A stretch of DNA of 43,769 nt from Clostridia bacterium (GCA_024693105.1 JAILLO010000029.1:1-43769); one strand, 5' to 3'. Positions 1-43,769 are shown, counted from the first letter of the stretch. The notes: generated by a model from the letters alone, not told the origin. A program made the numbers and translations.

Positions 1-2
1 TT

Positions 3-1478
3 TCGACGGAGAACGCATCATCGTTTCAGTCACTGCTTTCCAGACTCACAAATTCGGATAACACAGAAAACAGCATATGTAGTCAGATTGATTCATCGAT
101 GGACGCGAATCCGGAAAATATAATGAGTACGGATATCGCAGAACTGATTCTTGCAAACGGGACTGACGGATGGCAGTATGACCTTCTCAGCGAAAAGCTG
201 GTTCCGGGAACTATGATGATGAATGCACTTTTCCCGACAGACGATGATTCCGAACAGAGCATGACCGACTGGATGTCGGGGCTGGCTATGTTTGGTAATT
301 ACAGCCTGGTAAACGCGCTTCAGAACCTCAACGACGGCTCGGGCGTATCGGAAAACAGCCTTGAAAATCTGCTTTTGGGTATTAACGGCGGTGACACGGA
401 AAACATCACGAAGAACCTGTTTGATCTTTCGGAGTTTGCATTATTCGGAAACGACGCAGCGAAGAATTTTGAAGGTTCGGGCCTGATGGAAGTACTGGCA
501 AGACAAACCCTGCAGGGAACTTTACAGAGCATTTCCGATTCTGTTCTGACGCAGGCGAAAGAGGGAAAGGACGTTTCCGGAATTCTTTCGGCACTTGAAG
601 GCATGAATGCTTCGGATGATACCACAGGTATTCTCACAAACCTCAAAAATGAACTCGCAAAACTGCAGGAAGCAGGAACGCAGGTAAAAACAGAGGGTAC
701 AGAAAACTTCAACGGCATCCTTACAGAGGCACAGAACGGTCAGACAGGCAAAACAGAGAAAATGGCAGCACAGAACTCTCTTGCGGGAAACAGCAGCACC
801 ACTATTTCGCACGAGGCAGGAAATGCCCGGGTAAGTGAAATTTCGACAGAAAGCGGAAACTTTGACGAAACTGCGATTCGCAGCAAAGCGAATGTGGAAA
901 ATTTTGACGAAACGGTTCAGCAGAATGCTCCGGCCATGAGAGAGGTTTCTTCAGGCGCAGACGCAGCGCAGGGAGTGCAGCCGCAGAAGGAAGAGGCAGC
1001 AGGGTATGCACAGCCTTACAGTCAGATAGCGGACGAAGTAGTCAGCCGTCTTGAGCAGAAGGGTGATATGCATTTCAGAATGCAGCTCGAACCTGAAAAC
1101 CTTGGAACGATTGATGTGGAAATGAAAATTTCCGAAGGAAAGCTGATGATTGATATTATGTCTCATCTTTCCGGCACGCATCAGCTTCTTTCAAGTCAGG
1201 TTGACAGACTTATTACAAGCCTTGGCCTTCAGAATGTTCAGGTTGAAAGTATCACGGTTGATTCCGGCTCGTCGGTAAAAGCGATAGAAAGTGAAGCGGC
1301 AGCTATGAATACCGGCAATTTCGATCGCGATGCACAGCGTGAGAACGGACAGGACGCACAGAAAAACAGACAGAATCGTATAACATCGATGATAGATTCG
1401 AACGAAGATTTATCCGATATGACCGATTTTATCGGCATGATGAGAGACGGATCGAGAAAAATGGATTATATGGTATAG
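3..1478 (+). CDS. fliK: Flagellar hook-length control protein FliK, 5'-truncated by the window edge
   Basis: FliK is the secreted ruler that sets hook length and triggers the export-specificity switch through FlhB. The reading frame is open from base 3 with no stop, so the first ATG at 99 is probably internal and the true start lies outside the window; 491 residues are visible. The long N-terminal part is low-complexity (Asn, Ser, Gln, Glu, Gly), as is usual for FliK. The C-terminal 130 residues carry the FliK hook-length domain, seen in the stretch MQLEPENLGTIDVEMKISEG and the following SQVDRLITSLGLQNVQVESI. Its partner flgD follows 18 bases downstream, the normal order in Firmicutes. The family call is secure; the N terminus cannot be judged. 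Confidence 0.93.
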   Translation, partial: STENASSFQSLLSRLTNSDNTENSICSQIDSSMDANPENIMSTDIAELILANGTDGWQYDLLSEKLVPGTMMMNALFPTDDDSEQSMTDWMSGLAMFGNYSLVNALQNLNDGSGVSENSLENLLLGINGGDTENITKNLFDLSEFALFGNDAAKNFEGSGLMEVLARQTLQGTLQSISDSVLTQAKEGKDVSGILSALEGMNASDDTTGILTNLKNELAKLQEAGTQVKTEGTENFNGILTEAQNGQTGKTEKMAAQNSLAGNSSTTISHEAGNARVSEISTESGNFDETAIRSKANVENFDETVQQNAPAMREVSSGADAAQGVQPQKEEAAGYAQPYSQIADEVVSRLEQKGDMHFRMQLEPENLGTIDVEMKISEGKLMIDIMSHLSGTHQLLSSQVDRLITSLGLQNVQVESITVDSGSSVKAIESEAAAMNTGNFDRDAQRENGQDAQKNRQNRITSMIDSNEDLSDMTDFIGMMRDGSRKMDYMV

Positions 1479-1496
1479 TCCGGAAAGGAGGAAATT

Positions 1497-2057
1497 ATGG
1501 CAATCGACGGCATATACTACACAGGAAATACAAATCTTACGACAAGCACAAAAGCATCGTCTACCGGTTCAAATTCACTGAACATGGAAGATTTTATCAA
1601 CCTGATGGTAGCGCAGCTGGAAAACCAGGACATGTATAATACAGTGGACAACACTGAATATATGAGTCAGCTGGCACAGTTTTCCATGATAGAATCGTTG
1701 AATTCGCTCGTATCGTCAATGGAGAACCTCAACGAGGTCAACCTGGCAACTTACAGCTCGACAATGGTAGGTAAGGATGCAATCATTACCGTGCCTGCAG
1801 GCGAGGGAACAGAACAGGATGAAAGCGGTAACAGTGTTATCCGCGGAAGAATTGACGGAGTTACGTATTACGAAGGAAACAATTATGTGATTGTAGATGG
1901 CAAACAGTATCCGGTTACGGATGTCGCAGCTCTTTATGAAGCAGGAACCTATTCAGAGGATCCTCAGGCAAAAGCAATGGAGCAGGCAGCGGAAAAAGTA
2001 GCCGAAGAACTTGCTGATGCGCTTGCACCTGCATTGAGCGGAAACGGAGAGGTTTAG
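1497..2057 (+). CDS. flgD: Flagellar hook-assembly scaffold protein FlgD
   Basis: FlgD caps the growing hook and allows FlgE subunits to polymerise. The protein has 186 residues. The conserved FlgD N-terminal block is clear: MEDFINLMVAQLENQDMYNT followed by DNTEYMSQLAQFSMIESLNS (about residues 30-68). A short beta-rich part follows (VGKDAIITVPAGEG, then GVTYYEGNNYVIVDGKQYPV), typical of Gram-positive FlgD, and then an Ala/Glu-rich tail. The ATG is preceded by AAAGGAGG at good spacing. It lies between fliK and the small flg-operon protein gene, the order known from Clostridia and Bacillus. Confidence 0.95.
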   Translation: MAIDGIYYTGNTNLTTSTKASSTGSNSLNMEDFINLMVAQLENQDMYNTVDNTEYMSQLAQFSMIESLNSLVSSMENLNEVNLATYSSTMVGKDAIITVPAGEGTEQDESGNSVIRGRIDGVTYYEGNNYVIVDGKQYPVTDVAALYEAGTYSEDPQAKAMEQAAEKVAEELADALAPALSGNGEV

Positions 2058-2112
2058 CGCAGCAGATTTCAAAATCATAAAAACCAATTCGGGTTTTAAA
2101 GAGGTTGAAGCT

Positions 2113-2520
2113 ATGACAAATTTTAACAATTACAATTTAAACGATGCCTTTATCAGGCAGGCAGACAGATTATCCAAAAGCACGGAAGTATCACAAAATC
2201 AGAAATCGCAGAAGGCAGTTTCCGATGGGGAAAGCTTTCAGGAAATACTGGACAAACAGGTAACAAGCAAGATATCTTTCTCAAAGCATGCGGCATACCG
2301 CACGGAACAAAGAAGTATCGAAATAGGTCAGAGTGAACTTGATAAGCTTGGAAGTGCATGTGAAAAAGCGAGTGAAAAAGGTATAAAAGATGCCTTGATA
2401 GTGATGAAAAATTCTGCTTTCATCGTGAACACACCTAACAAAGTGGTTGTCACGGTTGTGGATAAAGACAGTATGGCCGACAATGTATTTACAAATATCG
2501 ACGGTGCCTTATTTATATAG
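2113..2520 (+). CDS. Conserved small flagellar-operon protein (TIGR02530 family)
   Basis: This 135-residue protein matches the conserved 'flagellar operon protein' that sits between flgD and flgE in many Firmicutes. The C-terminal two thirds hold the family signature: FSKHAAYRTEQRSIEIGQSE (about residues 56-75), then IKDALIVMKNSAFIVNTPNK and the end VFTNIDGALFI. No signal peptide or membrane segment is visible. Its biochemical role is not established; the constant position next to hook genes suggests a part in hook assembly or its control, which is inference. The start follows an AAAGAGG ribosome binding site. Confidence 0.9.
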   Translation: MTNFNNYNLNDAFIRQADRLSKSTEVSQNQKSQKAVSDGESFQEILDKQVTSKISFSKHAAYRTEQRSIEIGQSELDKLGSACEKASEKGIKDALIVMKNSAFIVNTPNKVVVTVVDKDSMADNVFTNIDGALFI

Positions 2521-2592
2521 CCGGACCTTCTGGAGGCTATGGAATTTTGAACGACAGATAAATTCCGTAAAGGCGCAGAAAGGGGATTTAAT

Positions 2593-4629
2593 ATGTTAGC
2601 ATCAATGTACTCAGCAGTATCGGGACTGCAGGCTCACCAGACAAAAATGAACGTTATCGGTAACAATATCGCAAACGTTAACACTTATGGTTTTAAGAAG
2701 AGCAGAGCAACATTCGCAGATGTTTTTTATCAGACATTGCAGGGTTCTTCGGCAGCAACACAGACTACGGGAGGAACCAACAGCAATCAGCTTGGTTACG
2801 GAGCATCGGTCAATACGATTGACGTTCTTCACACCACAGCAGGAAGCTCTACAACAGACAGAGCTATGGACGTATATATCAACGGAGAAGGGTACCTGGC
2901 AGTCAAAGATGCCAATGGTACCGTAAACTATACAAGAGTAGGAATTTTGTCCTTTGACGCTTCCGGAAATCTTGTTGACGGAAACGGAAATTATGTACTT
3001 TGTTTCAGACTTGATGACGAAACGGGACAGCCTCAGCTGAACGCAGACGGAACCACATCGGTACAGAATCTTACAAAAGTAACAATTCCGGTGGAAGATC
3101 TGGACAAATACACCAGTATTTCAATCGGTTCAAGCGGAGAAATTACCGCAATCAAGGAAGGTAACCAGCAGTTTACCGTAGGGCAGACAAGCTGGATCGA
3201 CAGTGCTGCAGAACTCGACGAAGACTGCACGCTTACAGGAAGTGTCAATATTACCGAAATTTCAAACGTAAAGACTACTTTTACGGCAACAGCAGCAGCT
3301 TCGATGAAGCTTCCTGCAAATGTTACGTCGATTACGGGAACTTCGGGAGGAGATACTCTCAATGTTAACGGCGATTTGAACTTCACCTATGCAGTGAAAG
3401 ATGTAACGGCAGCAACAAAGGAAATGTTCTCACTTACTTACAAGGATCTTGACGGAAACGACAAGACTCTTTCGGCAGATACGCTGACTTTGGGAAGCAC
3501 GACAAATCCAAGCGACCCGGCAGAAAATCCTGACAGCGTCACACTTACTTACAAGGTTCCGGACAGAGAACTTGACGAAAACGGTGATGTTACATATACG
3601 GATTTCACGGTAGAGATTGAATTCGGGGGAGTTACTTCTTTTACAAACAGCAAGAGCAAGGATGAAACAAAAGGCATTGCTTATATAGAAAGCACAACTA
3701 CTGCCGAAAATCTTGCAAACATGGACATGAAGGGTGACGTTACGGTTGCCTACAATGTCGACAGTACAATAACGGCAAAAGACGCAAGTGATTTTAAACT
3801 TCAGTTCACAAAGCTTGACGGAACTTCGCCAGCTCCGCTTACGGCAGCATCCGTAACGCTTGACAATGATACTACACCTACAGTTGCAACGCTTACATTC
3901 AATGTACCGACAACAGACGGCGGTACTGCACCATATACCGTTGAAATCACACTCGTAAGTGCAACGGCAATGGATGGTAATTCTGGAAGCATCAAGGTTG
4001 GCGAAGCAAAAAGAACATATGCGCTTGACGGAACAAATTACGCTTCCGTAAAGACAAATATCGGAACGAACGAAGTGTCTTCAATGGATATTACAATTTC
4101 GACATTTAACAAAGCAGGCGAGACCCTTGAAGCAACTGCTACATGGACCGATTCGGCGTCGGATCTCAGTCAGCTGACATTTGAGCCGGTACAGACAGGA
4201 ACCACTACTACAACAGGCGGAACTTCCGGAAAACTGACTCTCAATGTCGACAACGAGACCATGGCTACAACAATAACCAAAAAAGGTCTGAAAAAGATGA
4301 TTGATTCAATCGGAAACATTTCAACCGGAGACGGTACCCCTACAAAACTGGCACACCTTGCACTTGCAACATTTACAAACGACGGCGGACTTACAGAGTG
4401 CGGAGAAAACTACTACCAGCCGGGAAATAACTCGGGAACTGCGGTTATTAAAACACCGGGAACAGGCGGAACAGGAAATCTCAGAGCTGGAGCTCTTGAA
4501 ATGTCAAATGTGGACCTGGCATACGAATTCACGGAAATGATTATATGCCAGCGCGGTTTCCAGGCTAACACAAAGATGATTACAGTATCTGACCAGATTC
4601 TTGAAGAACTTGTAAACATGAAGAGATAA
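2593..4629 (+). CDS. flgE: Flagellar hook protein FlgE with a large central insertion
   Basis: FlgE polymerises into the hook that joins the flagellar filament to the rod. The 678 residues are well above the 260-450 usual in Firmicutes. The N terminus (MLASMYSAVSGLQAHQTKMN, VIGNNIANVNTYGFKKSRAT) and the C terminus (GALEMSNVDLAYEFTEMIIC, QRGFQANTKMITVSDQILEE) form the conserved coiled-coil core. Between about residues 190 (after GEITAIKEG) and 584 (before KLAHLALATF) lies a Thr/Asp/Ser-rich beta-type insertion of about 390 residues. It holds two diverged tandem copies of one module, residues 260-348 and 380-455, with shared patterns such as LTYKDLDGNDKTLSA / LQFTKLDGTSPAPLTA and VTLTYKVP / ATLTFNVP. 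This is most likely the surface-exposed outer hook domain. An AAAGGGG ribosome binding site precedes the ATG. Confidence 0.96.
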   Translation: MLASMYSAVSGLQAHQTKMNVIGNNIANVNTYGFKKSRATFADVFYQTLQGSSAATQTTGGTNSNQLGYGASVNTIDVLHTTAGSSTTDRAMDVYINGEGYLAVKDANGTVNYTRVGILSFDASGNLVDGNGNYVLCFRLDDETGQPQLNADGTTSVQNLTKVTIPVEDLDKYTSISIGSSGEITAIKEGNQQFTVGQTSWIDSAAELDEDCTLTGSVNITEISNVKTTFTATAAASMKLPANVTSITGTSGGDTLNVNGDLNFTYAVKDVTAATKEMFSLTYKDLDGNDKTLSADTLTLGSTTNPSDPAENPDSVTLTYKVPDRELDENGDVTYTDFTVEIEFGGVTSFTNSKSKDETKGIAYIESTTTAENLANMDMKGDVTVAYNVDSTITAKDASDFKLQFTKLDGTSPAPLTAASVTLDNDTTPTVATLTFNVPTTDGGTAPYTVEITLVSATAMDGNSGSIKVGEAKRTYALDGTNYASVKTNIGTNEVSSMDITISTFNKAGETLEATATWTDSASDLSQLTFEPVQTGTTTTTGGTSGKLTLNVDNETMATTITKKGLKKMIDSIGNISTGDGTPTKLAHLALATFTNDGGLTECGENYYQPGNNSGTAVIKTPGTGGTGNLRAGALEMSNVDLAYEFTEMIICQRGFQANTKMITVSDQILEELVNMKR

Positions 4630-4641
4630 TTTAATATTTGC

Positions 4642-4677
4642 TTTTCCACGGCGGGGTCTGACTCCGTTCGTGGAAAA
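4642..4677 (+). other. Stem-loop between flgE and flbD
   Basis: TTTTCCACG at 4642-4650 pairs perfectly with CGTGGAAAA at 4669-4677, and GCGG/CCGT inside adds four more pairs around a one-base bulge, leaving a loop of about nine bases. No T-run follows, so it is not a standard terminator. It begins 12 bases after the flgE stop, where a stable hairpin could protect or process the hook mRNA within the operon. The structure is seen in the sequence; the function is inferred. Confidence 0.6.
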
Positions 4678-4719
4678 CAATGTTATTTATAAAATTATGT
4701 GGAATTAGCGAGGCAAAGT

Positions 4720-4914
4720 ATGATAAAATTAACAAGACTAGGCAAAAAAAGTAACGAGCCTTTCATTTTGAACTGCGAGCTTATTGAAACTATCGAGGAA
4801 AAGCCCGATACAACAATCACACTTCTGAATGGAAAGCATTTTGTGGTAGTTGAAAGCGCCGCGGAGGTTATATCCATGGTTATGCAGTTTAAGAGGAGCA
4901 TTCACAGAGGTTAG
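4720..4914 (+). CDS. flbD: Flagellar protein FlbD (small, Gram-positive type)
   Basis: This 64-residue protein begins MIKLTRLGKKSNEPFILNCE, with family landmarks ELIETIEEKPDTTITLLNGK and FVVVESAAEVISMVMQFKRS. It belongs to the FlbD/Swarming motility protein family found between flgE and motA in Firmicutes, not the sigma-54 activator of the same name. The molecular role is poorly known. I chose the ATG at 4720 because the family starts at MIKLTRL and a GAGG sequence lies just upstream; the in-frame ATG at 4699 has no ribosome binding site. Confidence 0.88.
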   Translation: MIKLTRLGKKSNEPFILNCELIETIEEKPDTTITLLNGKHFVVVESAAEVISMVMQFKRSIHRG

Positions 4915-4949
4915 GGAGAAACTCTGTGTCTGTGATATTTTTTGAAGCA

Positions 4950-5007
4950 CCCCGCATATGGGAACGGCGGGGACTGTGCGAAACGCAGGGAAGCGGCGCG
5001 AAAGCGC
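4950..5007 (+). other. Cluster of small hairpins between flbD and motA
   Basis: In the 113-base gap before motA, CCCCGC (4950-4955) pairs with GCGGGG (4967-4972). It is followed by a short GCG-AAA-CGC hairpin near 4977-4985 and by GCGC-GAAA-GCGC (4996-5007), a perfect GNRA tetraloop hairpin. The segment is visibly richer in G+C than its surroundings. The motA ribosome binding site (AGGGAG) lies just downstream. This could be an RNA processing or stability element separating hook and stator expression; that is inference. Confidence 0.5.
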
Positions 5008-5027
5008 AGTAGCATAGGGAGTAGATT

Positions 5028-5864
5028 ATGGAAATTACTACACTTATAGGTTTTGTGGCTGCACTGGCAGCAATTCTGTTTGGAATCAGCTTTGGTAGCG
5101 ATGGGATTGATTTTGGAAATCTGATGAACTTCTTTGACCCAACAAGTCTCTTTATAGTTATCGGAGGTACGATTTTTGTACTTCTGGCATCTTTCCCACT
5201 CAAGTATTTCTTGAATATCCCAAAACACTTCAAAGCAATCATCAAAAAAGGAAGCGGCAATTCGCTTGAATATGTAGAAATTATTACGGAACTTTCCAGA
5301 GAAGCAAGAAAGAAAGGTCTGTTGGCGCTTGAAGACAAGGCAAATGCGTTTGAAGACCAGTTCCTCAAGGAAAGCGTTTTGCTTATTGTAGATGCTATTG
5401 AGCCTGAGAAACTCAAACTGTGGTTTGCCCAGAAGCTCGAATACATCGAAAAGAGAAATGATGACGAGAGAAGCTTTTATGATTCGGGAGCGGCTCTTGC
5501 ACCGGCATTCGGGATGCTCGGTACGCTTATCGGTCTTATCAACATGCTGAAATCGATGAATCTCGAAGGAGGAGCGGAATCTCTCGGATCCGACATGTCG
5601 GTTGCCCTGATTACGACCTTCTACGGTTCGTTTCTTGCAAACGTATTTTTCACGCCTATGTCAACGCATCTTGCCATTGCGCAGCAGAGGGAACTTCTTT
5701 TGAAGGAAATGATTATCGAAGGTGTTATTTCCATAAAAGAAGGTGAAAATCCGAAATATATTCAGGAAAAACTTATGAACTTCCTGGACCCTAAAGAAAT
5801 CAGCGGCGGTGAAGGCGGCAAAAAGAAAAAGGGTAAAGGCGACGGCGGAGGCGGAGACGAGTAA
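5028..5864 (+). CDS. motA: Flagellar motor stator protein MotA
   Basis: MotA forms the stator ion channel with MotB and pushes on the rotor. The 278 residues show four membrane segments (about 3-22, 39-57, 153-173 and 191-209) and the large cytoplasmic loop between segments 2 and 3 (SREARKKGLLALEDK). The conserved prolines are present: P159 in ALAPAFGMLGTLIGL and P210 in FTPMSTHLA. The C terminus is an unusual hydrophilic Gly/Lys/Asp tail (about residues 258-278), probably unstructured. motB follows 30 bases downstream. The ATG has an AGGGAG ribosome binding site. Confidence 0.96.
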   Translation: MEITTLIGFVAALAAILFGISFGSDGIDFGNLMNFFDPTSLFIVIGGTIFVLLASFPLKYFLNIPKHFKAIIKKGSGNSLEYVEIITELSREARKKGLLALEDKANAFEDQFLKESVLLIVDAIEPEKLKLWFAQKLEYIEKRNDDERSFYDSGAALAPAFGMLGTLIGLINMLKSMNLEGGAESLGSDMSVALITTFYGSFLANVFFTPMSTHLAIAQQRELLLKEMIIEGVISIKEGENPKYIQEKLMNFLDPKEISGGEGGKKKKGKGDGGGGDE

Positions 5865-5894
5865 ACCGGATAGTGCAGGGAAGAGGAAATTAAG

Positions 5895-6707
5895 ATGGCC
5901 AAGAAACAAGTTAACAAGGATGCATGGCTTGCAACCTACGGCGATATGATTACTCTGATTCTGGTGTTCTTCGTTTTGCTGTATTCGATGTCCTCAATTG
6001 ATGAGGAGAAGTACAGACTTTTAGTAAAAGCGTTTACGGCGGATCCGGAGACTCTGGAGCAGATTGCCATGGAAGAAACGGAAGAAAGGGCAGAGACACT
6101 TGAAACGAAGCCGGGAGCAAAAATGGGCTCGGCAGTCGATGTTGATGCTAAGGAAATAGAAGACCTCGAACAGCTTTATCAGTATTTACAGCAGTATGTT
6201 CAGGAGAACAATCTTGAATCTTCCGTAGCGGTTGCAAAGACCGACAATATGGTATATATCAGGTTTGTTTCGACCTTGTTCTTTGAGCCTGACAAGGCAG
6301 TGCTCAAACCGGGGGGCGAAGGAATTCTTGATGACCTTGCACCGGCAATGGCTTCGGTCGAAAATGTGGCAGAGGTGTATAGGATAGACGGACATACGGC
6401 AGAGGCTGCGGGAAGCTCCACCGATGACAGGGCTCTCTCCACAGACAGAGCAAATGCGGTTCTCAAATATCTTGAGGAAAATTATATCAGCGATCCGTCA
6501 AAACTGGTGGCATCGGGATTTGGACGCTACAGACCGGTGGCTCCGAACGATACTGAAGAAAATATGGCGCAGAACAGAAGAGTTGAGATTCTTATATCAA
6601 AGACTGACGAGGTTCAGGATGCGCTTGCAGAAATATACAAACAGCTGGACGGAAGCGGAGGCACTGAAGAAGCTGAGGCCTCCGAAGAAGGCGGAGATTC
6701 GCAATAG
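5895..6707 (+). CDS. motB: Flagellar motor stator protein MotB
   Basis: MotB anchors the stator to peptidoglycan and supplies the ion-carrying aspartate. The 270 residues hold one membrane segment (about 18-34) preceded by the functional Asp17 in ATYGDMITLILVFFVLLY. A plug/linker rich in Glu follows, then an OmpA-like peptidoglycan-binding domain (about 118-236) with IDGHTAE (164-170), LSTDRANAV (181-189) and QNRRVEILI (227-235). The acidic tail (TEEAEASEEGGDSQ) is not conserved in the family. No fliL gene follows, unlike many related clusters; 90 bases separate it from fliM. Confidence 0.96.
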   Translation: MAKKQVNKDAWLATYGDMITLILVFFVLLYSMSSIDEEKYRLLVKAFTADPETLEQIAMEETEERAETLETKPGAKMGSAVDVDAKEIEDLEQLYQYLQQYVQENNLESSVAVAKTDNMVYIRFVSTLFFEPDKAVLKPGGEGILDDLAPAMASVENVAEVYRIDGHTAEAAGSSTDDRALSTDRANAVLKYLEENYISDPSKLVASGFGRYRPVAPNDTEENMAQNRRVEILISKTDEVQDALAEIYKQLDGSGGTEEAEASEEGGDSQ

Positions 6708-6797
6708 AAGTCGCGAAAGGCAGGGGAACGCCCGTAACGTGACTCACAACAGACGGGTAACTGACCGAAAGGTTATACACAAACAGGAGAGATTGAT

Positions 6798-7862
6798 ATG
6801 GCAGAAATTCTTTCGCAAAGCCAAATTGATATGCTCCTTAGCAGCTTGACAGGAGGTGGCGCAGGTGCCGCCGGCGACGGTGACGCCGGGGCAGCCGAAG
6901 GGGACGCAGCTCCCGGAGGGCTTGCCAAGGATGCCGGGGCACAAAAGAAAGTCAAGGAATACGACTTCAGAAGTCCAAAGCTTTTCACAAGAGAACAACT
7001 TAAACTTCTTTACAGTATTTATGAAAATTATGCCAGAATAGTCTCATCGTTTATCACAGGAATGCTTCAAACATACTGTCTTGTGGAAATAGTCGAGGTT
7101 GAGGAACAGCAGTATTACGAATTCAACAATGCCCTGCCGGATTCGGTACTTGTCGGACTTCTCGATTTTGACGTAAAGGATGACGACATGGACGAAAACC
7201 TTGTGCTCATGGAAATGTCCAAGGATATAGGGTTTACGGCAATAGACAGATTCCTCGGCGGAGTGGGAGTTCCGATTGAAGAAGACAGAGAATACACGGA
7301 AATAGAAATTACGCTTATAGAGCATCTTTTCAAAGGAATGATAGGCCTTATGAAAAACGTATGGGCAGATCACCTTGAGATTGCTCCTAGGCTGATGAAA
7401 ATAGAAACAAACTCCAGAATACTTCAGGGCATAAGCGCAGACGAAAATGTAGTTATCGTGGTTATGAGCATTCTGGTAAATGAAACACAGGGAAAACTTA
7501 CATTGTGTATCCCGGCCGTTACGCTGGACTCAATGTTTAAGAAAAAAGCTCTTATGAGCAAAAGAAATCAGCGAAAAGGTGATGCGCTGACAGAAGCACA
7601 GCGACGGGCAGGGATTATTAACGAAATCAACAAAACCGATTTGGAAGTTACCGCAGTTTTAGGGCACACGACGGTTATGTCGGAGGAACTGGTGAAGTTG
7701 GAGATTGGGGACGTTATACTTTTGAACAAACCTGAAAATTCACTGGTAGATCTTCTTGTTGAGGGTTCGCTCTGGTTCAGAGGTGAACTGGGATTACACA
7801 ACAAGAAAAAAGCAGTTGCCATAAGAGAACTCTACAAGAAAGGAAGTGAATCTACCCTATGA
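6798..7862 (+). CDS. fliM: Flagellar motor switch protein FliM
   Basis: FliM is the rotor switch subunit that binds CheY-P and sets rotation direction. The N terminus has the CheY-P docking peptide LSQSQIDMLLSSL (5-17). It is joined by a Gly/Ala/Asp-rich linker (about 18-50) to the CheC-like middle domain, starting near YDFRSPKLFTREQL, and to the C-terminal SpoA domain (about 275-345, with VTAVLGHTTVMSEELVKLEI). At 354 residues it is slightly longer than usual because of the linker. The stop codon overlaps the fliY start in ATGA (7859-7862), implying translational coupling. Confidence 0.96.
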   Translation: MAEILSQSQIDMLLSSLTGGGAGAAGDGDAGAAEGDAAPGGLAKDAGAQKKVKEYDFRSPKLFTREQLKLLYSIYENYARIVSSFITGMLQTYCLVEIVEVEEQQYYEFNNALPDSVLVGLLDFDVKDDDMDENLVLMEMSKDIGFTAIDRFLGGVGVPIEEDREYTEIEITLIEHLFKGMIGLMKNVWADHLEIAPRLMKIETNSRILQGISADENVVIVVMSILVNETQGKLTLCIPAVTLDSMFKKKALMSKRNQRKGDALTEAQRRAGIINEINKTDLEVTAVLGHTTVMSEELVKLEIGDVILLNKPENSLVDLLVEGSLWFRGELGLHNKKKAVAIRELYKKGSESTL

Positions 7863-9136
7863 TCGATGAGGAATCAAGACTTACCGACATGGAATGTGAT
7901 GTCATAGGCGAAATCATGAATATAAGCATGGGTTCGGCGGCCACCGCTTTATCGACCGTGCTTGACACAAAAGTAAATATTACTACGCCAAAGATTGAAA
8001 GCACCGACATAGAGGCACTGGATTTTTCTTATCTGGAGCCTGTAATCGGCGTCCTGATTAAGTATGTCGAAGGCATTGACGGTTCGAATGTTCTTCTGAT
8101 GAAGGAATCGGATATGAAACATATCCTTTGTCACCTTCTTTCAATTGAAGAGACTGATGATTTTGAGTTTGATGAGATAAGTTCCAGCGCAATCTGCGAA
8201 ATTATGAACCAGATGATGGGTTCATCAGCAAGTGCACTGGCATCATTTCTGGGAAAACCGGTAAATATTTCACCTCCGGAAATCCTGGATGTGGCAAATA
8301 CAAAAAATGTAAGAGAACTGTTCTCAATTAAAGGAGATTCTGTAGTCAGCATTAAATTCCAGCTTAGTGTGGAAGGCATAGTCGAGAGTGAATTTATCAG
8401 TGCACTTGAGACAAAGCTTGCAAAAGAAATGGTTAAGATGACCCTTGGGATGAGCGACGGCGGCGAAGAAGGGATGAACGCGGAAGCGGCTGCAGCAGCG
8501 CCTGCACCTGAAGCAGTGCCTGCACCTGAAGCAGCGCCTGCACCTGAGGCAGCGCCTGCGCCTGAGGCAGCGCCTGCACCTGCGCCGGCACCTGCACCTG
8601 CGCCGGCACCTGCAGCGGCACCTGCGCCGGCACCTGCAGCAGTACCGCCGGTACCGGATCCGGCAGCATATCCGCCTCAGGGAGGCTATCCTCCGTATCC
8701 GTATCCACCTTATCCGTATCCGCCTCAGGGAGGCTATCCGGGATATCCTCCTCAGGGCTACGCACCGCCGCAGGCAGCAGCACCGCCACAGCAGGCTCCT
8801 GTGACGCCAAAACCTATGGTTGACGCATCGCCGTACGCCTACAAACCTCTCGGAATGGGGGATGCGGCAGATGATGACAATAGCAACAATCTGGAACTGA
8901 TTATGTCGGTTCCGATACAGCTTACAGTCGAACTTGGAAGGACCAAAAAGAAAATCAAAGATATTGTAGAGCTTTATCAAGGCAATATCGTAGAGCTTGA
9001 CCGCCAGGCAGGCGACCAGGTAGACATCATGGCCAACGGAAGACTGATAGCAAAAGGTGACGTTGTTGTAGTTGATGACAATTACAGTGTACGTATTACC
9101 GAAATTATAAAGAGCAAAGAAGTTCCGCCCGTATAG
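7859..9136 (+). CDS. fliY: Flagellar motor switch phosphatase FliY (CheC-like domain plus FliN domain)
   Basis: FliY combines a CheY-P phosphatase with the FliN switch component. The 425-residue protein has two CheC-type active-site helices, DVIGEIMNISMGSAATALST (E18, N21) and AICEIMNQMMGSSASALASF (E114, N117). A linker of about 120 residues follows (205-325), made first of Pro-Ala-Pro-Glu repeats and then of Pro/Tyr/Gly-rich repeats. The C-terminal SpoA/FliN domain starts near LELIMSVPIQLTVELG (345-420). Bacillus FliY (about 378 residues) also carries an N-terminal CheY-P docking peptide like that of FliM; I do not see it here. The start overlaps the fliM stop. Confidence 0.95.
   Translation: MIDEESRLTDMECDVIGEIMNISMGSAATALSTVLDTKVNITTPKIESTDIEALDFSYLEPVIGVLIKYVEGIDGSNVLLMKESDMKHILCHLLSIEETDDFEFDEISSSAICEIMNQMMGSSASALASFLGKPVNISPPEILDVANTKNVRELFSIKGDSVVSIKFQLSVEGIVESEFISALETKLAKEMVKMTLGMSDGGEEGMNAEAAAAAPAPEAVPAPEAAPAPEAAPAPEAAPAPAPAPAPAPAPAAAPAPAPAAVPPVPDPAAYPPQGGYPPYPYPPYPYPPQGGYPGYPPQGYAPPQAAAPPQQAPVTPKPMVDASPYAYKPLGMGDAADDDNSNNLELIMSVPIQLTVELGRTKKKIKDIVELYQGNIVELDRQAGDQVDIMANGRLIAKGDVVVVDDNYSVRITEIIKSKEVPPV
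8494..8640 (+). repeat. Tandem repeat DNA encoding the Pro-Ala linker of FliY
   Basis: The stretch is built from near-identical 18-base units coding for PAPEAA (four to five copies to about 8575), then 12-base units coding for PAPA. A further short repeat at about 8676-8760 encodes YPPQGGYPPYP-like units. The copies differ only at a few bases, so copy number could change by slippage without losing the frame, because the units are multiples of three. Confidence 0.85.
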
Positions 9137-9192
9137 AGATAAAAACAGCTGACGGGAATGAGATTATCACTTTTTAAGAAAAGGAGTACGAA

Positions 9193-9558
9193 ATGAGCAA
9201 AATTTTAATCGTTGACGATGCGGCATTCATGCGCATGATGGTTAAGGACAACCTGAAGAAAGCCGGATTCACAGATTTTATTGAAGCCGGCAACGGAGAA
9301 GAAGCAATGGCTCTGTTCACAGAACACAAGCCGGAGCTGGTTCTTTTGGACATCACAATGCCGGTTATGGACGGAATCCAGACTCTGACAGCAATTAAGC
9401 AGGCCAATCCGGCTGCAAAGGTTGTAATGTGTTCTGCAATGGGCCAGGAGGCAATGGTAGTTGAAGCTATCAAGCTGGGAGCTCTTGACTTTATTGTTAA
9501 GCCGTTCAAGCCTGACAGACTTATTCAGACTGTTAAGAGCGTTCTGGGCGAGCAGTAG
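9193..9558 (+). CDS. cheY: Chemotaxis response regulator CheY
   Basis: CheY carries the phosphoryl signal from CheA to FliM/FliY. The 121 residues are a single receiver domain with the acidic pair D8-D9 (ILIVDDAAFMR), phospho-acceptor D53 (LVLLDITMPVMDG), S81 (VVMCSAMGQE) and K103 (FIVKPFKPD). It lies between the switch genes and the export genes, the standard Firmicute position. A strong AAAAGGAG ribosome binding site precedes the ATG. CheA, which would phosphorylate it, is not in this window. Confidence 0.97.
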   Translation: MSKILIVDDAAFMRMMVKDNLKKAGFTDFIEAGNGEEAMALFTEHKPELVLLDITMPVMDGIQTLTAIKQANPAAKVVMCSAMGQEAMVVEAIKLGALDFIVKPFKPDRLIQTVKSVLGEQ

Positions 9559-9570
9559 GAGGAAAAAACG

Positions 9571-9936
9571 GTGGTTCAGGATGTGATTTCAGTGGTGTTT
9601 GCGCTGATTGCCATGATTGCGGTGATAGTACTGGCTTATTATGCAAGCCGCTGGTACGCGCGAAGGGTTGGCGTATTTGGCGGAGCAAAGCATATGAAAG
9701 TGGTTGACCGCCTTGTGGTAAGCAGAAACGGCTCCATCATTATTCTCGATTTGGATGGCGAGCAGTACATGGTAGGCATAAGCGATTCAAACATTCAGAT
9801 TATGAAGCAGCTTGAAACACCTATTCCGTTTGAACGAAAGACGGCTGCCGAGATTCAGAAAATGAGCTTTGGCAAAGCATTAAAAACTGTAATTCAGCAA
9901 AAGGTAAACGCAGATGAAGACGATGACCGGAACTAA
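9571..9936 (+). CDS. fliO: Flagellar biosynthesis protein FliO
   Basis: FliO is a small membrane protein that helps assemble the FliP ring of the export gate. The 121 residues have one N-terminal membrane segment (about 5-25) and a cytoplasmic beta-rich domain with the family pattern KVVDRLVVSRNGSIIILDLD and GEQYMVGISDSNIQIMKQLE. The start is GTG at 9571, eight bases after AGGAGG. Its end overlaps fliP by 23 bases, supporting coupled translation. Confidence 0.9.
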   Translation: MVQDVISVVFALIAMIAVIVLAYYASRWYARRVGVFGGAKHMKVVDRLVVSRNGSIIILDLDGEQYMVGISDSNIQIMKQLETPIPFERKTAAEIQKMSFGKALKTVIQQKVNADEDDDRN

Positions 9937-10693
9937 AAACCGAATGATGTCTGTTCTGCAGAAGTTTCTTCTGTCGGCGGGCATAATTATGATGACATTT
10001 AATTTCACGCTTGCGAGGGTATATGCGGAGTCTCCGGTTCAAGTGGCAATAAACGGTGAAGGATCTGATGTTGTAAGGGTTATCGTAGTTCTTACCATTA
10101 TTTCGCTTGCGCCTTTCCTGCTTCTGATGATGACCTGCTTTGCACGTGTTATCATTATATTTTCCTTTCTGCGAAATGCACTCGGCACTCAGTCCACTCC
10201 GCCTAATCAGGTACTTGTGGGGCTGGCTCTGTTTGTCACGTTTTTTATCATGCAGCCTGTTCTTACCGAGGTGTATGATGTTGCATTGCAGCCTTACAAC
10301 GACGGTATTATTCAGACTGATGAATTTCTTGACAAGGCGGCGGAGCCTATCAAGGAATTTATGCTGAACCAGACGACCAAGGAAGACGTGGAACTGTTCA
10401 AAACTCTTTCGGCAGACAGTGAGGAACTCGAAAAAATCGAAGGAACCAAGCTTCCTATGAGTATTGTCTGCCCCGCTTTTATCACAAGCGAACTGAAAAG
10501 GGCATTCCTGGCCGGCTTCATGATTTATATACCATTCCTGATTATAGACCTTGTCGTGGCAAGTACGCTTATGTCTCTGGGAATGATTATGCTGCCGCCG
10601 GTATCAATAGCACTGCCTTTCAAGATTATGCTGTTTGTAGTAGTTGACGGCTGGGGGCTTTTGATAAAGACCCTTGTTATGACTTATAACTGA
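9914..10693 (+). CDS. fliP: Flagellar export gate protein FliP
   Basis: FliP forms, with FliQ and FliR, the core channel of the flagellar type III export gate. The 259 residues include a cleavable signal peptide (to about residue 38, ending LARVYA), then membrane segments with the family patterns VVLTIISLAPFLLLMMTCFA, RVIIIFSFLRNALGTQSTPP and SELKRAFLAGFMIYIPFLII. Length and order are normal. The ATG at 9914 has a modest AAAGG site inside fliO; a later Met (residue 11) is possible. Confidence 0.96.
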   Translation: MKTMTGTKNRMMSVLQKFLLSAGIIMMTFNFTLARVYAESPVQVAINGEGSDVVRVIVVLTIISLAPFLLLMMTCFARVIIIFSFLRNALGTQSTPPNQVLVGLALFVTFFIMQPVLTEVYDVALQPYNDGIIQTDEFLDKAAEPIKEFMLNQTTKEDVELFKTLSADSEELEKIEGTKLPMSIVCPAFITSELKRAFLAGFMIYIPFLIIDLVVASTLMSLGMIMLPPVSIALPFKIMLFVVVDGWGLLIKTLVMTYN

Positions 10694-10714
10694 CGATGAC
10701 GGAGGAGAAAAGAA

Positions 10715-10978
10715 GTGACAACATCAGAGTTGATGGAAATTTTCAGAGACGCCGTGCTAACGGGACTGAAAATAGCAGGACCGATACTTGTGCTCAGTAT
10801 TCTTGTCGGCCTTGTTATTGCTGTTTTTCAGGCGGCAACTTCTGTTAATGAGCAGACACTGACCTTTGTGCCGAAGCTTGTGGTTATAGGTGTTGTAATG
10901 GTTCTGTTCGGAGGATGGATGCTCCAGCAGATGGTGGATTTTGTTTACAGGATATTTGAAGTCATTTCCACCATATAG
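10715..10978 (+). CDS. fliQ: Flagellar export gate protein FliQ
   Basis: This 87-residue protein has two membrane helices (about 18-39 and 50-74) with the family patterns GPILVLSILVGLVIAVFQAA, TSVNEQTLTFVPKLVVIGVV and FGGWMLQQMVDF. It packs around FliP in the export gate. The start is GTG, seven bases after GGAGGAG. It lies between fliP and fliR as expected. Confidence 0.96.
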   Translation: MTTSELMEIFRDAVLTGLKIAGPILVLSILVGLVIAVFQAATSVNEQTLTFVPKLVVIGVVMVLFGGWMLQQMVDFVYRIFEVISTI

Positions 10979-10986
10979 CTTCGCGG

Positions 10987-11775
10987 GTGATCAAAGTGGC
11001 ACTGAATTATATTGACAATTTCAATACATATCTTATATTCCTCTTTGTTTGTTGCCGCATGGCGGGTCTGGTCTTTTTCAATCCGATATTCGGACGTTCA
11101 AGCATCCCGGTTATTGTCAAAATAGGGCTTTCACTGGGTCTTGCATTAAATACAACGGCAGTTTATCAGGGCGTATTCGTCCAGGATTATTCTGCTATAG
11201 AAACTTTTTTGTCCATGGCGAAAGAATTTGCCGTGGGCTTTGCCATAGGCTATGTTGTGAACATATTTATGGCGGTTTTTCACCTTGCGGGAGAGGTTAT
11301 GGATTTGCAGATGGGCTACAGTATGGCCACAATGTATGATCCTTCCAGCAATTCAAACATTTCCGTAACGGGTAATCTCGTTACGATTATGTTTACACTT
11401 TTGTTTTTTATCACCGACAGTCATTTGAATCTGATGGTGGTTGCCTCAAAATCTTATTCCGTTATTCCGATAGGAATGAGCGGTCTGAGTAAAGAATGCG
11501 GTGTATATGCAATTGAACTGTTCGGCAATATGTTTACCTACGCGGTTCAGCTGGCAATACCGATTATAGTGGTTGAAGTGGTGGTCGAAGTCGCAGTCGG
11601 CATACTAATGAAGATGGTTCCGAATATCAACGTATTCGTAGTTAACCTTCAGCTCAAGATGATTGCGGGCTTTGTTGCTTTATTCACACTGATTCCGGTT
11701 ATAGTAAAATTCCTTTCAAAACTGAATGAAATTATGATGGAAGATATCCGGACAATGATAACATTTCTTGTATAG
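10987..11775 (+). CDS. fliR: Flagellar export gate protein FliR
   Basis: FliR completes the FliP5Q4R1 gate. The 262 residues hold about six membrane segments and the family patterns CCRMAGLVFFNPIFGRSSIP, VFHLAGEVMDLQMGYSMATM and YDPSSNSNISVTGNLVTIMF. The start is uncertain: GTG at 10987 has no clear ribosome binding site, while GTG at 10996 has GGTGAT just upstream. Both begin within 20 bases of the fliQ stop, and translation is probably coupled. Confidence 0.95.
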   Translation: MIKVALNYIDNFNTYLIFLFVCCRMAGLVFFNPIFGRSSIPVIVKIGLSLGLALNTTAVYQGVFVQDYSAIETFLSMAKEFAVGFAIGYVVNIFMAVFHLAGEVMDLQMGYSMATMYDPSSNSNISVTGNLVTIMFTLLFFITDSHLNLMVVASKSYSVIPIGMSGLSKECGVYAIELFGNMFTYAVQLAIPIIVVEVVVEVAVGILMKMVPNINVFVVNLQLKMIAGFVALFTLIPVIVKFLSKLNEIMMEDIRTMITFLV

Positions 11776-11810
11776 CTTCAAAGAGCATGTGCAAAAAGGG
11801 GGGATAAGCT

Positions 11811-12887
11811 TTGGCTGAAGCAAATAAGACCGAAAAGGCCACTCCCAAAAAGCGAAAAGACCAACGAAAGAAAGGTAATACCTTCCAAAGTAAGGATGCA
11901 GTAAGCGTTGCGGTGGTTCTTGTAGGATTCGTACTTCTGATGAAGCTTGGAAGCTTTATTGTATTGCAGCTGGTTGATGTTTATGAGGACCAGCTTGCGC
12001 TTGCAGCAGATACGACAGTGCTGACGGTTGCCGCATGCGGGGTTGTTATGAGAAACATAGTAATTACCCTGTTTATATGTACCGTTCCGCTTCTTCTGAT
12101 GATATCGCTTACGATTATCATCACATCCGGTGTTCAGACAAAGTTTCTTTTTTCGCCGGAGCTTATCAAATTCAAGTTTAACAGAATTGACCTGTTGCAG
12201 GGCATTAAGCGAATGATTTCGCTCAGGTCGATCGTTCAGCTTATAAAATCAATTTTAAAGATACTGGTGATTTTCGTCTTAATATACAGCAGTATCACGG
12301 GACTTTTGAAAGTTGCACCGGACATGCTTTCGGCAAGTCTGGGTAATAATATAGACTATATGCTTGATACCATCTGGTCGATGGTTATCAAAATCTGTGT
12401 TCTTTCGGTCGGCATCGCCGTCATTGACTGGGCATACCAGAGATATGACTACGAGAAAAAGCTGATGATGACCAAACAGGAGGTCAAGGACGAATACAAA
12501 CAGACAGAAGGAGATCCTCTGATAAAGGGTCAGATCAGACAGCGCCAGCGTAAGATGAGTATGAATCGTATGATTCAGCAGGTTCCGGGCGCAGACGTAA
12601 TCGTCAGAAACCCGACGCATTTTGCAATTGCACTAAAGTACGATCAGAATAAAGACCCTGCACCGATTGTTCTGGCAAAGGGCCAGGATTTGGTGGCAGA
12701 GAGGATTATAAAAGTTGCAGAGGAAAACGATATTCTCATGATGGAAAATCCGCCTCTTGCAAGAAGCCTCTACAAGGAGACGGAGGTGAACGGCTATGTT
12801 CCTACGGAATTCTACGGAGCGGTTGCCGAAGTGCTTGCATGGGTATACAAGCAAAAAGATATTAAGATAGAAAAAAGGGCTGATTAA
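11811..12887 (+). CDS. flhB: Flagellar export switch protein FlhB
   Basis: FlhB controls substrate choice of the export gate and cleaves itself. The 358 residues start with a basic KATPKKRKDQRKKG segment, then four membrane helices, and a cytoplasmic C-terminal domain with the autocleavage motif NPTH at residues 267-270 (VIVRNPTHFAIALKY). The start is TTG, six bases after AAGGGGGGA; no better ATG is available. The stop codon shares one base with the flhA start (TAATG). Confidence 0.96.
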   Translation: MAEANKTEKATPKKRKDQRKKGNTFQSKDAVSVAVVLVGFVLLMKLGSFIVLQLVDVYEDQLALAADTTVLTVAACGVVMRNIVITLFICTVPLLLMISLTIIITSGVQTKFLFSPELIKFKFNRIDLLQGIKRMISLRSIVQLIKSILKILVIFVLIYSSITGLLKVAPDMLSASLGNNIDYMLDTIWSMVIKICVLSVGIAVIDWAYQRYDYEKKLMMTKQEVKDEYKQTEGDPLIKGQIRQRQRKMSMNRMIQQVPGADVIVRNPTHFAIALKYDQNKDPAPIVLAKGQDLVAERIIKVAEENDILMMENPPLARSLYKETEVNGYVPTEFYGAVAEVLAWVYKQKDIKIEKRAD

Positions 12888-14956
12888 TGAAATTACTAAA
12901 GAATGCGGTAGTAATATTTGTAATAAGCGTAGTGGCGCTGATCATCATACCGCTGCCGACACCGATACTGGACTTCATGTTCATTACCAACATCGCGCTA
13001 TCTTTGATCATTCTTTTAACAACGATGTATATAGGGGGACCACTGGAGTTTTCAATCTTCCCCTCGATGCTGCTGATTACTACTCTTTTGCGGCTGGCAC
13101 TTAATATTTCTTCCACACGTCTTATTTTGTCGGAAGGAGGAAATGCGGGGAAAGTCATCGAGACCTTCGGAAGCTTTGTTCTCGGGGGAAATGCGGTAGT
13201 TGGCTTCATTGTCTTTCTCATAATTATCATTGTTCAGTTCGTCGTAATCACCAAGGGTACTGAGCGTATCGCGGAAGTTTCGGCAAGATTTACTCTCGAT
13301 GCAATGCCGGGAAAACAGATGGCGATTGACGCAGACCTTTCTTCCGGAATTATATCGGAGCAGGAAGCAAAGGCACGAAGAGAAAGAGTTCAAAGAGAGT
13401 CGGAATTTTACGGGGCCATGGACGGAGCTACAAAGCTCGTCAAGGGCGATACAATAGCATCAATAGTTATAGCGGCAATCAATCTTATAGCCGGTTCCAT
13501 TATCGGTATGGTGCAGGGTGGCATGGATTTTTCAACCGTCCTTTCGGTTTATTCCATCGCAACCGTAGGTGACGGTCTTGTCAGTCAGTTGCCTGCGCTT
13601 ATGATTTCAACCGCAACAGGTATGATTGTTACAAGAGCGGCCGCAGAAGGCAACCTCAATGAGGATGTCAAAAAGCAGTTCCTCTCCCAGCCTAAGGTTC
13701 TTCTTATGGCAGGCGCGGTAATTCTGCTGCTTGCTGTGATTCCGGGATCGCCAAAAGCACAGATTGTTGTACTTTCGGCAGTGCTTATCACTCTTGGAGT
13801 GATGCTTCTGACTTCCGAAAGGAAGAAAGAAAAAAAGGCCGAAACCGAAGAAACCGACCAGATGCAGATACAGCCGGAACAGATCAGCGAGACGGATTTT
13901 TACAGAAACATCGACAATGTCTACAATCTGCTTGGTGTTGAAGCCATCGAAATGGAATTCGGTTACTCGCTTCTGCCTCTTGTAGACGAAGGCAGCGGCG
14001 GAAGCTTTATTGAAAGAATTGTTATTTTCAGAAAGCAGTTTGCACTCGATATGGGTGTTGTTATACCTACGGTCAGACTTCGTGACAACGGCCTGATCAA
14101 TCCAAACCAGTATCTTATAAAGATACGCGGTGAGGAGGTTGCAAGCGGGGAAGTGCTTGTTGATTATTATCTGGCGCTTGATCCGGGTAACAGTACCGGA
14201 CCGATAGAAGGTATCGATACTGTTGAACCGGCATATAAGATACCGGGCAAATGGATTACCGAATCCGAAAAAGAAATAGCAGAAATCTACGGATATACCG
14301 TTATTGACGCATTATCCGTAATTGTCACCCATATGTCGGAGGTTATAAGGCATCACATCCACGAGCTTATCAGCAGACAGGACATCAACGTGCTTCTGCA
14401 AAATGTCGAAAAGAACAACAAGGCAATTGTTGAGGATGTTGTGGGCAAGGTTATTTCCGTGGCAGATCTTCAGAAGATACTTGTAAATCTCCTCAAAGAG
14501 GGCGTTCCTATCAGAGATATGGAAAGCATTCTCGAGGCGGTCGGAGATCAGGGAACCATGGTAAAGGATACCGACATGCTGACAGAATATGTACGTCAGA
14601 AGCTTAAGAGAACTATTACCAGAAAGTACACCGACGGTGCAGCACTGAAGGTAATTACACTGGATCAGAACATCGAAAATGCAATACTGAATTCAGTCAA
14701 GAAGTCGGAACACGGCACATATCTTACACTCGATCCGCAGACTGTCCAGGCAATTGTGGAAGCTGTGGCAGGCCAGATGGAGAAACTGAAGGATATTCTT
14801 CAGACACCGATTATTCTGACTTCTCCGATAGTCAGATTATATTTCAAGAGACTGATAGATCAGTTCCAGCCGAATATCGTTGTTTTATCTTTCAACGAAA
14901 TCGATACAGATATTCAGATTCAGGCTGTAGGTGCGGTTCAGATAGGCGACAGATAG
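12887..14956 (+). CDS. flhA: Flagellar export platform protein FlhA
   Basis: FlhA forms the nonameric ring that receives export substrates and uses the ion gradient. The 689 residues comprise about eight N-terminal membrane helices (1-305) with the FHIPEP family signature around EFYGAMDGATKLVKGDTIA (173-191). A charged linker (KKEKKAETEETDQ) and the four-part cytoplasmic domain follow. Length is normal. In many Firmicutes flhF and flhG come next; here 67 bases separate flhA from the sigma factor gene instead. Confidence 0.97.
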   Translation: MKLLKNAVVIFVISVVALIIIPLPTPILDFMFITNIALSLIILLTTMYIGGPLEFSIFPSMLLITTLLRLALNISSTRLILSEGGNAGKVIETFGSFVLGGNAVVGFIVFLIIIIVQFVVITKGTERIAEVSARFTLDAMPGKQMAIDADLSSGIISEQEAKARRERVQRESEFYGAMDGATKLVKGDTIASIVIAAINLIAGSIIGMVQGGMDFSTVLSVYSIATVGDGLVSQLPALMISTATGMIVTRAAAEGNLNEDVKKQFLSQPKVLLMAGAVILLLAVIPGSPKAQIVVLSAVLITLGVMLLTSERKKEKKAETEETDQMQIQPEQISETDFYRNIDNVYNLLGVEAIEMEFGYSLLPLVDEGSGGSFIERIVIFRKQFALDMGVVIPTVRLRDNGLINPNQYLIKIRGEEVASGEVLVDYYLALDPGNSTGPIEGIDTVEPAYKIPGKWITESEKEIAEIYGYTVIDALSVIVTHMSEVIRHHIHELISRQDINVLLQNVEKNNKAIVEDVVGKVISVADLQKILVNLLKEGVPIRDMESILEAVGDQGTMVKDTDMLTEYVRQKLKRTITRKYTDGAALKVITLDQNIENAILNSVKKSEHGTYLTLDPQTVQAIVEAVAGQMEKLKDILQTPIILTSPIVRLYFKRLIDQFQPNIVVLSFNEIDTDIQIQAVGAVQIGDR

Positions 14957-15023
14957 GGAGTCGCGGGCACACAGACCTAAAAATGAAGTGGCGGGCGCAA
15001 TGTAAGCGAAACAGGAGCGGCAG

Positions 15024-15791
15024 ATGGAAGAAGTTCTTAGGGAAGAAGACAACAATTACATAGAGCTTTGGGAACCGTATCTCAAGTCGGGCAGCATTGA
15101 AGACAGAAACGATCTTGTTCTCAGATATACCGATCTGGTCAAGCGGATAGTGCTGCGTTTTCGTGGCAGCTACAGCAATTATGCTCAGATGGATGATATG
15201 ATTAATCAGGGAATAATTGCGCTTATTGACGCGGTGGAGAAGTTCGACCCGCATCTGGGCAACAAATTTGAAACCTTTGCTTCAGTAAAAATCCGCGGAG
15301 CGGTTATCGACTTTATGAGAAAGCAGGACTGGGTTCCCAGAAACCAGCGCAATCTTGCAAAGGAGCTTGATGATGCATATGGGGCGCTTTATTCCGAGAC
15401 CGGCGAAGAACCGACAAAGGAAGAACTGGCAGACTATATGGGAATAACTCCGGCAGGTCTTGAGAAAATACTTGAGCAGAGGCAGAACTCAATGGTTCTT
15501 TCGTACGAGGAAGCTATCAACGAGAAGATGATGGTAGCGGCTCCGATTGTAGAAAACAGGAGCGATAACGAAACGCCGGAGGGTGTCCTTCTTTACGGAG
15601 AGCTCAAGGAGAAGCTTGCAGAGGCAATTGACCTTCTCAATGAAAAAGAGCGTCTTGTCGTTACACTTTATTATTACGAAAATCTAAAACTTAAAGAAAT
15701 TGCAGAGGTTATGGGAATCACCGAGTCGCGAGTTTCACAGATACATTCGGCATCGATTGTAAAGATGAAAAAAAGACTTGTTGATTATTGA
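15024..15791 (+). CDS. fliA: Flagellar RNA polymerase sigma factor FliA/SigD (sigma-28)
   Basis: This sigma-70 family factor directs transcription of late flagellar and chemotaxis genes. The 255 residues contain region 2 (LVLRYTDLVKRIVLRF, MINQGIIALIDAVEKFDP, FETFASVKIRGAVIDFMRKQ), region 3 (GEEPTKEELADYMGITPAG) and region 4 with a helix-turn-helix (LNEKERLVVTLYYYENLKLK, then EIAEVMGITESRVSQIHSAS). The VPRNQRN patch after region 2 is typical of the FliA/WhiG group. A candidate target promoter is seen at 22293-22319. No anti-sigma gene flgM is seen in the window. Confidence 0.95.
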   Translation: MEEVLREEDNNYIELWEPYLKSGSIEDRNDLVLRYTDLVKRIVLRFRGSYSNYAQMDDMINQGIIALIDAVEKFDPHLGNKFETFASVKIRGAVIDFMRKQDWVPRNQRNLAKELDDAYGALYSETGEEPTKEELADYMGITPAGLEKILEQRQNSMVLSYEEAINEKMMVAAPIVENRSDNETPEGVLLYGELKEKLAEAIDLLNEKERLVVTLYYYENLKLKEIAEVMGITESRVSQIHSASIVKMKKRLVDY

Positions 15792-15799
15792 TATTAATT

Positions 15800-15832
15800 A
15801 AAAAACGGTCCAAAAGCACGGCTTTTGGGACC
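15800..15832 (-). terminator. Intrinsic terminator pointing against the operon
   Basis: GGTCC-AAAAGC (15807-15817) pairs with GCTTTT-G-GGACC (15821-15832) around an ACG loop with one bulged G. On the + strand no T-run follows, but six A residues precede the hairpin (15800-15805). On the minus strand these read as a stem followed by six T residues, so this is a proper Rho-independent terminator for minus-strand transcription. No minus-strand gene lies nearby. It may block antisense transcription into fliA. Confidence 0.65.
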
Positions 15833-15924
15833 ACAGCAGAGAATCATTAAAAAAGCGGAAACTCCGGTTTCATTGAGGCGGAGGGACTGCAGACGGGGTA
15901 TTAACAGGCGAAAGGAGCAGAATT

Positions 15925-16695
15925 ATGATCAGAGGTTTTTATACGGCAGCATCCGGCGCGCTGACGCAGCAGAAAACACTGAATGTGGTGGCAAATAATA
16001 TTTCCAATATTTCCACCGTGGGTTTTAAGTCGCAGAATACGGTGACTACATCGTTTTATGACCATATCGTTTCAAGAATGAGCAACCTGAACAAGGGTGA
16101 TTTGCTTCAGCCGATAGGTCCGGGAACTTTTCTTTCCGTTACACTCGGGGAGTATACTAATTACGGGCAGGGTGCATTTGAAAATACGGATATACCTACA
16201 AATGTTGCAATAAACGGCAAGGGATATTTTATGATTGAAACAGAGAAGTACGGAAACGTTCTTACAAGAAACGGTCAGTTTTCGATAAGCGATGACGGAT
16301 TTCTTGTACTTGAGGGCCTCGGCAGGGTACTGAGCGAGGACGGAGAGCCTATTGAGCTTACCGTAAGTGACATTACCATTGACAGGAACGGTATGATTCA
16401 TGACAGTGAAGGCGAAGAGCTTGCAAAGATTTTTGTCGGCACGGTTGAAGAAAATACAGAACTCAGAAAAGTCGGGGAAGATTTCTTTGTTACAAAGGAC
16501 GGCAGTGATTTTATCGTCCAGGCAGAGGATCAGTACGACGTTATTCAGGGCAAAATCGAAAAGTCAAATGTAGGACTTTCCGAGCAGCTCACAAAAATGA
16601 TTGAGGCGCAGAGAAGCTTCCAGTCCTGTACGCAGGTTCTGAAGATGTATGACCAGGTTAATGACCAGAGTATAGTACTGGGAAGCATTACATAA
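15925..16695 (+). CDS. flgF: Flagellar basal-body rod protein, FlgF/FlgG family (first copy)
   Basis: This is an axial rod protein of 256 residues. The N-terminal rod motif MIRGFYTAASGALTQQKTLN, VVANNISNISTVGFKSQNTV and the C-terminal motif KSNVGLSEQLTKMIEAQRSF are present, with GQGAFENTDIPTNVAINGKG in the middle. The next gene encodes a paralogue. By order, the first copy is called FlgF (proximal rod) and the second FlgG (distal rod), but the symbols could be exchanged. The ATG follows GAAAGGAG. A 133-base gap with two hairpins precedes it (15807-15832; GAAAC-TCCG-GTTTC at 15858-15871), so it may be separated from fliA in expression. Confidence 0.88.
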   Translation: MIRGFYTAASGALTQQKTLNVVANNISNISTVGFKSQNTVTTSFYDHIVSRMSNLNKGDLLQPIGPGTFLSVTLGEYTNYGQGAFENTDIPTNVAINGKGYFMIETEKYGNVLTRNGQFSISDDGFLVLEGLGRVLSEDGEPIELTVSDITIDRNGMIHDSEGEELAKIFVGTVEENTELRKVGEDFFVTKDGSDFIVQAEDQYDVIQGKIEKSNVGLSEQLTKMIEAQRSFQSCTQVLKMYDQVNDQSIVLGSIT

Positions 16696-16796
16696 TTTTC
16701 CCTTCCGGGAACAGATGAACTTTCCGGCAGAGTAAAGGAATGACCTTTATAATGACCGGGCGGTGACAGAGCAATTTTGAGACAGGAGGAGAAAAG

Positions 16797-17507
16797 ATGA
16801 TCAGAGGATTTTATTCGGGCGCATCGGGCCTGATTGCACAGCAGTCGAATCTTGATGTTGTGGCAAATAATATGGCAAATACGGGGACTGTGGGCTATAA
16901 GCCGCAGAAAGCAAATTTTCAGACGCTTCTTTATGAAAATGTCAACGGAGCACTTCCGCCGATCAGTACGGGACACGGTACAAGAATTCAGCAGGTGACT
17001 ACAAATTTCAAGGCAGCCAATCTGCAAAAGACAGATGCGGAGCTTGACTTTGCGATAGTTGACAACGACGGATTTTTCGCTATAGAAACACCGGATGAGG
17101 AAGCAAATATTTATTATACGAGGGCAGGAAACTTCCAGTGGCTTGTTGACGGTGATACAAGGACTCTTGTGACCGGCAACGGTGAATATGTTCTTGACGC
17201 GGACGGCAGTCACATCGAGCTTGACGCGGATCAGGAAATTGAGCCGGGCATGATAGGTGTTTTTGACATGCCGAACCCATACGGGATGATGCCTGTAGGC
17301 AGCAACAGATATGCACTTACAGATGCTTCCGGAGAGGCTGAGGTTGTCGAAAATCTTAAGCCGGTGCAGGGCTATCTTGAAAATTCAAAGACAGATATCG
17401 CAGCGGAAATGGTTAAAATGATTGAAGCTTCCAGAGCTTTTTCAATGAACGCAAAGGTTGTGACTACAGCAGATGAAATAGAGCAGACGGTTAATTCGCT
17501 GCGTTAG
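16797..17507 (+). CDS. flgG: Flagellar basal-body rod protein, FlgF/FlgG family (second copy)
   Basis: This is a 236-residue axial rod protein. The N terminus MIRGFYSGASGLIAQQSNLD, VVANNMANTGTVGYKPQKAN and the C terminus TDIAAEMVKMIEASRAFSMN, AKVVTTADEIEQTVNSLR carry the rod/hook family coiled-coil motifs. It is a paralogue of the preceding gene, with a different middle (DAELDFAIVDNDGFFAIETP). The ATG follows AGGAGG. A small TTCCC-TTCC-GGGAA hairpin (16698-16711) lies in the 101-base gap upstream. The FlgG name follows from gene order and is less certain than the family. Confidence 0.86.
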   Translation: MIRGFYSGASGLIAQQSNLDVVANNMANTGTVGYKPQKANFQTLLYENVNGALPPISTGHGTRIQQVTTNFKAANLQKTDAELDFAIVDNDGFFAIETPDEEANIYYTRAGNFQWLVDGDTRTLVTGNGEYVLDADGSHIELDADQEIEPGMIGVFDMPNPYGMMPVGSNRYALTDASGEAEVVENLKPVQGYLENSKTDIAAEMVKMIEASRAFSMNAKVVTTADEIEQTVNSLR

Positions 17508-17600
17508 TAAAACCATCTGACTGAAATTCAGGGATAAAGTTGCAATTGATATGTGTAAAAAGATTTCTTTGTGTTTGCATTATTTTTCTAGGAGGAAATC

Positions 17601-19049
17601 ATGAGCGAAGAAAAATTACAGACGGAACAGACAGGACAGACGGGACAGCCGGAACAGGAACAGCAGCAGACCGTCAATCATTCCGTTGAAGTTGAAATAG
17701 ACGGAAATGGTATGAAGGGCTACATTAAAATTGTTAAGGGAACACCGGATGCTCCGCCAATTGAAATTTCGGATCTGAGGAATGCGCTTAAGGAGAACGG
17801 AATTGTGTACGGAATTAAGGAATCCGCAGTTGAGAAACTGGCGGCACGTCCTATTTACGGCATCAGAATCGAAGTCGCCGCAGGACTCCCGACAGAGGAC
17901 GGTAAGGACGGGTTTATAGACTTTTTTGTAAAGAAGGATTCGGAATACAAGCCGGATCTTCCGCAGGAAGGAACAATCGATTACAAAAACCTGGATTATT
18001 TCCAGATGGTAAAAGAAGGCCAGATGCTTGCTGCAATTACAAAGGAGACCGAAGGAACAGCGGGAATGGATATTCTCGGAACAGAACTGCCGCCGAAACC
18101 GGGCAGACCGGTTCACAGCCCGAGAGGAAAGAACACATCCTTCAACGAAGACGAAACCGTACTGTATGCGGACTGCGACGGTATGGTAAGATTTACGGGT
18201 CAGACAATCGACATAAATGATATTATGCGTATTGTTACCGATGTAAATCAGAAAACGGGAAATATAAGATTCACAGGCGATGTTATAATCGACGGCGATG
18301 TATGCTCCGGCTACAGCATTGAAGCGGGCGGAAACGTCGTTATAAAAGGCATGGTTGAAGGCGCGCATATCGAGGCGGGCGGAGATGTTCAGGTAGGAAA
18401 AGGAATTAACGGCGAAAGCGGTGACGTCACTGTTGATGTCGGAGGCACTCTTCGCTGCAAGTATATCGAAAATGCATGTGTAAATGTTCAGGGCGATATA
18501 ATTGCGGATTACATTATCGACAGCCGTGTTACCTGCATGGCAAATATTGATATAAGTAACGGCAGAGGCGTTCTTGTAGGGGGCGAAACAAAGGTTAAGG
18601 GAGAACTTTCCGCAAAGGACGTCGGAAGCGAGCGTGAAAAAGTAACAAAGATTGAGATTCTCGGTCAGGAGAATCTTGATTCCGAGTATCTGATAAGCCT
18701 GAAAAACCAGAGAGAAGAACTCAACGGTACGCTTCAGCAGCTTCAGCAGACATATAAAAAATTCTATTCGCCTATAAAGACGGATGACGATCCGTACAAG
18801 GAACAGCTTCTTGTTATAAGCAAGCAGATGGAGCTTATACAGCCGAAGCTGAATGAGCTTAATGCCGAAATCGCTTCAATTCAGCACAACTGGACGGTAG
18901 ATTATATCGGTGCGGTTGTCTGCAAGAGAAAGATGTTTCACGGTGTAAAAATCTTTTTCGGTGAAGCTTTGTTCACATTTAATCTGGACAGTCTTGAGAG
19001 ATGCCGCGTATGCTGGGCAGAAGGAGAAATTATTCAGCAGACGCTGTAG
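17601..19049 (+). CDS. fapA: FapA family protein (DUF342), flagellar assembly protein A
   Basis: FapA proteins have an N-terminal alpha/beta domain and a polymerising right-handed beta-helix. Their role in flagellar assembly or surface sensing is only partly known. In these 482 residues a Gln-rich leader (about 1-25) is followed by the FapA N-domain and by beta-helix repeats rich in Gly and Val/Ile: GNIRFTGDVIIDGDVCSGYS, IEAGGNVVIKGMVEGAHIEA, GGDVQVGKGINGESGDVTVD. A coiled-coil segment (about 365-430, KNQREELNGTLQQLQQTYKK) precedes the C-terminal part. The ATG follows TAGGAGG. It sits 93 bases after flgG and 30 before the PilZ gene. Confidence 0.9.
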   Translation: MSEEKLQTEQTGQTGQPEQEQQQTVNHSVEVEIDGNGMKGYIKIVKGTPDAPPIEISDLRNALKENGIVYGIKESAVEKLAARPIYGIRIEVAAGLPTEDGKDGFIDFFVKKDSEYKPDLPQEGTIDYKNLDYFQMVKEGQMLAAITKETEGTAGMDILGTELPPKPGRPVHSPRGKNTSFNEDETVLYADCDGMVRFTGQTIDINDIMRIVTDVNQKTGNIRFTGDVIIDGDVCSGYSIEAGGNVVIKGMVEGAHIEAGGDVQVGKGINGESGDVTVDVGGTLRCKYIENACVNVQGDIIADYIIDSRVTCMANIDISNGRGVLVGGETKVKGELSAKDVGSEREKVTKIEILGQENLDSEYLISLKNQREELNGTLQQLQQTYKKFYSPIKTDDDPYKEQLLVISKQMELIQPKLNELNAEIASIQHNWTVDYIGAVVCKRKMFHGVKIFFGEALFTFNLDSLERCRVCWAEGEIIQQTL

Positions 19050-19079
19050 AAAACATTTTTTCGGGGAGAGTGGAAAACT

Positions 19080-19730
19080 TTGGAATCTGCAATTATATCA
19101 AAATTCAAAAAAATGGAGCTCGTTGACCTTGAAGGAAGAACTCTTCTGGCTACCACAGATGTCAGGCTTGATGAAGAGACTAACAGAATTCAGCTCCACG
19201 GAAGAGATTTTGACTGCATAGATGCCGATACACTTGTCACGGCAGTAGGATATATGGATGACGGTATTCTTCTGATGGATGCTGTTGTTTCGATTTCGAC
19301 ACGGATGCAGGCAAATATAGAAATTATTAAAACTCATGAAAAGCAGGAAAGGCGTTCTTCACTGAAGGTGAGGACAAGTTTCAAAACAAGGATCATAAAG
19401 GTCAGAATAAATCGTCCGAATGCGAAGATTATGTATCAGAATACCGATATAGAAACGAAAGATCTGAGCATGGGCGGCATAGGCTTTTTCTCAGACAGGC
19501 CGTTTTTCAAGAACCAGCTTGTTGACATTCTTATGAATCAGGTTAAGGCAGGGATGACACTTCGTGCAAGGGTGCTCAGACGGTCGGAACTTAAGGACTC
19601 CGGATGGAGATACAGGTACGGCTGTTCCTTTGTAAATCTCACACCTGAGGACGAAAGAGCCATATGCGAATTTGTTTTCAAGGCGCAGCTGATAGAGTAT
19701 CAGAGGCTTAAGGAGCTTGAAATCGAATAA
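19080..19730 (+). CDS. YcgR-like PilZ domain protein, probable c-di-GMP receptor
   Basis: The 216 residues show an N-terminal YcgR-like beta domain (about 1-85) and a C-terminal PilZ domain (about 88-210). The second c-di-GMP motif D/NxSxxG is intact as DLSMGG (128-133). The first motif, normally RxxxR, reads R-R-S-S-L-K (91-96), so the last Arg is replaced by Lys, which may weaken ligand binding. YcgR/DgrA-type proteins brake the motor when c-di-GMP is high. The start is TTG at 19080 behind GGGGAG; no ATG fits. Placement inside the motility operon supports motor control, but binding is not shown. Confidence 0.85.
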   Translation: MESAIISKFKKMELVDLEGRTLLATTDVRLDEETNRIQLHGRDFDCIDADTLVTAVGYMDDGILLMDAVVSISTRMQANIEIIKTHEKQERRSSLKVRTSFKTRIIKVRINRPNAKIMYQNTDIETKDLSMGGIGFFSDRPFFKNQLVDILMNQVKAGMTLRARVLRRSELKDSGWRYRYGCSFVNLTPEDERAICEFVFKAQLIEYQRLKELEIE

Positions 19731-19753
19731 AGGGCAGAAGGAGATACCGGGTT

Positions 19754-20530
19754 ATGGCAAAAGTTATAGCAATTACAAATCAGAAGGGCGGAGTCGGTAA
19801 GACTTCAACCGCAAGCGCACTTGCAAGCGGACTTCAGGAGAAAAAATACAAAGTTCTGGCAATAGACCTTGACCCACAGGGCAACCTGGGTTTCTGTCTT
19901 GGGGCAGAAACGGAAAATGCGCCTACTGTTTACGACCTGATGAAGGGCGCGGCGAGTATAGAGGATGTTATTCAGACCAATAACGGCATCGATATATTAC
20001 CCGCAAATATACTCCTTTCCGGAGCGGAACTCGAATTCAGCAATATAGGGCGTGAATTCATGTTAAAGAAGGGAATCGCTCCTGTAATGGATGACTACGA
20101 TTTTGTGATTATAGACACGCCGCCGGCACTCAATATTCTTACGGTAAATGCATATACGGCGACGGATTATCTCATCATACCGATGGTTCCGGAAATACTC
20201 AGTCTTTTGGGAATTTCCCAGCTGACGGAAACGATAGAACTTGTTAAGGGCGTCTATAATCCAAAGATAGAGGTTCTTGGAATCCTGCTCAACAAGTATG
20301 ATGCGAGGAGGACTCTGACAAAGGACGTCGAAGAAATGGCACAGATGATAGCAAGACAACTGGGGACGAAGGTTTTTACAACTAAGATCAGGGCTTCTGT
20401 GGCAGTTGCAGAGGCACCGGCACACGGGCAGAGTGTTTTCAGATATTCGCCTAAATCCAATTCGGCAAAGGATTACAGGCAGTTTATCAAGGAAATTATT
20501 TCCCAGAAAGGAATGAAAGATGGCAACTAA
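19754..20530 (+). CDS. ParA/Soj-type ATPase
   Basis: This 258-residue P-loop ATPase has the deviant Walker A KGGVGKTS (K11, K16), the Soj-type switch IDLDPQGN (37-44) and Walker B DFVIIDTPP (about 115-123). The DPQGN form marks it as ParA/Soj rather than MinD/FlhG, and no FlhG N-terminal activation helix or MinD C-terminal amphipathic helix is evident. ParA homologues position plasmids, chromosome origins or chemosensory arrays (ParC, PpfA). Here it lies in a motility operon without a parB. Its end overlaps the next gene (ComFB family) by 11 bases, pointing to a functional pair. A role in placing flagella or receptor arrays is inference. Confidence 0.88.
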   Translation: MAKVIAITNQKGGVGKTSTASALASGLQEKKYKVLAIDLDPQGNLGFCLGAETENAPTVYDLMKGAASIEDVIQTNNGIDILPANILLSGAELEFSNIGREFMLKKGIAPVMDDYDFVIIDTPPALNILTVNAYTATDYLIIPMVPEILSLLGISQLTETIELVKGVYNPKIEVLGILLNKYDARRTLTKDVEEMAQMIARQLGTKVFTTKIRASVAVAEAPAHGQSVFRYSPKSNSAKDYRQFIKEIISQKGMKDGN

Positions 20531-21053
20531 AAAGAATAATAAGACAGAGCATGTACTCAAGCTTATTACGAAAAATCAGGAAGAACCTGAAGAGTTTACT
20601 CAGCAAGAACAGACTGCTCCCGAGGAATTTCCGGAGGGGGTTCTTGTAGAAAAGATAGAGGCCGAGGATGATGCAGATGAACCTGCAGGGGGGGAACTTG
20701 ATATGGAGATAGATAAGGCACCTGAGCAGAAACCGGGAGAAGAATTCGAATTTCAGCCTGAGTTGACGCAGGAGAATATTGAAGACAAATCAAAATTGCT
20801 TAACCTTGCCGAATTACTGACAGAAGAACTTCTTCCTCAGGTTGTAAGAAGGATGCGTGTATGCGATTGCAAGAACTGTACAAATGATATTCTTGCGCTG
20901 GCACTCAATTCACTGCCGCCTAAATACGTTACTACAGACTCCGGCAAGCAGTACAAAATGCTTGAATTGTATAGAGCTCAATACGAAACGGATGTAATAG
21001 CCGCGCTCACAAGAGCATGTGTAAGGGTAAAAGGCTGCCCAAGACATGCCTAG
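20520..21053 (+). CDS. comFB: ComFB-family protein, possible cyclic-dinucleotide receptor
   Basis: The 177 residues comprise a disordered acidic N-terminal part (about 20-90) and a C-terminal ComFB domain (91-177). Family features are LLNLAELLTEELLPQVVRRM, the Cys cluster VCDCKNCTNDILALALNSLP (C115, C117, C120), PPKYVTTDSGKQYKM and the end VKGCPRHA (C173). Cysteines in such positions are thought to bind a metal in the family. ComFB proteins have been reported to bind c-di-GMP or c-di-AMP and to act on motility or competence in other bacteria. The start ATG lies inside the end of parA, with AAAGGAATGAAAG upstream. The long acidic extension is not part of the core family. Confidence 0.82.
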   Translation: MATKKNNKTEHVLKLITKNQEEPEEFTQQEQTAPEEFPEGVLVEKIEAEDDADEPAGGELDMEIDKAPEQKPGEEFEFQPELTQENIEDKSKLLNLAELLTEELLPQVVRRMRVCDCKNCTNDILALALNSLPPKYVTTDSGKQYKMLELYRAQYETDVIAALTRACVRVKGCPRHA

Positions 21054-21086
21054 GCCGACGGCGGGAAGATTTCAAGAGGTGAGATT

Positions 21087-21713
21087 TTGTTTAAAAGTTA
21101 TGATGATTTAAGCGACGTTCAGATTGACGTATTGCGTGAGATTGGTAATATAGGCGCGGGAAATGCTGCTACAGCACTTGCTACTATATTAAATGAGAAA
21201 GTTGATATCAGTGTTCCGAAAGTCAGAATTTCAGGCTTTGACGAAGCTGTAAATGCATTGGGCGGAGCAGAAACTCTTTCTGTCGGCGTTCTCGTGGACT
21301 TTTTCGGCGAAGCCAGAGGTATGATGATGTTTCTTCTCAAGCTGGATGAAGCGAAGAATATCATGGACGTTCTGATACATGACGATGATGGAGAAACTGA
21401 CGAGAACGGACTTAGTGAAATGAAGCTTTCTGCAATTAAGGAAGTCGGAAATATCCTTTCCGCATCGTACATAAATTCACTTTCCGTCTTGACGGGACTG
21501 ACCATAAACGTTTCAATACCGGGGGTTGCAATTGATATGGTCGGGGCGCTTATGGACGTGCCTATTATTGAATTCGGAAGCATAGGCGACAAGGTTATGT
21601 TTATTGAAGAAAGCTTTCTCGGAGAAACAAATGATATTTCCAGCAATATTATAATGTTTGCGGAGATGGAAACACTTAAGGTTATCATGGAAAGATTGGG
21701 ACTGGAATTATGA
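21087..21713 (+). CDS. cheC: CheY-P phosphatase CheC
   Basis: CheC removes phosphate from CheY-P and binds CheD in adaptation. The 208 residues contain both active-site helices, VLREIGNIGAGNAATALATI and AIKEVGNILSASYINSLSVL, each with the E-x2-N catalytic pair. It has neither the SpoA domain nor the linker of FliY, so the operon holds two CheY-P phosphatases. The start is TTG at 21087 behind AAGAGGTGA. The stop overlaps the cheD start in ATGA (21710-21713), matching the known CheC-CheD interaction. Confidence 0.93.
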   Translation: MFKSYDDLSDVQIDVLREIGNIGAGNAATALATILNEKVDISVPKVRISGFDEAVNALGGAETLSVGVLVDFFGEARGMMMFLLKLDEAKNIMDVLIHDDDGETDENGLSEMKLSAIKEVGNILSASYINSLSVLTGLTINVSIPGVAIDMVGALMDVPIIEFGSIGDKVMFIEESFLGETNDISSNIIMFAEMETLKVIMERLGLEL

Positions 21714-22198
21714 GTGAAAAGTTGGTTGTTGGGATTTCTGACTACAAAAAGGCAAAAGGCACCGGGATGCTGGTGACCTACGCTTTGGGGTCCTGTGTCG
21801 GAATTTGCCTGTATGACAAGCAGGCAAAGGTCGGGGGTCTGTCTCATATAATGCTTCCTGACAGCGCAATGTTTGCAAACGTGGAAACAAACAGGATGAA
21901 GTTTGCAGATACGGCGTTGCCGGATTTGTATGCCGAGCTGAAGGCGATGGGGGCAAATCCTGCGCGTCTGACTGCAAAAATAGCAGGGGGAGCACAGATG
22001 TTCCAGACTTCGGCGTCAAGCAAAATCGGACAGATTGGCGAAAGAAATGTAAAAATGGTAAAGCAGGTGCTTGCGGCACTGAAGATTCCTATTATCGCCG
22101 AAGATACGGGAGCAAATTACGGACGCACGGTCTTTTTTGACGTGGCGGACGGTTCCGTTAAGATTCAGTCATTGAACAGGATTGTAAGAGAAATGTAG
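21710..22198 (+). CDS. cheD: Chemoreceptor glutamine deamidase CheD
   Basis: CheD deamidates glutamines of chemoreceptors and is held by CheC when CheY-P is high. The 162 residues contain the catalytic region VTYALGSCVGICLYD with T23, C29 and H46 (GGLSHIMLPDS), and the family segment ARLTAKIAGGAQMF. The start overlaps cheC. It is the last gene of the long + strand operon; the terminator follows 20 bases later. Likely targets are the two receptors encoded downstream. Confidence 0.96.
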   Translation: MSEKLVVGISDYKKAKGTGMLVTYALGSCVGICLYDKQAKVGGLSHIMLPDSAMFANVETNRMKFADTALPDLYAELKAMGANPARLTAKIAGGAQMFQTSASSKIGQIGERNVKMVKQVLAALKIPIIAEDTGANYGRTVFFDVADGSVKIQSLNRIVREM

Positions 22199-22218
22199 TC
22201 AGCATAAAAAAGACAGAA

Positions 22219-22254
22219 GGTGTACAGATGTAAATGTCTGTACACCCTTTTTTT
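22219..22254 (+). terminator. Intrinsic terminator of the flagellar/chemotaxis operon
   Basis: GGTGTACAGA (22219-22228) pairs perfectly with TCTGTACACC (22237-22246) around an 8-base loop, followed by C and seven T residues. It lies 20 bases after cheD and closes the long operon. Confidence 0.95.
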
Positions 22255-22292
22255 AAAGATTTTGCCTGATTGCATTTGTAAAAAATATGCGC

Positions 22293-22319
22293 TAAAGATT
22301 TTTCACAGATGAACGATAA
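22293..22319 (+). promoter_or_regulatory. Candidate sigma-28 (FliA) promoter for cheW and the first chemoreceptor
   Basis: TAAA (22293-22296), a 15-base spacer and AACGATAA (22312-22319) match the sigma-28 pattern TAAA-N15-GCCGATAA at 10 of 12 positions with exact spacing. The intergenic stretch 22255-22532 also holds a perfect 12-base palindrome ACTTTTAAAAGT (22381-22392) and an A/T-rich TATAAT (22412-22417) without a good -35 box. The roughly 200-base leader before cheW shows no riboswitch that I recognise. Confidence 0.65.
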
Positions 22320-22532
22320 TTATATGAGAAAGCATTGTCTGACTTTAATATTATTTTAGAAAACTCAGCCTTTTTTAAGAACTTTTAAAAGTAATATATG
22401 CAGGAATGTTATATAATGTATTAAGACAACACAGATTTGTCACATGTAAAAGAATATAATTGTCTTGTGTTATGCTGGGAATTTTAAAACAATTTGGATT
22501 CAGGCAGAGCAAATATGAAAGGAGATGGAATT

Positions 22533-23027
22533 GTGTCAGAGGTATTTGATGGGAACATGGCTTTAGAAGAAGATACTCAATACGGTAGATTTCTTACCTT
22601 TTCGCTGAAAGATGAGATTTTCGGCATTGAGATCAAGTACGTTACCGAGATTATCGGTATGCAGGCTATTACAACTGCACCTGAGGTGCCTGATTATGTA
22701 AAGGGCATCATCAATTTAAGAGGAAAGATTATTCCTGTTATCGATGTAAGACTTAAGTTCGGAAAAGAACCTGTAGAGTACAATGACCGTACCTGCATTA
22801 TAGTCATCGATATCAACGAACTTTCAGTCGGTCTGATTGTAGACAATGTTGATGAAGTGCTCACTATTGAGGACGAAAACATAGCTGCACCGCCGGCAAA
22901 CAAGACGGGCTTTGACAACAAGTATATCAAGGGCATCGGCAAGGCGGGCGACAAGGTTCAGCTTTTGCTTGACTGCGAGATGCTTTTGAAGAATGACGAG
23001 ATTGAACTTGTTGAAAGTCTGCAGTAG
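22533..23027 (+). CDS. cheW: Chemotaxis coupling protein CheW
   Basis: CheW links CheA to chemoreceptors. The 164-residue protein is a single CheW domain with YGRFLTFSLKDEIFGIEIKY, VPDYVKGIINLRGKIIPVID and DRTCIIVIDINELSVGLIVD. I chose GTG at 22533 because AAAGGAG (22518-22524) sits eight bases upstream; the frame is open back to a TTG at 22494, which lacks a ribosome binding site. The receptor gene follows 81 bases later, and the two probably share a transcript. Confidence 0.95.
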   Translation: MSEVFDGNMALEEDTQYGRFLTFSLKDEIFGIEIKYVTEIIGMQAITTAPEVPDYVKGIINLRGKIIPVIDVRLKFGKEPVEYNDRTCIIVIDINELSVGLIVDNVDEVLTIEDENIAAPPANKTGFDNKYIKGIGKAGDKVQLLLDCEMLLKNDEIELVESLQ

Positions 23028-23108
23028 CAAAAGCACCGTATTGGGTTTTGTTATGATTAAGCGTTTACAGGTGTGAAAGAAAATTCTGTATGAAAAAAGG
23101 AGGGCATC

Positions 23109-26100
23109 ATGTTAAATAACATGAAAATGAAGAAGAAACTGGTAACAGCCTTTGTTATTGTGGGCATCTTTTCCTTGATAGTCGGCATTTTCGGAATTAC
23201 GAGATTAGCACAGGCTGACAAGGAAATTACGTCACTTTATGATCAAAGCGCGAACCCTGCGATGAGATTGCAGATAGTACAGTCGAATCTGCTGAATATC
23301 GGAATGAATTATATGAAGCTTATGTATCAGCCGGACCAGAGCCTGGTTGAGTCGAGACTTTCCGAGATTACAGCATGGACTGACGAAGACAAAGCCATTC
23401 TTAACGAAATCGGGGAGATGAATCTTTCTTCAGAACAGAGGGGTATGTATGATCAGTTGCAGTCAAATCTCACGGACTACAGGGGAACACGTGCGGAGAT
23501 TGATGATTGTATGAATGCCGGAAATCTTGATGGCGCCAAAAAGTATATGTCTGCTTTCGAAAAGAAGAGAATTGCAGTAGATGAAAGCATTGCATCGCTT
23601 GTCGCTATGAAGCATGCGGAAGCGGAAGCGGTTATGGCTGACAATGAGACAGCATACTCAGCATCGAGAACCATAATGATTGCCGCATCGGCAATTGCCG
23701 TTATACTTGCAATAGTTGCAGGCGTTGCCATTGCAAATGCAATTTCGGTTCCGCTTGTTGCAGTGTCAAATGCACTTGAAAAGATAGCGAAGACAGGTGA
23801 TACGGATGTGGAAATTCCGAAAAACGACGGCAAGGACGAAGTTGCTGAGCTTGCAAGAAACAGCGCTTTGCTTGTAGACGCGATGTCAAAACAGGCAGAG
23901 GTTGCCGAAAGTATCAAGGAAGGCGATTTCAATGTTGACATCGAGCCGCGTTCCGAAAAGGACAGCGTATCAATAGCACTTCGTGATGTTATCGCAACTC
24001 TCGGTGAACTTCAGGCTGAAGCAAAAGCCGTTGCGGAAGATGCGGAAAGAGGAGTTTTCGAAAAGAAGATACAGGTCGAAGCTTTCCATGGTGCGTACAG
24101 AGAACTTATGGAAGAGTTCAGTTCAACCATAGAAATTATGACAGACAGAATACACAGTATCTGCACTGCTATCGATGCGCTCGGAAGAGGTATTCATCCT
24201 GAAGTTCCGAGTGAACCGGACAAAGGTCTTTACGAAGAAGCAAGACAGTCGATTATGGCATGTACAAATTCAATCGAAAAGCTTATAGAAGACGCAAATA
24301 CACTGACAGCAGGCGCACTTGCAGATGATTTTACAATCAGAGCGGATGCTTCGCGCCACAACGGCTCTTATGCGGAACTTATTGAAAAAATCAACGAAAT
24401 GCTTGCTGCAGTCGGAAACAAGGCAATCTGGTACCAGGATATTCTCGATGCCATCCCAAGCCCGATTCATGTAACGGATCAGAACAAGACGGTAACACTT
24501 ATCAATACTGCTGCTGAAAGAGACCTTCTCGGCAAGTTTGCAAACAGAAACGAAGTTATCGGAATTACGGCTTACGGAAACCTTTCAGATGTTATTGACA
24601 ACTTAAACGCACAGGGTGAAAAGGAAGGCATTGTAAGGGACGGTGACCGTATTGAGCGCATGACGGTCGATTTCCTTAAGGATCCAGACGGAGAAGTTAT
24701 CGGTTATGTAGAAGCTTCAACCGATCTGACAGGTATTCTCAGAAAAGACGAATACACAAGAGGCGAGGTTGCAAGGTTTAGTGAAAACCTCAAAAAGCTT
24801 GCAGCAGGAGATATGGACTTTGACCTTAGCATAGAACCTGCGGATAAGTACACAGAAGATGTTGCCGCACAGTTCTCCGAAATCGCTTCCAATATGGTTA
24901 TTGTAAAAGAAGCTATCGACGCACTTATTGAGGATGCCCGTGCAATGACAGACAACGCAGTAAACGGACAGCTTGAAAAGAGAGCCGACATTACAAGACA
25001 CGGCGGAGAGTTTGCGGTTGTTATGGAAGGCTTCAACAAGACTCTGGATGCCATTGTTGCACCTATCAATGAAATAAAGGCTTCCCTTGCAGAGCTTTCA
25101 CTCGGAAATCTCAACGCAACCATAACTACAGATTACAAGGGTGATTATGCTACAATGAAGGATGCTCTTAACGGAACAGTCAAAAATATCAAAGCGGTTG
25201 TTTCAGAGATATCGCACGTTCTGGCAGGCATCGGAGAAGGCAATCTGGATCAGAGTATCAGCGGCAACTATGAAGGAGACTTTGTGGAAATCAGAAATTC
25301 CCTTACAAGTATCCTAAGCTCGCTGAACGATATAATGAAAAATATCAACAATGCGGCTGAGCAGGTAACAGGCGGAAGCAAACAGGTATCCGACGGAAGC
25401 CAGGCTCTTTCGCAAGGTTCAACAGAGCAGGCAAGCGCACTTCAGCAGCTTACGGCTTCAATTGCGGAGATTGCAAATCAGACAAAGCAGAATGCGGTTA
25501 ATGCAAATCAGGCAAGCACACTTGCAGAGGAAGCAAAAGAAAGTGCTATCAAGGGTAACGAGCAGATGCAGTCGATGCTTGACTCCATGGAGGCAATTAA
25601 CGAATCATCGAACAATATTTCAAAGATTATCAAGGTTATTGATGACATTGCATTCCAGACAAACATTCTTGCGCTTAATGCCGCAGTTGAGGCGGCAAGA
25701 GCAGGTGAGCACGGCAAGGGCTTTGCGGTAGTAGCCGAAGAAGTAAGGACTCTTGCGGCAAGAAGTGCGGAAGCGGCTGCAGATACTACAAATATGATTC
25801 AGAGCTCAATTCTGAAGGTAAGCGAAGGTACGCACATTGCAAACGAAACAGCCGTTGCTCTTGACGAAATCGTTGCAGGCATTGACAAATCCGCAGAGCT
25901 TGTCAAGAAGATAGCAGATGCTTCAAATGAACAGGCATCGGGTATCAGTCAGATTGACAAGGGCCTTTCGCAGGTATCACAGGTTGTTCAGCAGAACTCG
26001 GCAACTTCTCAGCAGAGTGCCGCAGCTTCCGAGGAACTTTACGGTCAGGCAGAAATGCTCAAGCGCATGGTTGCAACATTCAAGCTTGCCGAGGAAAACA

Positions 26101-26231
26101 GACTTGCAGGACCAAATCCTGCTCTGTTGTCACCGAATGAACCGGCACCTCATATCGATATGGACTTTGAACCGGACGATGAGGATAAGCCTATGATTAT
26201 GCTTGAGGATTTTGACAACGATAAGTATTAA
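23109..26231 (+). CDS. Methyl-accepting chemotaxis protein with PAS domain (1040 residues)
   Basis: This is a membrane chemoreceptor. Transmembrane helices lie at about 12-31 and 188-212, enclosing a roughly 155-residue four-helix-bundle type sensor region. Behind the membrane come HAMP-like repeats (about 210-435), one PAS domain (about 440-545, [20 protein letters not shown]), further HAMP-like units (550-715) and the signalling domain (740-985), with the hairpin tip around [20 protein letters not shown]. The acidic C-terminal tail ends in DNDKY. The ATG follows AAAGGAGG. It probably works with CheW encoded just upstream; the ligand is unknown. Confidence 0.95.
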
Positions 26232-26271
26232 AAACATATGAAAAACGACAAAATCTGACACACTTAACAGA

Positions 26272-26303
26272 GGCGCTCCGACTCGGAGCGCCCCTATTTT
26301 ATT
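26272..26303 (+). terminator. Intrinsic terminator after the first chemoreceptor gene
   Basis: GGCGCTCCG (26272-26280) pairs perfectly with CGGAGCGCC (26284-26292) around ACT, followed by CCTATTTTATT. It lies 40 bases after the receptor stop codon. Confidence 0.9.
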
Positions 26304-26346
26304 GTGTTCAGAGTTTTAAATTTTCTCAAAGGGTAGTCTCAAAGCA

Positions 26347-26375
26347 TTGATACAGGAGCAAAATTGTTGTAGAAT
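26347..26375 (+). promoter_or_regulatory. Sigma-A promoter of cheB
   Basis: TTGATA (26347-26352), a 17-base spacer and TAGAAT (26370-26375) fit the vegetative promoter pattern well. The predicted start is about 65 bases before the cheB ATG, so cheB has its own transcript between two terminators. Confidence 0.75.
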
Positions 26376-26447
26376 GTGAATGGTAATCAGCCAAAGCTAT
26401 GCAGGCTGCGGCGGTATATTGCTACTTTGTCAAAGGAGAGTGGGCAA

Positions 26448-27488
26448 ATGAAAGTTTCTAAAAAAATAAAGGTTCTTATCGTGGACGATTCATTGCTTTT
26501 CAGAGAAACACTGGCCAAAGAACTGTCAAAGGATTTTGGAATTGAAGTCGTAGGTACTGCAGCAGATCCGTTTGATGCCCGGGACAAAATACTTGAGCTG
26601 TCACCGGATGTTCTTACGCTCGATGTAGAAATGCCAAAAATGGACGGTATTGCATTTTTGAGAAAACTGATGCCACAGTATCCTCTCCCGGTTATTGTAG
26701 TCAGTTCTGTCGGTGAAAATGTATTTAACGCATTAAATGCAGGTGCTGTTGATTTTGTTACGAAGCCTGACTTCACAAAGCCGGGCGGCACGATTGCATT
26801 TATCAATGAACTTATTATAAAGATTAAGATTGCTTCGACAGCCAAGGTTGGAAGTCTCAAGAAGAATTACAGTGTAGCCAAAGTTGTTTCAAGGCAGGGA
26901 ATGGATATATCCGATACTGTTATTGCCATAGGAGCTTCAACAGGCGGAACGGAAGCTGTTCTGAGTGTTGTACAGAATCTGCCGAGAGAAATGCCCGGAA
27001 TTGTAATTGTTCAGCATATGCCTCCTGTTTTTACAAGGATGTATGCCGACAGACTCAATCAGACATGCCTGCTTGAAGTTAAGGAAGCCGAAAACAATGA
27101 CCTGATTCGTCCGGGAAGGGTTCTTCTTGCACCGGGAGATTTCCAGATGCGTGTAAAAAAAGGACCAAACGGATATTATGTAAGTGTTGAAAAAGGAGAA
27201 AAAGTCAGCGGACATTGTCCGTCCGTTGATGTGCTTTTTACATCCATGGCAGAAACCGTCAAGGGTTCGAAGTCTGTAGGCGTTATTCTGACAGGTATGG
27301 GCGGCGACGGAGCAAAGGGCCTTCTCAAGATGAGAGAAGGAGGCGCATATACAATCGGTCAGGACGAAAAGACCTGTGTTGTTTACGGTATGCCGGCAGT
27401 AGCTTACAATATAGGAGCTGTTGCTACTCAGCTTCCTCTTGAGAAAATACCTCAGGAGATTTGCGATCATCTCTCTGTAAAGGTTTGA
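26448..27488 (+). CDS. cheB: Chemotaxis response regulator methylesterase CheB
   Basis: CheB removes methyl groups from chemoreceptors (and can deamidate them) when phosphorylated. The 346 residues hold a receiver domain with D59 (LTLDVEMPKMDG) and K106 (VTKPDF), a linker, and the esterase domain with the catalytic triad S164 (IGASTGGTE), H190 (IVQHMPP) and D287 (TGMGGDGAKG). I chose the ATG at 26448, which has AAAGGAG at 26432-26438; an upstream in-frame ATG at 26376 falls at the promoter and lacks a ribosome binding site. It is monocistronic here; cheR is not in the window. Confidence 0.95.
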   Translation: MKVSKKIKVLIVDDSLLFRETLAKELSKDFGIEVVGTAADPFDARDKILELSPDVLTLDVEMPKMDGIAFLRKLMPQYPLPVIVVSSVGENVFNALNAGAVDFVTKPDFTKPGGTIAFINELIIKIKIASTAKVGSLKKNYSVAKVVSRQGMDISDTVIAIGASTGGTEAVLSVVQNLPREMPGIVIVQHMPPVFTRMYADRLNQTCLLEVKEAENNDLIRPGRVLLAPGDFQMRVKKGPNGYYVSVEKGEKVSGHCPSVDVLFTSMAETVKGSKSVGVILTGMGGDGAKGLLKMREGGAYTIGQDEKTCVVYGMPAVAYNIGAVATQLPLEKIPQEICDHLSVKV

Positions 27489-27538
27489 TCCGCAGCAAAA
27501 GTCAATTAGCACGAAAAAAATTAAGTTTTATGATTTTC

Positions 27539-27571
27539 AAAACACCGGCTTTTGGCCGGTGTTTTCGTTTC
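27539..27571 (+). terminator. Intrinsic terminator of cheB
   Basis: AAAACACCGGC (27539-27549) pairs perfectly with GCCGGTGTTTT (27555-27565) around TTTTG, followed by CGTTT. The A-rich 5' arm makes it potentially bidirectional. Confidence 0.93.
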
Positions 27572-27884
27572 CTTTAAAGCATCTGTTTTTATCCCCAAAA
27601 GATGTGTAGAAAAGCTTCCGCAGCAACCTGTCGGATATACAAAAAGGCTTGGAATGTGGAAATAGCGGCATTATGAGGGGCGCGGAAAAGACATCTCCGA
27701 AGCAAAAAGTCACGAAAAAGTCACAAAGTTAAAGGTTGCTTAAAGAGTAGCGGAAAAGCAGTATTTTTACGAAATATAACTGTATACTGTAAGTGCTTGA
27801 GATTAATGATATTGGGATATTTGTCACGCACACCGGGGGAAGGTACTGCAAGTTATTGTTCATACGGTAAAGGGGGATGAAGTT
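27572..27884 (+). other. Intergenic region before the second chemoreceptor
   Basis: These 313 bases contain no gene I can support. Seen in it are two exact copies of AAAAAGTCAC one helical turn apart (27704-27713 and 27715-27724), a TATACT (27783-27788) without a convincing -35 box, and a strong AAAGGGGGAT ribosome binding site before the GTG start. I looked for a sigma-28 box and a c-di-GMP riboswitch and found neither. Confidence 0.5.
27704..27724 (+). repeat. Tandem 10-base direct repeat upstream of the second chemoreceptor
   Basis: AAAAAGTCAC occurs at 27704-27713 and again at 27715-27724, a period of 11 bases that places both copies on the same face of the helix, about 160 bases upstream of the receptor start. 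This is the usual layout of a two-site operator. No regulator gene is visible nearby. Confidence 0.45.
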
Positions 27885-30794
27885 GTGAATAAGGCAAACA
27901 TAAGGTCAAAAATCGTGAAGGGATTTGTTGCGGTTACAATCTTTTCGCTGATTATCGGAGCATTTTCGATTGTGGGAAATGTTATTATCGAGAAAAAAGC
28001 AAGCTCGCTTTATAACGAAACATATATGGCGGCGGCAAATCTGCGTCACGTGCAGGGAAATATGTTCACAATAAGAGAAATATATTTCAAAATGCTTTCT
28101 ATGTCGGATGCGTCATCTTTAAACGAAAATCTGGCGAAGGTGGAAGAACAGTTTACGGAACTCAGTGAGCACCTTGCACAATATTCGGAGCTGGATATTT
28201 CGGATAAAGAAAAGAAGCTGTATGAAGAAGCCAGGCTGCATCTTGATGACATAGGCTCGATTGCGGCAGGAATAGCCGAGGCGATGAAGTCAAATGACCG
28301 CGCGGCTGCAGCGGCAAAATTCAAAGAGCTTGACGCAAGCAGAAGCACTACGGATAAATGTCTTGCGGGACTTATTGAGGCAAATGAAGCAGATGCGGCA
28401 AATGATTTTGAGTCGGCCAGAAGGGCAGCCTTTTCCGTAATGGCCGTAACAGTAGTAATTGCAGTGCTTGCAATTATCGCAGCTGTTCTCTTTTCGAGAA
28501 AAACCTCATACGAAATCAGTGCACCGATCCACAGATTTGCAGAGGCAGGAGAGGCTCTTGCAAGAGGGGAGTTTGATATCGAGCTTTCAGAGACAGGCAC
28601 TGAAGAATACGAAATTCTTGCAGAAAGCATTATGAGCATCGGGGCGTCAATGAATACAATGCTTGAAGAAGCCGACAAGCTGGAAAAAGCTGCCGAAAGC
28701 GGGGACCTTTCCGTAAGAGGCGATGTCGAAAGATTGAACGGCGAATACAGAACAATAGTTTCGGGTGTCAACAAGACATTTGAAAAGCTTGCAGGTGTAA
28801 TTGAAAAATCTTCCGATTTGATTGAAGAAATCAGCACAGGCGATTTCGACAGAGAAATTGGCATAGATTATCCGGGAGCATACGGTCATATTATCGACGG
28901 ACTTAACAGGTGTATTGTGTCCATCAACAGCCTTGTGGAGGAGTCGGACAAAATGGTGGAAAATGCAGTGGAGGGACGACTCAGAAAAAGAGGAGACGAG
29001 AACCGGTTTACGGGCAAATACAAAAGAATTGTCGCAGGTGTAAATCATGCTCTTGATACACTTACGGGACATATTGACGAGATTCCTTCACCTGTAATGA
29101 TTATAAACAGACACCAGGAAATTCAGTTCCTGAATCAGCGCGGAGCTACGATTCTGTCTGAAAAGCCGGAAAACGTGGAAGGCCGGAAGTGCTATGACTG
29201 CTTGAATTCCGACGATTGCAGGACGAAGGAATGTGTATGCGCAAGGGCCATGGCTGAGGACAGAAATGCTTCAAATGTTACTGTGGGCCGGCCGGGAGGC
29301 AATGTAATTGATATCGGGCACACCGGAGTGCCTATCCACAATGCAAACGGTGAAATTATCGGAGCACTCGAAATTATGACAAATGAGACCGCAAGCGTAA
29401 AAGCGGCAAAAATGGCAGAAGAAAGCAAGCTTCTCTCAGAGAAAATGAATGCTTATCAGAATTTTGAGGTTGCGACACTTATAGACAGCCTGGAGCAGTT
29501 TGCAAGCGGGAAACTGCTTATTGAGGTTGACCGGGAGCATCTTCCGGAAGGTGTTGTATGCGATGAGCAGACAGAAGACATTAAGAGCAGTTTCGACAGG
29601 ATACACAATGCGCTTGATGATACAACGAAGAATATCAGAAGCTATGTAAGCGATATAACGGCAGTGCTTGCAGGAATAAGCAGCGGTGACCTGAACCAGT
29701 CTGTAGTTGCGGATTACAAGGGAGACTTTACGGAAATCAAGGAATCGCTCAATAACATTCTTGATTCTCTCAATGATGTAATAGGGCAGATAAACAAGGC
29801 GGCAGACGAGGTTGCTGTAGGAGCAAGGGAAGTTTCAAACGGAAGTCAGATGCTTTCGCAGGCAGCGACAGAGCAGGCATCTTCGGTGGAAGAACTCAAT
29901 GCGTCAATCGCGCTTATTGCAGAGCAGACCAAACAGAACGCACTTGACGCCGGTAAGGCACAAAGTCTGTCAAAGAATGTGAGAGACGGTGCGGTTGCAG
30001 GCAATGATCAGATGAAGGCTATGCTGCAGGCAATGTCGGATATTAATACTTCATCGGCAAATATTTCAAATATAATAAAAGTTATAGATGATATAGCATT
30101 CCAGACCAATATACTTGCTCTTAATGCTGCGGTGGAAGCTGCAAGGGCAGGAGTACACGGCAAAGGATTTGCGGTTGTGGCTGAGGAAGTCAGAAATCTT
30201 GCTGCAAGGAGTGCGGACGCCGTGAAGGAGACAACGGAGCTTATCGAGGGTTCAATACGGAATGTGCAATCAGGTACGGGAATTGCAAATGATACCGCAA
30301 ATGCACTCGGAAAAATTGTACTGGGTATTGAAGATTCGTCAAATCTTGTTTCAAATATTGCAGGGGCTTCGAACGAGCAGGCGAGCAATATAGCGCAGAT
30401 TAATAAGGGAATTGAGCAGGTCGCAAAGGTTGTTCAGAATATATCTTCAACCTCGGAGGAAAGCGCAAGCGCAAGCGAAGCTCTTTCAAAACAGGCAGAG
30501 GCAATGAAGAATCTGGTCGCAAGCTTCAAAATAAAAGAGAATGCCGAAAGGAGACTCCGTATTGAAGGAACGGAAAGACCGGCGCTGCAGGGCAGCGGCC
30601 CCGAAGCGCGTAATTCTGCGAATGCGGATTCTGAAATGACGAATGCGGGAGGTAAATACGGTTCGCAGGCTTCGGAAGATTTTACAACAGGCGGATTTGA
30701 GGACTCGCTGCATTTTTCATCGGATCCGATGGAAGGAGGATTCAGAGTTTCGCAGAGAATTATACTCAGCGATGATGATTACGACAAATATTAG
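27885..30794 (+). CDS. Methyl-accepting chemotaxis protein with Cys-cluster PAS domain (969 residues)
   Basis: This is a membrane chemoreceptor with helices at about 11-33 and 181-204 and a periplasmic-side sensor of about 145 residues. HAMP-like units (about 205-390) lead to a PAS domain (about 390-500) that carries five cysteines: C436, C439, C445, C450 and C452 in the stretch RKCYDCLNSDDCRTKECVCA. Such a cluster suggests a bound metal or redox centre. A further HAMP-like part and the signalling domain (about 640-885, tip [20 protein letters not shown]) follow. The C terminus is a long flexible tail ending in DYDKY. The start is GTG at 27885 behind AAAGGGGGAT. Confidence 0.94.
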   Translation: MNKANIRSKIVKGFVAVTIFSLIIGAFSIVGNVIIEKKASSLYNETYMAAANLRHVQGNMFTIREIYFKMLSMSDASSLNENLAKVEEQFTELSEHLAQYSELDISDKEKKLYEEARLHLDDIGSIAAGIAEAMKSNDRAAAAAKFKELDASRSTTDKCLAGLIEANEADAANDFESARRAAFSVMAVTVVIAVLAIIAAVLFSRKTSYEISAPIHRFAEAGEALARGEFDIELSETGTEEYEILAESIMSIGASMNTMLEEADKLEKAAESGDLSVRGDVERLNGEYRTIVSGVNKTFEKLAGVIEKSSDLIEEISTGDFDREIGIDYPGAYGHIIDGLNRCIVSINSLVEESDKMVENAVEGRLRKRGDENRFTGKYKRIVAGVNHALDTLTGHIDEIPSPVMIINRHQEIQFLNQRGATILSEKPENVEGRKCYDCLNSDDCRTKECVCARAMAEDRNASNVTVGRPGGNVIDIGHTGVPIHNANGEIIGALEIMTNETASVKAAKMAEESKLLSEKMNAYQNFEVATLIDSLEQFASGKLLIEVDREHLPEGVVCDEQTEDIKSSFDRIHNALDDTTKNIRSYVSDITAVLAGISSGDLNQSVVADYKGDFTEIKESLNNILDSLNDVIGQINKAADEVAVGAREVSNGSQMLSQAATEQASSVEELNASIALIAEQTKQNALDAGKAQSLSKNVRDGAVAGNDQMKAMLQAMSDINTSSANISNIIKVIDDIAFQTNILALNAAVEAARAGVHGKGFAVVAEEVRNLAARSADAVKETTELIEGSIRNVQSGTGIANDTANALGKIVLGIEDSSNLVSNIAGASNEQASNIAQINKGIEQVAKVVQNISSTSEESASASEALSKQAEAMKNLVASFKIKENAERRLRIEGTERPALQGSGPEARNSANADSEMTNAGGKYGSQASEDFTTGGFEDSLHFSSDPMEGGFRVSQRIILSDDDYDKY

Positions 30795-30862
30795 GATAAG
30801 AATATGCTTTTATTGTGAAGCGGAATGCGGTCAGGCTGCTTACATAAAAGCAGACAATGCGT

Positions 30863-30910
30863 TAAAAATACGGAAACGGGAGGCAATTGCCTCCCGTTTC
30901 CGTATTTTTA
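30863..30910. terminator. Perfect 48-base palindromic bidirectional terminator
   Basis: The 24-base arms 30863-30886 and 30887-30910 are perfectly complementary. They begin TAAAAATACGG and end CCGTATTTTTA, so each strand shows a very stable stem with a T-run. It separates the + strand receptor gene from the convergent minus-strand gene at 31005-32231. Confidence 0.93.
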
Positions 30911-30953
30911 TTATATGATTTTGTAATCTGCTATATACAACACGGTATATGTA

Positions 30954-30995
30954 ACCGCCGCGTGCCGAATACGGTTCGATTCCGGCCATGGCGGT
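30954..30995. other. Stem-loop next to the 3' end of the minus-strand gene
   Basis: ACCGCC (30954-30959) pairs with GGCGGT (30990-30995). Inside it GCCGAAT (30964-30970) pairs with ATT-C-CGGC (30979-30986) around an 8-base loop. It lies within 10 bases of the stop of the minus-strand gene and has no T-run on either strand. It may protect the 3' end of that mRNA ahead of the palindromic terminator. Confidence 0.5.
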
Positions 30996-31004
30996 AATTT
31001 GAAA

Positions 31005-32231
31005 TTACTCGTCATCCCTGATGCAGTCAAGGAATTCCATGAAGTCCTCAAATTCACTCTGTATGAATTCGTACATGATGGGATCCTTGAATTCGAATTT
31101 TGCGATTGATACTACATTTCTTGAAACACTGCAGTGCTTGAGCGATGTCTCAAGTGAACGTATTGATGAAAGCTCATTTGAGGAAATCAGGAGCTGACCG
31201 AAACTTGTGACATAAAACATGCCGAAGACATCGTCGCTCAGCCTGAATACATCCGAATCCACATGGTTGTTATTTTTGTTGAAGAACATGAAAAGCTTGC
31301 CGCTCGGATGAACAGTCATCATGGCATCGATTGTAAGACTTGCGGCCTGCCTGTCAAATTCGTCCGGTCCGATCAGTATGTCATATACCGATATAAATTC
31401 CGGCTTTGAGAGCTTCATTGCGGCTTCGACGGAAGAAATACCAAACGAGGAGCTGCAGCTTGCGGAGATGATTTTTTTGCCCATGGTTGAAACGCTTGCA
31501 ACGGTAAGCAGGTATTTGGAATTCAGCTCAAGAATCGATTCGCAGAGAAAGGCCTCGGTAAGGCGGTGCCCGTCTTCGGTGTATGTATTGCTGCTGCGGT
31601 CATAATCTATCGTATTCATGCAGAATGTGCATGCGGGAGTGTTCGAAAAAACGTCAAGCTCCTCATCTGTAAGTCCGGCAGCATCAGGATGAAGCAGATG
31701 GCGGGCTCCCTGAAAGTCCTTGCCGGCACAGCGCATGAGAAAATAGTTGATGGCATGGTGCGTAGACATTATGGGGCAGCAGAGCTTTTCTTCGAAATCA
31801 AAATAATCTTTTCCGGTAATAAGATCGCTGCGCTCTATCATAAATGAGAATTCGGCAAAACGGTCGGGAAGAGGCTGTTTGCGGGCCTTGTTAAACTCGA
31901 CCATGTGGTTTATAAATGAGCAGAATTCTCTTTCGGTAACATTGACCTTTGAACCTCCGAGACCACCGAGAAGGGAGCCTTCAAGAGCTTCAAGCTGCTC
32001 AGGGTTGTCGCCCGTGATGCTTTCGTATGATTCGAGGCCGAATTCTTCGGCATCAGCATAAAAGAACTGATGATAGTCGGTTTCCCCGTCGCCCAAAAGC
32101 CAGTGTACATGGGCGGTAAAAACACCCATGAGCCTTGTATCTGTAATATATCCGCTGATATATTTCTTTTCTCCGGTCGTGTCCGGGGAATCAAGCCCCC
32201 CTTTAATAAGTGTGAATGGATAATTTTTCAA
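31005..32231 (-). CDS. Unrecognised Cys-rich soluble protein (408 residues)
   Basis: I do not recognise this family. The protein has 408 residues and neither a signal peptide nor a membrane segment. Ten cysteines are scattered along it, including C151-C152 (EEKLCCPIM) and a CxxC at 201-204 (PACTFCMNTIDY). The N-terminal part is rich in acidic and aromatic residues; the C terminus ends IQSEFEDFMEFLDCIRDDE. It is the only minus-strand gene in the window, convergent with the second chemoreceptor and divergent from the SAM riboswitch. The start is TTG with AAGAGG about nine bases upstream; no in-frame ATG fits. A CxxC could mean metal or redox function, but no function is assigned. Confidence 0.85.
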   Translation of the reverse strand: MKNYPFTLIKGGLDSPDTTGEKKYISGYITDTRLMGVFTAHVHWLLGDGETDYHQFFYADAEEFGLESYESITGDNPEQLEALEGSLLGGLGGSKVNVTEREFCSFINHMVEFNKARKQPLPDRFAEFSFMIERSDLITGKDYFDFEEKLCCPIMSTHHAINYFLMRCAGKDFQGARHLLHPDAAGLTDEELDVFSNTPACTFCMNTIDYDRSSNTYTEDGHRLTEAFLCESILELNSKYLLTVASVSTMGKKIISASCSSSFGISSVEAAMKLSKPEFISVYDILIGPDEFDRQAASLTIDAMMTVHPSGKLFMFFNKNNNHVDSDVFRLSDDVFGMFYVTSFGQLLISSNELSSIRSLETSLKHCSVSRNVVSIAKFEFKDPIMYEFIQSEFEDFMEFLDCIRDDE

Positions 32232-32252
32232 AATGCATACCTCTTAGTAGTA

Positions 32253-32271
32253 ATCTTTTTCCGAAAAAGAT
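32253..32271. repeat. 19-base palindrome in the leader of the minus-strand gene
   Basis: ATCTTTTTC (32253-32261) and GAAAAAGAT (32263-32271) are perfect inverted copies around a single C. The site lies between the candidate minus-strand promoter (32286-32313) and the TTG start at 32231. It has the form of a dimeric repressor operator. Confidence 0.5.
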
Positions 32272-32285
32272 GTTTTCTTACACTA

Positions 32286-32313
32286 AGTATAACTGATTCT
32301 AATGAAAAAACAA
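32286..32313 (-). promoter_or_regulatory. Possible promoter of the minus-strand gene
   Basis: On the minus strand TTGTTT (32313-32308), a 16-base spacer and TATACT (32291-32286) are found about 60 bases before the TTG start. The -10 box is good but the -35 box is weak. Confidence 0.4.
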
Positions 32314-32386
32314 GGTTGCGAAAATCGATTTTTAGAGATAGTATTACAAATGTAAAACAATTTAACAAATTTTTAAAACGGTCTTG

Positions 32387-32414
32387 TTGACTTTCGGTCA
32401 TTCTACTGTATAAT
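32387..32414 (+). promoter_or_regulatory. Sigma-A promoter of the SAM riboswitch-metK unit
   Basis: TTGACT (32387-32392), a 16-base spacer and TATAAT (32409-32414) are close to the vegetative consensus. The expected start near 32421 lies just before the riboswitch P1 stem. Confidence 0.82.
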
Positions 32415-32432
32415 TAGCATATAAATAAAAAA

Positions 32433-32564
32433 CCTTATCAAGAGTGGCTGAGGGAAAGGCCCTGTGAAGCCCGGCAACCTGTGTGAAGTGAAACGCCGAA
32501 TTATTACAAAGCGTTACAGTTTATGAAAGGTGCCAAATCCTGCAGATTTTTCTGAAAGATGAGG
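32433..32564 (+). promoter_or_regulatory. SAM-I (S-box) riboswitch aptamer
   Basis: The conserved S-box core is clear: CTTATCAAGAGTGGCTGAGG near the start, GGCCCTGTGAAGCCCGGCAA, then GGTGCCAAATCC and CTGAAAGATGAGG. P1 forms between CCTTATC (32433-32439) and GATGAGG (32558-32564). S-box RNAs bind S-adenosylmethionine and switch off downstream transcription. Here the target is metK, which makes SAM, so this is product feedback. Confidence 0.97.
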
Positions 32565-32581
32565 GAAATTGATGAATTTGG

Positions 32582-32604
32582 CCTCTTCTCAGAAGAGGTT
32601 TTTT
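32582..32604 (+). terminator. Riboswitch-controlled terminator before metK
   Basis: CCTCTTC (32582-32588) pairs with GAAGAGG (32592-32598), followed by six T residues. The 5' arm CCTCTTC can instead pair with the riboswitch P1 strand GATGAGG (32558-32564) with one mismatch. That gives an antiterminator when SAM is absent and a terminator when SAM stabilises P1. Confidence 0.92.
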
Positions 32605-32676
32605 ATTTACTCAATTAACATTCGGGCCGGTCATGTCCGCAAATTGGCGGAAGGACCGGAAAGAAAGGAAAAGGTT

Positions 32677-33861
32677 ATGAGAAAATTATTTACATCAGAA
32701 TCAGTAACAGAAGGACATCCCGACAAAATCTGCGACCAGATTTCGGATGCAATACTTGATGCCATTTTCGAAAAAGATCCTTACGGCAGAGTAGCTGCCG
32801 AGACTACGACAACCACAGGCTATGCCATGGTAATGGGCGAAATTACGACAAGCTGCTATGTTGATATTCCGAAGGTTGTAAGAAAGGTTATATGCGACAT
32901 CGGATATACAAAGGGAGAATACGGATTTGACGGAAACACCTGCGCAGTTCTGACGGCAATCGATGAACAGTCCGGAGATATTGCAATGGGTGTCGACAAG
33001 GCCCTTGAATACAAAGAAGGCTCAATGGCTGACAACTTTGATACTATCGGTGCGGGAGATCAGGGAATTATGTTCGGCTTTGCCTGCAACGAAACACCGG
33101 AGCTTATGCCTATGCCGATTTCACTGGCACACAAGCTTGCAAAGCGCCTTACAGACGTCAGAAAGAACGGTACGCTTAAATACCTCAGGCCCGACGGAAA
33201 AACGCAGGTAACGGTTGAATATGACGGCGACAAGGTTAAGAGAGTCGATACTGTGCTGATTTCAACGCAGCACGATCCGGAGGCCACACAGGAGCAGATA
33301 AGAGCCGACCTCATTGAAAATGTTATTAAGCCGGTGATTCCGGCAGAGCTCCTTGATGCCGAAACAAAATACTTCATCAATCCTACGGGCCGCTTTGTAA
33401 TCGGCGGACCTCACGGCGATTCGGGCCTTACGGGAAGAAAGATTATCGTTGATACATACGGCGGATATGCAAGACACGGCGGCGGAGCATTTTCCGGAAA
33501 GGACCCTACAAAGGTGGACCGTTCGGCTACTTATGCGGCAAGATATGTGGCAAAGAACATTGTAGCGGCGGGAATTGCTGACAAGTGCGAAATTGAGCTT
33601 GCATATGCGATAGGCGTTGCAAAGCCTGTTTCAATTCTTGTTGATACTTTCGGAACGGGAAAAATCGCAGATGACAAGATCGCGGAACTGGTAGAAAAGC
33701 ATTTCGACCTCAGACCTGCGGGAATAATCAAAGAACTTGACCTGAGAAGACCTATTTACAGACAGGTGGCTGCATACGGTCACTTCGGAAGAACAGACAT
33801 AGACCTTCCGTGGGAACATACTGACAAGGCTGAAATTCTCAGGAAGGAAGCGGGACTTTAA
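32677..33861 (+). CDS. metK: S-adenosylmethionine synthetase MetK
   Basis: MetK makes SAM from methionine and ATP in the cytosol. The 394 residues match the family length. Seen are the start [20 protein letters not shown] (H14, D16), the signature GAGDQG (125-130), [20 protein letters not shown] and [21 protein letters not shown] chose the ATG at 32677, preceded by AAAGG; the open frame extends upstream to 32569, across the riboswitch terminator, and that part is not translated protein. Expression is controlled by the SAM-I riboswitch upstream. Confidence 0.98.
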
Positions 33862-33920
33862 ATTCTTCCGAATACAAAAAGCGAAAGCCGAAAGCTGAAA
33901 AGACAGAGTGAATAACAGAG

Positions 33921-33984
33921 AACCGCCCAAAGAGTGTGGAGTAGCAGAGCGAATGTGAAAAACACCAAAATATGGGCGGTTTTT
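33921..33984 (+). terminator. Long-loop terminator after metK
   Basis: AACCGCCCA (33921-33929) pairs perfectly with TGGGCGGTT (33973-33981), with the T-run TTTTT at 33980-33984. The enclosed 43 bases are unusually long for an intrinsic terminator; a weak inner GTGT/ACAC pairing may shorten the loop. Confidence 0.75.
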
Positions 33985-34004
33985 CGTAGAATTTCACAAA
34001 TAAC

Positions 34005-34033
34005 TTGAATTCAGGCTGTACATATTATATAAT
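34005..34033 (+). promoter_or_regulatory. Sigma-A promoter of lysC
   Basis: TTGAAT (34005-34010), a 17-base spacer and TATAAT (34028-34033) lie about 35 bases before the lysC ATG. The leader is too short for a lysine riboswitch. Confidence 0.82.
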
Positions 34034-34068
34034 TCAAAGATATTATTACCGACAGGAGGAAAAAAGAA

Positions 34069-35379
34069 ATGGGGCTAAAAGTTGCCAAGTTTGGAGGTTC
34101 ATCAGTAGCTGACAAGATTCAGCTGACGAAAATCAGGCAGATTATCGAGTCGGATTCCGACAGAAAATATATAGTGGTTTCGGCACCGGGCAAGCGTTAC
34201 GACGGAGACAGCAAAATTACGGATCTTCTCTACCTTTGCAAGACACATATGGAGCACAATCTCCCGTATGAGCAGGTCTTTCAGGTTGTTTGTGACAGAT
34301 ATACAGTGCTTCAGCTGAATCTCGGCGTGGATACAAACCTTGAAGAGGAGTTTGAAACTATAAAGAAAAACCTGATTGCAGGTGCATCGGCAGATTACAT
34401 GGCAAGCAGAGGAGAGTATCTCAACGCTCGCATTATTGCGGCTTTTCTCGGCTTTGATTTTGTTGATACGGCAGGCCTTGTCAAGTTTGACCAAAAGGGC
34501 AGATTCCTTGAGGACGAAACAAACGAAGCTCTTGCCGTGGAACTTGCAAAGCATGAAAAAGCAGTGCTTCCCGGCTTTTACGGAAGCGATGAGGAGGGCA
34601 ATATAAGGACCTTCTCAAGAGGCGGCTCCGATATTACAGGCGCACTTGTAGCACGCGCAATGAACGCCGATGTATATGAAAACTGGACAGACGTTTCGGG
34701 CTTCCTTATTGCGGATCCGAAAATCGTTAAAGATTCTCTTCCGATCAGCAGCATTTCATATAAGGAACTCAGGGAACTTTCATATATGGGTGCTTCGGTG
34801 CTTCATGAGGATGCAATTTATCCCGCAAGAGTAGCCGATATTCCTATTAATATCAGAAATACAAACAAGCCCGACGATCCCGGAACAATGATTACGGCAG
34901 AACCTGTAAGGGATGAGAAGATTATTACGGGAATTGCCGGAAGCAGGGATTTTACCGTACTTGCCATATACAAGAATATGATGAGCTCCGAACGAGGCTT
35001 CGTCAGAAAGATTCTTGGAATTCTTGAGGATTACGATATTTCGTTTGAGCATCTGCCAAGCGGAATCGATACGATTTCCGTTGTAATGTCCAACAAGAGC
35101 ATCAACGGCAGGCTTGATGAAATTATGGAAGATTTCGAGAAGCAGCTCCAGCCTGATACGATGGATGTTTTTGAAAACATCGCTTTGATCGCAACTGTAG
35201 GCTGCGGCATGTCGGCAAGACCGGGAACTTCTGCAAAGCTGTTTGGGGCACTTGCCGAGGCCGGCGTCAATATACGCATGATTGACCAGGGCTCGAGTGA
35301 AATGAATATTATTGTAGGTGTGGAAGGAAAGGACTTTGAAACCTCAATAAAGGCTATTTACAACGCATTTGTAAACTAA
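34069..35379 (+). CDS. lysC: Aspartate kinase
   Basis: Aspartate kinase phosphorylates aspartate, the first step to lysine, threonine and methionine. The 436 residues begin with the kinase signature VAKFGGSSVAD and continue with KYIVVSAPGKR, FSRGGSDITGALVARAMNAD and VLHEDAIYPARVADIPINIR. The C-terminal part (about 290-436) is a pair of ACT domains (FTVLAIYKNMM, IALIATVGCGMSARPGTSAK), the usual site of allosteric feedback. A strong AGGAGG precedes the ATG. It has its own promoter and terminator. Which amino acid inhibits it cannot be told from sequence. Confidence 0.95.
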   Translation: MGLKVAKFGGSSVADKIQLTKIRQIIESDSDRKYIVVSAPGKRYDGDSKITDLLYLCKTHMEHNLPYEQVFQVVCDRYTVLQLNLGVDTNLEEEFETIKKNLIAGASADYMASRGEYLNARIIAAFLGFDFVDTAGLVKFDQKGRFLEDETNEALAVELAKHEKAVLPGFYGSDEEGNIRTFSRGGSDITGALVARAMNADVYENWTDVSGFLIADPKIVKDSLPISSISYKELRELSYMGASVLHEDAIYPARVADIPINIRNTNKPDDPGTMITAEPVRDEKIITGIAGSRDFTVLAIYKNMMSSERGFVRKILGILEDYDISFEHLPSGIDTISVVMSNKSINGRLDEIMEDFEKQLQPDTMDVFENIALIATVGCGMSARPGTSAKLFGALAEAGVNIRMIDQGSSEMNIIVGVEGKDFETSIKAIYNAFVN

Positions 35380-35390
35380 ATGAAACATTA

Positions 35391-35419
35391 GAAAGAGGCT
35401 TGTGCCTCTTTCTTTTTTT
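35391..35419 (+). terminator. Intrinsic terminator of lysC
   Basis: GAAAGAGGC (35391-35399) pairs with GCCTCTTTC (35404-35412) around TTGT, followed by seven T residues. Confidence 0.95.
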
Positions 35420-35447
35420 GCCGAAAAAGTGTATACTGAGATATTAC

Positions 35448-35465
35448 GATATGCGAAAACATATC
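35448..35465. repeat. Dyad upstream of the CorC-type gene
   Basis: GATATG (35448-35453) and CATATC (35460-35465) are perfect inverted copies separated by six bases. The site lies just downstream of a TATACT (35432-35437), a possible -10 box with no clear -35 box. It could be an operator; this is inference. Confidence 0.35.
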
Positions 35466-35530
35466 ATAATTACAAAGGGTATAAGGAAAAAGCAAAAAAT
35501 TGAAAATAAGTCTGGGGGAAAGATTGTTTT

Positions 35531-36799
35531 ATGGACACTCACAGTATGATTTCCATCGCGGCAATTGTTGTGCTGCTTATAATGTCGGCATTTTTTTCGG
35601 CGACTGAAACTGCGTTTACTTCTCTGAGCAGGGTAAGAATCAAAAATCTTGCGGGCGATGGAAACAAAAGGGCATCACTGGTGCTGAGCCTTTCGGAACA
35701 GTTTGACAAACTGCTTTCGACAATACTTATCGGAAACAATATAGTAAATATCGTAATGACGGCCGTTGCAACACTTCTTTTTGTAAAGCTTTACGGGGAG
35801 TACGGGCCGACGATTTCGACAATTATAATTACTGTAGTTGTGCTCATTTTCGGTGAAATATCTCCGAAAAGCCTTGCAAAAGAAAACGCGGAAAGATTTG
35901 CCATGATTGTGGCGCCGGTTCTTTCGTTTTTCATGGTGCTGTTTACGCCGCTCAATTTCATATTTTCGATGTGGAAGATTCTTCTTTCGAAGGTCTTCAA
36001 TGTGACGGGGCAGAGGACAATAACGGAAGATGAACTGATTACAATGGTTGAAGAAGCCGAAACCGAGGGCGGAATTGACACCGAACAGAGCGAGCTGATA
36101 CAAAATGCCATTGAATTCAACGAACTTGAGGCATGGGACGTTCTGAGTCCGCGTGTTGATATGGAGGCAATAGATATCGCAACGGAAAAATCCGAAATCG
36201 AAAGAATGTTCAGGGAAACCGGTTATTCAAGATTGCCGGTATACAGGGACGATCTTGACACTGTCTTGGGTGTTCTCAATATTAAGGATTTTTATAACTA
36301 CGTTATAAATTCCGACAGGGGCATCGAAGCGCATGTAAAACCGGTTGTATTTGTTGCCGGCTCCATCAAGATTGCGGCGCTCCTTAAGAAGATGCAGAGT
36401 GAAAAAACTCATATGGCGATAGTTGTCGACGAGTACGGCGGCACAGAGGGAATCGTTACGATGGAAGATATCATCGAGGAACTTGTAGGCGAAATCTGGG
36501 ATGAGCATGACAGGATAATTCCCGAAGGTATCGTTGCGCGTCCTGACGGAACATATCTTGTTCAGGGAAGTGCGAATATTGACAAGACACTTGATTTCTT
36601 TGATATAGAAGAAGAAATAAATGCGACAACTGTAAACGGATGGGCGGCAATTGAACTTGATAAGCTGCCGGTCAAAGGTGACTACTTTGAATATACATCG
36701 GACGAAAAGCTTCTGCGTGTTACAGTAACAGAGTCGGACGGCCGCAAAGCCGTTGAGCTGTCAATCGCGGTTGAGGATTTGTCCGAAGCCGAAGAATAG
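35531..36799 (+). CDS. CNNM/CorC-type membrane protein with CBS domains (hemolysin C family)
   Basis: The 422 residues hold a DUF21/CNNM membrane domain (about 1-185) with the family start MSAFFSATETAFTSLSRVRI and VLIFGEISPKSLAKENAERF. Two CBS domains follow (about 205-330; VLSPRVDMEAIDIATEKSEI, VVDEYGGTEGIVTMEDIIEE), then the C-terminal CorC_HlyC domain (about 340-415). Related proteins are linked to Mg2+ export; the old hemolysin label is not reliable. The ATG follows CTGGGGGAA. It is a single gene between the lysC terminator and the secA leader. Confidence 0.92.
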   Translation: MDTHSMISIAAIVVLLIMSAFFSATETAFTSLSRVRIKNLAGDGNKRASLVLSLSEQFDKLLSTILIGNNIVNIVMTAVATLLFVKLYGEYGPTISTIIITVVVLIFGEISPKSLAKENAERFAMIVAPVLSFFMVLFTPLNFIFSMWKILLSKVFNVTGQRTITEDELITMVEEAETEGGIDTEQSELIQNAIEFNELEAWDVLSPRVDMEAIDIATEKSEIERMFRETGYSRLPVYRDDLDTVLGVLNIKDFYNYVINSDRGIEAHVKPVVFVAGSIKIAALLKKMQSEKTHMAIVVDEYGGTEGIVTMEDIIEELVGEIWDEHDRIIPEGIVARPDGTYLVQGSANIDKTLDFFDIEEEINATTVNGWAAIELDKLPVKGDYFEYTSDEKLLRVTVTESDGRKAVELSIAVEDLSEAEE

Positions 36800-36857
36800 A
36801 GGCTCCGGTGGGGTATAAACTCTGTATATCCGCGATATAATGCGGGGCAGAGATATT

Positions 36858-36919
36858 CGCAGCGGATTGGTATGCCGGCAGCAGCCGGAACTGCAACCGT
36901 ACCTGAATCGGCAGCTGCG
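36858..36919 (+). other. Imperfect stem-loop in the leader between the CorC-type gene and secA
   Basis: CGCAGC (36858-36863) pairs with GCTGCG (36914-36919). Further in, GATT/AATC, GGTA/TACC and GCAG/CTGC extend the stem with small internal loops. It lies just after a TATAAT (36836-36841), a possible -10 box without a good -35 box. Together with the terminator at 36941-36983 it forms a structured leader before secA. Confidence 0.5.
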
Positions 36920-36940
36920 TATTTGAATGCCGAACGGAGC

Positions 36941-36983
36941 TCGGAATGCCGCCGGCAATTTGGAACGGCATCCGAAGGTTTTT
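36941..36983 (+). terminator. Terminator or attenuator immediately upstream of secA
   Basis: TCGG-A-ATGCCG (36941-36951) pairs with CGGCATCCGA (36966-36975), leaving one bulged A; five T residues follow at 36979-36983. It ends only 40 bases before the secA ATG, and I see no clear promoter in those 40 bases. It may terminate the CorC-type gene, or act as an attenuator for secA. ATGCCG occurs twice more upstream (36872-36877 and 36927-36932) and could compete for CGGCAT. Confidence 0.65.
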
Positions 36984-37023
36984 ATATTTTAAACGGAAAT
37001 TAAGGGAAAGAAGGACGAAGTAA

Positions 37024-39789
37024 ATGGGCTTTATGGAAAAAATCTTTGGCGACCTTAATGCCAAAGAGGTAAAGAAGATTGAAAAGATAGTAGACAGGGT
37101 CGAGGCACTCGATTCGGAAATGCAAAAGCTTACAGATGCACAACTTAGGGAGAAAACCTCCGAATTCAGAGAAAGACTTAAGAACGGGGAGACAAAAGAC
37201 GATATTCTGCCGGAGGCTTTTGCGGTATGCAGGGAAGGCGCTTTTCGTTCACTTGGACTGAAGCATTTCAGAGTTCAGCTTATAGGCGGCGTTGTTCTTC
37301 ATCAGGGGCGCATTGCCGAGATGAAAACAGGAGAAGGAAAAACTCTTGTTGCAACACTTGCTGCATATTTAAACGCTCTTGACGGGCATGGCGTGCATGT
37401 TGTTACGGTCAATGATTATCTGGCAAAGCGTGACTGCGAGTGGATGGGAAAGCTTTATACTTTCCTTGGACTTTCCGTGGGATGCGTAATTCACGGAATT
37501 ACAAATGAGACACGCAAGGCTGCTTACAGAGCGGATATCACATATGGTACAAACAACGAATTCGGCTTTGATTATCTCAGGGACAATATGGTCAATTATG
37601 AAAAAGACCTTACACAGCGTGAACTCAATTATGCAATCATAGACGAAGTCGACTCAATTCTTATCGATGAGGCGAGAACTCCGCTTATTATCTCGGGCCA
37701 GGGCGCAAAATCCACAGACCTTTATACTACAGCGGATAAATTCGTATGCACCCTCAAAAGAGAGGAAGATTTTACAATTGACGAAAAGGACAAAACCGTT
37801 TCAATTACCGAAGAAGGTGTTGAAAAGTGCGAAAAGTTCTTTGGAGTAGATAACTTTTCCGACCCTGAAAACATGGAAATCAATCATCACGTTCAGCAGG
37901 CATTGCGTGCAAGAAACCTGATGAAGAAGGATGTTGATTATATTATCAAGGACGGCGAAATCGTTATTGTCGATGAATTCACCGGCAGACTTATGTTCGG
38001 AAGACGCTACAGCAACGGGCTGCATCAGGCAATTGAAGCGAAGGAAGGAGTTCTTGTACGTTCCGAATCAAAGACTCTCGCAACAATTACACTTCAGAAT
38101 TATTTCCGTATGTATCAGAAGCTTTCGGGAATGACAGGTACAGCCAAGACTGAAGAAGATGAATTCCGTGACATTTACAATATGGACGTTGTTGTGATTC
38201 CTACAAACAGGCCGATTGCAAGACAGGACCTTGAGGACTCAGTATATGCAACGGAAAGAGGCAAATTCAAGGCAATTGCAGAGGTTATTGCGCAGCGGCA
38301 CGAAACGGGACAACCGGTGCTTGTAGGTACAATTTCAATCGAACGTTCCGAAATCATCAGCGATCTTCTGAAAAAACGCGGAATTAAGCACAATGTACTT
38401 AATGCAAAGCAGCATGAAAAGGAAGCCGAAATAGTAGCTGAAGCCGGAAGACTCGGTGCTGTTACTATTGCGACAAATATGGCAGGAAGAGGTACCGACA
38501 TTATACTCGGAGGAAATCCCGATTTTGAAGCAAAGAGGGAAATGAAGCGTCTTGAGTATTCGGATGAAGCAATATCTTTTGCAACAAGTTTTGTACAGTC
38601 TGACGATGAGGAGCTTCTTGCCGCAAGAGCAAAATACAAGGAACTGCTCGATAATTACAAAGAGGAAAGAGCGGGAGAACAGCGCAAGGTAAGGGAACTT
38701 GGCGGTCTTTGCATCATAGGTACGGAACGTCATGAGTCAAGGCGTATAGACAATCAGCTCAGAGGTCGTTCCGGACGTCAGGGAGACCCGGGCTGCACAC
38801 AGTTCTTCATCTCACTCGAAGATGAGCTTATGAGACTGTTCGGCGGTGAACGAATCCAGAACATGATTACAAAATTCGGAATGCAGGAGGATGATGCAAT
38901 TGAGGCGGGCCTTCTGACAAAGTCAATAGAAAACGCGCAGAAAAAGGTTGAGGGCAGAAACTTCAGCGTCAGAAAATATGTGCTGCAGTATGACAATGTC
39001 ATGAACAAGCAGAGAGAAACAATCTACGACGAAAGAAGAAGGGTCCTTTTCGGAGAGGATCTGACAGAGCATATCAAGAACATGATTGCGGATCTTGTCG
39101 ATGAAATTATAGACCCGATTACAGTTGCTTCGAAGTTTGCGGAAGAATGGGAGTTTGACAGGGCGCTTACCGGACTCAGAAGAATATGTCCGCGGTTCAG
39201 CGACTTCCCATATACGCAGGAGCAGATAGAAAGTCTGACGGAAGAACAGTTCAAGGAAGATGTCCTGGCGGAATTCGACAGACTGTATGCGGAAAAGGAA
39301 GAAGAAATAGGCGCAGAGCGTATGCGTGAGCTTGAACGCATGATTTTGCTCCGTGTAGTAGACAATAAATGGATGGACCATATCGATGCGATGGACCAGC
39401 TCAAGAGCGGTATCAATCTCAGAGCCCTCGGTCAGCAAGATCCTGCTGCGGCATATGCTCATGAAGGCTTTGACATGTTTGAAGTAATGATTGGGTCAAT
39501 CAAGGAAGATACCGTAAGGTTCTGCCTCAATGTAACCATTCAGACAAGAACCGAAAGAAAGCAGGTTATCGGCAGCGGCGAAGGCAGAAAAGACGACTAT
39601 GTGGATGAGAGCAGGCAGAGTGCGGGCCGTCCGCAGGAAGGACAGATGCCGGGTGCCGCACCTGTTCCGCAAAGAGAGCACAAGCAGGAGACAGTCAGAC
39701 GCACACAGCCAAAGGTCGGAAGAAACGACCCGTGTCCTTGCGGAAGCGGAAAAAAATACAAAAACTGCTGTGGAAAGAATGCCGAATAG
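37024..39789 (+). CDS. secA: Preprotein translocase ATPase SecA
   Basis: SecA drives secretory proteins through SecYEG using ATP. The 921 residues contain Walker [20 protein letters not shown] (near 101-109), the DEAD-like [20 protein letters not shown], the preprotein cross-linking domain, motif [35 protein letters not shown], the helical wing/scaffold and a C-terminal zinc-binding tail [13 protein letters not shown] (904-916). Length is normal. The ribosome binding site AAGGA is modest. prfB follows 43 bases later, a pairing known in many bacteria. Confidence 0.98.
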
Positions 39790-39832
39790 CAGAGAAAAAG
39801 TACGATAATTACAGAGAAAAGGAAGTGAGACG

Positions 39833-40937
39833 ATGATTTTACTGGAACAGATTAAGTATGATTTGCCCCAGGTAAGAAACAATCTGAAAGAGGCAGGTGA
39901 GTCTCTTTGACCTTGCGGGGTTGAAGAAAAGGCTTGCCGAACTCGAGGAAATTTCGGCGCGTGACGGGTTTTGGGATGACCACAATGCGGCACAAAAGCT
40001 GCTGAAAGAGAAGAAGTCAATCGAAAACAAAGTCAGCGAGTATGAAAAGGCTGCTTCTGAACTTGAAGACATTGCGGAACTGACAGAAATGGCGGAAGAG
40101 GCGCAGGATGAGGAAATGGCGGGAGAAATCAACGCCTCATTTAAGAAGTGCTCGCAGCAAATCGAAGAATTAAAGCTTCGCGCGCTGCTGTGCGGGCAGT
40201 ATGATGCGAACAATGCCATTATTACAATCCATGCCGGGACAGGCGGAATTGATGCTCAGGACTGGGCGGAAATGCTGATGCGCATGTATACGCGCTGGGC
40301 CGAAAAGAAGAAATATAAAGTTAAGATTCTTGATCTGCAAAGAGATACCGAGGCGGGAATTAAAAACGCAACGCTGATTGTAGAGGGAGAAAATGCTTAC
40401 GGATATCTGAAAAACGAACGGGGAGTACACAGGCTTGTCAGAATTTCTCCGTTTAATGCACAGGGAAAAAGGCAGACATCGTTTGCACTTCTTGAGGTTA
40501 TGCCGGAGCTTGACGATGATATCAATGTAGAAATAGATCCCGAAGACATCAGAATCGATACCTACCGTTCAAGCGGTGCGGGCGGACAGCATGTCAACAA
40601 GACGGATTCGGCGATCAGGATTACGCATCTGCCGACAAATATCGTTGTCACATGTCAGAATGAGCGAAGTCAGATTCAGAACAAGGAGGTTGCAATGAAA
40701 CTCCTGAAGGCGAAGCTGACAGAGCTTGCAGAGCAGGAACAGAAGGAAAACCTGAAGGAACTCAAGGGCGATTTTTCCCAGAATACATGGGGGAGTCAGA
40801 TACGCTCATATGTGTTCCAGCCATACACACTTGTGAAGGATCACCGGACAAATGCCGAAATAGGAAATGTTCAGGCGGTAATGGACGGCGACATAGATTA
40901 TTTTATTAATGAGAAGCTGAAGCAGAAAGACGAATAG
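39833..40937 (+). CDS. prfB: Peptide chain release factor 2, made by programmed +1 frameshift
   Basis: RF2 ends translation at UGA and UAA. The coding sequence is split: codons 1-25 run from ATG 39833 to CTT 39905-39907, the in-frame TGA at 39908-39910 interrupts, and translation resumes in the +1 frame at GAC 39909. Joined length is 367 residues, normal for RF2. The second part shows the RF2 anticodon-like tripeptide SPF (VRISPFNAQGKRQT) and the catalytic GGQ at residues 250-252 (SGAGGQHVNKTDSAIR). The 39897 GTG sometimes predicted as start is an artefact of the split. Its own product at high level terminates at the TGA and so limits synthesis. Confidence 0.97.
39890..39911 (+). promoter_or_regulatory. 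prfB programmed frameshift site
   Basis: The slippery CTT-TGA-C (39905-39911) is the classic RF2 autoregulatory site. An internal Shine-Dalgarno-like GGCAGGTGA (39892-39900) precedes it, where the 3' part AGGTGA matches the end of the anti-Shine-Dalgarno complement. Low RF2 slows reading of TGA and favours the shift. Confidence 0.95.
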
Positions 40938-40955
40938 CAGACAGAAAGGTACGAA

Positions 40956-43223
40956 ATGGAAATCACAGAAAAACTTGCCCGCGAATTTAATATCAGAGTT
41001 TCGCAGGTCGAAGCAACCGTGGAACTGATTGATGAGGGTAACACAATTCCTTTTATTGCAAGATACAGAAAGGAAGTTACGGGAAATCTCACAGACGTTG
41101 TCTTAAGAGACCTTGATGAGCGTCTGACATACCTCCGAAATCTTGAAAAGAGGAAGGAAGAAGTCATCAAAGCCGTTGAGGAACAGGGCAAGCTGACAGA
41201 CGAACTTAAGGCTGAAATAGAAAAAGCGGAAGTTCTTCAAAGAGTTGAGGATTTATATAAGCCGTTTAAGCAGAAAAAAGCCACAAGAGCATCAAAGGCG
41301 AAGGAAAAGGGCCTTGAACCTTTATCTCTCGTAATATGGGCACAGGAGCTTGAAGAGGGCGACCCTGCTGCGCTGGGCGAGGCGTATATCAGCGAGGAAA
41401 AGGGCGTTAAAGATGCAGCGGAGGCGCTTGCAGGCGCACTTGATATAATTGCGGAGAGAATTTCGGATGACCCTGAAATTACAGCGGCAGTAAGGGAAAA
41501 GACGTATGCCTCGGCAGTGCTTGAGACAGAAGCCGCAGACCCTGAAGAAAAGACTGTTTACGACATGTATTACGGCCATGCGGAGGCTGTTGCGAAGATT
41601 CCGAATCACAGAATTCTTGCCATAAACAGAGGTGAGAAAGAAAAGAAACTCAAGGTTAAGCTCAATGCTCCGATTGAGGAAATTACCGAAGGCCTTATAG
41701 CAGGCAGTGTAATTACAAATGAAAAGTCGATTTTTACGCAGATGCTTCATGAAACAATCGCAGATGCATACAAGAGACTGATTGCGCCTTCCATCGAAAG
41801 AGAAATGAGGAATCTTCTGACGGAGAGGGCAGAGGCTGATGCCGTTAAGGTTTTTGCGAAGAATACCGAGAAGCTTCTTATGGTGCCGCCTGTAAAGGGA
41901 GCGCGAATTATAAGTATCGACCCGGGTTACAGAACAGGCTGCAAGGTTGCGGTTTTAAATGAGACAGGAAAGCTTCTTGCTTACTGCACGATTTATCCGA
42001 CGGAACCAAAGAACGATGTTGCGGGAACCGAGGCGACGCTGAAAAAACTGATAGACAAGTATCGCATCAATACGATAGTAATAGGCAACGGAACCGGTTC
42101 AAGAGAGACCGAGGAGGTTGTTGCAAATTATCTGAAGAAGACGGGAAGTGACATAAGTTATACAATTGTAAATGAAGCCGGCGCTTCGGTTTATTCGGCG
42201 TCGAAGCTTGCAACGGAAGAGTATCCGACTCTTGATGTAACTACGCGTGGCGCAATGTCACTTGGAAGGCGTCTTCAGGACCCGCTTGCGGAGCTCGTAA
42301 AGATTTCGCCAAAGAGTATTGGCGTCGGGCAGTATCAGCATGATATCAATCAGACGCTTCTTGAAGGGGCTCTGACAAATGTAGTCGAGGATTGCGTTAA
42401 CAGAGTCGGCGTTGACCTGAATACCGCGTCTCCGTCGCTGCTTTCATATATTGCCGGCATCAATATGGGAATCGCAAAAAATATCGTTGCATACAGAGAG
42501 GCAAACGGCAGGTTCACCGAGAGAAAGCAGCTGATGAAGGTTCCGAAGCTGGGAGAAAAGACTTTTAACCAGTGTGCGGGATTTATGAGAATTACGGGCG
42601 GAGAAAATCCGCTTGACAGCACTTCTGTTCATCCGGAATCCTACGGGGCTGCAGAGGCTATGCTCAAAAAACTGGGTGTAAGCAGCGAGGAAATCTCAAA
42701 GGGCGGAATTCGTGATATCGAAGAACGCATTTGCAGTGCATTTCCTGTAGCTGCAAAGCCAAAGCCTGCGGCAAGGGCAAAAGGGCTTGCCGCGCTTGCG
42801 GAGCTTGCAAAGGAAAACGATAAAAGCAAAAAAGCAAACGAGAATTTCGGCAAGAGTCTTGAAAAGCTGGCGGGTGAACTTGAAATCGGTGTAATAACGC
42901 TGAAGGATATTGTAGAGGAAATGAAAAAACCTGCAAGAGACCCTCGTGAAGATGCACCTCCTGTGGTTTTCAGAAATGATGTTAAGAATTTTGAAGATCT
43001 GAAGGTTGATATGGAATTGCAGGGAACTGTCAGAAATGTTGTTGATTTCGGTGCTTTTGTGGATATCGGGGTTAAGCATGACGGACTTGTTCATATTTCC
43101 GAGATGAGCAAGAAGTTTATCAATCACCCTATGGATGTGGTTTCTGTAGGGGATACGGTCAAGGTGAAGATTCTTTCAATAGACCACGAAAAGCAGAAGG
43201 TTGCGCTTACAATGAAATTCTGA
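40956..43223 (+). CDS. tex: Tex-family RNA-binding transcription accessory protein
   Basis: Tex proteins bind nucleic acid and affect transcription and gene expression under stress. The 755 residues show the Tex N-terminal domain (TIPFIARYRKEVTGNLTDVV, LYKPFKQKKATRASKAKEKG), the RNase H-like YqgF domain (ISIDPGYRTGCKVAVLNETG), helix-hairpin-helix repeats (YIAGINMGIAKNIVAYREAN) and a C-terminal S1 domain (about 680-755; GTVRNVVDFGAFVDIGVKHD). A Lys/Ala-rich linker (about 590-630) is longer than I expect for the family. The ATG follows AGAAAGG, 18 bases after prfB. Confidence 0.95.
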   Translation: MEITEKLAREFNIRVSQVEATVELIDEGNTIPFIARYRKEVTGNLTDVVLRDLDERLTYLRNLEKRKEEVIKAVEEQGKLTDELKAEIEKAEVLQRVEDLYKPFKQKKATRASKAKEKGLEPLSLVIWAQELEEGDPAALGEAYISEEKGVKDAAEALAGALDIIAERISDDPEITAAVREKTYASAVLETEAADPEEKTVYDMYYGHAEAVAKIPNHRILAINRGEKEKKLKVKLNAPIEEITEGLIAGSVITNEKSIFTQMLHETIADAYKRLIAPSIEREMRNLLTERAEADAVKVFAKNTEKLLMVPPVKGARIISIDPGYRTGCKVAVLNETGKLLAYCTIYPTEPKNDVAGTEATLKKLIDKYRINTIVIGNGTGSRETEEVVANYLKKTGSDISYTIVNEAGASVYSASKLATEEYPTLDVTTRGAMSLGRRLQDPLAELVKISPKSIGVGQYQHDINQTLLEGALTNVVEDCVNRVGVDLNTASPSLLSYIAGINMGIAKNIVAYREANGRFTERKQLMKVPKLGEKTFNQCAGFMRITGGENPLDSTSVHPESYGAAEAMLKKLGVSSEEISKGGIRDIEERICSAFPVAAKPKPAARAKGLAALAELAKENDKSKKANENFGKSLEKLAGELEIGVITLKDIVEEMKKPARDPREDAPPVVFRNDVKNFEDLKVDMELQGTVRNVVDFGAFVDIGVKHDGLVHISEMSKKFINHPMDVVSVGDTVKVKILSIDHEKQKVALTMKF

Positions 43224-43244
43224 TAATAAAATTCTGTTATAGAT

Positions 43245-43288
43245 ACAGGGGCTTTGGATGAAAAATCCGAAGTCCCTGTTTTGTTTTT
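43245..43288 (+). terminator. Intrinsic terminator of the secA-prfB-tex unit
   Basis: The 15-base arm 43245-43259 pairs with 43265-43279 with two G-T pairs and no gap, around GAAAA, followed by T-rich TTTGTTTTT. It lies 21 bases after the tex stop. Confidence 0.92.
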
Positions 43289-43292
43289 GGGG

Positions 43293-43512
43293 TTTCCGTA
43301 TTTAAGGGGGAGGGCAGGGGCAGCCTTCAAAGAGCGGTATTCCTCGCAGGGGATTTCTGCCCTTATCTCGCATGCTTTGAGAAAAAAACTTTGCAGTGAG
43401 CTCCGCTCATCAAAGCTTTTTTTCAGTCAAAGCATTAGCTCGACTTCAGGCGAAATCCCTGCTGCTCGTCATAATGCTCTTCTCAGGCTGCACCCTGCCC
43501 TTTGTGCGGAAA
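43293..43512. repeat. Long imperfect inverted repeat of about 220 bases, MITE-like
   Basis: The left arm 43293-43401 and the right arm 43405-43512 are inverted copies that meet at a three-base centre. Matching blocks in order are TTTCCG, GGGCAGGG, CAGCCT, AGAGC, GCAGGG, ATTTC, ATGCTTTGA, GAAAAAAA, CTTTG and TGAGC, with small gaps between. The innermost part (43372-43435) is a strong 26-pair hairpin. No gene is supported inside; open frames here are products of the repeat. No clear target-site duplication is visible. Confidence 0.75.
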
Positions 43513-43547
43513 TCGGAGGCGGGTGAGTCTGAATTTGGGTCCGAGTT

Positions 43548-43637
43548 CGGTGTCAGCATCTGCATTCGAATCAGCATCTGCACTCGAATCCGGAATCAGC
43601 GTCAGAATCCGGTGTCAGCATCTGCATTCGAATCAGC
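43548..43637 (+). repeat. Short direct repeats at the right window edge
   Basis: A 28-base sequence is exactly repeated at 43548-43575 and 43610-43637 (period 62). Its core TCAGCATCTGCATTCGAATC (43553-43572, 43615-43634) occurs a third time with one change at 43571-43590. The minus strand reads Asp/Ala/Ser-rich units in part, but 62 is not a multiple of three and stops interrupt, so I do not call a gene. The rest of 43513-43769 shows nothing I can identify. Confidence 0.75.
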
Positions 43638-43769
43638 GTCAGGCTTCAATATTAGAGTGAAAACTGGCCCAGGTCGGCGTAGAGGTTGTGGTTCCGGTGG
43701 GGGTATTGGAAATTCGGTCGCGTAGGGGGCAACACCTTTTCGGAATCCGGCGAATGACTCAAATCCTCC

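Follow-up and report, generated by a model that had tools for sequence, protein, structure and literature searches.

We found a ParA-type ATPase gene paired with a gene for a ComFB-domain protein in numerous motile Clostridia from gut and sediment. Among open-licence papers, judged by titles and abstracts and with subscription journals and preprints outside the scope, no paper describing ComFB with ParA was found, and within that literature the parA-comFB module is apparently undescribed. Our favored reading, which we consider fairly likely, is that ComFB acts as both the activator and the cargo adaptor of ParA, and that the pair substitutes for FlhF/FlhG in determining the site or number of flagella.

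The window, by which we mean the whole 43,769-nucleotide stretch of DNA analyzed, lies on contig C7 in a draft genome of 1.9 Mb that we infer to belong to the Anaerovoracaceae. Its flagellar locus runs fliK-like, flgD, flgE, motAB, fliM, fliY, cheY, fliO, fliP, fliR, flhB, flhA, and fliA, after which come two flgF/flgG-type rod genes, fapA, pilZ, parA, comFB, cheC, and cheD. Neither flhF nor flhG lies between flhA and fliA at this locus. The relevant features are:

12887..15791, + strand: flhA then fliA, 67 bp apart (PF00771 match at C7:12929-14914; sigma-70 domains in fliA)
19080..19730, + strand: pilZ, PilZ-domain protein of 216 aa, TTG start (Pfam PF07238, E 1.5e-11)
19754..20530, + strand: parA (flagellar ParA), Soj-like deviant Walker A ATPase of 258 aa (Pfam AAA_31, E 1.1e-53)
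20520..21053, + strand: comFB, 177 aa, N-terminal motif, linker, and ComFB domain (Pfam PF10719, residues 95-171, E 4e-19)
21087..21713, + strand: cheC, CheY-P phosphatase family (Pfam PF04509)
21710..22198, + strand: cheD, receptor deamidase family (Pfam PF03975)
22219..22248, either strand: bidirectional intrinsic-terminator-like hairpin at the operon end, with a stem of 12 pairs and then a T run

The five genes from pilZ to cheD lie where the initial annotation had placed them, ending the flagellar operon, and parA and comFB overlap by exactly the 11 bases it gave (20520-20530). It had also assigned all five to one transcript. Between 17400 and 22218 the + strand shows no terminator-like site, and the hairpin directly 3' of cheD (22219-22248) reads as a strong terminator, which fits a single transcript ending after cheD but is not proof of one. 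The next unit starts with cheW and, as read from translations, continues with an MCP gene, cheB, and a large cheA-like gene.

A Pfam search of 99 genomes of the family detected ComFB in 32. In type A surroundings, pilZ-parA-comFB-cheC-cheD sits inside the flagellar operon, as in the window, and in type B, parA-comFB stands last in that operon, with cheD-cheC oriented convergently. Type C (cheY-comFB-cheC-cheD-cheW) has no parA, and type D is a stand-alone short comFB. Scanning 84,980 species genomes with the N-terminal motif of ComFB alone as the pattern matched 281 stretches, 201 of which encode a ComFB relative. Among the best 80 of these 201 loci, ranked by similarity to the window ComFB, parA is directly upstream in 79, versus 0 of 44 ComFB loci without the motif (Fisher p about 6e-33, only indicative because the genomes are related). 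This difference rules out chance adjacency. The pairing spans Anaerovoracaceae, Lachnospiraceae, Oscillospiraceae, Anaerotignaceae, and Acutalibacteraceae, so the genome search that had been proposed as a check shows the adjacency to be conserved rather than peculiar to this strain.

The single exception among the 80 loci (L119) retains both pilZ and comFB; by eye, what separates them resembles the opening codons of parA, as a parA remnant might after deletion or misassembly. Contig ends split the pair in two genomes of the family: in L016 the contig starts just before a motif that is present, and in L018 the end cuts inside comFB. In both genomes the flagellar ParA is encoded near the end of another contig. 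No natural ParA-ComFB fusion was seen among the loci read.

ParA-linked ComFBs are laid out as motif, variable linker, and ComFB domain, with the linker differing widely in length among orthologues. In the window these parts are:

20520..20573, + strand: N-terminal ParA-partner motif of ComFB, MATKKNNKTEHVLKLITK, residues 1-18, proposed ParA ATPase-activating peptide
20574..20789, + strand: linker, residues 19-90, acidic, low-confidence (pLDDT mostly 49-67) and probably disordered
20790..21050, + strand: ComFB domain, residues 91-177 (pLDDT about 84-98 per block)

The motif consensus is M(A/P)(K/R)(K/R)xNKTxHV(L/M)xLI, with a fuller form or close variant M(A/P)(K/R)(K/R)(S/T)(N/S)KT(E/A/S)(H/Q)V(L/M)xL(I/L). 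Across 24 ParA-linked proteins whose mean column identity is only 20%, a set picked by ComFB domain or neighboring ParA and not by the motif, M1, K8, T9, and V12 never vary. Every ComFB or partner beside a flagellar ParA has the motif if its N terminus is readable, and the motif is absent from the 44 ComFBs without ParA. Types C and D and 30 stand-alone ComFBs of other Clostridia, all without the motif, are mostly 90-130 aa long. The net charge of the motif region is +1 to +5 in 95 of 97 N-termini and 0 in the other two. Residues 8-17 are predicted to be helical in an AlphaFold2 model, with modest confidence (pLDDT 62-67).

One locus (L099, genome G358) separates the motif from the domain. The gene after parA begins MARSTKTKHVM, and its C-terminal domain, which has no Cys, retains weak ComFB likeness (profile score 21.3, E 0.001; the highest of 30 shuffles scored 16.0). 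It reads as a ComFB domain decayed almost beyond recognition while motif and parA remain, and thus it would be the motif, more than the domain, that stays with ParA. Work on PomX describes the activators of ParA/MinD ATPases, namely ParB, MinE, ParG, PomX, and probably TlpT and McdB, as unrelated proteins in which a short N-terminal segment carrying many positive charges is attached to an interaction domain (PMC7993993). From this anatomy we predict, rather than demonstrate, that the ComFB motif is a ParA-activating peptide. The motif, which the initial annotation missed, gives the first evidence from sequence of the way in which ComFB would make contact with ParA.

The domain itself matches PF10719 at 70 bits and, by Foldseek, 4wai (ComFB, E 8.6e-6) and 8hja (CdgR with c-di-GMP, E 3e-4). 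Bacillus subtilis ComFB (4wai) and cyanobacterial ComFB/CdgR (8hja) have the same domain and fold as the window ComFB, but they lack the N-terminal motif in the stretches aligned, have no reported ParA, and have roles in competence, pili, or cell size. The zinc site of B. subtilis ComFB consists of C25, C27, C30, and C88 (PMC4381287). Its three clustered Cys are matched in the window protein by C115, C117, and C120, which are nearly invariant, as is H176 in the tail, where the window also has C173. These matches make a CCCH-type zinc site likely.

The window ParA shares 56-77% identity with 20 relatives in the family, followed by a gap to 35-46% for other ParA proteins, including Soj. A single branch splits 43 such ParAs from 20 Soj sequences of the Anaerovoracaceae (support 100/99), and 30 positions distinguish the two (e.g., DTPPALNxLT in flagellar ParA versus DCPPSLGLLT in Soj). 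KGGVGKT, DLDPQGN, and DTPPA are conserved in 96 orthologues, as befits a deviant Walker A ATPase, and the window ParA has no obvious C-terminal membrane helix by eye. Listing the ParA-family proteins of the window genome yielded a Soj beside ParB, a MinD-like protein, an Mrp-like protein, and the flagellar ParA. The observation that this ParA has no ParB beside it was correct: no ParB CTPase/parS partner is present in the window block, and the ParB of the genome adjoins its own, separate Soj on contig C24. The initial annotation had named a ParB elsewhere that pairs with this ParA as grounds for refutation, and this check did not refute the idea. Because the genome has this Soj-ParB pair elsewhere, the flagellar ParA is best classified, by sequence, as a dedicated paralogue within a distinct orthologous group. 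That it is the chromosomal Soj is ruled out by the pair and by the two separate groups in the tree. FlhG is an unlikely identity given the absence of FlhF and the affinity of the sequence to ParA/Soj, which are the nearest solved sequences; MinD matches much less strongly, and no match up to E 1e-10 is named FlhG. No FlhG was recognized among the listed proteins of the window genome; its presence was judged by that listing in one genome and by the partner FlhF.

Occurrence of the flagellar ParA follows flagella. Within the 99 Anaerovoracaceae genomes it is encoded by 21 of 23 flagellated (FlhA+) and 0 of 76 FlhA- genomes, and the two FlhA+ genomes without it are drafts of 77-86% completeness. 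No FlhF exceeded the cut-off in any of the 99, the window genome included. Among 391 Clostridia genomes, 147 have FlhA, 134 have FlhF, and 5 have the flagellar ParA; all 5 are flagellated and without FlhF, even though FlhF does occur elsewhere in the family (f31) to which one of the five belongs. When the sampled flagellated Clostridia are combined with the family set, 25 genomes have ParA only, 133 have FlhF only, 11 have neither, and 0 have both (p about 1e-21, inflated by relatedness). Such co-occurrence counts are not phylogenetically independent, many genomes are drafts, and the family sample is not a census. The 11 flagellated genomes with neither, comprising nine Clostridia outside the family and two fragmentary genomes inside it, imply either that the function is not indispensable or that further substitutes exist.

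A recent review describes flhF and flhG as strongly conserved among flagellated bacteria, in which the two are co-transcribed (PMC12826062). The module resembles FlhF/FlhG in placing a ParA-superfamily ATPase in a flagellar operon, and it is found where FlhF is missing. It differs in that there is no FlhF, the ParA is closest to Soj rather than FlhG, and the partner is ComFB. The pair belongs to the motility locus, as the initial annotation held, its suggestion of a positioning role fits, and parA-comFB apparently stands in place of FlhF/FlhG.

We infer the contact of ParA with ComFB, stimulation of the ATPase, the cargo, and any ligand as follows. ATP-bound ParA dimers would reside on the nucleoid. 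The basic N-terminal helix of ComFB (residues 1-18), carried on a flexible linker, would bind the ParA dimer and trigger ATP hydrolysis, a step modeled on the N-terminal peptides of ParB, ParG, and PomX. At the far end, a dimeric ComFB domain would attach to the cargo, for which the flagellar basal body is the likeliest candidate. Flagellar place or number would thereby be set in Clostridia without FlhF/FlhG, and in the window lineage a cyclic dinucleotide may also tune this through the ComFB domain. PomZ-PomX, McdA-McdB, PpfA-TlpT, Soj-Spo0J, and ParF-ParG likewise combine a ParA-type ATPase with an unrelated partner that joins a short basic N-terminal peptide, probable in the case of McdB and TlpT, to an interaction domain. 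In contrast to these pairs, the putative cargo domain here is ComFB, which is not named among ParA partners in the literature covered, and the motif NKTxHVLxLI is peculiar to the ComFB pair.

An alternative that we consider unlikely, yet worth weighing, is that the pair positions or partitions chemoreceptor arrays instead of flagella, with ComFB docking on array proteins or CheC/CheD and ParA spacing arrays on the nucleoid. What keeps this reading alive is that cheC and cheD are the commonest neighbors of the pair, which suits arrays as cargo equally well; they adjoin it in the window clade, and at many other loci they are oriented convergently to it. In ParC/ParP and PpfA/TlpT array positioning, a ParA-like ATPase is also encoded beside chemotaxis genes, and TlpT, the suggested activator of an array-positioning ParA, has a similar basic N-terminus (PMC7993993). 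However, the partner here is ComFB, with no homologue of ParP or TlpT, and in Anaerovoracaceae the presence of ParA tracks flagella and not chemosensory clusters. A Cys-less comFB also occurs in the chemosensory clusters of genomes that lack flagella, and the ComFB domain may therefore have a chemosensory role of its own. Yet these flagella-less genomes have neither the flagellar ParA nor the motif: type C genomes lack both FlhA and flagellar ParA, and 10 non-flagellated genomes with a short comFB lack flagellar ParA, the comFB lying in a chemosensory cluster wherever the surroundings were read. Neighboring genes, in one cluster, showed no link of flagella-less comFB clusters to pili. Furthermore, FlhF+ flagellated Clostridia never carry the flagellar ParA among the sampled genomes, and some loci lie among flagellar genes with no cheC/cheD close by (e.g., L085, L101 next to a filament-cap gene, and L138 next to flhB). 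The exclusion of FlhF, together with the absence of ParA from flagella-less chemosensory genomes, favors the flagellum over the receptor array as cargo.

We assign a similarly low probability to a cyclic-dinucleotide switch, wherein ligand-bound ComFB, with PilZ, would turn ParA on or off and make placement respond to c-di-GMP or c-di-AMP. Cyanobacterial ComFB/CdgR binds c-di-AMP and c-di-GMP (PMC12313861; PDB 8hja), and the window genome can probably make both, having 18 GGDEF domains and one c-di-AMP cyclase domain. The window ComFB retains LPPKYVTTDSGKQY, a segment resembling its counterpart in stand-alone ComFBs, and the domain is well kept in the window clade. However, at 73 loci from outside this clade the segment TTDxGKQY, which follows KYV, is degenerate, and the L099 domain has decayed. 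The picture of two receptors bracketing an ATPase holds in the window clade insofar as pilZ and comFB flank parA, but pilZ adjoins parA in that clade only. There the PilZ orthologues read RRxxxK in 25 of 25 where the c-di-GMP motif expects RRxxxR; the window pilZ retains DxSxxG, with RxxxR altered to RxxxK, and thus has only one of the two motifs (RxxxR and D/NxSxxG) of a c-di-GMP-binding PilZ intact. Taken together, these features suggest that cyclic-dinucleotide sensing is not always kept by selection. Second-messenger control, as initially suggested, is plausible but unproven for the window, and would be neither general nor part of the conserved core.

It is improbable, in our view, that the pair governs not position but the expression of flagellar genes or the number of basal bodies, by way of a regulator and in the manner of FlhG and its partners. 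In several bacteria FlhG affects both number and expression (PMC12826062; PMC10241942), and CdgR acts partly through the transcription factor DevH (PMC13075795). Nevertheless, no regulator gene constantly linked to the pair was seen around the loci, where only homologues of window genes were scored. Finally, it is very improbable that ParA and ComFB merely share an operon without contact, as the pair is kept in five or more families and two operon arrangements, and the motif occurs only with ParA and persists when the ComFB domain decays.

On the reading that we favor, activation of ParA by ComFB in place of FlhF/FlhG, the pair is a concrete candidate for flagellar placement in a large group of anaerobes that includes the common gut species Flavonifractor plautii, Enterocloster, Lacrimispora, and Oscillibacter. 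A recent review asks, with regard to enteric bacteria, how flagella are placed without FlhF/FlhG (PMC12826062). The ComFB family, which is widespread but whose known partners are few, gains a likely one, and the proposed new type of ParA activator would be recognizable by a ten-residue motif. More tentatively, and with less than even odds, this apparently undescribed spatial control system may have replaced FlhF/FlhG in many Clostridia with a cyclic-dinucleotide receptor itself as the ParA activator. If true, a second messenger would directly set where, or how many, flagella are built.

All 25 PilZ proteins encoded beside parA, the gene for the flagellar ParA-type ATPase, carried RRxxxK in place of RRxxxR (window 19080-19730 and 24 orthologues), while DxSxxG was unbroken in this same set. 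The operon end in the window is marked by the following feature:

22219-22248: hairpin with a stem of 12 pairs, flanked by T runs on either side and resembling a bidirectional terminator

Elsewhere in the window, 23109-26231 encodes a 1040-aa methyl-accepting protein with apparent repeated internal modules ahead of its signalling domain, and an open frame of 408 aa with a TTG start lies on the minus strand (31005-32231), for which there was no Pfam match.

The partner of ParA at L099 (2344-2904) retains the basic N-terminal motif of ParA-linked ComFB, although its ComFB domain has decayed and every cysteine is gone. At L119 (about 5901-5990), parA is seemingly almost wholly absent from the pilZ-comFB interval, with comFB and its N-terminal motif intact. 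This apparent absence reflects either real decay or misassembly.

Some flagellated Clostridia (G108, G145, G186, G251, G279, G283, G389, G440, and G465) lacked both FlhF, the usual flagellum-placing protein, and the flagellar ParA, implying either a different means of placing flagella or missing data.

Chemosensory clusters ordered cheY-comFB-cheC-cheD-cheW (loci L093, L094, L021, L023-L025, and L027-L030) occurred in genomes without the flagellation marker FlhA, and their ComFB proteins have lost the zinc cysteines. Genes adjoining the L094 cluster, all housekeeping, gave no hint of its output. These clusters represent a chemosensory system that lacks flagella and has a ComFB of its own.
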